64,000 nt of DNA from Nymphaea colorata (taxonomy: Eukaryota > Streptophyta > Magnoliopsida > Nymphaeales > Nymphaeaceae): positions 23,062,802 to 23,126,801 of the forward strand of contig NC_045145.1 in the NCBI RefSeq assembly GCF_008831285.2. Direction: 5' to 3'. How positions within the stretch are numbered: the first letter of the stretch is position 1; the number at the start of each line of letters is the position of its first letter. The position numbers and the translations under genes were made by a program. Below are positions 1 through 64,000 of this stretch, one piece after another. The notes under the pieces are model-generated. The model saw nothing but the letters and a program-made list of their open reading frames with translations, ran no database searches and had not been told where the DNA came from.

Positions 1-582
1 ATATACCTAGATAATTTTTATATTATTTGGAATTATGTTTTTAATTTAACTTTCGACATTTCCTAACCTTCTTAAAAACTGAAAATTTGAATCGAACTTG
101 TCAGGCTTAAGTCGGTCACAGCTCACAAATTAATAAATTTTCTTAATCATGTATATAAGAATAATTATAAAAACAAAACAAAAAAAAACTTTTTTAGTCA
201 AACCTATGCGAAGAAGTCACCGCATCAGAGGATTTTCTAGGGAGAGAAACAGAAGACAAGACGCCGTCCTGTGGTGCTTACTTGTATAGAAAGTGCCGCG
301 TAGTGGCAAGTATGCAGACTAGACTAGTTTGAAAAGCAATAGATGTGTCAATGTTTTGTTAAAAAGCAATAGATGTGATCTTTTTCTTTTCTAACTGGTC
401 TGCATTTAAAATGGAATAGAAAAAGCGAAGGCCATGAAATTTTGTATAAACGAAGTATATAAATAGTATGGTTTTCTTTTTTCTACTTTTCTTGTTTTTC
501 TTGTGGCCATTGGTCGAAAAGACTTGTCCAGCCAAACAGGCTAAACACTAGACCGACAAAGAGCTGCTCCATTGGGCTTTAC
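1..582. repeat. Degenerate partial copy of the inverted-repeat right arm
   Basis: Pieces of this stretch match the right arm of the large palindrome in the same orientation. Positions 130-185 match about 9061-9105, the 'gcaagtatgcagactag' motif near 305-325 recurs near 8265 and 8385, and 441-582 match 10252-10383. Sequence between the matches is missing or rearranged. It therefore appears to be a decayed or internally deleted version of the segment that precedes the second copy of the 5-kb block. No gene is visible. Confidence 0.65.
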
Positions 583-882
583 AATCATCCTATTGTATTC
601 TCCCATGTTTCCCGGAACATTTTTCCCAGACATTATCATTTTACAAGTGCTTGTGTGACAGCAGCCATTGCATTTATGCTTGTTCTTGTTATTGTGGTAG
701 GCTCGTTTGAAACTTATATTCGGTACTGTTACTGTCTGCAAGAATATTTTTTGTGCTTCTTATTTTTAAATCATATCCCAACATATCATTTTTCACTAGT
801 GTTGAAGGAAACACATAAGATCTGACACCCAATTCAAGTAGTTGTTGTTTCATCCCTCTTCCTTCCTCCTCCACGCACAAAC

Positions 883-917
<35 letters not shown>

Positions 918-3900
918 AAAAAAAAAGAGAAAAAAAGAAAACCCTTACTGCACAAATCATAGAGGCATATTCTAGTGTAGTTAATTAGAACACAGTGGAA
1001 TTCGTGCGTGTAGCTTTGAACATTCAAGAATGTATAATACAAAGGTTGGAGAACATGGCTTTGGATGGTCACCAATGTGAAGCAATGGGCACATTATATT
1101 GCATATAATACTTTTGAGAAAGAATCATTAATGGTAGGTGACCAAATAAGAAATGGGGGGAAATTTGACAACAAATCTTTTTTTTCTTTTTTTTTTAAAC
1201 AGAGAAAAGTTGTAAACTTTGGATTGTATCTTCACTTATTATGACAATCGATACCACCCATTTGTTAATTTGTTTTTCCAATCTTTCATGATTAATGTCA
1301 ATGAGTGTCAAATTTGATTATCTATGTGGGCAAAATTTATAAAGGTTTTTTTTTCACCTTTACAAAGCAAAAATTGATTGGAAGGATTGTATATACCATG
1401 AAAAATGACATTATATAGTTGGAGTACTTGAGAAACAAAAGGGGGAGATGATAAAAGGGAATCCTTGTTGTCACTGGTGCATATTTTCTTTCCAGTCATA
1501 GGTAATACCTACCCAAATGGTTGTGCATTACGCCCCCGTGACACCAAGTAGAAAATACATGGTCCATTTCACTAATGAATAACAGAAAAATACAATAATT
1601 TATATATTTAGACTAAAAGCAAATGTAATGCTACCATCACTGCATTGAAACAAATCAACTTGGAAAATAAGAACTTCTCAATTTGGTAAATGTGTTAAGT
1701 CTTGCATTTAGTTTTCCAAGGGAAATAAAAATGCCCTCCTTTTTTGTTCACAAATAACTTGTATTGGTAAATGCGAAGCCATATGTTTCCACAAAATTTT
1801 CCTCACTATTGGAGATATTTATCCTTTATTAAATTTTTAAATCTGTTCTTATCTTTTCTTTTTTTTTAGACAAGTTTATTTTTTAGGTTAAGGCTGTTCA
1901 GATGCAAAGCTGCTCCTTTCCTTTTTATTAATAAAGAATGAAAAATAAAAATACATCCTTGAAAAAAAAAATGATTGAGTACTAGCCTAAAGCTTTGGCC
2001 AAAGGATCAACAAGAGACTTAAAGACCTCACTGCAAGATTTGCAACTCCTAATTATAGTCTTATTCTTAGCCATATGTAGGGGTTAGTACCTCACCTTGG
2101 CTTTTATAAATTATGAACTTTTTGTTCCAACATTTGCTTCCAACATTTAGGTACTAGGGATGTCAAAGAATCAAATTTGAATAGGATAAACTCATAATCG
2201 TATCTATTCTTTTGCATAATCTGCATGCTTGGAATTGAATTCAGATTCAAATATAAACAAACAAACAAACAAAAAATCATATCTAAATTTTAATATGATT
2301 CTGATATCCAATATCACAATCTGAATCTGAATCCAAATTTTGAACAATATCTGGCTGATTTTCAAAAGGTAACGGCATTGGATATATAATGTTTTTTCAA
2401 AACTAGATATCATGTGAACCCAAAACTCATCTGTTGTCTCTTCTTCAATCCGAAGCCGACCCACTTTATTAATCGGATACTATTTTTTTTATATCCAATT
2501 TTTTTTTAGAACTATCCAATTGGCTATTGGATCAAACCTGGATACATTGACATCCCTATCTTCCACCAAATAAGTTTAACTATAGCTTCCCTAGGTGCTG
2601 AAGCAGTATTGGACCTTGGGTATAAAGGGGAGACAAGGAGAAGGGAAGAGAACCTTCAATCGTTTGATTGCTATCCATTGGGACATGACAGATACAATGC
2701 CCTGTTTATCATACTACTGTCATGTCCTCATGGACAATGATGTTTTTTGTCTATCGTTTGATGATTTTAGGAACATAACACTATATTTCTCTTGTCCAAT
2801 GTTTGTTTCACACATGTCTATTCTGTCACACTTGTTTGAAGTTTTTCTTTGTTTTGTCAAATCTATCCATTCTAGCTAATGTTTGTGCCTTCTACGGTTA
2901 GTTATGTCTATCCTGTCTACTGTTTGTTTATGCTATATTCGAATTGTTTGTTATATCCATTGTTTCTGTTTTCTACGATCAGTTTTGTCTATTATATTCT
3001 CTCAATTTAAATAGTGTTTAAGATATATTAAACTTAACATAAATTTCAAATTTTGTTTGAAGTTTAACTTCAAATTTTTAATGTTTTTAATTTTATGCTC
3101 TTTTAAAAGTTTCAATTTAAATGCTTTAGTTTGTCTTCAATTTTTTAATTTTTGTTTTTTTGCTTAAAGTTTCAATGCTTATGGTGGCAATTTTCGTGGA
3201 ATCAGGTTTTTTTCATGAGTTTCTATTTTTTCTATTTAAGTTTAAATTTCAAGGATTTTGAATTAGCTAAATTGTAGTTTGGTTTTAAATCTAATTTAAA
3301 AGTTTTAATATGCGTTTTAAATTTGAGGTCTTGGAATTCTATTGTCTTATATCCAATTTTAATATTAGATATTTTTTAACCTTGAGGTATGAGTTTAATG
3401 TTTTTATATTGTAACTATAACTTTTTCAAAAATAAGCTTTTCTACATTCTAATTTTATCTTTTTTACATTTTTTTTAATTTGTGTTATGTGTTTTTTTTT
3501 TATAAATTTCAGGTTTATTTGCATCTCAAATTTGGCATGTTTGTATGAATTTTATAAATCAAATTTTTTAATTGAAGATATGAACAGTACTTTGAAATTT
3601 TAATTTCGTGCTTTGAAGTTACTTACGTTTTCGTATTCATTTTTTTAGGTTTTGCTTCAGATTTTGCCTTATAATCTATTTTTTAGTATTCAATTAATTT
3701 TGTGCTTTTTTGCTTTCCTTTTTAATTTTTGTTTTAAATTTGTGTTTTGAGTCTATGCTTCATTCTTTGGGTGTTTAAATAGCTATTTCATAATTTATCA
3801 TATAAGTTCATAATTTCAATTGCCTTATTTAGCCACAATTTTTTGAATTTTGTGCCATTTTTTAATGTTAAAGGGTTTGTACCACGAATATTTAACTTTA

Positions 3901-5572
3901 TCATTTGTTTTTAATTTTATCTTCGAACCAGATTCTAAAATTAGTGAATTGTATCTTTCTTCTAGAAGTTTTAATTTTTAGTTTTCTTGTTTTGCTTTTA
4001 AACACGTACTTGAAAATTCTTGTTAAATATATCTTTTTATGAATTACAAATTTTAGTACATTCTTGAATATCTGAAGAATCTGGAGTGCTTGTCACCTAC
4101 AACCTTAAATCTAATTTCAAATTTTTAACATAATTTTTGAATTTGAGGCCCTTTTATGTTTGTAGTTTCGATCCATGTTATATACAAATCTTGAATTTCA
4201 AGTGTTGTCGGGCCGACCCGGGCCTTATAATATTAAAAAAAATTATTTTTAAATTTAATACTATATATGTTATTATTTAAAATATTAATTTAGATTAAAA
4301 ATTAATTTTATAATTAAAAAATACTTTTTAATTGTAAACGGGCCCGGCCCAATTCCCACCCCTAAAAAAAACCAATCAATTTTCTGGTGCACATATAAAA
4401 TTACTACATGATTCGTTATTAGGTCCTTGTCTATTGCCACCAAATCTCATGCAACTATAGTCGATCAAGTTTCTTGGAGCAATAATATAGTTTTTTTATA
4501 ACATGTTCGAATAAAATTGCTCAGCAATTTTTGATGTCATTATCTCTTATAGGGCCTGGCAATTATGGACAGATTATACTCTCTTCTAAAATTATTTTTG
4601 TTGCACAATTTTTCGATTGAGTTTCAAAATCTATGGCGTTTGGTTGATCAGATAAAGGATAGAAGAAAGCAACTGTAGAAAATGGGTTACGTTCGTGCTC
4701 GCACTTTGTAATTGTGAGTTCGGTTAAGCTTTTTGGAGTGTGTAGTTAATTAATTAAAACGCTTTTTCTTTTTTAGATTAAAAAAAAAAACACTATGAAT
4801 TAGAAGTGTCACGGGCCGACAACTCCGGACCGTGCGGCGCGGCAAACTCTCGCCAGTAAGCCGCAAGCCAAAAGGACTGTACAGACTCTAGACGCAGGAG
4901 AACAGGAAGAATCGTTCATATAATTAATTTAAAGAAAATGGAAGAAAAAAACAATTTCTGTTTATGCTATTTCTATATGAAACCACATGTCAATATGTAT
5001 GAAAACAGTATAACAAACAAAATGCATACTCCAAAAGGGAATGTTATGCCTCGTAGTTGGGTATAGTTAAGACAAGTCAGCCAGACTCCATTTATATCCT
5101 TAATTGCTTTTGAAAAAACAGAATCAATTTGGTTCGGTCCCTTTTCCTTTTTGTTTATTTTGAAAAATTTGTGGAATAACAAAGAATCAATTCTTATGTG
5201 CTTATTGGATCTTAGTTACTGATAAATTTTGATATACTTATCGAATCTTCATTTAATTTTGGAGCCAATAATTATGGTTATCCAATCATTTGGGAAACAT
5301 GAATCATGTTTATCTGTAAGATCTATGTTTAGGTACTGTTACTTCTTGACAAGCGGAAGAAGCAAAAAATTTGGTTTCAAAAAATGAAAATTCAATCAGG
5401 TAAACTTATATAATTTTGTTGATTTTGCTAATAAGACTGGTTATTACCATAGTTTCATGAGCAAATAGATTGCAGATAGTCGAGTAGTTGGTAGGCAGTC
5501 ATTCATCAACAAACAAAAATTGACAGACTTATGTTAGGAATCCAGGAGTTGTCATTCATCATATGAGACTAA
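583..5572 (+). repeat. Segmental duplication, copy 1 (about 5 kb)
   Basis: This block is nearly identical, in direct orientation, to 10384-15233. For example 1081-1500 matches 10871-11280 and 2595-4200 matches 12370-13990, with only scattered substitutions and small indels. Homology stops at 5572 and 15233. The block is AT-rich and contains no credible coding exon; the short open frames in it have neither protein-like composition nor splice support. It contains a 404-bp hAT-type MITE (2155-2558) and a GC-rich 'cgggccgacccgggcc' motif at 4209-4224, which faces 'gggcccggcccaattcccacccc' near 4340-4362 and looks like a decayed DNA-transposon end. An (AG)n run lies near 887-914. Confidence 0.85.
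2155..2558. mobile_element. hAT-type MITE (duplicated copy 1)
   Basis: The element starts TAGGGATGTCAA and ends TTGACATCCCTA, a perfect 12-bp terminal inverted repeat of the Ac-like TAGGGATG type. The interior is noncoding and rich in 'gatatcc' and 'aatcagat'-like motifs. The 8 bases on either side (TTAGGTAC and TCTTCCAC) do not match, so no target duplication is preserved. The same element is in the second block copy, so it inserted before the segmental duplication. Confidence 0.65.
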
Positions 5573-6031
5573 CAGATAAAATGCACCGGCGACGGTTTGC
5601 TGCTGAAATGGAATGCTGAAAAAAAAAAGAACTATGGCTGAACAGAGGAGCAGGAACTTGCATAAGAGAGACCTATGTGACGATTGTGCAGAGAAACCAA
5701 GGTTGCATAAGAAAATATGAACCTTGGCTCTGGTACCATGAAAAAAGAAAGCAGAAGGTGACACAGGCAAGTGAGTAAATCTCTTGCTATATATGATTTG
5801 AAAGAGTTTTCGTTTTATTTATAATGTTTATACGGTTGATACAGAAATGGTTACAAGATACAACGTGATGAGGCAGCTATACATATGGTAAAGAGTTGCA
5901 ACATTTGAAAACCTTCTCTTCCTGGGATGAATCTTCACACGGCAATTCCTGATTGCTAATCTTCATTTCTTCCTTTAAAGCACGAAACCAAACGGACCAA
6001 ACCTCTGTTCTGGGTGCTTCTTCTTCCCCAC

Positions 6032-6571
6032 TCAAAGCGACGCGAGATAACTCATGCATACTCCCGCTGTAATTAGAACTGCCACAGTTGTGATGAATAG
6101 GGAAACAACCCGAAGACAATTTAGACAGATCCCACTCGTTTCCAGGTAAAGAGCAAAGATCCGCCAATACAACGTGAGAAGCAAACCGATGGCCATCAGG
6201 AAAAAGACTGCTTCCAAAGGAAGGCCAAGCCAAGCAGCAGGCAGCGCCTTCACCAAGCACACTGATACAAGCCCCACAATCCAACTGCACTGAATAGCAA
6301 TGAGAGTCGAACCTACGGCACCCCAATCAATCAAAGCCTGCGATTGCAGCCCATCGTTATGTGATGAAGAAGGACCGGGCAATGGTAGAGAGGAGGAAGA
6401 ATCACGGAGGCGGGTAGACGTAGAAGCGACGGGCGACACGGCAGTTGAGGGATGTAAGGAGTTTGAATTCTCTGAGACCTCGCCAGATTCGACGTCACGG
6501 AAGGACGATGGGAACGACACGATGTTCCTCAGCCTCCGGGCAATGGCAACAACTAAGAGCTTGGAAGCCAT
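6032..6571 (-). CDS. Small membrane protein of unknown function, 179 aa
   Basis: This is a single-exon frame reading MASKLLVVAIARRLRNIV and ending in SYLASL. The first 80 residues are polar and Ser-rich. Three hydrophobic segments follow at roughly residues 85-107, 112-137 and 152-178, so it is probably a small multi-pass membrane protein. I do not recognise the family. A TATA box lies 84-91 bp upstream of the ATG on the same strand, and the frame is more GC-rich than the surrounding repeats, which supports a real gene. It sits between the first copy of the 5-kb duplicated block and the giant inverted repeat, and repeat remnants lie within 180 bp of its start. No second copy of the gene accompanies the second block copy in this window. 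An additional downstream intron cannot be excluded. Confidence 0.55.
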   Translation of the reverse strand: MASKLLVVAIARRLRNIVSFPSSFRDVESGEVSENSNSLHPSTAVSPVASTSTRLRDSSSSLPLPGPSSSHNDGLQSQALIDWGAVGSTLIAIQCSWIVGLVSVCLVKALPAAWLGLPLEAVFFLMAIGLLLTLYWRIFALYLETSGICLNCLRVVSLFITTVAVLITAGVCMSYLASL

Positions 6572-6654
6572 GAAGCTAGCTAGCTATTCTCCGAATGCAC
6601 TAAACTCTCATGTTGTGAATGAAGCAGTGTGAGAAACGCATAAGAGAAGCTGCG

Positions 6655-6662
6655 TATTTATA
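6655..6662 (-). promoter_or_regulatory. TATA box of the 179-aa membrane protein gene
   Basis: On the minus strand the sequence reads TATAAATA, lying 84 bp before the ATG at 6571. A start site 25-35 bp downstream would give a 5' UTR of about 50-60 bases. This is a motif call only. Confidence 0.5.
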
Positions 6663-6744
6663 GAGTTGGGAGACGCCCCAACAGTTAGTCCGGAGGCCTT
6701 TTACTCTCCTTTCTCGACTGTCAAGAAACATATGAAAAGGCTGT

Positions 6745-6841
6745 AATGGAGCACTAAGGTTCGGTGGTAGATCCCTGCTGAGAATATGTTTCTTTTTCTG
6801 CGAAGAAAAAGATGGCACACTAAGGTTCGGTGGTTAACGTT
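6745..6841. repeat. Remnant of the 92-bp palindrome-centre repeat
   Basis: The motif 'gcactaaggttcggtgg' appears near 6751 and again near 6816, with 'ctgagaatatgtttctttttctgcg' pieces between. These match the tandem unit found at 8642-9065 in the centre of the large palindrome. The remnant lies 180-270 bp upstream of the membrane-protein gene, directly outside the left palindrome arm. Confidence 0.7.
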
Positions 6842-8816
6842 TAAAGCCCAATGGAGCAGCTCTTTGTCGGTCTAGTGTTTAGCCTATTTGGCTGGACAAG
6901 TCTATTCGACCAATGGCCACAAGAAAAACCAGAAAAGAAAACCATACTATTTATATACTTCGTTTATACAAAATAGTCAGATATCTATTTCATGAGTACA
7001 GGTGTGACGTGCACAAGCCTGTATGATCAGTGGCCGCAAGAAAAACATAAAAGTAGTAAAATAGAACCATAATATACATTTTTATGTATTTATATATGTT
7101 GTATGTACAAAGCATTCAGACATGTTTTTAATGAGCGCAGGCATGGTGTGGATGCAGGTGCAGCACTGGCATGTGTGTGTGTATAGTATGTACATATATA
7201 TTCACACACGAAGGATTCATACGCAATTGAAGTTATTGAACTAACAGATTCACCTGCACCTGCACCTGAGTTGAGTTGGGTGCAGCGACCATTTGACTAG
7301 TTTGTGTGATATAGACACATATACAAGTATCTAAAGATGTTATTTATGTTTATATATGTGTATAATGCGCAGACATTCCCTTCCACTTTTTAATGATTTG
7401 GTTAAAAAAAAAAAAAATTCAGGAGGAACGTGATTAAGAGCTTGAGAGTCTTGTTGAAGAGGTCCATAAATTGGAAATCCGTATTCTCCCTGAAGTGCTA
7501 TGTGTTGACGTAAAGACAATTACTCAATATGCCTGATACGCTTGTGGGAAATTGTCACTGCTATATAATATTTTGTAAATGAGTGAAATGCTTTACCTTT
7601 GGGAATATCCATGCCGGGGGAACCTCCATGAAAGCTTCTTTATTTATGTTTTCATTTTGTCATTCATTTAACATACATTTGATTAAGTTATGCTATATAT
7701 AAAACAGTGAGTGAGCTACGGTAGTTCAAAATTTTCAGCATCTCAGGACAGAAACCAATATGGTAGATCCAAACTCCAAACAACTCATAACATGAGAAAG
7801 GGTTATCAATCGATGTTTCTTCACCCCCCTTCCCTTTTTCAAAGAAAAAAAGCCATGGTTTTCCTTCCTCCCGCAAGTCACTAGAGCTGTTATTCCCATA
7901 ATTTATTGTTTATGTTAAACTTATTTATTATTTCTTTTACGAGTTGGGTTGATCGAAATTAAGAATTTGATATCAACGAAGAGCTGATGGTTTAGAGATC
8001 AAAGCAGAAAACATGCAGAAACCCAGCTCCTGCAAAAACGTCATGTGCAGTTTTTCCCTAGAAAATCGTTTTCAGCAACTGTTTCTAAATGTCTTTCCGG
8101 CCCCAAAGATAAGTCCATATCAAGCTCACAAAATGTATAGTCTGCATACTAGTCTAGTCCGCATACTTGCCACTTAATAGATGTGTCAAGTGGCAATGTT
8201 TTGTTAAAGCAATAGATGTGTCAAGTGGCAATGTTTTGTTAAAGCAATATCTGTGTCAAGTGGCAAGTATGCAGACTAGTTAGAAAAGAAGAAGATCACA
8301 TCTATTGCTTTATAACAAAACATTACTAGATGTTTTGTTAACATTGCCACTTTACATTGCCACTTTACACATCTATTAAGTGGCAAGTATGCAGACTAGT
8401 TAGAAAAGAAGAAGATCACATCTAGGCACCGCGAGACTTCTTTTTCCAGGTGAATTTTGTTTCAGACTAGAAAAGCTGGTTAGCATTTGGGTAGCCGGTG
8501 TCACCGGAATTGGTTTGAATCGGTTCATTAGAATTGAATGGGTAGCAAATGGGCTTCACTCATCAGCATGCTTGTTATTTTCTCAAATTTTAAAAGTTTT
8601 TTTTTTGTTTTTATAATTATTCTTATATACATGATTAAGAAAATATGTTTCTTTTTCTGTGAGGAAAAAGATGGAGCACTAAGGTTCGGTGGTATGTTTA
8701 CCTGGATAGACGGGGTTAACGTTTACCCTGCTGAGAATATGTTTCTTTTTCCGCGAGGAAAAAGATGGAGCACTAAGGTTCGGTGGTATGTTTATCCTCG
8801 GTGGTATGTTTATCCT
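6842..8816 (-). repeat. Left arm of a giant inverted repeat
   Basis: Read on the minus strand, this arm matches 8817-10383. Examples are 6842-6990 against 10240-10383, 7150-7270 against 9950-10060, 7590-7860 against 9415-9660, and 8440-8640 against 9065-9280. It is longer than the right arm because of local tandem expansion near 8140-8430 and small insertions. The outer boundary is sharp at the 'taaagcccaatgg' end. No coding exon was seen; open frames here are mirrored in the other arm and are not protein-like. Confidence 0.85.
8140..8430. repeat. Short tandem and inverted repeats within the left arm
   Basis: The motif 'gcaatagatgtgtcaagtgg' recurs near 8170-8260 and is followed by inverted versions near 8300-8370. 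The phrase 'agtatgcagactagttagaaaagaagaagatcacatct' appears at 8265-8303 and again at 8385-8423. The right arm carries only a single shorter version (9290-9390), so this is expansion on one side. Confidence 0.7.
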
Positions 8817-9065
8817 TAAACATACCACCGAACCTTAGTGCTCCATCTTTTTCCTCGCGGAAAAAGAAACATATTCTCAGCAGGGTAAACGTTAACCCCG
8901 TCTATCCAGGTAAACATACCACCGAACCTTAGTGCTCCATCTTTTTCCTCACAGAAAAAGAAACATATTCTCAGCAGGGTAAACGTTAACCCCGTCTATT
9001 CAGGTAAACATACCACCGAACCTTAGTGTTCCATCTTTTTCCTCACAGAAAAAGAAACATATTTT
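8642..9065. repeat. About 92-bp tandem repeat spanning the palindrome centre
   Basis: To the left of the centre about two units run in one direction, with 'aagatggagcactaagg' near 8668 and 8762. To the right three units run in the opposite direction, beginning near 8817, 8910 and 9003. Each holds 'cataccaccgaacctta', 'gaaaaagaaacatatt' and 'gggtaaacgttaacccc'. The core inversion point is a 13-bp perfect inverted repeat (8800-8812 and 8817-8829) around a 4-base spacer. Confidence 0.85.
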
Positions 9066-10383
9066 CTTAATCATGTATATAAGAATAATTATAAAAACAA
9101 AAAAAAACTTTTAAAATTTGAGAAAATAACAAGCATGCTGATGAGTGAAGCCCATTTGCTACCCATTCAATTCTAATGAACCGATTCAAACCAATTCCGG
9201 TGACACCGGCTACCCAAATGCTAACCAGCTTTTCTAGTCTGAAACAAAATTCACCTGGAAAAAGAAGTCTCGCGGTGCCTAGATGTGATCTTCTTCTTTT
9301 CTAACTAGTCTGCATACTTGCCACTTAATAGATGTGTAAAGTGGCAATGTTAACAAAACATCTAGTAATGTTTTGTTAAAAAGCAATAGATGTGATCTTC
9401 AAAATTTTCTTTGAAAAAGGGAAGGGGGGTGAAGAAACATCGATTGATAACCCTTTCTCATGTTATGAGTTGTTTGGAGTTTGGATCTACCATATTGGTT
9501 TCTGTCCTGAGATGCAGAAAATTTTGAACTACCGTAGCTCACTCACTGTTTTCTATAGCATAACTTAATCAAATGTTTGTTAAATGAATGACAAAATGAA
9601 AACATAAATAAACAAGCTTTCATGGAGGCTCCCCCTGGCATGGATATTCCCAAAGGTAAAGCATTTCACTCATTTACAAAATATTATATAGCAGTGACAA
9701 TTTCCCACAAGCGTATCAGGCATATTGAGTAATTGTCTTTACGTCAACACATAGCACTTCAGGGAGAATGTGGATTTCCAACTTGTGGACCTCTTCACCA
9801 AGACTCTCAAGCTCTTAATCAGGTTCCTCCTGAATTTTTTTTTTTTTACCAAATCATTAAAAAGTGGAAGGGAATGCCTGCGCATTATACACATATATAA
9901 ACATAAATAACATCTTTAGATACTTGTATATGTGTCTATATCACACAAACTAGTCAACTCAGGTGCAGGTGCAGGTGAATCTGTTAGTTCAATAACTTCA
10001 ATTGGGTATGAATCCTTCGTGTGTGAATATATATGTACATCCTATACACACACACATGCACACACGCCAGGTGTCCACACCACGCCTGCGCTCATTAGAA
10101 ACATGTCTGAATGCTTTGTTCATACAACATATATAAATACATAAAATGTATATTATGGTTCTATTTTACAACTTTTATGTTTTTCTTGCCGCCACTGATC
10201 ATACAGGCTTGTCCACATCACACCTGCACTCATGAAATAGATATCTGACTATTTTGTATAAACGAAGTATATAAATAGTATGGTTTTCTTTTCTGGTTTT
10301 TCTTGTGGCCATTGGTCGAATAGACTTGTCCAGCCAAATAGGCTACACACTAGACCGACAAAGAGCTGCTCCATTGGGCTTTA
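8817..10383 (+). repeat. Right arm of a giant inverted repeat
   Basis: This arm is the mirror of 6842-8816 and runs directly into the second copy of the 5-kb block at 10384. Its outer 130 bases (10252-10383) also occur in direct orientation at 441-582, immediately before the first block copy. Arm plus block therefore appear to have been duplicated as one unit, with the first copy of the arm later damaged. No gene is visible. Confidence 0.85.
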
Positions 10384-13300
10384 CAATCATCCTATTGTAT
10401 TCTCCCATTTTTCCCGGAACATTTTTCCCAGACATTATCATTTTACAAGTGCTTGTGTGACATAGCAGCCATTGCATTTATGCTTGTTCTTGTTATTGTG
10501 ATAGGCTCGTTTGAAACTTATATTCAGTACTGTTACTGCCTGCAAGAATATTTTTTGTGCTTCTTATTTTTAAATCATATCCCAACATATTATTTTTCAC
10601 TAGTGTTGAAGGAAACACATAAGATCTGACACCCAATTCAAGTAGTTGTTGATTCATCCTTCTTCCTTCCTCCTCCACGCACAAACAAGAGAGAGAGAGA
10701 GAGAGTGAAAAAAAAAGAGAAAAAAAGAAAACCCTTACTGCACAAATCATAGAGGCATATTCTAGTGTAGTTAATTAGAACACAGTGGAATTCATACATG
10801 TAGCTTTGAACATTCAAGAATGTATAATACAAAGGTTGGAGAACATGGCTTTGGATGGTCACCAATGTGAAGCAATGGGCACATTATATTGCATATAATA
10901 CTTTTGAGAAAGAATCATTAATGGTAGGTGACCAAATAAGAAATGGTGGGAAATTTGACAACAAATCTTTTTTTTTTTAAACAGAGAAAAGTTGTAAACT
11001 TTGGATTGTATCTTCACTTATTATGACAATCGATACCACCCATTTGTTAATTTGTTTTTCCAATCTTTCATGATTAATGTCAATGAGTGTCAAATTTGAT
11101 TATCTATGTGGGCAAAGTTTATAAAGGTTTTTTTTCCTTCTTTACAAAGCAAAAATTGATTGGAAGGATTGTATATACCATGAAAAATGACATTATATAG
11201 TTGGAATACTTGAGAAACAAAAGGGGGAGATGATAAAAGGGAATCCTTGTTGTCAGTGGTGCATATTTTCTTTCCAATCATAGATAATACCTACCCAAAT
11301 GGTTGGGCATGACGCCCCCGTGGCACCAAGTAGAAAATACATGGTCAATTTCACTAATGAACAACAGAAAAATGCAATAATTTATATATTTAGACTAAAA
11401 GCAAATGTAATGCTACCATCACTGCATTGAAACAAATCAACTTGGAAAATAAGAACTTCTCAATTTGGTAAATGTGTTAAGTCTTGCATTTAGTTTTCCA
11501 AGGGAAATAAAAATGCCCTCCTTTTTGGTTCACAAATAACTTGTATTGGTAAACGCGAGGCCATATGTTTCCACAAAATTTTCCTCACTATTGCAGATAT
11601 TTATCCTTTATTAAATTTTAAAATCTGTTCTTATCTTTTCTTTTTTTCTAGACAAATTTATTTTTTAGGTTAAGGCTGTTCAGATGCAAAGCTGATCCTT
11701 TCCTTTTTATGAATAAAGAATGAAAAATAAAAATACATCCTTGAAAAAAAAAAGTGATTGAGTGCTAGCCTAAAACTTTGGCCAAAGGATCAACAAGAGA
11801 CTTAAAAGACCTCCATTGCAGAATTTGCAACTCCTAATTATAGTCTTATTCTTAGCCATATGTAGGGGTTAGTACCTCACCTTGGCTTTTATAAACTATG
11901 AACTTTTTGTTCCAACATTTGCTTCCAACATTTAGGTACTAGGGATGTCAAAGAATCAAATTTGAATAGGATAAACTCATAATCGTATCTATTCTTTTGG
12001 ATAATCTGCATGCTTGGAATTGAATTCAGATTCGAATATAAACAAACAAACAACCAAAAAATCATATGTAAATTTTACTATGATTCTGATATCCAATATC
12101 ACAATCCGAATCTAAATCCAAATTTTGAACAATATCTGGCTGATTTTCAAAAGGTAACGGCATTGGATATATAATGTTTTTTCAAAACTAGAGACCATGC
12201 GAACCCAAAACTCATCGGTTGTCTCTTCTTCAATCCGAAGCCAACCCACTTTATTAATCGGATACTATTTTTTTATATCCAATTTTTTTGGAACTATCCA
12301 ATTGGGTATTGGATCAAACCTGGATACATTGACATCCCTATCTTCCACCAAATAAGTTTAACTATAGCTTCCCTAGGTGCTGAAGCAGTATTGGACCTTG
12401 GGTATAAAGGGGAGACAAGGAGAAGGGAAGAGAACCTTCAATCGTTTGATTGCTATCCATTAGGACATGACAGATACAATGCCCTGTTTATCATACTACT
12501 GTCATGTCCTCATGGACAATGATGTTTTTTGTCTATCGTTTGATGATTTTAGGAACATAACACTATATTTCTCTTGTCCAATGTTTGTTTCACACATGTC
12601 TATTCTGTCACACTTGTTTGAAGTTTTTCTTTGTTTTGTCAAATCTATCCATTCTAGCTAATGTTTGTGCCTACTACGGTTAGTTCTGTCTATCCTGTCT
12701 ACTGTTTGTTTATGCTATATTCGAATTGTTTGTTATATCCATTGTTTCTGTCTTCTACGATCAGTTTTGTCTATTATATTCTCTCAATTTAAATAGTGTT
12801 TAAGATATATTAAACTTAACATAAATTTCAAATTTTGTTTGAAGTTTAACTTCAAATTTTTAATGTTTTTAATTTTATGCTCTTTTAAAAGTTTCAATTT
12901 AAATGCTTTAGTTTGTCTTCAATTTTTTAATTTTTGTTTTTTTGCTTAAAGTTTCAATGCTTATGGTGGCAATTTTCGTGGAATCAAGTTTTTTTCATGA
13001 GTTTCTATTTTTTCTATTTAAGTTTAAATTTCAAGGATTTTGAATTAGCTAAATTGTAGTTTGGTTTTAAATCTAATTTAAAAGTTTTAATATGCGTTTT
13101 AAATTTGAGGTCTTGGAATTCTATTGTCTTATATCCAATTTTAATATTAGATATTTTTTAACCTTGAGGTATGAGTTTAATGTTTTTATATTGTAACTAT
13201 AACTTTTTCAAAAATAAGCTTTTCTACATTCTAATTTTATCTTTTTTACATTTTTTTTAATTTGTGTTATGTGTTTTTTTTTTATAAATTTCAGGTTTAT

Positions 13301-15233
13301 TTGCATCTCAAATTTGGCATGTTTTGTATGAATTTTATGAATCAAATTTTTTTAATTGAAGATATGAACAGTACTTTGAAATTTTAATTTCGTGCTTTCA
13401 AGTTACTTACGTTTTCGTATTCATTTTTTTAGGTTTTGCTTCAGATTTTGCCTTATAATCTATTTTTTAGTATTCAATTAATTTTGTGCTTTTTGGTTTC
13501 CTTTTTAATTTTTGTTTTAAATTTGTGTTTTGAGTCTATGCTTCATTCTTTGGGTGTTTAAATAGCTATTTCATAATTTATCATATAAGTTCATAATTTC
13601 AATTGCCTTATTTAGCCACAATTTTTTGAATTTTGTGCCATTTTTTAATGTTAAAGGGTTTGTACCACGAATATTTAACTTTATCATTTGTTTTTAATTT
13701 TATCTTCGAACCAGATTCTAAAATTAGTGAATTGTATCTTTCTTCTAGAAGTTTTAATTTTTAGTTTTCTTGTTTTGCTTTTAAACACGTACTTGAAAAT
13801 TCTTGTTAAATATATCTTTTTATGAATTACAAATTTTAGTACATTCTTGAATATCTGAAGAATCTGGAGTGCTTGTCACCTACAACCTTAAATCTAATTT
13901 CAAATTTTTAACATAATTTTTTAATTTGAGGCCCTTTTATGTTTGTAGTTTCGATCCATGTTATATACAAATCTTGAATTTCAAGTGTTGTCGGGCCGAC
14001 CCGGGCCTTATAATATTAAAAAAAATATTTTTAAATTTAATAGTATATATGTTATTATTTAAAATATTAATTTAGATTAAAAATTAATTTTATAATTAAA
14101 AAATACTTTTTAATTGTAAACGGGCCCGGCCCAATGCCCACCCCTAAAAAAAACCAATCAATTTTCTGGTGCACATAAAATTACTACATGATTCGTTATT
14201 AGGTCCTTGTCTATTGCCACCAAATCTCATGCAACTATAGTCGATCAAGTTTCTTGGAGCAATAATATAGTTTTTTAATAACATGTTCGAAGAAAATTGC
14301 TCAGCAATTTTTTATGTCATTATCTCTTATAGGGCCTGGCAATTATGGACAGATTATACTCTCTTCTAAAATTATTTTTGTTGCACAATTTTTCGATTGA
14401 GTTTCAAAATCTATAGCGTTTGGTTGATCAGATAAAGGATAGAAGAAAGCAACTGTAGAAAATGGGTTACGTTCGTTAAGCTTTTTGGAGTGTGTAGTTA
14501 ATTAATTAAAACGTTCTGTCTTTTTTAGATTCCAAAAAAAAAAAACACTGTGAATATGAATTAATTGGAAGAATCGTTCATATAATTAATTTAAAGAAAA
14601 TGGAAGGAAAAAACAATTTCTGTTTATGCTATTTCTATGAGAACCCACATGTCAATATGCATGAAAACAGTATAACAAACAAATTACATACTCTAGAAGG
14701 GAATATTATGCCTTGTAGTTGGGTATAGTTAAGACAAGTCAGCCAGACTCCATTTATATCCTTAATTGCTTTGGAAAAAACAGAATCAATTTGGTTCGGT
14801 CTCTTTTCCTTTTTGTTTATTTTGAAAATTTGTGGAATAACAAAGATTCAATTTTTATATACTTGTTGGATCTTCGTTACTGATAAATTTAGATATACTT
14901 ATTGAATCTTCATTTAATTTTGGAGCCAATAATTATGGTTATCCAATCATTTGGGAAACATGAATCATGTTTATCTGTAAGATCTATGTTTAGGTACTGT
15001 TACTTCTTGACAAGCGGAAGAAGCAAAAAATTTGGTTTCAAAAAATGAAAATTCAATCAGGTAAACTTATATAATTTTGTTGATTTTGCTAATAAGACTG
15101 GTTATTACCATAGTTTATTGAGCAAATAGATTGAAGATAGTCGAGAAGTTGGTAGGCAGTCATTCATCAACAAACAAAAATTGACAGACTTATGTTAGGA
15201 ATCCAGGCGTTGTCATTCATCATATGAGACTAA
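10384..15233 (+). repeat. Segmental duplication, copy 2 (about 4.85 kb)
   Basis: This is a near-identical direct repeat of 583-5572. Relative to copy 1 it lacks about 26 bp near 14475 (between short GTTCG repeats) and about 100 bp of GC-rich sequence near 14555 (copy-1 positions about 4802-4905). It ends at the 'gagactaa' shared with copy 1, exactly where a truncated MITE starts. No coding exon is visible. An (AG)n run lies near 10687-10705. Confidence 0.85.
11940..12340. mobile_element. hAT-type MITE (duplicated copy 2)
   Basis: This is the partner of the element at 2155-2558, with the same perfect 12-bp termini TAGGGATGTCAA and TTGACATCCCTA. It was carried into this position by the segmental duplication. 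Confidence 0.65.
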
Positions 15234-15573
15234 TGCATATAGCTCGAGTTGGCCAGCTCGAGCTGGACTGGACTCAAAAAAATTATGAAGCTCAAGTTCG
15301 GGTTGAGCTCGAGCTCCATAGAACATCTTCGAGCTTTGACTCGACAATATTGCATCGAGCACGACTCGATTAACTCGTCTTTGTTAAGCATGTCTCGTTT
15401 CTTTTAACTAGTTAATTCTTTTAACTTGTTTAGTTGGTGTTCGTCTAATTTAAAGAGGCCCAAGTCTACTCGTTTAACATTTCAATTATATATTTGAACT
15501 CAATCTTCACTCATTTATAAACCAATCGAGTTCCAGTCAGGCTTGAGTTGGTTCGACTTATTGTGCAGCCCTA
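15234..15573. mobile_element. 5'-truncated hAT-type MITE, GCTCGAG family
   Basis: The interior is crowded with 'gctcgag', 'ggccagctcgagct' and related motifs and matches the complete element at 22270-22669. The right end is intact, ending TGTGCAGCCCTA at 15573. The left end lacks about the first 30 bases, including the TAGGGCTGCAC terminus. The left edge coincides with the right breakpoint of the segmental duplication, and TGCA is present at both edges. Confidence 0.6.
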
Positions 15574-16369
15574 TGCACAATTGGTAGTCACATAGTTCTC
15601 ATATTCAAACAACCTAAATGAATTTGGAGCGGCCAGGCAAATAGGAAACCAGATGTGGATTTGATCCACTTAAAGTATGCTAGTTTCACTGTGGATCTGA
15701 CATCTGCCGTGATTGATAGTGATCCATGGATTTAAGGTTGGACATACTCCACATGTAATGTGGATTTAAGATCCACACTACTAAGATATATCTTTTAATG
15801 CACACCTTTTAATGTAACATTGGGTATAAGATCTGATGCTTAATTGAGCTATTTTTTCAATCCTTTGAGGTAGCTTGTCGTGTTATCTTTCCATATTCTT
15901 CTAAACTCTGGAGTGATTTACAAACAACGTGGCATCAGCTTTGAAACTGGCTGAGATAGACCTACATCTTTTGACAAGAAGCGTTGTCAAGTAAGTATGA
16001 GAAATTTTAAGGCAGTTTGGCAACAGTAATTTATGGTTTCTTGAACTTAGCCCAAAAAATAGAACAGATTCATAGAACACCACCACGAGCCTCCTTTTGT
16101 GACAGATTTATGAAACAGTTAAATTTTTCCTTTCTCGGATAAATAAAAAAAAAAAAGAAAGAAAACAACGAGAATCTCAAACATGTGATAGATGGTAAGT
16201 ACATGCATTAAAGAATTGTTTCCTAAATGGCTTTATCACACGAATTCAGCCTTAATAGTAGTTCAAATCTACAAACGCATAACTGGACAATAAATGTCAG
16301 AAAAAAGAAAAAAAACTAAAGAAGATACAATATTAATCTGCAGCGAATAATTAACGCATCGACTCATTT
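15574..16369. other. Intergenic; relic of a 'ggatttaag' repeat family
   Basis: No gene was seen. Sequence near 15650-15850 ('gtggatttaagatccacact', 'cttttaatgcacac') resembles 22080-22260 and, more weakly, 47400-47700. This suggests a dispersed MITE family. The remainder is 3' flank of the GH81 gene. Confidence 0.4.
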
Positions 16370-19300
16370 TCACCTACTATAGACCCACCACAGCAAATTG
16401 GTAAGGGAGTTGCCGTCGTCATGCGTTGTGAGGGTTTTTATACTCGCTAAAGCTTGGCCTCTGTCATAGACTCCCTGCAGGGCATAGACGAAGCCCTTCC
16501 AGCCATCCTCGACGCCGGGCCTGGACAACGCAGGCATCGCCCAATTCACCAGCTGCTTCACGTACTTAACATCTTGAAACAGTGTCTCCGTCACCGGCAG
16601 GATGGGCAGCAGCTGGATGCCCAGCCTGCATTCCCTTCTCTCCGCCGGTGCAAACCAGAGGCCGCTCTCCCTCTTGTTAGACCACAGAACCCCTGTAACT
16701 CTGTTGTCGCTGCTGAAAGTGGTGTTGTACACCATGCTCTCATCTCCCACATGCCACCATGTCTGTGCTGCCTGCATCACATCACAGCAAGTAAACGTCA
16801 AACATCCCACTCTTGATTTAAATAGCAACCATCTCAGTTGTTGTTCACATTAGATCACTTTCTCTCTTTTTAAGAGTTGTCCTGGTTTAGGGACTGTGTC
16901 TTCCTTCCTAGCCCTCTCTTTCTCTCTCTGTTTCTCTCTCTAAATAAATTAACAAATAAATAAATGTAAATGCTCACGCATGACATTATTTCAGTTGTCA
17001 ATGGTGGGAGAAAAAAGATCATTTTTCTAAACCTGCCATTGACCATGCTTGTGGTGGTTGAAGGTGGGTTAGAACCTCCTTCCACTACTCTTTCTCACCA
17101 TCATCATCTAATTCTCAGAAAACCGCCTTCCATTCATAATGGTTGTGATTGCGTGCACCCAACCTAGTATCTTCTTCAAGTTTGGTACATCGGAATTAAT
17201 TAACAACCTTCTCAAACCAAATTGTCTTGGGGAAAGTAACCATAATCACTGTCGCTCCAACAACTTATAGCTTGGTACACCACCGCTCTTGTGATCTGGA
17301 TTCTTGATTGATGGTAACATTTAATCTTTCAAGTGTCTTTTTATTAGTTGCCCCTGAGTTGGTAGGGCAGGTGAAAAGCATCCATGGGGAGAAAAAAGTT
17401 CTGGAAAATGTTATACCAGTATAGGCGATAGGATCTAGGAGAGGAGCAGTGTGAAAACAGACAGCCAATAAGAAGAAGAAGGTGAATTGTGGGCAGGATA
17501 CCTCAAGCTGGTTAAAAAAAACAAAGCAGCACAAGAGTGCATGAGTAACTTGTGATTCTGGCTGTTGAAAACTTTTCAAAATGTGGAAGACCAAACTATC
17601 ACGGGCGGATAGATTCAAAATAAAGTTTGTATTCTAAAATATACGGGGAGATATTTAAAAACAAAAAACATGACAAGGACATTGAAATATGAAATGTATG
17701 AATGGTTAATATCGCATTAATACCATAATGATTTCATGGTAGTCAACAAATTAAGTAGCCCCATTTAATATCCCATCGAAACGATCAAAGTTAATTTGGA
17801 AAATCTTAAATTTTTACGGTATCAAACTTAATGCCAGAATAGTTTCATGGTATACCAAGAATGAGCCACAGATCTCGCTATTTTTTCTGTATGAGATCTG
17901 ATTTGATAAATCTCTACCGGCTTATTCTCCTTTGCACAGAAAATACTATGCTAGATCTTGCAGTAAAAGCTAAACCAGAGGCCACTCTTTACGTACCTGT
18001 ATCTCGAATGCTGCCAGTGTTGATCCGACCGTCACCAGCTGCTGATCTGCAAATGCCTTGCCGACCAAAGCCCCTGAATAGTAAGCGGCGATGGCCTCGC
18101 TGCTGCTCTCCTGGTTCCGGCCGTCGCCGAACTCCGTCAGGCCGCCGGCCCATGAGTGCAGCTTCCATAAGTCGAAGTTCCTGAGCTTTGTAGACGTTTT
18201 TGATGAGTTCATAGACATATAATCATCCACCAGAGCGTAAATCTGCGGCCGGAAGCTTTTCCCCCAGCTCGGGTCGAGCTTCGAGAGCACGGCGCAGCCG
18301 TAAGCGAAGTAGCCCAGATGGAAATGATGGTCATTGTAAACTCCAAATCCGAAGTCGGCGCCCGAGTCAACCGAGCCGCTCTTGGTTGTGAGCCCTCCCC
18401 ACATGGAATCGTAGAGAAAACCATTGCCTTGGAAGTTTCCATTGAGCCATGGAGTGATTGAGCTCTTCAGGAACTGAGTAATGGTCGGAATCGGGCCCGG
18501 AACTTGCAGTTCTTCGGCAATCATCGCCAGCCTAGCAGCCCTGGCGATCGCTTTCCCGTAGAAATAAGAAGATGTAGTGTTGATGGTGTTCAATCCGGCC
18601 ACGTCGCTTTGAAGTGCAGCGATAATTTCCGGCGAGGATCCATTGGCCACGCCGGATTTGGAGTGCCATGTGATAGGGATTGCACCAGTCCCAAGAGTCC
18701 ATGCATCCCCAACGACACCAACAAGCTCGCCGTCAACACTTTGATACCGGAATTCGGGCAAGATGGTGGTGCCGTTCGCGAGAAGCCGGCGATGGAGCGG
18801 GTGGGCGAGGAGCAGGAGCTCTCCATTCCCTTGTTTGCTCCAGGAGTACTCTATCGTGAAAGGTTTGGTGATGGTGGCAACGCCGGACACCGGATACGCG
18901 GCGCTGTAACGGTCGAGAACGGATTCGTAGCTCTTGTCCGGAACGACCGCCAGCCGTAGGACGCCGGCGAACTTCGGGGCAAAGAGAGTCGCATTGTTAG
19001 CGGTGAACTGGACTCCGGGAGCGGTGTAGAGCTTCCACGTTTGGCCGTTTTTGAGCACGACGGTGTGAGAGGTGGAGTCGCCGGATGAGGAGAAAGAGAG
19101 GATGGGGTTGGTGGCGGAGATTGAGATTCCGGTAGCGGCGTCGGCGGAAGCTATACATGTTATATAAGGGGAGCCGCGGACTAGAGGGAAGGAGAGGCCT
19201 CCGGGGATGCTGAGAGTGACGGAGGTCTCATCGAAGTGGGTGATAGTGTGTTGGGGAGACGATGCTGACTGAGGGGAAGTGGTGGCGGTAATGGTGAGGT

Positions 19301-19546
19301 CAGGGAGGAAGAGTTGGGAGATCAAGGAGAGGGTGACCAAGAGAGAAGGGTAAGAGATGGAGAGGGAGTTGTTGGAGGATCTGACGAGGTAAGGGTGGAT
19401 GTACTCCGGTTGATCGCCGTTCTTCAAGACGTAGTTCTGCCAGAAGGCGTTCGTTGGGAGAGGTGGGGAGCGGAGTTGGTCGGAAAAGAATGGTGGCGGA
19501 GAAGGAAGAACCGGAGATTGGGTGATGGTGAAGGGAGAAAGAGATC

Positions 19547-19550
<4 letters not shown>
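16370..19550 (-). CDS. Endo-1,3-beta-glucanase, glycoside hydrolase family 81
   Basis: There are two exons, 19550-17997 and 16771-16370, with donor CAG|gtacgt and acceptor gatgcag|GCAGC. The joined frame is 651 aa. The protein has the GH81 layout: an N-terminal beta-rich part opening with PLPTNAFWQNYVLKNGDQPEY, and a C-terminal catalytic part. In the latter, NDHHFHLGYFAYG (near residue 406) and GRNQESSSEA (near 477) carry the acidic residues used by the family (Asp near 407; Glu near 481 and 485). It is expected to cleave beta-1,3-glucan such as callose or fungal wall glucan. No clear signal peptide is visible at this start, which is the first ATG after a TATA box and a (CT)n leader. Arabidopsis carries two GH81 genes; here a single copy is seen. 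The 1.2-kb intron is AT-rich and featureless. Confidence 0.9.

Positions 19551-19579
<29 letters not shown>
19551..19579. repeat. (CT)n microsatellite in the GH81 5' leader
   Basis: About 14 CT units lie immediately upstream of the ATG, giving a (GA)n leader on the coding strand. CT/GA-rich 5' leaders are common in plant genes. Confidence 0.9.
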
Positions 19580-19581
<2 letters not shown>

Positions 19582-19602
19582 CTCTTGGTTTAGAGATGAT
19601 GT

Positions 19603-19611
19603 AAATATATA
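19603..19611 (-). promoter_or_regulatory. TATA box of the GH81 gene
   Basis: The minus strand reads TATATATTT about 53-60 bp before the ATG. The spacing would give a short leader of 20-30 bases. Motif call only. Confidence 0.4.
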
Positions 19612-19619
19612 GCGGCTAT

Positions 19620-20656
19620 AGTGATTGAATGTCGCTATTTATTACTGTCATAATGAAGGTAATAATCTAAGTTATACTAAGAAATACGGTGAGCAATTAC
19701 AGATATTTGGCATTAATACTCGCGAATCAATATTGTAAGAAGTTGGTATCTATCATTATCTATGAACAAATTTTCTTTTGGGTTCTTCTTTAATGGTAAC
19801 CATCCTATTAATCATATTCTAAGTTCAGTTCCCCGATCAAGGTGTTCTTATCTTCCCCTGGGCAAGGGCAAGTTTCATCCTTGAAATCGTCTCGACCCTT
19901 GAATTTTTGGTCAACAATGTCAAATTGAGCCACAAAACTGTCGTATCTTCATTTAAAGGTGAATTAGATACGGATAATTAGAAAGATCCGAGAACATATT
20001 TATCTTTTCGCAAAGGTTTTCCGAAGTTATTGTGATCTCCATTTGGAAAAAGCAAACAATCAAGATGAAGGTATTTAGATATCTTATGAAGATGTAGAGA
20101 CATCAAGGGTCGAACTTCATTTTCGTAGGTCCAATTAAAAATGATTTATTCTATCATAAGCTTGGTGCTTTGGAGTCAAAATCTTTCCAATCATTTTGAA
20201 AATAAGATGCATTGTGTGTGAAAGGCTTGGGCTTGGTTGGTTGGAGGCCTAACACTTTAGCCATGGTTGACAAATTGATCTTTGGTGTCGAGTTGGATGG
20301 GTTGGAGACCATCTTTGGTGTTAATTTTCTATAGATCCTGATCTTCGTGGTTTGGATTTGGATTGAAAGTCCGATATCAAATTCCATAAATCGTTAGGAT
20401 TTGGATTCCACTGACGTATAAAATTGAATTCAAATCTGATATACTATCAAAAATCAGAAGCCAATGCAGCGTGTGATGTGAGAAAGCGTGTTGACACCAT
20501 CAAGTTCTTCACTCCTAACCAGATTTGACTTTTTCATGAGTAGTTGGGAGTAGTGCACTTTCATGTGTGTGTTTGTGTGTGTTGTGTGTGCCTGTCTGTG
20601 TATATGTATGAATGATAAATTACTATTATTTTCATTATTATTATATATATAAATTA

Positions 20657-20687
<31 letters not shown>

Positions 20688-22077
20688 ATCTTTTCTTGCT
20701 TCTTTTATCATTAACTGCTCAAATATGAGAATCAAATGTATAGAGAAATACAAAAAGAATTGTCAATTGAAGTTTTTGGTTAACTATATTTTGTGAAAGA
20801 GTGGTTGATTTAGTGCAACTTTATTATATGAAGTTTTATTACCACCACCCTTGCACTATCGCTTGAAGGTATCAATATCGAATCGACTAACAGCAGCTCG
20901 GTTGCATGTGGTCCTTATCAACTCTTGCTTTTGTTTTTATAACAACGACCTTGATGGTAAAATTTTCTCCAATAAAATATATTTTGTTATCATGCTGAAG
21001 AAATTAAATTTAGGGGAATTTTCTTTTTTTTTTTAATGTACATTTTTTGTTAAAAATTCTGAAAACGAGATTTTCTGTTATCTTTTGTTATCTTTCTAAT
21101 AAGATTTGTAAGCTATCAACAAAGAGGAAGCGCTTTCGGCGATCTATCGTTGCACTTTTTGCTTTTGTTATTTGTTTCACGCATTTCACCTGCTACGGTA
21201 TAACGACATAATAAATAATTTGTCTCGTTAAAAGATTAAAATGAAATTTTGCTAAACTAAGAAGTGAAAAATCTTAGATGCAATTTTTGTTAACACTGCC
21301 ATCATGACTAAGTTACATCCTTACCATTTTTGTTGTTGTTTTTTTTCAGGTTTAAGAAAGTCTATTTAAGCCCACTTGTCTCTTTGATAACTATATGAAA
21401 TGTATGGCCTTCTTACCAAGAAGATTTTAAAAGGTAGTCTTTTTCTTGAAATTTTAGACAAATGGTTGGCTGAAAAAATAAAATTTCCATTAAATTTGAG
21501 ACGTTATTTTTTCCAAAAAAATATTTTTGACGTACTTAAAATGTTGATAAATTAATAATAACCCCTTAAAATCTTTTGAATAAACCACTAATTATCAAAT
21601 GGAAGCACGTTGTTGCGACTTGTGAGTACAATCTCCACAGGCCAGAGGAATCTTGAAGTTTTTGAATACTCCAAGGCATCTTATATAATTCTTAATTTCC
21701 ACTTTGTGACTTAAATATATTCAACTTCCCAATATAAATAACAAATTAACAAAACTATACCCTCTTTCTCTCCCATATAATTTCTTAATGATAATTTTCA
21801 TGTCGGCAGCATCTGAAGACAAAATGTCTCCTCTGCCTACAAGACGTGTGAACAGGATGATGGATCACTTGGCTCGCCACTAGCCGTACGTTTGGTAAAG
21901 CCCACCATAGACTGTCTATAATATATATATATATATATATATATAATCTATATATATAACTTCGAATCATAAGATTTTATGAATTTGTCCACATCTTTGT
22001 TGACAGATTTGTGGAACAGTAAAAAACTGTTACTGTTACAAAAAAAAACTGTTACTGTTACCAAAGGCCTCTTTAGC
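19620..22077. other. Intergenic AT-rich stretch with microsatellites
   Basis: No coding exon is supported. It contains (AT)n runs at 20661-20688 and 21919-21945 and a (TG)n-like run near 20564-20600. A tandem 'aactgttactgttac' motif occurs near 22026-22062. Confidence 0.5.
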
Positions 22078-22700
22078 ATGTGTTTACTTTACCACGGATT
22101 TGATCTCGACAGAATCACTAGATCTTAGATCCGTGGATTTAACTTTTCAATCCCACTTTAAAGATACAGCTTTTTTATATGTAACGTGGATTTATGATCT
22201 ATACTACTAAATCCTTGGTTCAAACTGATGATCTTATTATACGCACTTTTTAATGCAGTCTCTTATCTATAGGGCTGCACACAAGCCAAGTCGAGCCCGA
22301 GTTTGGCCAGCTCGAGCTTGACTCGGCCCAAAAAACTTGCGTTCGACTCGACTACACAAAATCGAGCTCAAACTCGACTCATTTAACCAATTTAACTCGT
22401 TTGGGTGTTAACTTGTGTAAGCATTAACTCGTTCAACTCGCGTAAGCGTTAACTTGTGCAACTTGTGGAACTGGTTTTGGTAATATTATATAGAGTACCA
22501 GTTTGCGAGTTGAGTCGAGTTCCTGAAACTCGAGCTTAACTCGTTTATCGTTTCGAGCATCCTTGTAAGCTCGAACTCTGCTCGTTTATAAACGAGTCTA
22601 GCACGAGCCGAGTTTTTTTTAGCGAATTCGAATCGAGCCCGAGTTGGCTCGGCTTGTCGTGCAGCCCTACTTATCTAAGATCTGAGGCTATCAAACACCA
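22078..22700. mobile_element. Older MITE interrupted by a hAT MITE
   Basis: Sequence on the two sides of the 22270-22669 insertion belongs together. The left part starts near 'catgtgtttacttta' and the right part ends 'aggctatcaaacacca', a weak inverted match. Related sequence occurs near 15650-15850 and 47400-47700. The family assignment is uncertain; the nesting is supported by the clean hAT insertion inside. Confidence 0.4.
22270..22669. mobile_element. Complete hAT MITE, 400 bp, with 8-bp target duplication
   Basis: The element begins TAGGGCTGCAC and ends GTGCAGCCCTA, an 11-bp terminal inverted repeat. It is flanked by CTTATCTA at 22262-22269 and CTTATCTA at 22670-22677, a perfect 8-bp target duplication. 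Both are hallmarks of the hAT superfamily. Subterminal regions are packed with 'ctcgag'/'gactcg' motifs. There is no coding capacity, so it is non-autonomous. Confidence 0.88.
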
Positions 22701-25700
22701 CTTTAAAGGTATTGAGGTGAAGAGACGATTACAGGAAGTGCAGGTTCAAAGAGCAAGAACAAATCCCACCGCTTCTTCACGGCAGGCGACACGGCTAAAT
22801 GGGGTTTGGTATTCATTAAGATACAAAAAGGTCGGGGTGGTTGGCTTCACTCTCATTGTCAACAACAGTAGCCATGATATCAGATCAGATTGAGCCGTGT
22901 GGAACTCTCTAAATGAACTGAGTATGACAGAATTAGATGCACTCCGATATTATTTTTGAGAAACCAAATTATTTCTGCATTTATCTAGTTTTGTTGTCTT
23001 CTCTGTTAATCGAGAGATTGTTCCTGTTATTGAAATAATGTGAGCTAAAGATGAACATATAAGGATTGATCACAAGGTCAATAGTGAAGTAGGAAAACAT
23101 CAAATCAATTATATTCACCTAATCCAGCGACTGCATCCTGTAATATATTCTAACTTAGTAAATCTTTTTTTTTTTGGCCCACAAGATCAAAATTTAATGA
23201 TTTTTTAAGAAACTTACAAATGTTAGGTGCATTTGCAGAGCAAGAAGTTGGGGACATTTATGAACATTCTTTTCTCAATGGGCATCATTGAATAGAAAAA
23301 GACATATTTGGATGCAGAGCACGGGCTCAGTTAAATTTTGTGTTTGTTAGTTGGCACTCTTTCCTTCCAATTCCATTAATTCATTAGGAGATTGTTTCTT
23401 ATGGCAGAGTCATTAGCTAGATGTGTGGGATTCACCTCTTGCCACAGTAGGGTAAGTTGGGACTGTTTGTGGTAAGGGACTTCTATTCCTACCCACTGCA
23501 CTAACTCTAATGCAAACATGAACAGTGAAAGTTCACCATTCTCAGTTTTATATATATATTTTCTGTGATTATCATATAGCCCAAACTGTCATGTCATGAC
23601 TACAGAAATATCATATGCATAAGCTGTTCAATATTAAAATTCTGATATTTTTCATTTTTTTATTTTTATTTCTTACAAATGTATATAAATCCAGTAAGCT
23701 TTGGAACTAATTTGCCAAAAAAAAAGGGGGGGGGATTAAAAAATTTCAGCTACACGGGATAATATATCTTTCAACCATAGTCATAAATAATGTCTCGGAA
23801 TTTTAAATAGTAAGGTTTTTATCAGTTATAATACGCGAGCTTGAAAAAAACAAGAAAAAAAAGGGGGGAAATGGTATTTATTTAAATTAAAGAACTAAAA
23901 ATAAAATAAGTGAAAAAATAATAACACAAACATCAAAAGATATATAGATTTGCAAAAAATAAAAAATGAAAAAAAACTGTTTGTCATTAAAAAAAAGTGA
24001 AAAAAATGCATTAAGTTTTCACGTTTAAAAAAAAATCATTTTTTAAAAATTTAAACAGCATTTGATTTTCTCACATTTTTTCACGTTTTTTGTGACTAGG
24101 CTTTCAACGATATACCTTCAGATAAGATTGGTGAGAAGTGGAAAATATTTTGGGCATGATTTCCCGCTTCTTTATAAACTATATCAGCAATTTGTAGCCC
24201 TGATTATCTGTAACAGTGCAGTGACTTCTTCAGCATGCTCATAGATAATCTTAATTAGCATGAGCATGAATCTTGAAGTTATCTTCAATGGCCCCGAACT
24301 TTAAAATGGAAATATGATCGAGACATCCTGCAATTGAAATTCCCAACCTTTTACCGTTCAAACAATTGTTTTAATTAATGAGTATCACCTACAAAGGCAA
24401 AGGCATCAATCTTTCTTCTTGGTAACTCAATAACAGTAAACTGTGGGATCCATGTGAACTGAATTTGAATATGCGTGAATCTAGATCATTATCGGCCAAC
24501 TTGAAGTGAGTAGGTTCTGCGGGGGCTGATAGGCAGTCAGTTTTTGTTTCGCCTCCTTGAGGCATCGACTACTTTCTGCTACAAAAGGAGGGTCATTGAA
24601 GTGCAAGTTGAAGCACGGTGAGAACGGCATCTCAAAGCACCCAAACCAGTCCCTATTCCTTTGATGGACAAGGAATTAGGTGGAAGCTTCGGCTCTCTTT
24701 TGGGTCTAAATTTTTAGATCCCAGACATGCCACATGGCTCTCATAGAACAGGTTGAGGTGGGTAGATGTATGCACAGGCTTTCACCCTTAAAGAGTCCAT
24801 TCACTTGGCCAAAAACGGAAAAAAAAGGTAAGCTTGATACATCTTATTCATAAATTATAACTGGAAATTTTGTTTTAATATACTTAGATTTGGATCTGGA
24901 TCTGATATAGGAATTATTTGGATCTGATATAGCTATAAAACTAATCTGATATTGCTTTGTCCAACTTGAAGTTGGAATGGGATTCAATTACATTAGAAAA
25001 TACAAAGCCATATCCAAGTTTTTGCGTGTGATCAGATTCGGAAGCCCATGAAAGAAAAATATGCATCTAATTTGCTAAAAAAATTCACCGCCAAGTTCAA
25101 ATCCAATTACTAATGAACGTGTTTTTTTAGCTATCTGATTCCACTACCCGGATTTGGATCATAAATGGAAGAATGATGCACAGACGCTTAATGGAGAAAG
25201 AGGTTCTTCTCCAATACATGTGGTTCTCAAGTACTCCAATAAGTCTCAAATTCAATTTCATATTGGATTGTATAAATAGTGATCCAAAAACTCAAGATCA
25301 ATTATACATTTGGCACTTTAATTGTCACACAGGCGAATTAATACAGGTTTTTCTTGCTTTTAACAAAAATATTATTTGTAATCTAAACATAATGATTAAA
25401 TGATCAAAGTAGACGCATGATCATATTATGTTGATGCTACAATCTCCATTATCTCATGATAATGAGTCAACAGTTTAGAGTCACATATAATAAGATATGC
25501 AGGTATATATATAATTTTAACATTGGTCAATCTTAATAGTAGCCACAAGAAATGATTAAGACAAAATTAACTACTTTGGTGGTTCAACTACAGTGTATTC
25601 ATATCTTTTCTACTACTTGTATGATCAATCACATTCAAGAAACCTGCATAAAATGGCAACAACATTTTAAAATACAATCAATCTATATGTCACAACGTGT

Positions 25701-26693
25701 TTTCAATACCTTTGTTTGGTAAAAGTAAATAATTATGCAGCTAAAAAACAAACAGCAAAACACATATAAGTGTGACGAACTAACTTATTTATGTTCCACT
25801 TTGTTGATTCTCTTGAACATTTTGAAGATTTTCAACTAACATGTATTGTCATTGCAACTAGTTCAAAATTTTTTTTTGAATATTTTCAACTAGCATGTAT
25901 ATATAATATAAAAACAAATTAGTCTAACTTGTTTATCATCTTAAATGACAATGTTTCAATTTCTAATAGCATGCTCATCCTTAACTTGCATGCGGAAAAT
26001 ACTTAATTTATGATTTCTAAATAACATAAGAGCCATAAAAATATGACAATAATCTGTGAGCTAATTTCTGCATCCTGAATAAAATGAGAAGAGTTATGCA
26101 GCCAAAAATATTTTCCTAATAACCTTCAAATGCCCTGAATTATCGATAAAGAGGAAAAGAAAACAACGAATCGGCTTCAGAAACGATGAACCGGCCAAAA
26201 ACAGTTTGAACCACAGTCACCTGGGTGCGTTTGATTTGAGCTCGCACCCGTACGGACGCGTTGCGGGTGCGGGTGCGCTCCAGGTGAGCTCGCACCCAAG
26301 GGTTGGATCTAGTTTCCAAATTCAAACCAAGTGTATGGTTTGGATCTAAATCTGATTTCGGGAAAAAACCAGATCTAAAATCCATAAAATCAATACCAGA
26401 TCCAAAATCCATAAAATCAAATCCACCATTCTCACCCATTGGCCACTATAAGCTAGATACATCTATTGATATATTATATGTTCTCTTTTCTTTTTTAAAA
26501 AAAACGATACAGGACTAAAGTATATGTTCTAAAGTATATGTTCTCTTTTCCCTTTCAAAAAAAAAGATACAGGACTAAAGAATGGTTTTCATAAAACAAT
26601 CTGTTTGCCTTTTTTTCAAACATTTCTTTTTTGATTTTTTTCCACTACTACCATAAAATGTATAATTTTAATTGTGTTATTTAATTTCTACAA

Positions 26694-26724
<31 letters not shown>

Positions 26725-27328
26725 ATATTAATAAAATATCTTCACCGCACCGCCGCACCTAATTTTTTTGAGATGTGCTGCACCGGCACCGGCACCGGCA
26801 CCCGCACCCCGCACACAGGTGACATAGGTTTGAACCTGTTCAAAACCGTGAACTGGTCCAGAACCACCTGAACCGGTTTATAATGCCGAGAGCATTATGG
26901 ATCGGTTTTAGACTTTGTGAACCCGTTCCAGAAATGAACAATATGAACCGGTTTTACTGCTGTATCGGTTCTTCTTATTGATGCGATCTTGGATGATGTC
27001 AGATCCAAATTTATATTAAAATAGATTGTATTATTTATGGGTCTTGAATCTCAAACAAGATGCCTACACGATTCACAACAAATTGGACACCAGTATATAT
27101 AATCTAAAACCGCGACCCAATTCTCAACCAAATGGATCTGGGTCCTAGGAAACTGGATCACAAAAGAAGATCTGATCCATAATTCCTTATTGGATCTGGA
27201 TTGATAATGGATCTAAATCAAATTTGATTGAGTCCATATAGGGACCAGAATCTGATCCATAACTTTTTCTTGAATATGGGATAAGGACTTGGATTGAGAT
27301 CTGGATCGTGGATCCAATAAAAAGAGGG
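22701..27328. other. Intergenic, repeat-rich, no gene seen
   Basis: No exon with plausible composition and splice sites was found. Sections near 24880-25300, 26320-26420 and 27000-27310 are rich in 'ggatctgatc'-like and 'gatctggatc' motifs, typical of decayed short DNA transposons. A (TAA/TTA)n run lies near 26696-26735. The last part runs into the CPP1-like promoter. Confidence 0.5.
26217..26822. mobile_element. Possible MITE with GGTGC-rich ends
   Basis: The stretch begins GTCACCTGGGTGCG and ends CGCACACAGGTGAC, which is 13/14 complementary. The inner flanks carry GGTGCG and GGCACC arrays in opposite orientation. TTTGAACC occurs just outside both ends and could be a target duplication, but the spacing to the termini differs (3 versus 5 bases) and AACCGGTTT-type motifs are common here. 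Tentative. Confidence 0.35.
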
Positions 27329-27336
27329 TATAAAAG
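27329..27336 (+). promoter_or_regulatory. TATA box of the CPP1-like gene
   Basis: The sequence TATAAAAG lies 108 bp upstream of the chosen ATG at 27437, giving a predicted leader of about 75-80 bases. Confidence 0.6.
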
Positions 27337-27436
27337 CCCTCATGATAGGGTTAAGGAACCCGTAACCTTGACTGCACTTGCACGCCGGTGCCGTCCGTCG
27401 TTCTTGCGGGCCCTACGGCGGCCATCGCCGGCAGCC

Positions 27437-30400
27437 ATGGCATCGCATGATGCGGTTCTTACTCTCTCCCCTTTCGACATGACGAGGACTCGGCGGAGGG
27501 TTGCGATGGAACGAATCGTCGGAGGACGAGGAGGCCGAAACCAGTGGCCGATCCCTGCGATGTCCTGCCCTTTCTCCAGGTAAGCCTTCGAGGTCTCCGG
27601 AATCCTCGAAAATTACTGCTTCCCGGCGACATCATGTACCACGCGCCCGCTGTCGGATGGCGAAAAGGCGAAGGAGCTGGTTGGGTCGCCGGCAGACACC
27701 GAAGTTCGAACGTCTTTGGTTTGGGGTTTCTTGGTTGGGAGATTGAGGTGGACTGTGAATTTGCGTTGTTCATCCTTGAAGCAGCGGTTGTTTTCTTATT
27801 TCTGACTTTTTCTGCAGAAAATTGAGGAAAGGAGGGAGGGGTGCGAGAGAAGAATGCGGTGTTGTCAGGTGCACGATGGATGCGACTTTCGGCGGTGGCG
27901 GTGGTGGTGTAGGTGAGGCTAAATCGGATCTTATTTGTTTTTTTGGTTTTGGTTGATGTTCAAGAACTCTCGTTGTTGTTGTTGATTACGTATTGATTAA
28001 AAAGAACTACCGAAAATATGGGTAGTAGAACTTCTTAAGTTCATTGAGGACGAAAGTGTTGCATTATGCCAAAGTGCGCCTCCTTCTCTGGGCGATATAA
28101 GGGAGGTGCTTATCGATGTACTTGTATGTCTACTGATTCCCAACCCTAAGGCTAAGATTGGATTCGCACCAAAATTCGAACATTTTTGCATTTCCTTTTT
28201 AGCACCAGGAGATATTGTGGACCGCCTCTCAATTCCGGGTGTCTTGGTAGATTGCTTTATCAGGTAATTTGGGATGTTGGAGGGAGAACTTTTTTTCTTT
28301 GTGTAATTCATCAATTTGGGGTCCGGTGGCACATCCAATACTTGCAGTCAGTGTTTTTTGTGAATCTCGTTTTGGTTTGTCATTTTGGCATGTAAGAATA
28401 TATGACGGGGGTGAATCTTCTGGCAGAAGGTCGCCTTGACAGTATGGAGCAAACGGATAATGTTTGTAAATTCCTTTGTTAACGTCACCTATCAAACTTG
28501 TGATTTTCTATGACAGAGTCTCAGAGAAATCTGTTGGTGCTGTCTGAGTTCATGAGTTGTCTCATATTCCATCGCCTTGAGTAGCGGTGTCACTGCCATT
28601 ACTTCCTGGGATTGGCCATGAGATGTACAAATTTTTTCTTCAACTGTTCTATTTAGTCATTTTTGTAGAGATGTTTATTTCATTCTTATGACATTGTTGC
28701 TGGAGGTTATGACATCATTTAAGCAGAGGCTAGTTTGGTTCTTTAGTTCTTCTATACTTTTCGTTGTGTGTTAGGAAAGACCTTTATAGTTCCAGATGCA
28801 TTTGTTAACGGTGATATTACGGCCTTTATGATCCATTAGTCAAGGGATATCAGATTTTTATTTTGTTGTAAAATCCTTGATGCAAGAAAAGTCCTTTTTG
28901 AAGGTTTCTTTGTTTGAATGTGACGGGGGAGATTCCTCTGGCTGAAGAATCCCCTGACAGATGTGGAGCAAGTTCGCGATGCTTGTATATTCCTCTGTTA
29001 ACGTCACATAGGAAACTGATGGGCACTTGTCAGCTTTGTTGCTGTGCGTTTCCGTCAGTGGTCTCATATTCCATCGCCTTGAGTAGCAGTGTCACTGCCA
29101 TTACTTCCTGGGATTGGCCATGAGACATATATTTAAATTTTTATGTGTAATCATATTTCCATATCGTGGCCTTAAAGCTTTGTCTCCTTTGTTTTCCTTT
29201 TCCAATGTTGTAATCCTTTATGCGGCCAGGGATGAAGCTTCTGAAATACCATCTTTCGGGACTGAAAGGCTATGAAGCCTTGATGCCATTCTGCAATTCT
29301 GAGGCCATGTGAAATGTTTTGTGCAATCTACTTTTAGTGGTTTTGTTACAGTTCTTTGTCTTATCATCTGGACGTGTTGCTCCATTCCTATCAGCGTCAC
29401 TAAAATCATACATGCATACATACATATATATATATATATAAAACTAAGAATTTGAAAATTATCAAATTTCTTAAAAAAGTACTAAAAAAGGCGCATGGCA
29501 CTCATGAATTGATCACTAAATGTAATCAGCTCGCCACGGTTTGGGTTGATTCAGCCCCGTTCTTGTGACACTGGTTCCTGTATCGTAATGTATTGCTTTG
29601 ATTCCAAATTAGGTTTAGGTGCTTCTGCATTCAGCGGCTCAGCATATTCTCAATTACTTATGTCTGTTTGTACTTTATACTAGTCTTATGCAAGAAGATA
29701 TTCAAAAGATTATGTAACTAATGTAACATTTCAACAGCTGTACCAAAATTTCCAAGGATGCATGTATGGGATCCTTATAGACGCTTGGGAGTCACTCGCG
29801 ATGCTTCTTCTGAAGAAATTCGAGGAGCACGATATTTTCTGTTGGATCAATATGCTGGCCATGAGCCAAGTGAGGAGTCCATAGAAGGTGCTTACGAGAA
29901 AATCATAATGGCCAGTTTCAGACAAAGAAAGAAAACAAAAATTAATCTGAAGACTAGGCTAAAGAAGAGGGTAGAGGAATCCCCTCCTTGGTTTAAGAGC
30001 CTGCTGGAATTTGTTGAGCTACCACCAACTGACGTTATCCTTAGGAGATTTGCTCTCTTTGCTTTCATGGGAGGCTGGAGTATCACAAATTCTGCTGAAA
30101 CAGGCCCTGCTTTCCAGGTATGTTATTCATGGTTGTAGTTTGACTATAAAAAATATATATAGTTTTAGTTAATTCTAATTTCTTTTCACTAAAAAGAAAT
30201 TCTACTTGGTGCTTGTAGTTTGGGTATCTTACTTTTCTTTTGGCTGTGAATAATTAATGGGTTGATGTCAATTTCAAATCTGTGGATACATTTAAGTAGT
30301 CACCATCTTAGCTCGTTAGCATCATTTGCAGTAATCCTTAATACTGTTATAGTGTAACTTCATCAGGACACAATTACAAAATACAAAACTTAAGTACTAA

Positions 30401-30879
30401 ATGTATTTGGATTGTTGTAGTTTTGTAACACTTTTGTTTTCCTATATGGCCTGTTAATCCTTGTCTATTCTCAGTTCTTGAATGCACTAACAAGTAAAGA
30501 ACAATTCTTGAAAAGAAATTGTACAAGAAGATTCCGTGTAGATCCCAAAGAGATCCCAGATGTTGTTAGTTAATCAATTGACTTATCAGTTTGAATCACA
30601 ATATCACAATATCACTTTTTTTAAAAAAAATATAATATTAATGCTAGAATTAGAAAATTACAAAACATTTTTTTAAAAGAAAACGTGGAAGCAAATTTAA
30701 CTTATTTTTTGCATTTTTTTATGTAGCACGGGGTATGTCTTACTTTAAAATTTAAAACCAAAGGAACTTATTCCTTAAAAAACCGCTGATTACGGCTTCT
30801 CTCAGTTGATATCAACAAGAGAGAGGGAGAGTTCAGTGGCAAGAAGATTCTTGTAGTGGTGATTTAGCGGTGAGCCACT

Positions 30880-30922
<43 letters not shown>

Positions 30923-32573
30923 AATGGGCTTGAGAGAAAGTGGGTATGGTTTAAAGTGTTGGTCGGTTGACCTTTTTAAACTTTTTTCATGTCTTTATAA
31001 AATTTCTTTACTCATATGGGCTTGAGAGAAAGTGGGTATGGTTTAAAGTGTTGGTCGCTTGACCTTTTTAAACTTTTTTCATGTCTTTATAAAATTTCTT
31101 TACTCATATGTTGCTTAAATTACAAATATAGATACAAAAATAGCCTATATTTCTGTAGACTCTTTTTAAATCCGCAGAGTGGGTTAAAAGTTGTCATTGT
31201 TTAGATTTTAAGCCTCCAGACCTCTTTCTGGCGCATTTGAGTGACGCTCAAAACTGGGTTTTGACAAAACAATTTTCACGAAAGGGAGTAAGTAATCTGA
31301 ACCCCTAGGTTTTCCACAGAAAATGCCATCTTGGGTGTGGCCCCTTAACGAGGTTTCAGAAAATTTCTTAAAAATCCACAAAGTTCCAACAAAACCTATT
31401 TCTTACAAAACGGCTATCCTTTTGAGGTTGTCATTCAAACTCTATCTTACACTTAAATTTAATTATTCTTCGTCACTTTGATAATCATTAAATAAAACAT
31501 CATTTTTATCATTTTAGTTAGTTATCTTTTATGTCTTAGTTCGTCTTAGGTTGTCGATTATTTTGCTTTATCTAATTTTTAGGTTTTCTTTTCCATTTTA
31601 AAAATGAGATTTTCCTGAAAGAAACAACTTTGCAGGAAAATACCTGGTAAAAACATTGCTGTTGAATCCTAAGAACAGTATTTATAGCTGTAGTTTGAAT
31701 AATAGCAGAGTTAGTTTCTTTAAAACTGAGACAAGGCTTCTATTTTTTAAGAATGGTGAGAAATCAAGGGATGTATTCCTTTTCATGATTTTGCCATGAA
31801 TCTCTTTCTCGCTCTTAACAGTTGAGGGCTATTAAGGAAGCTGCTATAGGAAGCTCTAGTGAAAAGAAGAAAGGTTGGGCAGTTCCTCTCCTGTGAAAAG
31901 TGAGATAAAGCATGATTCGAGGAGAAAAGCGAACTTTTCCACAATTCAACAGTTCTCTAGAGTTTTCTGGAGTCCGATTATTTGTTGTCTCTTTTCAAGT
32001 GGTTTGAACCTTGTTGAACATTGCATGCTTCGCTTGCTATAGTTTCCTTGAACTTCATTGGCAAAGATGCCAAAGATATTGTATTTGTTATTACATGTTT
32101 AATTCCAATGTATCTGAGAGCTGATAGATGTAAACTGTGAGGTAAATCTAAGAAAATCACTCGTAGTGGCCGGATGATACATGGTACGTTAGTGTAAATT
32201 TTTGTCAGTAGATCGATGCTCGTTTATAGTTATGTCTGGTTTTATCCTGTGTACCAGGTTGCAGTTTCCCTTGCGGCTTGCATTTACTTTCTAAATGACA
32301 AGATGAAGAGTATCGCCAGGGCTTCCATAACTGGGTAGGCTATAATTATGAATCATTAGTATGATTTTTTGTCATCGTTTGTTCATCTGTCTTATTCTCA
32401 TCTTCACTATCTTTTCTCTCAGATTCTTGGCGCTGGCGGTTGGATGGATATGCGGCTCTACAGTAGTTCCATTTATTCCCACTTTTCTTATCCGGCCAAC
32501 GTGGAGTCTCGAACTCCTCACCTCTTTGGTTGCTTATGTATTTCTTTTCCTTGCTTGCACTTTTCTTAAATAA
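27437..32573 (+). CDS. CPP1: Plastid J-like domain membrane protein, CPP1 family
   Basis: There are five exons: 27437-27579, 27818-27912, 29738-30117, 32258-32334 and 32423-32573 (846 nt, 281 aa). All phases agree and all introns are GT-AG. Residues 1-79 look like a plastid transit region: Arg/Ser-rich, then [19 protein letters not shown]-like domain follows ([20 protein letters not shown] near residue 88, [19 protein letters not shown]). It lacks the HPD motif of true J proteins. Three or four hydrophobic segments follow ([63 protein letters not shown]). This is the CPP1/CDF1-CJD1 family; CPP1 is a chaperone-like factor for protochlorophyllide oxidoreductase in plastid membranes. Which paralogue this is cannot be settled here. 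The start was chosen for its GCCATGGC context, TATA spacing and phase match. Intron 2 hosts a snoRNA and other structured elements. Confidence 0.88.
28403..28487 (+). ncRNA. Structured intronic element A, copy 1
   Basis: This lies in intron 2 of the CPP1-like gene. A 5-bp closing stem (TGACG with CGTCA) encloses two hairpins. The first has GGTG/CGCC and ATCTTCT/AGAAGGT stems with a GGC loop. The second has GGA/TCC and CAAAC/GTTTG stems. Copy 2 (28919-29008) is only moderately similar in sequence but keeps the same fold with changed base pairs (CAAG/CTTG, GGGG/CCCC, ATTC/GAAT, ACAGA/TCTGT). Box C/D motifs are not convincing. An H/ACA reading on either strand is possible but unproven. The transcribed strand is assumed from the host gene. 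Confidence 0.4.
28560..28623 (+). ncRNA. Conserved 64-nt intronic element B, copy 1
   Basis: The element is bounded by a 6-bp closing stem (TCTCAT and ATGAGA). Inside is a hairpin made of GAGTA/TACTT and GCGGT/ACTGC stems around a GTC loop, leaving two single-stranded pockets as in an H/ACA-type hairpin. ACA occurs 4 bases after the end (28627-28629). It is identical to copy 2 at 63 of 64 positions, although sequence directly outside is unrelated. The only difference (G/A at 28587) turns a G-U pair into an A-U pair. Strong local conservation argues for a functional RNA; its class is not established. Confidence 0.5.
28919..29008 (+). ncRNA. Structured intronic element A, copy 2
   Basis: The closing stem here is 7 bp (TGTGACG with CGTCACA). 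The internal hairpins are GGGG+ATTC/GAAT+CCCC and ACAGA+GGA+CAAG/CTTG+TCC+TCTGT. Compared with copy 1, many substitutions preserve pairing, which is the main evidence for an RNA fold. ACA follows within the closing stem end (29006-29008). Confidence 0.4.
29062..29125 (+). ncRNA. Conserved 64-nt intronic element B, copy 2
   Basis: This copy has the same length and closing stem as copy 1 and differs at one base. It is extended by one pair (GTCTCAT/ATGAGAC). The preceding 50 bases form another hairpin (GGAAAC+GCAC with GTGC+GTTTCC, 29011-29053) that has no close counterpart before copy 1. Confidence 0.5.
29224..29306 (+). ncRNA. snoR39BY: Box C/D snoRNA, snoR39BY-like (25S and 5.8S rRNA guides)
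   Basis: The closing stem is GGCC (29224-29227) with GGCC (29303-29306). Box C is GGGATGA (29229-29235, one mismatch to RTGATGA), box D' is CTGA (29262-29265), a C'-like TATGAAG follows, and box D is CTGA (29299-29302). The sequence before D, ATTCTGCAATTC, is the exact complement of GAATTGCAGAAT in plant 5.8S rRNA. The fifth base before D selects the G of AATTG. The sequence before D', ACCATCTTTCGGG, complements CCCGAAAGATGGT of 25S rRNA and selects the G of CCCG. From memory, plant snoR39BY is described as guiding 2'-O-methylation of both 25S and 5.8S rRNA; the exact name needs a database check. It sits in intron 2 of the CPP1-like gene on the same strand, so it is probably released from the intron. 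Confidence 0.85.
30884..31107. repeat. (GA)n run and 92-bp tandem duplication in CPP1-like intron 3
   Basis: A (GA)n tract at 30884-30916 is followed by a 92-bp unit starting at 30924 and repeated at 31016. The units differ at about one position. Nothing coding is involved. Confidence 0.85.
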
Positions 32574-32822
32574 CCAACACTTGCCAAATTGTATTTGGTT
32601 TTGGCCATCAAGTAATGTTGTAATTCTAGTCTTATAATTCTTAGGTGACCTTGAGATTAAGTGCTGTGAAGTGGTCATATATGCTGAGGCTCTTTCCCTG
32701 TCAAAATACTCTTGTACTCTTGTTTTGCAGCTTTGCTTCTGTTCAAGTTCAGATTGGGTCTTCCATGAGGTTTCACGCTAATTGGAAAGCGTGGTGCTGG
32801 GTTACAAATGGCGGTGGATTCA

Positions 32823-32866
<44 letters not shown>

Positions 32867-33900
32867 CTCGCTTCCAGATGGCCTTCCCCCTCCATGCTAT
32901 GGACCTCTGGTCTTTTCCGTCTTCCTCCAGACTCGCATTCTTTTCTCGCATCCTTGGTGATTATCGCATCCAGTTATCGCCATTCTGCGGCCGTGGCGTT
33001 TTCGTCTGTGGGGTTTCTCTCACTGGGTGGACTACACAACTAACTGGATGGCTTTGGATGAAGTTTCATGGGACCTAACTTGGGTTCTTATCCAGTTGCT
33101 GCCCACCTCTGATGTCAGGGCTCTTCTCCCTATTCCTGTTTCTATAACTACTTGCTTGCGTTGGGTCTCAGTTGGCACGTTCGGTGGCTGCTTCCATATC
33201 CACTGCGGTGGACGTAAGATGTTTGGTTCCTTGAATAAACATGGCTGCTTCCATTTTTATCATCCATTGAATCAATATGTTGTGCACTTTGAATCTCAAT
33301 TTTCACAAATAGTATCTTCTGTTATGACAGACTAAGGCAGAAATAAAATTCTTGCATTTACTCATGTTGGTTCATTCTTTTCGGGATCAGAAAGGCCCTT
33401 TCAATTTTGTTTCAATGGCCTGTGTCATGCACCGAAACAGAAGTACCTAATCGAGAATTTTCTACGAATTGATGCTGTGGTATGTAATCTTTCGAAGCTG
33501 GACATCCTTTTCCATACGAAATTTTATTGGAGGTCAGTTAAACGGACGCAATCAAAACGTCGTGGGACGGAGTGGAACGTCTTGTTCCATCCAACGCAAA
33601 TGCAGTTTCTTTCGCTCCCATACTGGGATTTTTCTTCTTTTCAATAAAAAATGCCAAGAACAAGACGTCTTGCTCCTACCTTTCTAAACATGAGAAATCA
33701 CACGTCGGCGTTCATAGGAGGTGCGTGGCAGCCAGTTAACCAACTCAAACCCTAGGGCCTGAAACCGAACCTAGTGGCTTGGTTAGGCTCGAATAGTTGG
33801 GTTACGGTCTGGTTTCTGCCTCTGGTAAACTGGTCTCTCTGGTCCACAGGCTGTTTCCAATCGTGAGCTATTTATTGAAGGTGTCGCAGACCCGAACACC
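32574..33900. other. Intergenic between CPP1-like and FLX-like genes
   Basis: This holds the 3' end of the CPP1-like gene, a (CT)n tract near 32826-32868, and several open frames without splice support or recognisable domains. Near 33744-33752 is AAACCCTAG and near 33949-33956 AGGGTTTT. These are telo-box type motifs often found at plant housekeeping promoters, here just upstream of or within the presumed FLX-like leader. Confidence 0.4.
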
Positions 33901-34120
33901 GGTCCTCTTTCGTCGGCCATTTACAGGGTTGCGCGAGGATTCTTTCTAGGGTTTTTAACCCCATCCCTTGCTGCTCTCTCACTCTCTGGGCTCCCTGGTG
34001 CTTGTTCGTAAATTGGGGCCTTGTTCCTGCCGAGAATTCAATTCAGGAGTCTCCTCCACTCTTTTATCTCCACTGGTAATGTCTCTCTCTCTCTCTAGCT
34101 CTCTCTATCTCTCTCTATCT

Positions 34121-34162
<42 letters not shown>

Positions 34163-37100
34163 CAATGTGCGAAGGAAACGAGAGAGAGAAGAACTTTTGT
34201 GATAGTTATGCGTTCAAATGAACTAGGGTGTGAACCTTCATCCTCTCTGCAGCTGGTTCGTCTTTTTGTTTCTCTATTTTGTTATTATTTTTTTCTGGCT
34301 TTCTTCTGCTTCATTTTTCTCATAGTCGGTGTGATCTGCGATTCTGGAAGCGGTCGTGCACATGTGTGCGTGCTCATCGTTTAGGATTTGGGTAGTTTGA
34401 GATCGTGACTTGCATTTCATCCAGCTGAAGCTGGTATTGCTTGTGGGTATTTTTCAAAATTTCTGCGGACTCATCGCGAAATCGCAGTGTTCTACTGTTT
34501 TTTGTGTTGGGCATGTTTAGCATTTGACGGTAAAGGCTCTCAGCATTTCCGAGCAGTGAATCTGCTCGCAATTTTGCATATTGGTAGGTTTTTATTGGGA
34601 GTGCATCCCATCTGATGATTTTCAAAATCAATACCTGATGGAAATGGGGCTGCTTGCTACTTAAGTAACTGAAATTTAATTGACTTTTAACTGGGAAGGA
34701 GATTATTTGCACTGAATTGGTCGACGTAGTGTGGGAACTGGGAAATTTGTCTTGAAATTCCAAATGCTGGTATTTGTTGCTGAATTCTCGTGTACAATTG
34801 TTATGATTTTTTTCTTTGAATCTTGTAGGTGCAAGAGAGGCATGGATTTGTGAGCTTTATTGGGAATCTCCCTCTCTTAATTGTTGGAGCCTAAACATTC
34901 GTTGTGTTTCTCGGCTGAAGGTCAGTTTTTTGCTGCTTCTTCCAGAATGTTTCTTCTCCGCTTCTTCATTGGAGCCTAGTTGACTAATTTACTGCTTCTT
35001 CCAGAATGTTTTTTCTCTAAAGGAAGTTGAACCGCTTTAGGTCAGACATCTTGTTTCATTTCCCATTGTCATCAAAATTCATCCATGTATGTGAAATAGG
35101 ATCTTTCAAATCTTACTGGTCATAGGTATGATGCAACTTTGAGGCGTTCTTTCCATTCATTTATCCGAGAATTATACCCAAAAGTGTAGGTATAAAAGGG
35201 TTTCTACGTACTATCTTTTCGTACTTTTGGTATGCCACAGAGAATATCAGAATCAATCCTGACCTTCTATTTCTCTGGAAGTCTCGTAGGACTGAAATAT
35301 CACACATCCACGCTGAGTCTGTGCACTTATTTTTGCACCTAGAATTGACCCTCAGGTAAGTTGGATGATGTGTAACATAAGCAGGATACTTACGTTACTA
35401 CCTAGGTTCATATGCCACATCATTCAAAAGGTTCTTTTCCATGTGCTTCTAGGTTTGAATTAGACCAGGAAAAAAAAGGAAATATTTTTCTTAGGTAAAG
35501 GAACAGAGGTCAACAAAATTTGTAAATGCCTTGAAGACTGGTACACACCTGCCCTTTGAACTATGTTTCTTTTTTTTGATAATTTTGATTTAGTTACATC
35601 ATTTTCTGAAGGGCGTTTTATTTCCACGAGTGCCAGTAGTTGAAAAACCTTTCTTTCTCTAGCAACGAGCATGGGGACATGGATTCAAGTTCTCAAAGCA
35701 TCACTTTGAAAAAAAAGATAAAAAATAAGGCAGAGGGTTTGGACCATTGTTGTACGTATCGTACGATACGGGGCCGTATCGTACGATACGTATCGTATCG
35801 TTTGCAAAATACGATACGATACACCCTCTGTATCGCAAATGGGGGTGTATCGTACTTGTATCGTACGATACGTGCGATACGGGCCCCCGTATCGTACGAT
35901 ACGGTGCGATACGGCCCGTATCGTACGATACGGGCTGATTTCTAAAAAGGAGACTTGAACCCCATTTTTTCGAGTTTTTTTTTATAAAAACCCACCCCTT
36001 CCTCATTTCTAATCTATAGATTGTACCGTTTTAGAGGGAAATCATTGATTTCCATTGTGAAATCATCAATTTCCATTGTGAAATCATCGATTGTCACCAT
36101 GAAATCATCTATTAAACCATGGATTTGTGCATGGGTGGCTGATTCCCATTGAGAGGAAATGGTTTTTCTTTTAAACCATGAAGATAAAGATGAAAAAGAA
36201 TGATATTGTTATGAATTTTGATGTCTATGAAGTATGAATGATGAACCGTGAACGTGTAAGTTTATAGCATTTAGCAAAATAATAAGTCTATCATTATATC
36301 TAAAAGACTAAACCATGTTTTCTATGAAGAATTTATTATTTTTAATTTTTTTCTGATTTTTTATGAATTTTTTGATTTTTTTTTAAAATTTTTTCTGATT
36401 TATTATTATTATTTTTTTAAAATTTACGATACGGTTACGATACGTTACGATACGGCGTATCTTAAAGCCCGACCGATACGCCTTACGATATGCTTTTTAC
36501 AACATTGGTTTGGACAGAGAGTACTATATATCTAACACATGGACATTTTTGGCCTTTCAGTTTTATTTGGATGTCAATTAAGTCATGGCTATGTTGATGA
36601 GAATCAGTCCCCTGCTTAGGTTCAGATTGTATCATAAGAAGTAACTCACGATAGCTATAGAAATGATTGCAGAATGATTTTGATTCTTGTCTAGAAGTTA
36701 TGTCAATTTGTAATATACTGATTAATGCAGGCTGGTTAGTGGGATGCATAGGTTCGAATTAGACTTGGGTCATCCTTCTTTTCGATGTTCATCTTAGAGA
36801 TCTGGTTGTGTAGGAGGGCCTATTGATTCCAAACGTGGCTTCCATGATTTATCTTAAGGAACCTGGTTCATTTGCTGTCAATGGGTTAGGTAAAATCCTT
36901 TTTCTATAGCTTAGAGGGTCAAGGCATGTGTAGGTAAATGCGTACTTGGATAGTGGATAGTGATAGGCAATTGCATGTCAGAAATTCTGATGGATGAGTT
37001 CCATCTGTTAGTCCTTCGTGCTTGCCTTCTGAATCCATTCTCAGTCCAGGTTGAACTTGCTCGAGTTGATTGAAATTTGAAACCAACAACCATCATATGC

Positions 37101-37737
37101 TTATATTTAAAATACTTACTCTGATGAAGATATGATGAACAATAGGATTTGAATCATTGACCTTTTTTCTATGTGGAGGAACTAAAAGTTTGTTTAGATA
37201 GACACTTTTTAAATCCTTAGTTAACCTTGTTGGGTCTGGTTGTCTAACCAATAATCTTGAACATAGATTTAAGCTTAGTTCAACCAATCGGTGCTGATTG
37301 CCACATGTGCTGGGAGTACAGCATGTATTCGTCCTTCGTTATAACTATTGTTTGTGATGCCATTTGTGTAGCTTGAAATTTTATCCTTCTGATGAAGGAT
37401 GATGGAAGGTGTGCAATGCAACTGGGTACTGCTTAAGCTTTCCTGCAGAGAACAAAGTGTAATTTTTTCCTGGAAAAGATTTGGTAAATTATGATTTTGA
37501 TTCCATTTTTCAGATAGGATAAATATAAATTAATATTTCCAATTGCACTATTGTTGGGAGTTGGTGGTTGTTGGAAGTACTCGGTTTAGGTGTTGCATTT
37601 GTACTGGGAAAAATTTGAAATGGTTAGTAAGACAACATGTTTGAGGCAGAATCCTTGAGCATTTTCTTCTATGTTTGCCCCCCCAAAGCAGAATTAGCAA
37701 ATGCTGTATCTCTTCTTAAAAAGATGGACCTTGCATA

Positions 37738-37777
<40 letters not shown>

Positions 37778-38669
37778 GTCTGAAATAAATTTTGAAAAAA
37801 AATAGAAGGTTATGGTTGTTTCTATCTGGCCTAGGTGGTGGACATTCAAAAGGTCTAGGCAGTGCCTAGGTGGGCTTTGACAGTAAATGAAAGAAAGGGA
37901 AGAAGGAGGAAAAAGAAAGAAGAAGAAAAAGGATATGTAAAGGAAAAAATAGCAGACATCTTTTTCCACTTGGGTACCTAGATGGCATAGCCTAGTTGAA
38001 AGGACGGCCTGCTAGGTCCTAGGTGCCTACCTGGGTACACATTTGTCTAGCAAGCTATTGGGCAGATCTAGTTACTGAATGTTGTATGTGCTTGGAAAAT
38101 GTTCTCACAACAGTATGGTTCATATTAGTAGTTTTAATAATTCCTGATATAACATAAGTTTTCATTTTCATTATGGTAATATTTCAAAGTGCTTCACCAC
38201 AAGAATATTGTTGAATTGCTGTACATGTTCTTTGTAGTCAACACCAGCCTAGGGCCTGGGCACCACCTAGGCAGGTCAGCTGGCAGCAGCCTAGACACTT
38301 AACCAACCCAAAATGTATATATTGGATTTAAGACTGAAAACATTTTTGTTTGGTTCCATTTTCTGATGTTTAGTTTTGTGGGTGATGTGGGCACATCAAA
38401 AAATATATGCCTATTGCTTTTGTCTTTGATACTATATCTGCTGTGCCCATTATTGGAAACATTGGATAACTTAATAAAAGAACTTGTTGGATTTAACTAT
38501 TGCTCTTGTGTTGATATCTCCCTTAGTTGCCTATGGCAGTTAAGTCGTGCCATTTGGGAAATGTTTCAATTAATGGTGTTTGGCTCCTAGACTATATTTA
38601 TCAGGTTTTCTCTGATTTTCCCAAATTTGTGGTTTACATCATACAGACACTTTCAGCAATTATCTAAAT
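33901..38669 (+). other. Presumed 5' UTR exon(s) and long leader intron of the FLX-like gene
   Basis: The ATG exon is preceded by an acceptor-like 'atcatacag' at 38638-38646, so the leader is probably spliced. A possible UTR exon is 34830-34919 (acceptor 'cttgtag', donor 'gaag|gtcag'). CT-rich sequence at 34081-34160 with preceding GC-rich bases resembles a first leader exon. The intron contains the hAT MITE at 35745-36507 and a (TG)n(AG)n microsatellite at 37738-37778. Start-site positions are inferred. Confidence 0.4.
35745..36507. mobile_element. hAT MITE, 763 bp, with CGTATCG/CGATACG arrays
   Basis: The element starts CATTGTTGTA and ends TACAACATTG, a terminal inverted repeat with one mismatch of the hAT CANTG type. 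It is flanked by GTTTGGAC at 35737-35744 and GTTTGGAC at 36508-36515, a perfect 8-bp target duplication. The first 190 bases (35757-35936) consist of dense overlapping 'tatcgtacgata' palindromes, and the last 90 bases carry more 'acgatacg' units. The middle is AT-rich. There is no coding capacity. It sits in the presumed leader intron of the FLX-like gene. Confidence 0.88.
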
Positions 38670-40451
38670 ATGGGAAGCAAAGGTCGTATGCCACCACCAC
38701 TTCATATGCGTCGGCCACTACCAGGCCCTGGCATAGTACACACTGACTCATTTGGTTCCCAAGGGGTTCGACCTCCCACAGGTCCTTTTCCTTTTGACAT
38801 GCTCCCCCCTCCTGAGGTCATGGAGCAGAAACTTGCAGTTCAACATGTGGAGATGCAAAGGCTTGCAACTGAGAACCAGAGGCTTGCTGCAACCCATTCA
38901 GTTTTAAGGCAAGAGCTGGCTGCAGCACAACAGGAATTGCAGCGACTTCAGGCTCACATTGGTGTCATCAAAGCAGACAAGGAGCAGCAGATGAGAGTCC
39001 TAATGGAAAAGATATCCAAAATGGAAATGGATTTGCAGTCAACTGATTCTGTGAAGTCGGAGTTGCTGCAAGCAAGGGCTGAGGCACAAAATTTGGTTAC
39101 AGCAAGACAGGAACTAATTTCTAAAGTGCATCAGCTCACACAAGATATGCAACGGAGCCATGCAGAAACTCAGCAAATTCCTGCTCTGTTAGCAGAACTT
39201 GATGGTCTCAGAAAGGAATATCAGCATTGCAGGTACTTGGTTCTGCCTTCTGATCTAGTTTTAATCTATCTGGGTTGAGATGTCAATAGGATGGTATGAT
39301 TTGACCTCAATTTATTAAATCCTGAGAGTTGTCTATTTGTGCCCTGTATGGACTTATATCATGTATGTAATTGGTTGGGTCAGTTCTATAGTCACGTTAA
39401 CAATTCACCGCCATGTCAAGAATTACTTTCGATATCAAGCTGAACTATCTCTCTCTCTAGGGTTGCATACGACTATGAGAAAAAAGTGTACAATGAGCAA
39501 TTTGAATCACTGCAAGTCTTGGAGAAAAATTACGTTTCGATGGTAAGGGAGGTGGAGAAGCTTAAAGCAGAGCTAGCAAATTCTTCTAACCATGAGAGAA
39601 GTGGTGCGTGATCTTTCATTTCGGGATTAAGGCATTTATCTGTTCTAGGCTTGTGGCTTGATGGATCTCTTGGTCGATATGCATGTAATAAGCAGGTGGA
39701 GCATATGGAAGTGTTGCTGGGTATAAAGAAAGTGACGTCTCTTCTCTCCATTCTGCTGGACAGAATGCTTATGGTGATGGCTATGGTGCCGCTCAGCAGG
39801 TGCATGATATTTCTAGTACTTTGTTATGCTTAAGTTGTCAAACTAAAGACAGAATCAAATTTTCATAAATTTTGTTTCCACAAGAGTATACTGATGGAAT
39901 TTGGTTATTACTAGTAAAAACTACAAAGGATTAGTCTGAATCCACAGGGTCTATAATCCCTAGCTTTTAAATGAAATGAGGAAAAAAAGGAAATCGCTAT
40001 TCCGGTATATTATAGTTGTGTTCTTTGCTAAGATTGTCATTGCACCTTCCTTAAATTTGAACATGTAAATGTTCTACGCCAGACAAAAGACCAATTACTT
40101 TTTCTGTTTGTTTTGTAGGCACGTGGATTGACGCAACCTGTTGTTCCCTCTCCTGGTTCTGCTCCTGGTTCTGCTCCTGCTCGTTCTAGTTATGAATCGG
40201 CTGTACCATATGGTGGGGGTCCTCCTATCCCTTCGGCTCCTACTCATGGTGGGTATGATGTTCCAGCAGGTTCTGTTCCAGGAGGTCCTCCCTTGCCTGC
40301 TTCAGCTCCTGCTCGTGGTGTATATGATGTTTCAAGAGGTGTCGGATCTCAAGTACCTGGGAATGTCTCTTCATATGGTGTATCACAACCACCGCTTACT
40401 CTAGCTGGAGGATACGAGGTCCCCAGGGGCAGTAATGCTGCTCGCAGATGA
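38670..40451 (+). CDS. FLX-like coiled-coil protein (FLC EXPRESSOR family)
   Basis: There are four coding exons: 38670-39232, 39461-39603, 39696-39799 and 40119-40451. The sum is 1143 nt, giving 380 aa, with all phases consistent. The N-terminus MGSKGRMPPPLHMRRPLPGP and the LPPPEVMEQKLAVQHVEMQR region match the FLX/FLX-like family. A long coiled coil spans about residues 45-235 (LRQELAAAQQELQRLQAHI, KVHQLTQDMQRSHAETQQI, VAYDYEKKVYNEQFESLQVL). The last 110 residues are Pro/Gly/Ser/Tyr-rich with imperfect repeats (APGSAPARSSYE, GGYDVPAGSVPGG). In Arabidopsis, FLX works with FRIGIDA to promote FLC expression; FLX-like paralogues have broader or unknown roles. The domain layout fits FLX-like 2 or 3 more than FLX itself, but the paralogue is not resolved. 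Confidence 0.88.
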
Positions 40452-41337
40452 TCAGCTTTCCTTGTTTACTCGCGTTCGAGTTTTTTCCCTCCTTTTATTG
40501 GGGTTTATATGCCATTCGTCCTAGTGTGTTGTACACATTAGAGCCCTGCTGTTCCCTTTTAATGACTTGAAATTGCAGCAATTACAGATTATATTCAAAA
40601 GCAGAAACATATTGAATGTGATGGCCGGGACTCATTACTGTTGATGTTAATGCCGAATAGTTGCAGTTGTAAAATGCCTAAGTATCGACAATGGGTCTTT
40701 TTTAGGTGATCATTTATTAGTTTCTCTTGTAAAATATGCTGGAGGTTTGGCTCATGGTGTGAAACTATGTTGGGAGGTTAGATTCCCCATATGAAGCATT
40801 ATGAAATCCCCTTTGGGTCAAATATGGTTCGGTCCTCCTGTAGGATCATGGAGTCCTGGTTATAATCCTTCGTGCATGAACAGACCTAGTTACCATCTAT
40901 ATCCAAGGATTACACCTACTAGACGCAGAGGCTTTGGTGTGGTGAAAGAGGGATCGGCCGAACAACTTGAATCCCCATGGTCACCATTCTTTTCAGAGGG
41001 CAGCCCAAATTTGAAGGAACAACAGAATAAACATGTTCAAATATTTTTTTACGGTTGGCCATTTGAATAAAGGTAGGTATCATAGGTGGTTAAACAAAAA
41101 CTTGTGAAGATTGTCTTATCATTTCCTTAAATCATATCGTTGAATCATTTTCCATAAAAATGAGCAGCAAAATCTGCTTTCGCAAACAATCTTCTTATTT
41201 ACTGCCTATTGGAAAAGGAAAAGAAACGATGATATTGCTATAAATTTTGGAAGTTGAGGATATTTTTACAACAAAAGCAGAACTGTCAGGTCCGGAAAAA
41301 GCGATGAAAGCAAATCCTGGATGCTTGCGAAGCCCGA
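40452..41337. other. Convergent 3' regions of FLX-like and TrpB2 genes
   Basis: Two genes converge here. Their 3' UTRs and at most a few hundred bases of spacer occupy the stretch. An open frame at 40801-41070 has no recognisable domain and is not called. Confidence 0.5.
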
Positions 41338-44300
41338 TCACTTAATTTCAACTGCAACTTTAGGGATGGCCAATAATGAAGTTTGCACCTTATCATCATC
41401 ATATGAAAGATCAACCATTTTTCCTTGCAAATATTTCTCATAAGAAGTGAGGTCAAAATGTCCATGCCCACACATTGCCATGAGTAAAACTTTCGATTCT
41501 CCGGTTTCCCTACAATTCAGGGCTTCTCTTATCACAGCAGCAATGGCATGAGTAGGTTCAGGAGCTGGTATCAGACCTTCTGTCCGTGCAAATTTTATGG
41601 CAGCTGCAAAATCACCATAGGTTTGACAATGAGATCAATAACCAAAAGAGTACTAAGGATGTGTTTTCTAAGAGAGAGATTCAGTATTCTATTCAATTTT
41701 AGCTCATTCCTGTTATTGAATATCTTCTGTGATTAAATAACACCAGGACATCCATAAACGAGAATATGAAGCTAATCACGGTCCAAGAAAGGCTCCACCA
41801 TCAAAATGGAGTAAGGCAGCCGGGAGGAAGTCATGTGTCTGCAATTGAGATCAACATTCATTGATTGACTGTTTTCTGTTTGTCCTGGGAATCATTGGCC
41901 TACAGACTAGAATAACCATTGAAGTCTGGCCACTTACTAATCCATAGCATAATATGAATGTAATTTCCACTCAGAAACGGAACAAAAAACATTGAACAGT
42001 TCAAATAAACAAGGCAACATTTACCTTCAAAACACTCTGTTTGAGGAATTGCCACTGCTTCCATAAAACCCAACTCATAGACATGTGAAATAAGTGGTGC
42101 CATACCATGGTATCTTAGGCCGCCTGCACACAGAAGCAGCTATTTATCCATGAAATTTATCTAGTAAGTAAAGAAAAGTAAATTTTCTATCTTACCTGCA
42201 TGAATAGGGTCTGGAATGAAATTGTGGCCAAGGGTATGCATCTTCATTAAGGGAGTTAATCCAGCAGTGTCTCCATAGTCATATGCATATATCCCTTTCG
42301 TGAGTGAAGGGCATGCCGTGGGTTCAACAGCTTTTATTACAGGATCCATTCTACCATTAAGTTTCTCTCTAATGAATGGAAATATGAGGCCTGCAAAGTT
42401 GGATCCTCCACCTGTACAACCAATTATAATATCGGGTATCTCTCCCAAAGCACCCATCTGTTCTAAACATTCCTCACCAATAATGGTTTGATGAAGAAGC
42501 ACGTGATTAAGAACACTTCCTAAGCAATATTTTGTATCTGGATTTGATGCTGCAATCTCTACAGCTTCAGAAATTGCTATTCCTAGACTTCCTGGGCTTG
42601 TTGGGTTTGTCTTGAGGATTTCCCGCCCTGAATGTGTCAAATTAGAAGGAGATGGGTGTACTTTGGCTCCCCATGTCTGCATCATCAATCTGCGGTATGG
42701 TTTCTGATCATAGGAAGCACGTACTTGCCATACCTGAAAAAATAAACAATTCCTCATTATTGTGCCATCTACGAAATTAGAAAACTCTCAGCTTTTATGC
42801 CTTCATTTCTCATACTTCACAGTTCAGACCAAACAAACTGCTAGCAAAAGCCAGCGAGCTACCCCATTGGCCGGCACCAGTTTCTGTCACAACATTTTTT
42901 ACACCTTGTTGTGCATTATACCAAGCTTGTGGGACAGCTGTGTTGGGCTTGTGCGAACCAGCCGGGCTCACACCTTCATATTTGTAATATATCCTTGCAG
43001 GAGTTCCAAGTAGCTTTTCAAGTCTCTTGGCTCTGATTCCAACAGAAGAAGTTTAATAATCAGGAAGTGCTCACATAAAGTCACAGCTCTTCTGTGCACA
43101 AAAGACAATGGATCAACTAACCTAAGAAGGGGTGTTGGCCTCCAAAGCCGGTAGACATCAATCACTTCGTCAGGAATATCAATGAATTTTTCCTCAGTGA
43201 CCTCTTGCATGATCAACTCATCAGGAAAAAGAGGGGACAAGTCTTCAAATTTGACTGGCTTATGCGTCTTCGGATGCAAAGCTGGTGGAGGCTTTTTTGG
43301 AAGATCTGCAACAAGATTGTACCATTGCGTGGGAATTTGAACTGCCTGCAGCTTTGTGCTGGAGCTCAATATTGCCCTAACTTGAGAAACTTTGCCACCA
43401 GCCTTCTGGATTAGCAGCTTATGTTTTGAAGCAGGACTGGGAAACAACTGTTCACCATCTGACGGAAGGGATAAACACAGGCACTTTTCAACAGAAAGAA
43501 AATAATGGTTGAAGACCTAAGAGACAAAACATATTTTGAATATCCAAAGAAAAATTCATGGTGCAACTCTTGCGCAGTTCTGAGATGAAAGATTGACTAG
43601 CTCTATAATAAACAGTTTGGTTAACACACATCAGCTCCATTAGCCATAAAATCCAATTCGAAAATAATCTTAGAAGACAATAAGTCACTCATTTTGAGTG
43701 ATTTTCAGATGCAGATGTACCAATATGCTTTGACTGATGTATGTGCATTGTGCAGTAACATAAGGAGACATGTAGAGATAGCAGAGGTATAAATGGCCAA
43801 AACGCAGATGTATCAATATGCTTTGAGTGATGTATGTGCAGTAACATATGGATACACGTAGAGATAGCAAAGGTATAAACGGCCAAAATGAAGCACTAAA
43901 ACATCTAACCAACGATCTCAAATCTGGTCCGCTCTTAGTTGTTGGTTATTGATTCCAAAATACATGTTCATTCAATGACTAGAAATTATCTAACCTAACT
44001 TTATCTACAAACCTTTGGAGGGGATAAAATGAGATTGGATTGTATCTGCAAGAGGACACTTTAGAAGGGCAGGAACAACCATTGCGCCTATCAGGAAAAG
44101 TTATAAGCATTCTTACAAGTTACAACAGTAGGAAAGGTGATGATGCATGGATTCATTTGGTTAAAGTATGAAAAAGTGCTGCTACTTATATCTGTGACTA
44201 TGAATTTCACTGCTATGAAAAAATTTTAATTGTGGCACTTCAGTGCATTTTTCCATCCCTTTGGAAGCAGAAAATATTGATGTACAGGAAAGTTATCATG

Positions 44301-46275
44301 CCACCTTCCACTTATCTAGCTCTTGATTCAAAGAAATCCTGTCACACGAAAATCACAGGCGAGACTGAGAGGTTGTCCTCCCATAGACTTCAATGTCAAA
44401 ATGTACACATTTTCAATCAACGGTCACCATCATCACTTACTTTTCTAGGCTTCCGTATAGAGATCTGGATATGTGTGCAATTGAAAGAAAAACAAGAAAT
44501 ATTGGTCAGATGGAATGGATCCCCATATGCTTGTTGAATTAATATAAAAAATTTAATTAACAAGAAAAGGTTAATCATCAAAATCTTCATCTGGATGAAT
44601 CTTGTTATATGCTTACATGAGCAGGTGAGCAGTGACTCAAGCGCCTTCTTGATAATATATGGCCTATGCAGAAGTGTATTGAGAAAATATGTAACAATGA
44701 GAGCTTGTAACTGAGATGACCTTAAAAACATAGATAATCTTGGTACGTTCTTGCTCATCAACGAATCTTACTGATTACTGACAACTGGCAACAGCCCCAG
44801 AAGTTGGGTGGTGCACTGATAAAATGTTGATTTCTAGTAAGGGATGGATTTGAATTATATTTATGTTTCATGTGTACCACATGGTTCTAGGGTCACTATG
44901 GGATTCACATGCATAACAGTGACCATCTGAGCTAGCTTTCTGAGCAAATATCATGTAAACCCCATTTAAATAAGAAGAAAAACGAACAAGTGACAGAACG
45001 ATAGCTTTACTTCTGCCAAAACATGGATAGAATCATGCAAGGATTGTATTTAACATTAATAAGATCTAAGAAAGCAAGAAAAACAGAAAAACACAAAGTT
45101 ATCTGCTTCAGGCCAGCAAGCAGTGGATACAAGGACATATTAGCTGCTAAGGCAGAAGATAGTCCCATCCACATGATTGCATCAGTCAACAAGAAAAGGA
45201 TAGTGTAACCAACGTTTTAAAACTATCTGAGTCAACCCAGTGACTCGGGTGACTCAGCTCCACTCGCCCCGCTAACAAGCCAACCCAGTAGGTTGACTCG
45301 TTTACTTCATGCTTCAGTATTTTATTGCTGTTTATAGTTGATACATGTTAAATATAAGTTCTGTTTGTTACTCTATTAAAGATACAAGTACTCTGACTGT
45401 TTCTGTACGTGCTTGTTATTTTTCGTGTTTAAGACACAATAAAAATGTGGGTACGTATTACATTTTTATCAAGTACTCTGACTGCTTCAGTACATGCTTG
45501 TTACTTTTTTATGTATTGAAAAATGTAATCCGTATTCAACATTGTTGAAGAATAAATCCCCTGGAATGAGCTTCAGTATATGACAATTAAGGAGCTCCAG
45601 AACCTTGTTGACCAATCCAATTAGTTCTGCAACACCCACATCCATTTTCAGCATGCAGCCTAGTCTGATTCACACCCAGAAGACGACGGATTTTGTGTTT
45701 GTCACTTTTTATGTTTAAAAGACAAGTTATATATACGAGTTGACCCGCTGAAAAGAACTTCATGGCCAATTCTGCCAATGTACTGCAAAATTGCAAATCA
45801 TCCAAAAAGTTTAACCATTCTACCCAGAAATCTGAGGTTCGTAGGCACATAACAAATGTGCTTTGAGACAGAGAGAGGTAGAGAGAGTTGTACATGGGTT
45901 CTTGTGCATTCCGTCTAAATTCTCTTCCAAACACAAACTTACACCATAGATCACCCAACACGGGCTCTTTCGAATTCAGTCTAAATATCCATTCCATCCA
46001 AGAAAAGAAAAAGAAAGAAATATCCCTACAACCCATCTGCTTACTGCCCAAGTGCTTTTGACTTTCACAAACTGTAACAAGGGAAAGGAAAAAAGAAATG
46101 CACAGCAAGCAAAGCATTTTAAAGTTACAAGACAACTTTCATACTTGATATCCTGAACAGCCCAGTAAATCTACGACTTGCCCACTGAAATTCTCACGGG
46201 TTATTGTCAAAATCAAAACAACAAACACAGTACCACGTTAAATACCAAGAACATCAGTTTCAAAGATCCAGTCCG

Positions 46276-46315
<40 letters not shown>

Positions 46316-46382
46316 TGGATAGTTAAAGGAGATTGGAAAATGATGCTTTGCTTACAGAAGAAGCGATGAAGGCTGCATTCAT
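41338..46382 (-). CDS. Tryptophan synthase beta chain type 2 (PLP enzyme)
   Basis: The firmly phased exons are 43458-43122, 43032-42816, 42733-42196, 42123-42025 and 41603-41338, encoding 484 aa. Landmarks include [18 protein letters not shown], the PLP lysine in [48 protein letters not shown], and the phosphate-binding loop [10 protein letters not shown]. The C-terminus is [20 protein letters not shown]. This is the TrpB2 class, distinct from the plastid TSB1/TSB2 pair that works with the alpha subunit. It condenses indole and serine in vitro; its role in plants is less clear. The N-terminus is incomplete: a likely first exon is 46382-46356 (MNAAFIASS, donor gtaagc), and a possible 33-nt micro-exon is 44045-44013. 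That combination leaves the phase one base short, so one junction is wrong or an exon is missing. Confidence 0.85.
46279..46312. repeat. (AG)n microsatellite in TrpB2 intron 1
   Basis: About 17 AG units lie 44-77 bases downstream (minus strand) of the presumed first exon of the type 2 TrpB gene. Confidence 0.9.
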
Positions 46383-46399
46383 GTTGAGACCAGGGGGTT

Positions 46400-48843
46400 G
46401 AAGAAGGAAGAAGCGGAGCTGCCATGTAAAAACTGTAAAGATGAATTTGTTCACAGTTAACAAGTCGAGGTCCGAGGATGAACCCAAGAATTGGAAAGAA
46501 AAACAGGCAAAGGGAGAAGAAGGATGCATCTGAATGATTGATGCAACTACGGGGTATTTTAGTTATTTACTCATTCAGCACTGACTTAAATGCGCGGGTG
46601 CCAGTCGCAGATCCCGTCTCGATCACAGCCACGTACACATCTCGTGAGTCTTTTGGAAAATTAGTACATGCCAGACAACTGAGGCAGAAGTACAAACCCG
46701 ACAGTCTAAATTCTTATTCAAATATATTTTAAATAAAATACAAATATTTTAAAATGTTTAGAAATTAATAATTTAATAAAAAACAAGTCTTTTGAAGCTG
46801 TTCTTATAATAATACTGTTTTTTCTACTAATAATATTTTGATATATAATAGCCTATCATTCTTTGCATTATTATAAAAACATTAGTTGACTAAAAAAGAA
46901 AAGTAACTTAATATGTGTGTCTCAGCAAAACATAATCAAGATCATATCTATCTATGTGGTTGGATTGTCCAAAAGTATGGCTAAATTCTTGGAGAACGTA
47001 GACTAGATTACTAATGGCCTTAAATGCTTTGTGAGCTGTAGTAATCCTAGATCTTATACAAGTGAACAGCGAACAATTTGCTAGAGAAGAAATGAGAATA
47101 ATTTTAAATGAATGCGGTGGGAAGGGCGAACGTTCCATGCATGGATTCGTGGAACACAAAGCACATTGAATCTCGAATTTCAACCATTTCTCATTATATT
47201 TTCCACTTTTTTTTTTTTATGATTGAACAGAAGTTCATGGCCAATTCTGCGTAAGCGCCACCTCGTTTATATTTTCAGAAAATTACAATGCATTTCGCAA
47301 AAGGATCTTAGATCTGAGACTAGTTTTTAATGTAAGAATTATTATTTTAGCAAATGTCCGATCTCACAATCACAGATTTCGAATCATTTGTCGAGAGAGA
47401 GAGAGCACCAAACAAGTTCTTCTAAATCTCAGATTTTGAGATCGTTGGATCTTAAATCAGTCCCGGACCTCAGATTTAGGCTATCAAACACAACTTACGA
47501 ACTTAAGAGGCATGTTTACTAATTATGGATACATCTAAAAACCACAGATCCATGAATTTGAAATCCGACCCTCCCACCTTCAAGCTCAGATCCACAGCTT
47601 TTTACATGCAGCGAGAGTAGATGTGACATCTCCTGTTTGCTTAACTCATGTAACCTGGATTTTTTATCACTTTTCGATCTCAAACACCGCAAGGTTGCCA
47701 TTAGAAACTTCGGGGCATGACAAGAACATTACATAGGGTGTCTTGCATGATGTCCCAGGGACATCATGTCCAGTCAAACAAACACGCTTTTAATTGCGGG
47801 TTGGTGCTATAAACCCCTCAAGATTCCTTCCGAGTCTATCTGGACTTTGGTAGGTGGGTAGGAACCCTCCTACCGTCTCTAGATCAAGAATGGTAGGCGA
47901 GCTTTTCATTATTTTGCTTCGTCCACCGGACCAGCACCTACCAGCGCCCCCCCCCCCCCCCCCCGTGAATTTGTATCAGATTGTGTAGACCGATACACAT
48001 TGTATCGGCCGTTACTGATACGATACTTGATTGATATTGGTTCATTTTTAAAATCAATCTAATAACTTAATGTATTTTCAAACTAAGAAATACCGAAAGA
48101 TAAGAATGTGCCGATACTTATCGGCCGATACGTCATGTGTGTAGGCAAACTTATCAAGGCACCGATACCGTCAATTTACAACATTTCTAATAGCAGTTTA
48201 TTTCTCCATGTTATTGCCCCTGTAGGCACAAAAATTAAGAAAGAATTATCAATAGCTTTCAAATTCAAGTGCATTTTTTGTTATGTTAATAAACTTTAAG
48301 CCCGATTTTTTGGACGAGTGTGATTCATTCATAGATCTTGATCTTGTTGTAAAATAAAAATAAATAAAATTCACCTCTATCTGATGGATCTCTCCTTGTA
48401 ATATTAAGACATCCATCGTATCATATTTATGATATTTTTGTTAATAATATCTCCCAACTTCCATTGGGACAACAGCCATCGTATGCCGAAATTACAGTCC
48501 TAGCCTTATGAGTGTCAGCTCCTTGGACCGTCTCCTGTTCCCCGTCTCTTTAGAGTTGCAGGTCATTTCGGAGGATGTAAAGGGTTGAAAAGTCCAAGAG
48601 AAAGTTGGAACTTGGAACTTTTCCCTCTCCAGCAGCCGGGTTCAAATGCCTCTCCCCTACTGCAAGATGGTCTCTTAAAACTCCGTGTTTTGAAGAAAAA
48701 AAGGCTCATTCTCTCCTTCCACCACGTGTGAAGAAGTCCCGTTTCTTTTATTAAACGATCCATCTGGCAGTATTACAAAAGAGGCTTGATTCTCGCGCCA
48801 ATTTTGGTGTCACCTACCTTTGCCATTGCCAACAACCACCACC
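46400..48843. other. Intergenic between divergent TrpB2 and ENO1 genes
   Basis: No gene was seen. Contents include a homopolymer of 18 C at 47947-47964. A stretch at 47975-48185 has 'ccgatac'/'gtatcgg' motifs and ends 'tttacaacattt', and it resembles the end of the 35745-36507 hAT MITE (possible relic). MITE-like sequence near 47400-47700 is related to 22078-22260. The last few hundred bases should hold the ENO1 promoter; no clear TATA box was found. Confidence 0.45.
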
Positions 48844-48936
48844 ATGGCCGCCACCAAACAGCTCTCACACTCGTTCTCTCCGCCCTTCTTATTTCCCTTC
48901 CCTCTCTTTCTCTACCTCGAGATCCTCACTTTCTAG
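48844..48936 (+). CDS. Possible upstream ORF of ENO1, 30 aa
   Basis: The frame starts ATGGCCGCC in a strong context (CCACCATGG) 138 bases before the enolase ATG. It encodes MAATKQLSHSFSPPFLFPFP and ten more hydrophobic residues, then stops at TAG. It is in frame with the enolase start but separated by that stop. It acts as an uORF only if transcription starts upstream of 48844, which the sequence does not show. The coding-like opening also resembles a decayed alternative transit peptide. Confidence 0.3.
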   Translation: MAATKQLSHSFSPPFLFPFPLFLYLEILTF

Positions 48937-48960
48937 CGCTCGTCTGACCGTCGTTTGTAG

Positions 48961-53545
<4,585 letters not shown>

Positions 53546-54515
53546 TATCTATGTTGAAGAAGAAAGGTTGCAAACGAAGTTAAGGGGCCCGATGCACGTA
53601 CAATCATAAGTTTAGGCGTTAAATTTTGTAGAATCAATTTTAGTAGGTGCACTTAGATGTGGATGTCATTTCTGTGCCATTGTTAGCAACTCTGCTGTTG
53701 TAAGTAACATGGTCGCAGCCCTAGGTTCTCTGTTCAAGTTTGACACTGAAAATTAAATAAACACATCTGCTTCTGCATTTCTTTTCGGTTGCGTGCCATT
53801 TACCTAGCATGTCCGATACGCCTTTGTTTCTCGCCAGGATCCACTTTGTAGCTTCATTATGGTCCAAAGATCAGCACGTAACTCTGCCCTGGTATCAAAC
53901 TGTCATAAGTTAGAATGCCTCTGTAGCCACTTAATGCTAGTTTTCCAGAAATGGACTCATTCGTGGGAATCCACTTTTTCCAGGGGAAGCCACTTTTATG
54001 TCACAAATGTACTCTCAATTGGGAAAAGTTCTATCAGTAATGGCCAGGGATAGGTGTGTTTGCTAAAATGAGATCTAGATTCTGGTCCGGCTAACAGTGC
54101 ACGGTGGTAAAATCTTCTATGCATTTTATTCTGTGAAATAATACATGTTGGGGAGTGTCTGGGTAGACAGAATAGTCAAACATATTTGTATATTAGAATT
54201 TTAAGATGATACATCTTGTTATAGTTTTGGAGATAGGACAACAAAATTGATTAACGGCGGTGTCGTGATCCCACCATTTGCGGTCTGAAGGGAGTAGACC
54301 CACAAGATTCAATGTAATGCATCAGTTATGCTACACTCATTGAAGCAAAAATATACAAAATTGATTGACAATACATCTGAGAAAAGCCAGCTGCGAAATA
54401 GCTTCAGATTCTGCAAATTAGAAAAAGCCAATTCGAATATCATAAAACAACAATTTTTCTATAACCTTCCTTGTCTCTCTTCTCTCTTTACTGGCTTTCT
54501 CATTCCTCTTCACAC

Positions 54516-54621
<106 letters not shown>

Positions 54622-55290
54622 CAGGGCATATTCATTTTGGCTATTTTTTACAAGTCCAACCATATGAATGTCTGCACACTGTCCAAAAGTTTTTGTTAGA
54701 AAAATGTGAAAACCCCAATATGTAGAGCAAATTTTATTCGAGTAAAAAGTTTTGCCTCTTGTAAGGTTCCATTGAAACATCAAATTCTCTCTCTTTTATT
54801 GAGTCCGACATTTTTAAGCGTTTGGTCAATTTATTTCGTTAGATCTTTCAAAATACTTGAAACATTTACACACTTAGACGACAGATCTTAAATGAATAAG
54901 TTTGATAAAAGAATTGATCCAATCCAACAGCATTCGCACTTATCACTTTGATGATCTGAACAAGAAATTAGGAGTTGGATTTGGATATGATGTGCGTTCA
55001 GTCCCATGTTGGGGTTTAATAGCACGGAACCCATATATGACTCGTAGACAGGGTTATCCGGATCTATGCTTGACCAGATCTATCGTGAGAAAAGATCATT
55101 TCGAATGTTTACAGGGATCAGAGAAACCAGAAATTATCCACATCCATGATATCTTTATGTGCCCACAGTGAAGGTTCAACCAAGTATGAGCAAGGTCTTA
55201 GTGTGTCACAGATTCAAAATATAACATCTCACTCTGTTTCTCAAACACACACACACACATATACACGCACACGAATGCCAAAAAAAAAAA

Positions 55291-55348
55291 AGAGGACGAC
55301 CTCTCATCCGACTGTCAAAAAAGAGGACGACCTCTCATCCGACTGTCA
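55291..55348. repeat. Two-copy tandem repeat, period 31
   Basis: The unit 'agaggacgacctctcatccg' followed by 'actgtca' occurs twice. Each unit contains a small GAGG/CCTC inverted repeat. No function is apparent. Confidence 0.85.
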
Positions 55349-56050
55349 GGTCTCCTATCTGAAGTGGTTTCTCTGCTATGGGCGAGAGGGAGAGGGAGCC
55401 AACAAAATGGGAATTTCTTTAACAAAATTAAGTGACAAAGAACACAAAAAGTCAGCAAAATAATTAGAGAAAGCAAAGTGAACAAAGAAGCGACCAAACA
55501 AAGGAGGAACAGAGATATGAGAGAGAGAGAGGGGGGAAATCAAAAGCTAATCTGCAGCCGAACACAAAGGTTGACCAAGACTAAAAATTGGAATAGATTC
55601 GTGATTCTTAAAAAATTGGAATAGATTCATGAATCATTATAACATATTGTTCTATAAATTTGTTTTCGAGGTAGGTTCATAGAACAACAACAACTCGTTA
55701 CTGTCGCCAAGCAAGCTCTAAGTTCTCCAGTAGGGAGGCCAAATTTGCATAGTTAGGTTTGTCAAACCATGCTTAGATTAATAAATTTTTAGTTAATATC
55801 CAACTCTATTCCAACTTTTGGCTGCCCATTCGGCCAACTTTGACGGTTTTCACAGCCCACTTCGAGGACTGTAGTTTGAAAGAAAGGATTTGTTTTTTCT
55901 TTTCTAGGACAAAGCCAAAATAAAACTGGAAAACCCAAAAAAAAGCATAGAAACTTGGAAAATAACCATCTAGGGGATTGTTATGAAAAAAGTCGAACAC
56001 TTTTCAGCAAAAGCAAGTTCTTTATTACGACCTTTCACCTGCAATGGTCA

Positions 56051-56115
56051 AAGGGCTCAACCACCATATGGGCACGCGGCATAATATGCCGCGTGTTATA
56101 AGGTGGTTGAGCCTT
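56051..56115. other. Strong hairpin (two perfect stems)
   Basis: The outer stem is GGCTCAACCACC (56054-56065) with GGTGGTTGAGCC (56102-56113). The inner stem is CACGCGGCAT (56073-56082) with ATGCCGCGTG (56086-56095) around a 3-base loop. The stems total 22 perfect pairs, separated by a 7/6-base internal loop. Being symmetric, it could be transcribed from either strand. It could be a small foldback element, a miRNA-like precursor or a stand-alone palindrome. Confidence 0.6.
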
Positions 56116-58011
56116 TTCATCGTCGAAGACAGTAAAAGAGTATAAGATGCAAGTCGCACTCCTTTTCAATTCATGCCTTCTCTTGGCCCACTTAGCCGTT
56201 GACCCTTGCAAATTGACCTGAATATTAGTTCAGCTCATCTTCCCTACCATCTTCCATTCAATCAGATTGAGTAGAGAGCACAGAGAAACACCAGTTTCCA
56301 TCACAAGAGACAGTAATTGATCCAGCACCTTGGGAAAGCGACTGTTTCCTACAAAACAGCTAAGGAAACAAATGCCCAGCAAAGGAAGACCGGCCTGTGA
56401 GAGGACCAACCACCAACCAGCCTCCAAGAATGACTTCTAAGCATGCGTTTGATATACCCAAAATCATCGAATTTTAGAATCAAAATGCTGGTATTTTAAG
56501 AAATTAGAATTATTAAACAAACATGGTATTTTTTTTTCCAGAATTAGGGAACTAAAACTTGGAATTTTGATTCCATTCTAGTTTGAAGAGGAATTATGTT
56601 TATGGATTTTCATTTTTGAATCAAAATTCCATACCATCAAATGTAAATCTTGAGGAAGGAGAGATGCCACTGCCAGAACAACTGCATCTCACCCCAACGT
56701 AATATGCATGGGCACAGCACCCACCAACCACCCCAGAGCACACATATAACACAAAATTTTCAAAATGGAAATATAATTCTCAAGGTGCGATGCCTGATCG
56801 ACGTTGGTTTAACTTAATGCATTTTTTTTGTTTATGCACTTGAACTGAGAGACTTTGTGGCTTATTTGGTGGCGTAAAATTTAGAGATCAAAACTTTTCC
56901 ATCTCTAGAGCCTGTACTAATTTTGTCTTGTGTAAAGAGTTAATGTCCAAATGAGTTGAACTAGCAACCGACTTGTTACCAGCCATCTGCCAAACCCTAA
57001 ATACAAATGCCATCTTCAAGAACATGAAAATTTAGAGAATGGCCCTTGAAATTTTGAAGTTTTTCATCCTATCAAGTATAGAGGTGCATTGATGTAAGCT
57101 CAAGGGAGAGATTTTTACAGCATTAATCTTGAGTCCGACCAGTGGTGGAGGCATATGTAGGCTTGTGTAGGCAACTGACCACATAAACATGTATAAATTA
57201 TTTATTTACATATTAGCACTGCTTAGTCATTAAAACTCGTTTTTTTCTGAAAAAAAATGCAAAAATAAGTCAGCCGTTTAAAACTTTAAAAAATGTCTTT
57301 TTTTAAATGCCAAAATGAAAAAGACACGAAAAATGCCTTTGTTGCATTTTTTATTTTATTTTATGTTTGTGTTTTTGAATGCCAAACTGCTTGTTTTTAT
57401 TTTTCTAATTTTTATTTGTTGCTTATTTACCTATTTTTTCATATTTACGTTATTAGTTTCTCACTTATTTTATTTTTTCTAACTTTTAGATTTTTTCTAA
57501 ATTAAAAAAAAAATACTATACTTTTTCCTTTTTCTAAGAGTCTCCCTATTATATCGAAGAAAAATCTTGTAGGTAGCTTATAAGTTGCATACCCAGCTAC
57601 TTTACAATAACAGAGAGAGGTGGAGACAACAATTTTTCATGAGGGAGTCGAATTATAGTTTCAAAATTTTGACACAATTTTTTATGAGGGGGTCGAATTA
57701 TAATTTCTTCAAAATTTTGACACGAGCCGAAATATTATTTTACAAAATTCTTTATATAGGATACATAAATTTGTTTAAAATTTATATGTAAATTATTATT
57801 TACTTTTTATGGGGAGCTAGGCCTCTGCCAGCCCTCCCCTGGTAACAGCAATGGCACCTGCAGTTAGGCACCTGAATGCAGAACACATAAGCAAAAAAAA
57901 TCTCTCTCTCTCTCTCTCTCTCTTCCCTATTTGCAAGGTTGATCTGCTAACTAATCCTATAACACAATTGCATACAGTTAAACTGTATAGGCTGGCCACA
58001 ATTTCACAGCT

Positions 58012-58227
58012 TCCTCGGCCATATGGATAAGGTAAACTCTTAGCCGCTAGTGGTTCCTTGACACAGTAAACACTAGCCGCTAGTGGTCCGTGCCACCACA
58101 CCTTCCATGGCCAAACGGATAAGGCACACCATGCTCCGCCATTTGGATAAGGGAAACTCTTCCATTACGGGTGCATGTTGATACAGTAAACAGTAGCCGC
58201 TAGTGGTCTGTGCAACCACACCTTCCT
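58012..58227. repeat. Two-copy diverged tandem repeat, period about 122
   Basis: Copies at 58012-58107 and 58134-58227 share 'ggataagg.aaactctt', 'cagtaaaca.tagccgctagtggtc' and 'accacaccttcc'. No coding capacity. Confidence 0.7.
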
Positions 58228-60472
58228 CTCAGATGAGGAAATTCTAAACTCCAGCGGTTACTACCCCATCGATAGAGCTGCAAACACTCCCCATTTGTGG
58301 TGGGGAAACCAAATCATCCTTGGGCGCAGGGACGAGGTGATCTCTTACTATTACTGGTTGCATTGATAAAGTAAACACATGCTGTTGCTTGTTCAAGCAG
58401 GAAATACAGATCTGGTGCAAGCGATTGTCAAGGATATCCACAAATGGTGGAAGCCCTCATCCATTGTTAAGATCCTATGCTTTCGGATAAAGAAGCCCAC
58501 ATCATGTGAGGAGAAGATCGTTGCCCATGATTTTTAGACTGAGGAGAACAAGAATTTCTTTTGAAGAAATCAATTTGCCTCAAAAGTAGAAAATTTTTCC
58601 ACTATCATACGTTTTTGGAATTCAACTTGTACCTTTTTTTTAGAACTTGCACTTGGATTGAAGAACTGCCCAATTAATTTAATCAGAAGACAACTTTACT
58701 TTTTGATTTGGGGATCACATAAGAATATAAATACAAATAAATGGATGGTACAAGCAATAGAATATGAAAAGTTACATACACGAGTGTTTTTCACAAAACC
58801 AACTGAATTATGTTGATGTCTATGTTGAAAAGCATAATGAATGCTCATTATGTTTTTTTTTTTTTTTTCAGTTTTTTGACATGGAAACTGCATTTGTATG
58901 GTTGGTTTTCTAAAAAAATCTCATAGAAATGAAGTACTTGATCGTAGTCTTATGTATTATGTGATATACATATATATGGTATAGTTGAGGGTGAAGCATT
59001 TTATCTTAAGCTATCTTAACAATACTTGGTTAGTCCAACACTTAGAAAAAAGGGTTGAACTTTGAAAATTAAAAATGGAAAGGCAGGATGTGGAAAATAG
59101 CTGATAAAGTACGGACTACTTTGGAAAAATCTACCAAAAGTAATCTTTATTTTCCAAATTAATCAAGGTCCTGCTCGGATTAGGAAGGTCATTAGCAAAA
59201 CATGGTGAAGAAAGCTGAAGAAGATATGCTGCCGGAACTGGTTAAGCTCATTCCCTTAAAGATGAAACCGGCTCATCAACAAGTGGAATGCTAATCGAGA
59301 AAATATTTATATCTGATTGGGAAGAAATTAATATAATAACAAAGTATGCGATTAGTTTAACAATGGCATGGCTATATCAGCACTATTTTTTACAATGAAT
59401 GGATGATATACACAAGGGCGGAACTAAGAATTTTTTGTCATAAGGGTCGAACTATAGTTTCAAATTTTTAACAAGAGCTGATATATTTTTTTTTAATTTT
59501 TTGTATAATTTAAACTATTTATTTTTTTAATGCAAATGATAGTGATGTCCGTATATCTGATTTAGATTGGACATCTAGAACCGTTCCGAAAAAATCAGAT
59601 GTTTAATATCTGATTAGAAAATCAGATTCAGATTCAGATTCAGATATACATAAATATTCAATCAGATTCAGATACGAATTTGGATCAGATTTACTTTTAA
59701 ACAAGTATTCTATATCTAATGCTCTTACATCTTATAAATTAGTCAAATTTGGTTCAGTATTGAGATTCAGTGTCCAAAATGAATGTAAAAATCAAGATAG
59801 ATTCAAATTGTGAAATCAGATTTTTTGTATATATTCAAATCCGAATAAGTGACTATCCGAAAGAAGTAGATGTGCTTAAGTGTATATCTAATTTGAATCC
59901 AAACTGTTGACACTCATAAGAAGTGGAGTTGGCCCCAGCTACCTTCGCCTCCGCCCCTAGATATACATTGGGGTCAATGGCAGGGATCCATAGCCACACC
60001 AGTCAATCAAAAATTTCTTTAAAAGAATTTGAAATTATACTATGAAGATTCAAAAATTAAAATTACATGAGGTGTTCATCCTAAACTTGAACTGGTGACT
60101 GTGTCTCTCAATCTTTAACTCAGGTGCAGATCAAGAAGTCAGGGAAGTCAGACAAAGCTGCTGCTGTAATTAAACACACCACCCTTCACGTCACGTTAAA
60201 ACCTCCTGAAACTTTCCAGAAATTCACTTTACGGCCACTAATTTTTTCGGAAACTCAATTTACGCGCATCCATCGAACGGCCGACGAATTTTCCCAGCAG
60301 TCGACAAGCGCAGACTGCCACGCTCCGACAAACCCTCGGAAAATGAATATCCCCTCCGTCGTCGGCTTCTCTAAAAGACGAAAATGCCCTTATCCACATG
60401 AACTCGACGCGGTCGTCGAACCCGGTGATCGAGGAAGCTGAGTGGCGCATTTGACGGTCAATGCCCTCCGCT

Positions 60473-60485
60473 TGCCACGTCATCA
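60473..60485 (+). promoter_or_regulatory. bZIP-type ACGT element upstream of proline dehydrogenase
   Basis: The sequence TGCCACGTCATCA contains an ACGT core of the G/C-box type, about 125 bp before the TATA box. A paired W-box-like TTGACGGTCAA lies at about 60451-60461. Plant ProDH genes are known to be controlled by group S bZIP factors (sugar starvation, hypo-osmotic response), but through ACTCAT motifs, which I did not find here. Confidence 0.35.
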
Positions 60486-60610
60486 GATGGGTTGAAGTTT
60501 TTAACTCTCGTCTCCTTGAAAGTTGGTTTACGACAGCGCACCTCCGTGGAGGGAAGGTGCAAGAAAAATGGCTTGATCTTGAGGTGACCGCTGCCACCAC
60601 GTAAAATTGT

Positions 60611-60618
60611 TATAAATA
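60611..60618 (+). promoter_or_regulatory. TATA box of the proline dehydrogenase gene
   Basis: The sequence TATAAATA lies 113-120 bp upstream of the ATG at 60731. The implied leader of about 85 bases is CT-rich. Confidence 0.65.
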
Positions 60619-60730
60619 CCAATGGCTCCCTGCTGCTCGCCAGCCAAGCCAACCCCCGGTGTGAACGAAGTCTCGCTCTCTCTTTCCCCTGTTTCTCGTT
60701 CCGTCTCTTAGCACGATTTTCCTATTTTGC

Positions 60731-63552
60731 ATGGCGAACAGAGTCTCTCTCTCTCTGAGGAAGAAGATCCCTCTGAGCGCCGCCGCCCGCTTCCTCTCCT
60801 CCTCCACCACCCCCTCCTCGCCTTTGGATTTGGCCGCCACCGCCGCCCCTCCGCTCGTTCACGAGGCGCTCGTCCACCGGCCGCTGCCGGACAACCTCGG
60901 GCTCGACGACCCGCAGGCTTTGTTCGCGTCGGTGCCTTCGTCCGAGCTCCTGAGGGCCGCGTTTAACCTTTACCTCGCGTCCTGCGGGCCGCTCGTCGAC
61001 GCGGGGTCATGGCTGATGTCGTCGCCGTTTATGAGGATTCCGGTGGTTCGGCAGGCGGTGAAGGTGACGGTGTACGAGCACTTCTGTGCCGGGGAGGGCG
61101 TCAAGGAGGCAGGGGAGACGCTGAGGAAGATGTGGGGTAGGGGGCTGAGGGGGATTCTAGATTATGGGTTGGAGGATGCCGAGGGGAACGAGGATTGCGA
61201 TCGGAATCTCCAGGAGTTCCTCAAGACGGTGGAGTCGACGCCGTCTCTGCCTCCTTCCTCCGTTAGTTCCCTCTCTCTCACGCCTGCTCTCTCTCTCTCT
61301 CTCGCTCGCGTTTTGTTTGAAGTTTGAACACGTTCTGTTTGCTTACGAACTTCTGGCACGATTCCGGCTCCGTGGCGATTTTGGTTAAGCAACTCGTCCG
61401 GAGAAAGTGGGACAAACTGAATTATTTCATCCAGAAATACTATCGATTCACCTCCTTTATATGATACGCGGACGTTCAGGACAGAATCTTAAGATTCCTT
61501 TTTTTTTTTCTTCCTGTTGCTTCTTTTGTGCGTTCATTTTATGGGCTTCTCTGTTTTTACCATTTCGTATTATTCGTGCTGTCTTTTTTTTTTCTTGTTT
61601 CGGAGATTCCTCAAGGAGAATTGAGGAAGCTTCTGGAGAATGATTTTTCTGGCTTGAAGAGTTCTTTATTATTTCCTTATATTTTTTTAATAGGCATCTT
61701 CTTTTTGCTTTTCTGCTTAGTTCTAAAATTTGATTTTATTGAAAACCTGCAGAGTTCTTTTCTATCTTCTGTAATATGGCGTTGTTGGAAAACAATTTGG
61801 ATCTTTCATCTCATGTTTTGTCTAAAAGTGTTTCTGTTTCACATTTGGACAGGTGAGTTTCGCTTGCGTGAAGATCACTGCCATTTGCCCAATACGTTTG
61901 CTAGAGAGAGTAAGCGATCTATTGAGATGGCAACACAAAAACCCTTCAGTTCATCTTCCATGGAAGGTTGATTGCATGCCGGTATTGACCGACTCAAGCC
62001 CCTTGTATCATACCCGTTCGGCTCCACCACCTCTTTCAGACGAGGAGGAAGCTGATCTTCAATTGGCTCATAAGAGACTAGAGAGACTTGCTAGAAAATG
62101 CAGTGAATTGTATCTGCCTCTTCTAGTTGATGCAGAGTACACATCAGTACAGCCTGCGATCGATTACTTCACCTACTCTGCTTCCATTTCCTTTAACAAG
62201 GGAGATGTGCCAATAGTTTTTGGGACGATCCAGGCCTACTTGAAAGATGCAAAAGAGCGACTTGTCAAAGTGGCAGAGGACGCAGAGAGGAGAGGCGTTA
62301 TGGTGGGTCTGAAATTGGTTAGGGGTGCTTACATTAGTAGAGAAACCAAGTTGGCATCGTCTCTGCAAGCTGATTCTCCTATTCATTCATGCATCCGGGA
62401 CACACATGAATGTTATGATTCATGTGCAGCCTTCATGCTTGAGAAGGTTGCAAAAGGTTCTGGATCTGTGGTGCTCGCCACCCACAACATCAACTCTGGT
62501 TGGTAGTTTCAACTCCCTGTCTTCCTCCAACTTTTCTTGATTGTTGACTCCACAGAAGGTTTTGGAATTCTAATTCTTCACCATATATTACTGTTGCATA
62601 ACACGCTATTTCTGTGTGTCAACTGCAGAGAATTTGCAGAAAATTGTGTCCTCAAGCACTTTCCAAATGTGATTTTTTGGATCAGTACTTATGATCTTCT
62701 TTGCTCTTGTTTTGAAATTAATCATTTCCTCACGCCAGGGCTCCTCTCTGATTAGGAACCATGTTCATTTTGGCAGCCATGAATCTCACCGTATCTCAAG
62801 GGATACTATTTTCTTACGTCTGCAATCATGCGAGAAATTGATTACAGACTCCTTAACTTCCCCTTTGGTGTGTCCTACCAAGTGCATGTTGCTACCTTAG
62901 ATAAACCAATTGCAGTTCCCAACACGGTCGACAGATTCCAAATTGACAACTATTGGTGAAGGCACCAACTCCATGATTTATTTAGTCCACAGTCAAAAAA
63001 GTTGTTGATTCCACAGCGTGCTTTGAATATTCGAAATATGGAAAGACGGCAGAAGATTCCTGCCGATCCCCATTATGAAAATGACGGTACAAGCATTTTT
63101 TTTTTTTGAAAATTTCCAGTTGACTATTCTTGAGATTTGACAAATCGAGTGAGAAAGTTCTTTTAAGCACTACCATCCCTGTGTTTTTCCTTTTTTTGCA
63201 TCCAAACCTCTGACTTCAACTGTTTATACTCACAAACAAGAAGTAAACTGATCTGTAATACTTGTTTTTTGAAGTCTAACAAGCTCACCATATCTATGAC
63301 TGTAATTACAGGAAAAGCAGCTGCTGCAAAGGCAGAGGAGCTAGGAATAAGCAAGGGAAATGAAAATCTCCACTTTTCACAGCTCAAGGGCATGGCAGAC
63401 ACCCTCTCCCTTGGGTTGAGAAATGCAGGTTTCCAAGTGAGCAAGTACCTGCCCTTTGGCCCCCTGGAGAAGGTCATCCCTTATCTCCTAAGGAGAGCAG
63501 AGGAGAACAGGGGCCTGCTGTCTACTTCTGCTGCGGACAGGAATCTCATCAC
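60731..63552 (+). CDS. ProDH: Proline dehydrogenase, mitochondrial (3' end outside window)
   Basis: The exons are 60731-61261, 61853-62498 and 63312-63552, joined in phase and ending at donor CAC|gtatgt. The final short exon is not found before 64000, so about 20 residues are missing. Residues 1-30 are Arg/Ser-rich (MANRVSLSLRKKIPLSAAAR), fitting a mitochondrial presequence. The FAD-dependent barrel carries LPLLVDAEYTSVQPAIDYF, LKLVRGAY (near residue 330), ATHNINS and the proline-binding YLLRRAEEN motif (near residue 450). The enzyme oxidises proline to pyrroline-5-carboxylate at the inner membrane and passes electrons to ubiquinone. Exon 1 is very GC-rich, the others are not. The start is the first ATG after the TATA box. 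Confidence 0.92.
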
Positions 63553-64000
63553 GTATGTATCTTCAAACCTTTTCTCTACCACTCAAATTGGTGATTCTCC
63601 TTCTCTTTCTTGAGATTCTGGAATTCTCTTGGGACCCTCCATTCTTTTTGGGTAGCAGTTGGAATCAGCCTTATTGTCTGAACCCCATTTCTGCTGATGG
63701 CTGCTTGTGGGAGCCACTAGCCATTGGAAGCCCTTTGATAAGCACAAGCAATTAAGATATCCTTTAATATTTGGGATATCCTCTCTTCTGGGAAATGAAG
63801 CGATAAAGTAAAAAGGTGTACCACCTCTTGACACTATCTTGCTGACGCCTCTGCTTCAATTCCTAGCTGTATATGATTCAGCACTACCTTATCACGTGTT
63901 TCGTGAAGAACCCGCAAAGATAATCTACAAAATTCGCTGATGGTTTCTGGTACGACCACTTAATGCATGAGTCACACATGACGCAGCACCCACTATCTTA
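63553..64000 (+). other. Last ProDH intron, running off the window
   Basis: The sequence begins with a donor (gtatgt). No acceptor followed by a frame resembling the conserved ProDH C-terminus was found, so the intron probably continues beyond position 64000. Confidence 0.5.

Follow-up and report, generated by a model that had tools for sequence, protein, structure and literature searches.

A probable plant member of the U17/snR30 H/ACA snoRNA family encoded by tandem intronic units in Nymphaea colorata

We analyzed a 64,000-nt stretch of the Nymphaea colorata genome (NC_045145.1, positions 23,062,802 to 23,126,801 of the forward strand; hereafter the window, which lies on the contig here called C8). 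The two units, SNORD96 and the host-gene exon described below are on the plus strand, and coordinates are counted from the first letter of the window. An exon at 29797..30132 encodes a CPP1-like domain (PF11833, E 7.2e-32), in agreement with the original prediction of a CPP1-like host gene, and the box C/D snoRNA proposed upstream of this exon is genuine, being identified by Rfam as SNORD96 (29223..29307, 53.8 bits against a cut-off of 43). Further upstream, on the same strand as SNORD96, a putative intron carries the two structured units that are the subject of this report. Elsewhere in the CPP1-like gene region, positions 30924-31107 form a 92-nt tandem duplication with 99% identity. A Guanidine-II riboswitch match at 55288-55335 scores 32.3 bits (E 0.012), barely reaching the Rfam cut-off of 32, and, in a plant genome, is most likely due to chance.

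The original prediction had described two copies of a pair of separate elements, A and B, in this intron. Element B (28560-28623 and 29062-29125) indeed differs between the copies at only one position in 64, and folding recovers the closing stem and two hairpins of element A (28403-28487 and about 28918-29009) in both copies. The sequence immediately outside B had been called unalignable, which holds downstream but not upstream, where a further hairpin, M, adjoins B. A, M and B are contiguous in both copies and form one unit of about 220-235 nt per copy (inferred ends), so that A and B are better described as parts of a single A-M-B unit than as two elements. Positions 28400-28623 align with 28918-29125 at 74% identity (E 2e-29), and the likeness of the two units exceeds chance; their M hairpins have diverged, with 25/47 matching positions.

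Unit 1, a predicted U17/snR30-like snoRNA, extends over 28398..28632, its 5′ end being placed at the conservation boundary and its 3′ end three nucleotides beyond an ACA box. From 5′ to 3′ it comprises the 5′ domain A, with two hairpins inside a closing stem (28403..28487); an H-box-like site, CUAUCA, which is one base off ANANNA and single-stranded in the predicted fold (28489..28494); the internal hairpin M (28495..28558), which abuts B; and the 3′ hairpin B (28559..28624), delimited by folding, copy comparison and motif geometry. Within and beyond B are an m1-like motif, AUAUUCCAU (28564..28572), an m2-like motif, UGGCCAU (28613..28619), and the ACA box (28627..28629). Unit 2, a second predicted U17/snR30-like snoRNA recognized by its alignment with unit 1, its conservation at a second locus and its fold, occupies 28917..29134. 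Its A domain lies at about 28918..29009, M at 29015..29059 and B at 29061..29126, with the m1-like and m2-like motifs at 29066..29074 and 29115..29121. Its H-box-like site, AUAGGA (29008..29013), fits ANANNA and shares its first two positions with the end of the closing stem of A, and AUA stands in place of ACA (29129..29131).

A search of the 407.8-Mb genome with positions 28390-29130 returned six matches: the query itself, three strong matches on contig C6 (88, 84 and 84% identity), and a weak match on each of C10 and C4. At 4.49 Mb on C6 both units occur in tandem and are followed by SNORD96, as in the window, and a copy of unit 1 lies at 19.0 Mb on the same contig. Between the window and the 4.49-Mb locus (identities over alignment columns, gaps counted), A1, M1 and B1 of unit 1 match at 79/91, 54/67 and 65/67 columns and A2, M2 and B2 of unit 2 at 72/94, 41/49 and 67/67; the B hairpins proper of unit 2 are identical at 66/66 positions. 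SNORD96 matches at 75/90, whereas the flank and spacer stretches match at only 46/120, 109/291 and 52/126 (38-41%). A, M, B and SNORD96 are thus 77-100% identical between the loci and the spacers about 40%. Since the units have been kept and the spacers have not, A-M-B is conserved as a whole, like the adjoining known snoRNA, and there is good support for the earlier proposal that processed RNAs lie next to a C/D snoRNA. The three hairpins stay together in the same order in all five copies that could be aligned, with B conserved far more strongly than A or M. The duplication that produced units 1 and 2 predates the separation of the two loci, as judged from these alignments: M1 and M2 each resemble their C6 counterpart (51/64 and 40/47), yet resemble each other much less.

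The 4.49-Mb locus belongs to a snoRNA cluster on the minus strand (L007, C6:4489500-4498500, positions 3585-8136), whose members are two snoU31b copies, SNORD33, snoZ196, a snoR5a-like H/ACA RNA (45.5 bits, under the cut-off of 60; E 1.6e-7), the two U17-like units and SNORD96. One snoU31b lies in each copy of an upstream region that, by eye, appears duplicated. Further duplicates of the locus carry decayed B copies, on C10 (L009, 3688-3750 and 4518-4591; 41.8 and 36.5 bits) and on C4 (L010, 4679-4739; 15.6 bits), in which m1, m2 or the stem is altered.

Whole-unit folds consist of A, a short single strand, M, B (0 or 1 base after M) and an open tail, with z-scores of -1.8 and -3.2, compared with -2.0 to -3.8 for single elements. 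In the alignment of five A-M-B copies, 93.4% of the cells of the 72 proposed pairs are able to pair. Both sides have changed in 11/72 pairs (shuffle mean 5.7; as high in 0/500 shuffles), a count that drops to 2-4 when the structure is slid along the alignment. The claim that A keeps its stems through paired changes was borne out by this test, applied to the whole A-M-B, and the extra hairpin M, between the H-box-like site and B, also shows paired changes. We regard the paired changes as support for the structure rather than as proof, because the alignment consists of only a few related sequences, from which the structure itself had been taken. For B alone, both sides have changed in 1/20 pairs, and 146/500 shuffles score as high; B is too conserved to yield a covariation signal, and its structure therefore rests on folding and geometry.

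U17/snR30 is an H/ACA snoRNA required for 18S rRNA processing in yeast and animals. The succession of A, linker, M and B in the units corresponds to a 5′ domain, an H-like box, an internal hairpin and a 3′ hairpin followed by ACA or AUA, which matches the U17/snR30 layout. According to the available sections of PMC7601244, the family is defined by two motifs on the basal sides of the pocket of the 3′ hairpin, m1 (AUAUUCCUA) and m2 (AAACCAU). In all five copies AUAUUCCAU agrees with the canonical m1 at 7/9 letters; the core AUAUUCC is complete and the last two letters are changed, and at letter 8 these units have A where the 14/14 species listed in that source have U. At m2, UGGCCAU retains CCAU and replaces AAA by UGG, and two of the three altered letters pair with plant rm2, the rRNA partner of m2. 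The ends of B read GUCUC-AUAUUCCAU on the 5′ side and GGCCAU-GAGAU or GGCCAU-GAGAC on the 3′ side (GGGAU in one copy). In 5/5 copies the first letter of ATATTCC is position 6 of B and that of CCAT is position 58, each copy having a 7-bp lower stem (G.U counted), and 7 nt after CCAT stands ACA in 3/5 copies and AUA in 2/5 (unit 2 of both loci). The H-box-like sites at the A/M junction are AUAUCA (twice), AUAGGA, CUAUCA and CGAGUA, of which three fit ANANNA and two are off at the first base. A reading with M as the 5′ hairpin and the H box following it was rejected, as only 0 or 1 base separates M from B and no ANANNA occurs there.

As a control, one strand of first-order Markov sequence, 12 Mb in length, yielded 166 motif pairs, one of them with the full stem and none also with ACA or AUA. 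In the window, the motif pairs are the two copies of B plus a pair on the minus strand that forms 2/5 stem pairs, and the pattern including ACA has one match against 0.03 expected. Genome-wide, the exact B pattern occurs at at least eight places, namely the five B copies and three that are unrelated by eye, with none in the reversed control. The canonical type of U17 pattern has eight matches elsewhere in the genome and two in the reversed control; just one of the eight has the full lower stem, against an estimated 0.06 expected. This unrelated hairpin (C1:24460524-24460604; L044, L050) has m1 AUAUUCCUG, m2 GAACCAU and an ACA, lies in the apparent 3′ UTR of a coding gene, and is accompanied by no Rfam snoRNA in the surrounding 1401 bases. 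From its sequence it may be a second U17-like candidate or a chance match, chance being unlikely; as a possible canonical U17 it was set aside without being rejected.

The partners of m1 and m2 in yeast, rm1 and rm2, are 18S positions 801-806 and 836-841 within expansion segment 6 (ES6), as given in the available part of PMC9176245, and a 2025 structure has both paired to snR30 (PMC12095548, available part). Where m1 or m2 varies, rm1 or rm2 is always changed as well, according to the sections of PMC7601244 at hand, and plant m2 would be an example. For the plant side we used 18S letters printed as probes or primers for four eudicots, plants other than the one whose genome is analyzed here: Petunia (...UUAGCAUGGGAUAACAUUAUAG; PMC4464644), tomato (...UUAGCAUGGGAUA; PMC2679016), Arabis (GUUGGCCUUCGGGAUCGGAG; PMC6398851) and Hevea (UGUGUUGGCCUUCGGGAUCGG; PMC3821574), in each case from the excerpt available. 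The Hevea letters are printed as a pre-miRNA primer and were taken as 18S because they match the Arabis 18S primer. They are the forward primer of the pair for 'pre-miRn13', and Hevea miRn13 is, by this sequence match, probably an 18S fragment.

In the fixed register of yeast, m1 UAUUCCAU forms 8/8 pairs with eudicot 18S AUGGGAUA, one of them G.U, and m2 UGGCCA forms 5/6 pairs with UGGCCU, GGCCA being complementary to UGGCC. The canonical motifs reach 6/8 at rm1 and 4/6 (AAACCA) at rm2 on the same letters, and random letters attain both of the fixed-register scores twice in 1,000,000 trials. Where canonical m2 has AACC the units have GGCC, and eudicot 18S carries the corresponding change. Complementarity in a free register is much less striking. 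Shuffled pocket letters (200,000 shuffles) do as well at m1 in 1.2% of cases, at m2 in 30% and at both in 0.36%; the longest run of the 3′ strand of B on the plant rm2 fragment is a different one, with 7 pairs of which 3 are G.U, and a 5-pair run first found in a narrowed test contains 4 G.U pairs. The antisense search against rRNA proposed with the original prediction, made here on eudicot 18S, was favourable in the fixed register and much less so in the free one.

The Rfam models SNORA73 and snR30, which we take to be RF00045 and RF01271, matched neither unit 1 nor either unit within 27900-29760 at E values up to 10, so that the covariance-model check suggested earlier did not lend support, and no box C/D family matched A-M-B in the Rfam searches. 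A 2021 paper, in the part available, describes U17/snR30 as not identified in Arabidopsis. Among the papers listed in searches of the open PMC literature, we found no report of a plant U17/snR30, and one in other papers is possible; a search there with the letters of B gave only an unrelated match. The main text of a 2016 survey of plant snoRNAs (PMC5122169), in the portion available, mentions neither U17 nor snR30. On the protein side, the UTP23_sensor model matched nowhere, 14 control genomes included. The Fcf1 PIN domain matched at three places in the genome, one with two internal stops, and an exon upstream of one of these matches has UTP23 as its best solved structure (E 0.049). The case for Utp23 as a partner of the units is weak.

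On this evidence, each A-M-B unit very probably encodes a plant U17/snR30 H/ACA snoRNA, present as two copies in one putative intron. Its membership in the family is probable by anatomy, motif positions, conservation at the second locus and complementarity to eudicot 18S. Telling against it are the H-box-like sites that depart from ANANNA in 2/5 copies, AUA in place of ACA in 2/5, the changed letters of m1 and m2, the much weaker free-register complementarity, the use of 18S letters from other plants, the lack of an Rfam U17 or snR30 match, the low covariation of B and the separate hairpin on C1. The original suggestion that the elements, which had not fitted cleanly to the box C/D or H/ACA rules, may be atypical or undescribed is probably wrong: A and B each fail as separate RNAs, and jointly A-M-B would fit an H/ACA snoRNA that looks atypical because of the extra internal hairpin and the basal m1/m2 of U17/snR30.

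There is a small chance that the units are instead ordinary or orphan H/ACA snoRNAs that carry AUAUUCC and CCAU by accident and guide pseudouridylation through the distal pocket. They have an H/ACA-like layout with ACA, and in the chosen structure 16 nt separate the top of the pocket from ACA, a spacing inside the 14-16 nt range that the available text of PMC7601244 gives for H/ACA RNAs. The same source notes that some other H/ACA RNAs also carry internal hairpins, so that M is not unique to snR30. Against this stand the exact basal geometry with full stem in every copy, which together with ACA or AUA did not arise in the Markov sequence, and the fixed-register pairing with both plant rm1 and rm2. 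It is improbable that, as the original prediction had envisaged, A, M and B give rise to two or three distinct processed RNAs of an atypical or undescribed kind. Each folds alone, and B is conserved far above its neighbours, but M abuts B and the contiguous order persists in 5/5 copies, and a conserved 3′ hairpin would be accounted for by U17/snR30, going by the published descriptions available.

The several genomic copies, with decayed ones on C10 and C4, could suggest the remnant of a MITE- or SINE-like repeat without RNA function. We consider this very improbable: the decayed C4 copy aligns, weakly, past the unit on both sides, so that a duplicated segment is likelier than a transposed unit, the B copies make up five of the at least eight exact pattern matches in the genome, and it is the units rather than the spacers that were kept beside the same snoRNA. 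Least credible is a microRNA precursor in B. The best loose-threshold Rfam match for A-M-B is mir-2766 (E 0.079), which we rejected, since it scores 19.2 bits against a cut-off of 60; moreover, the fold of B has many bulges and its apical loop is almost as conserved as its arms.

If the units encode U17/snR30, the RNA would be trimmed from the spliced intron beside SNORD96, and its H and ACA boxes would be where the H/ACA core proteins bind. B would pair with ES6 of pre-18S rRNA in its open basal pocket, through the predicted contacts of m1 and m2 with rm1 and rm2, and by analogy with yeast would hold ES6 in an immature fold that permits the early 18S cleavages. Since the pairing involves the basal rather than the distal part of the pocket, B would guide no pseudouridine. 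Homology searches would have missed the RNA because it changed together with plant 18S, AAACCA:UGGUUU becoming GGCCA:UGGCC and the m1 helix growing from 6 to 8 pairs. We think it likely that the plant U17/snR30 was overlooked in this way and that plants would then share their ES6 chaperone with yeast and animals, with no separate pathway. What is newly recognized here, from sequence comparison, is a probable plant member of a family reported as not identified in Arabidopsis. With an actual plant sequence at hand, and its ES6 target predicted, the plant U17/snR30 question is open to search and direct test, and the five copies could seed a covariance model for the annotation of plant genomes.

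Comparison with known systems brings out both the likeness and the peculiarities of the units. In the available parts of the sources, the 3′ hairpin of yeast snR30 (606 nt) reads GCAGU-AUAUUCCUA on its 5′ side and AAACCAU-ACUGC-AG-ACA-UCU on its 3′ side (primers, PMC9176245); AGATTA, which fits ANANNA and which we read as the H box, directly precedes an internal hairpin (PMC9176245) that spans 398 to 531, with the 3′ hairpin following immediately at 532 (PMC5416842). The plant units share with it a lower stem of 7 bp, topped by two pairs between the AU of m1 and that of m2, and the 7 nt from m2 to ACA (AUA in unit 2), and they have an H-box-like site just ahead of an internal hairpin abutting the 3′ hairpin. 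They differ in their far shorter 5′ and internal hairpins, in an m2 that changed together with plant rm2, and in their occurrence as two intronic copies. In human U17 (207 nt) two 5′ stems precede the H box and the internal hairpin is small, and complete vertebrate U17/SNORA73 RNAs measure 203-222 nt (PMC7601244, available sections). The units resemble these in length and in the succession of two 5′ stems, H-box-like site, small internal hairpin, and 3′ hairpin bearing m1-like and m2-like motifs and followed by ACA or AUA; in contrast, m1 is AUAUUCCAU rather than AUAUUCCUA, m2 is UGGCCAU rather than AAACCAU, one stem encloses both 5′ hairpins, and no Rfam U17 model recognizes unit 1. Typical H/ACA guides consist of two hairpins and engage their targets through the distal half of the pocket (PMC7601244, available sections). 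With plant guides such as the snoR5a-like neighbour on C6, the units have the gene cluster and the box class in common, but they carry an extra internal hairpin, and their conserved motifs are basal instead of distal.
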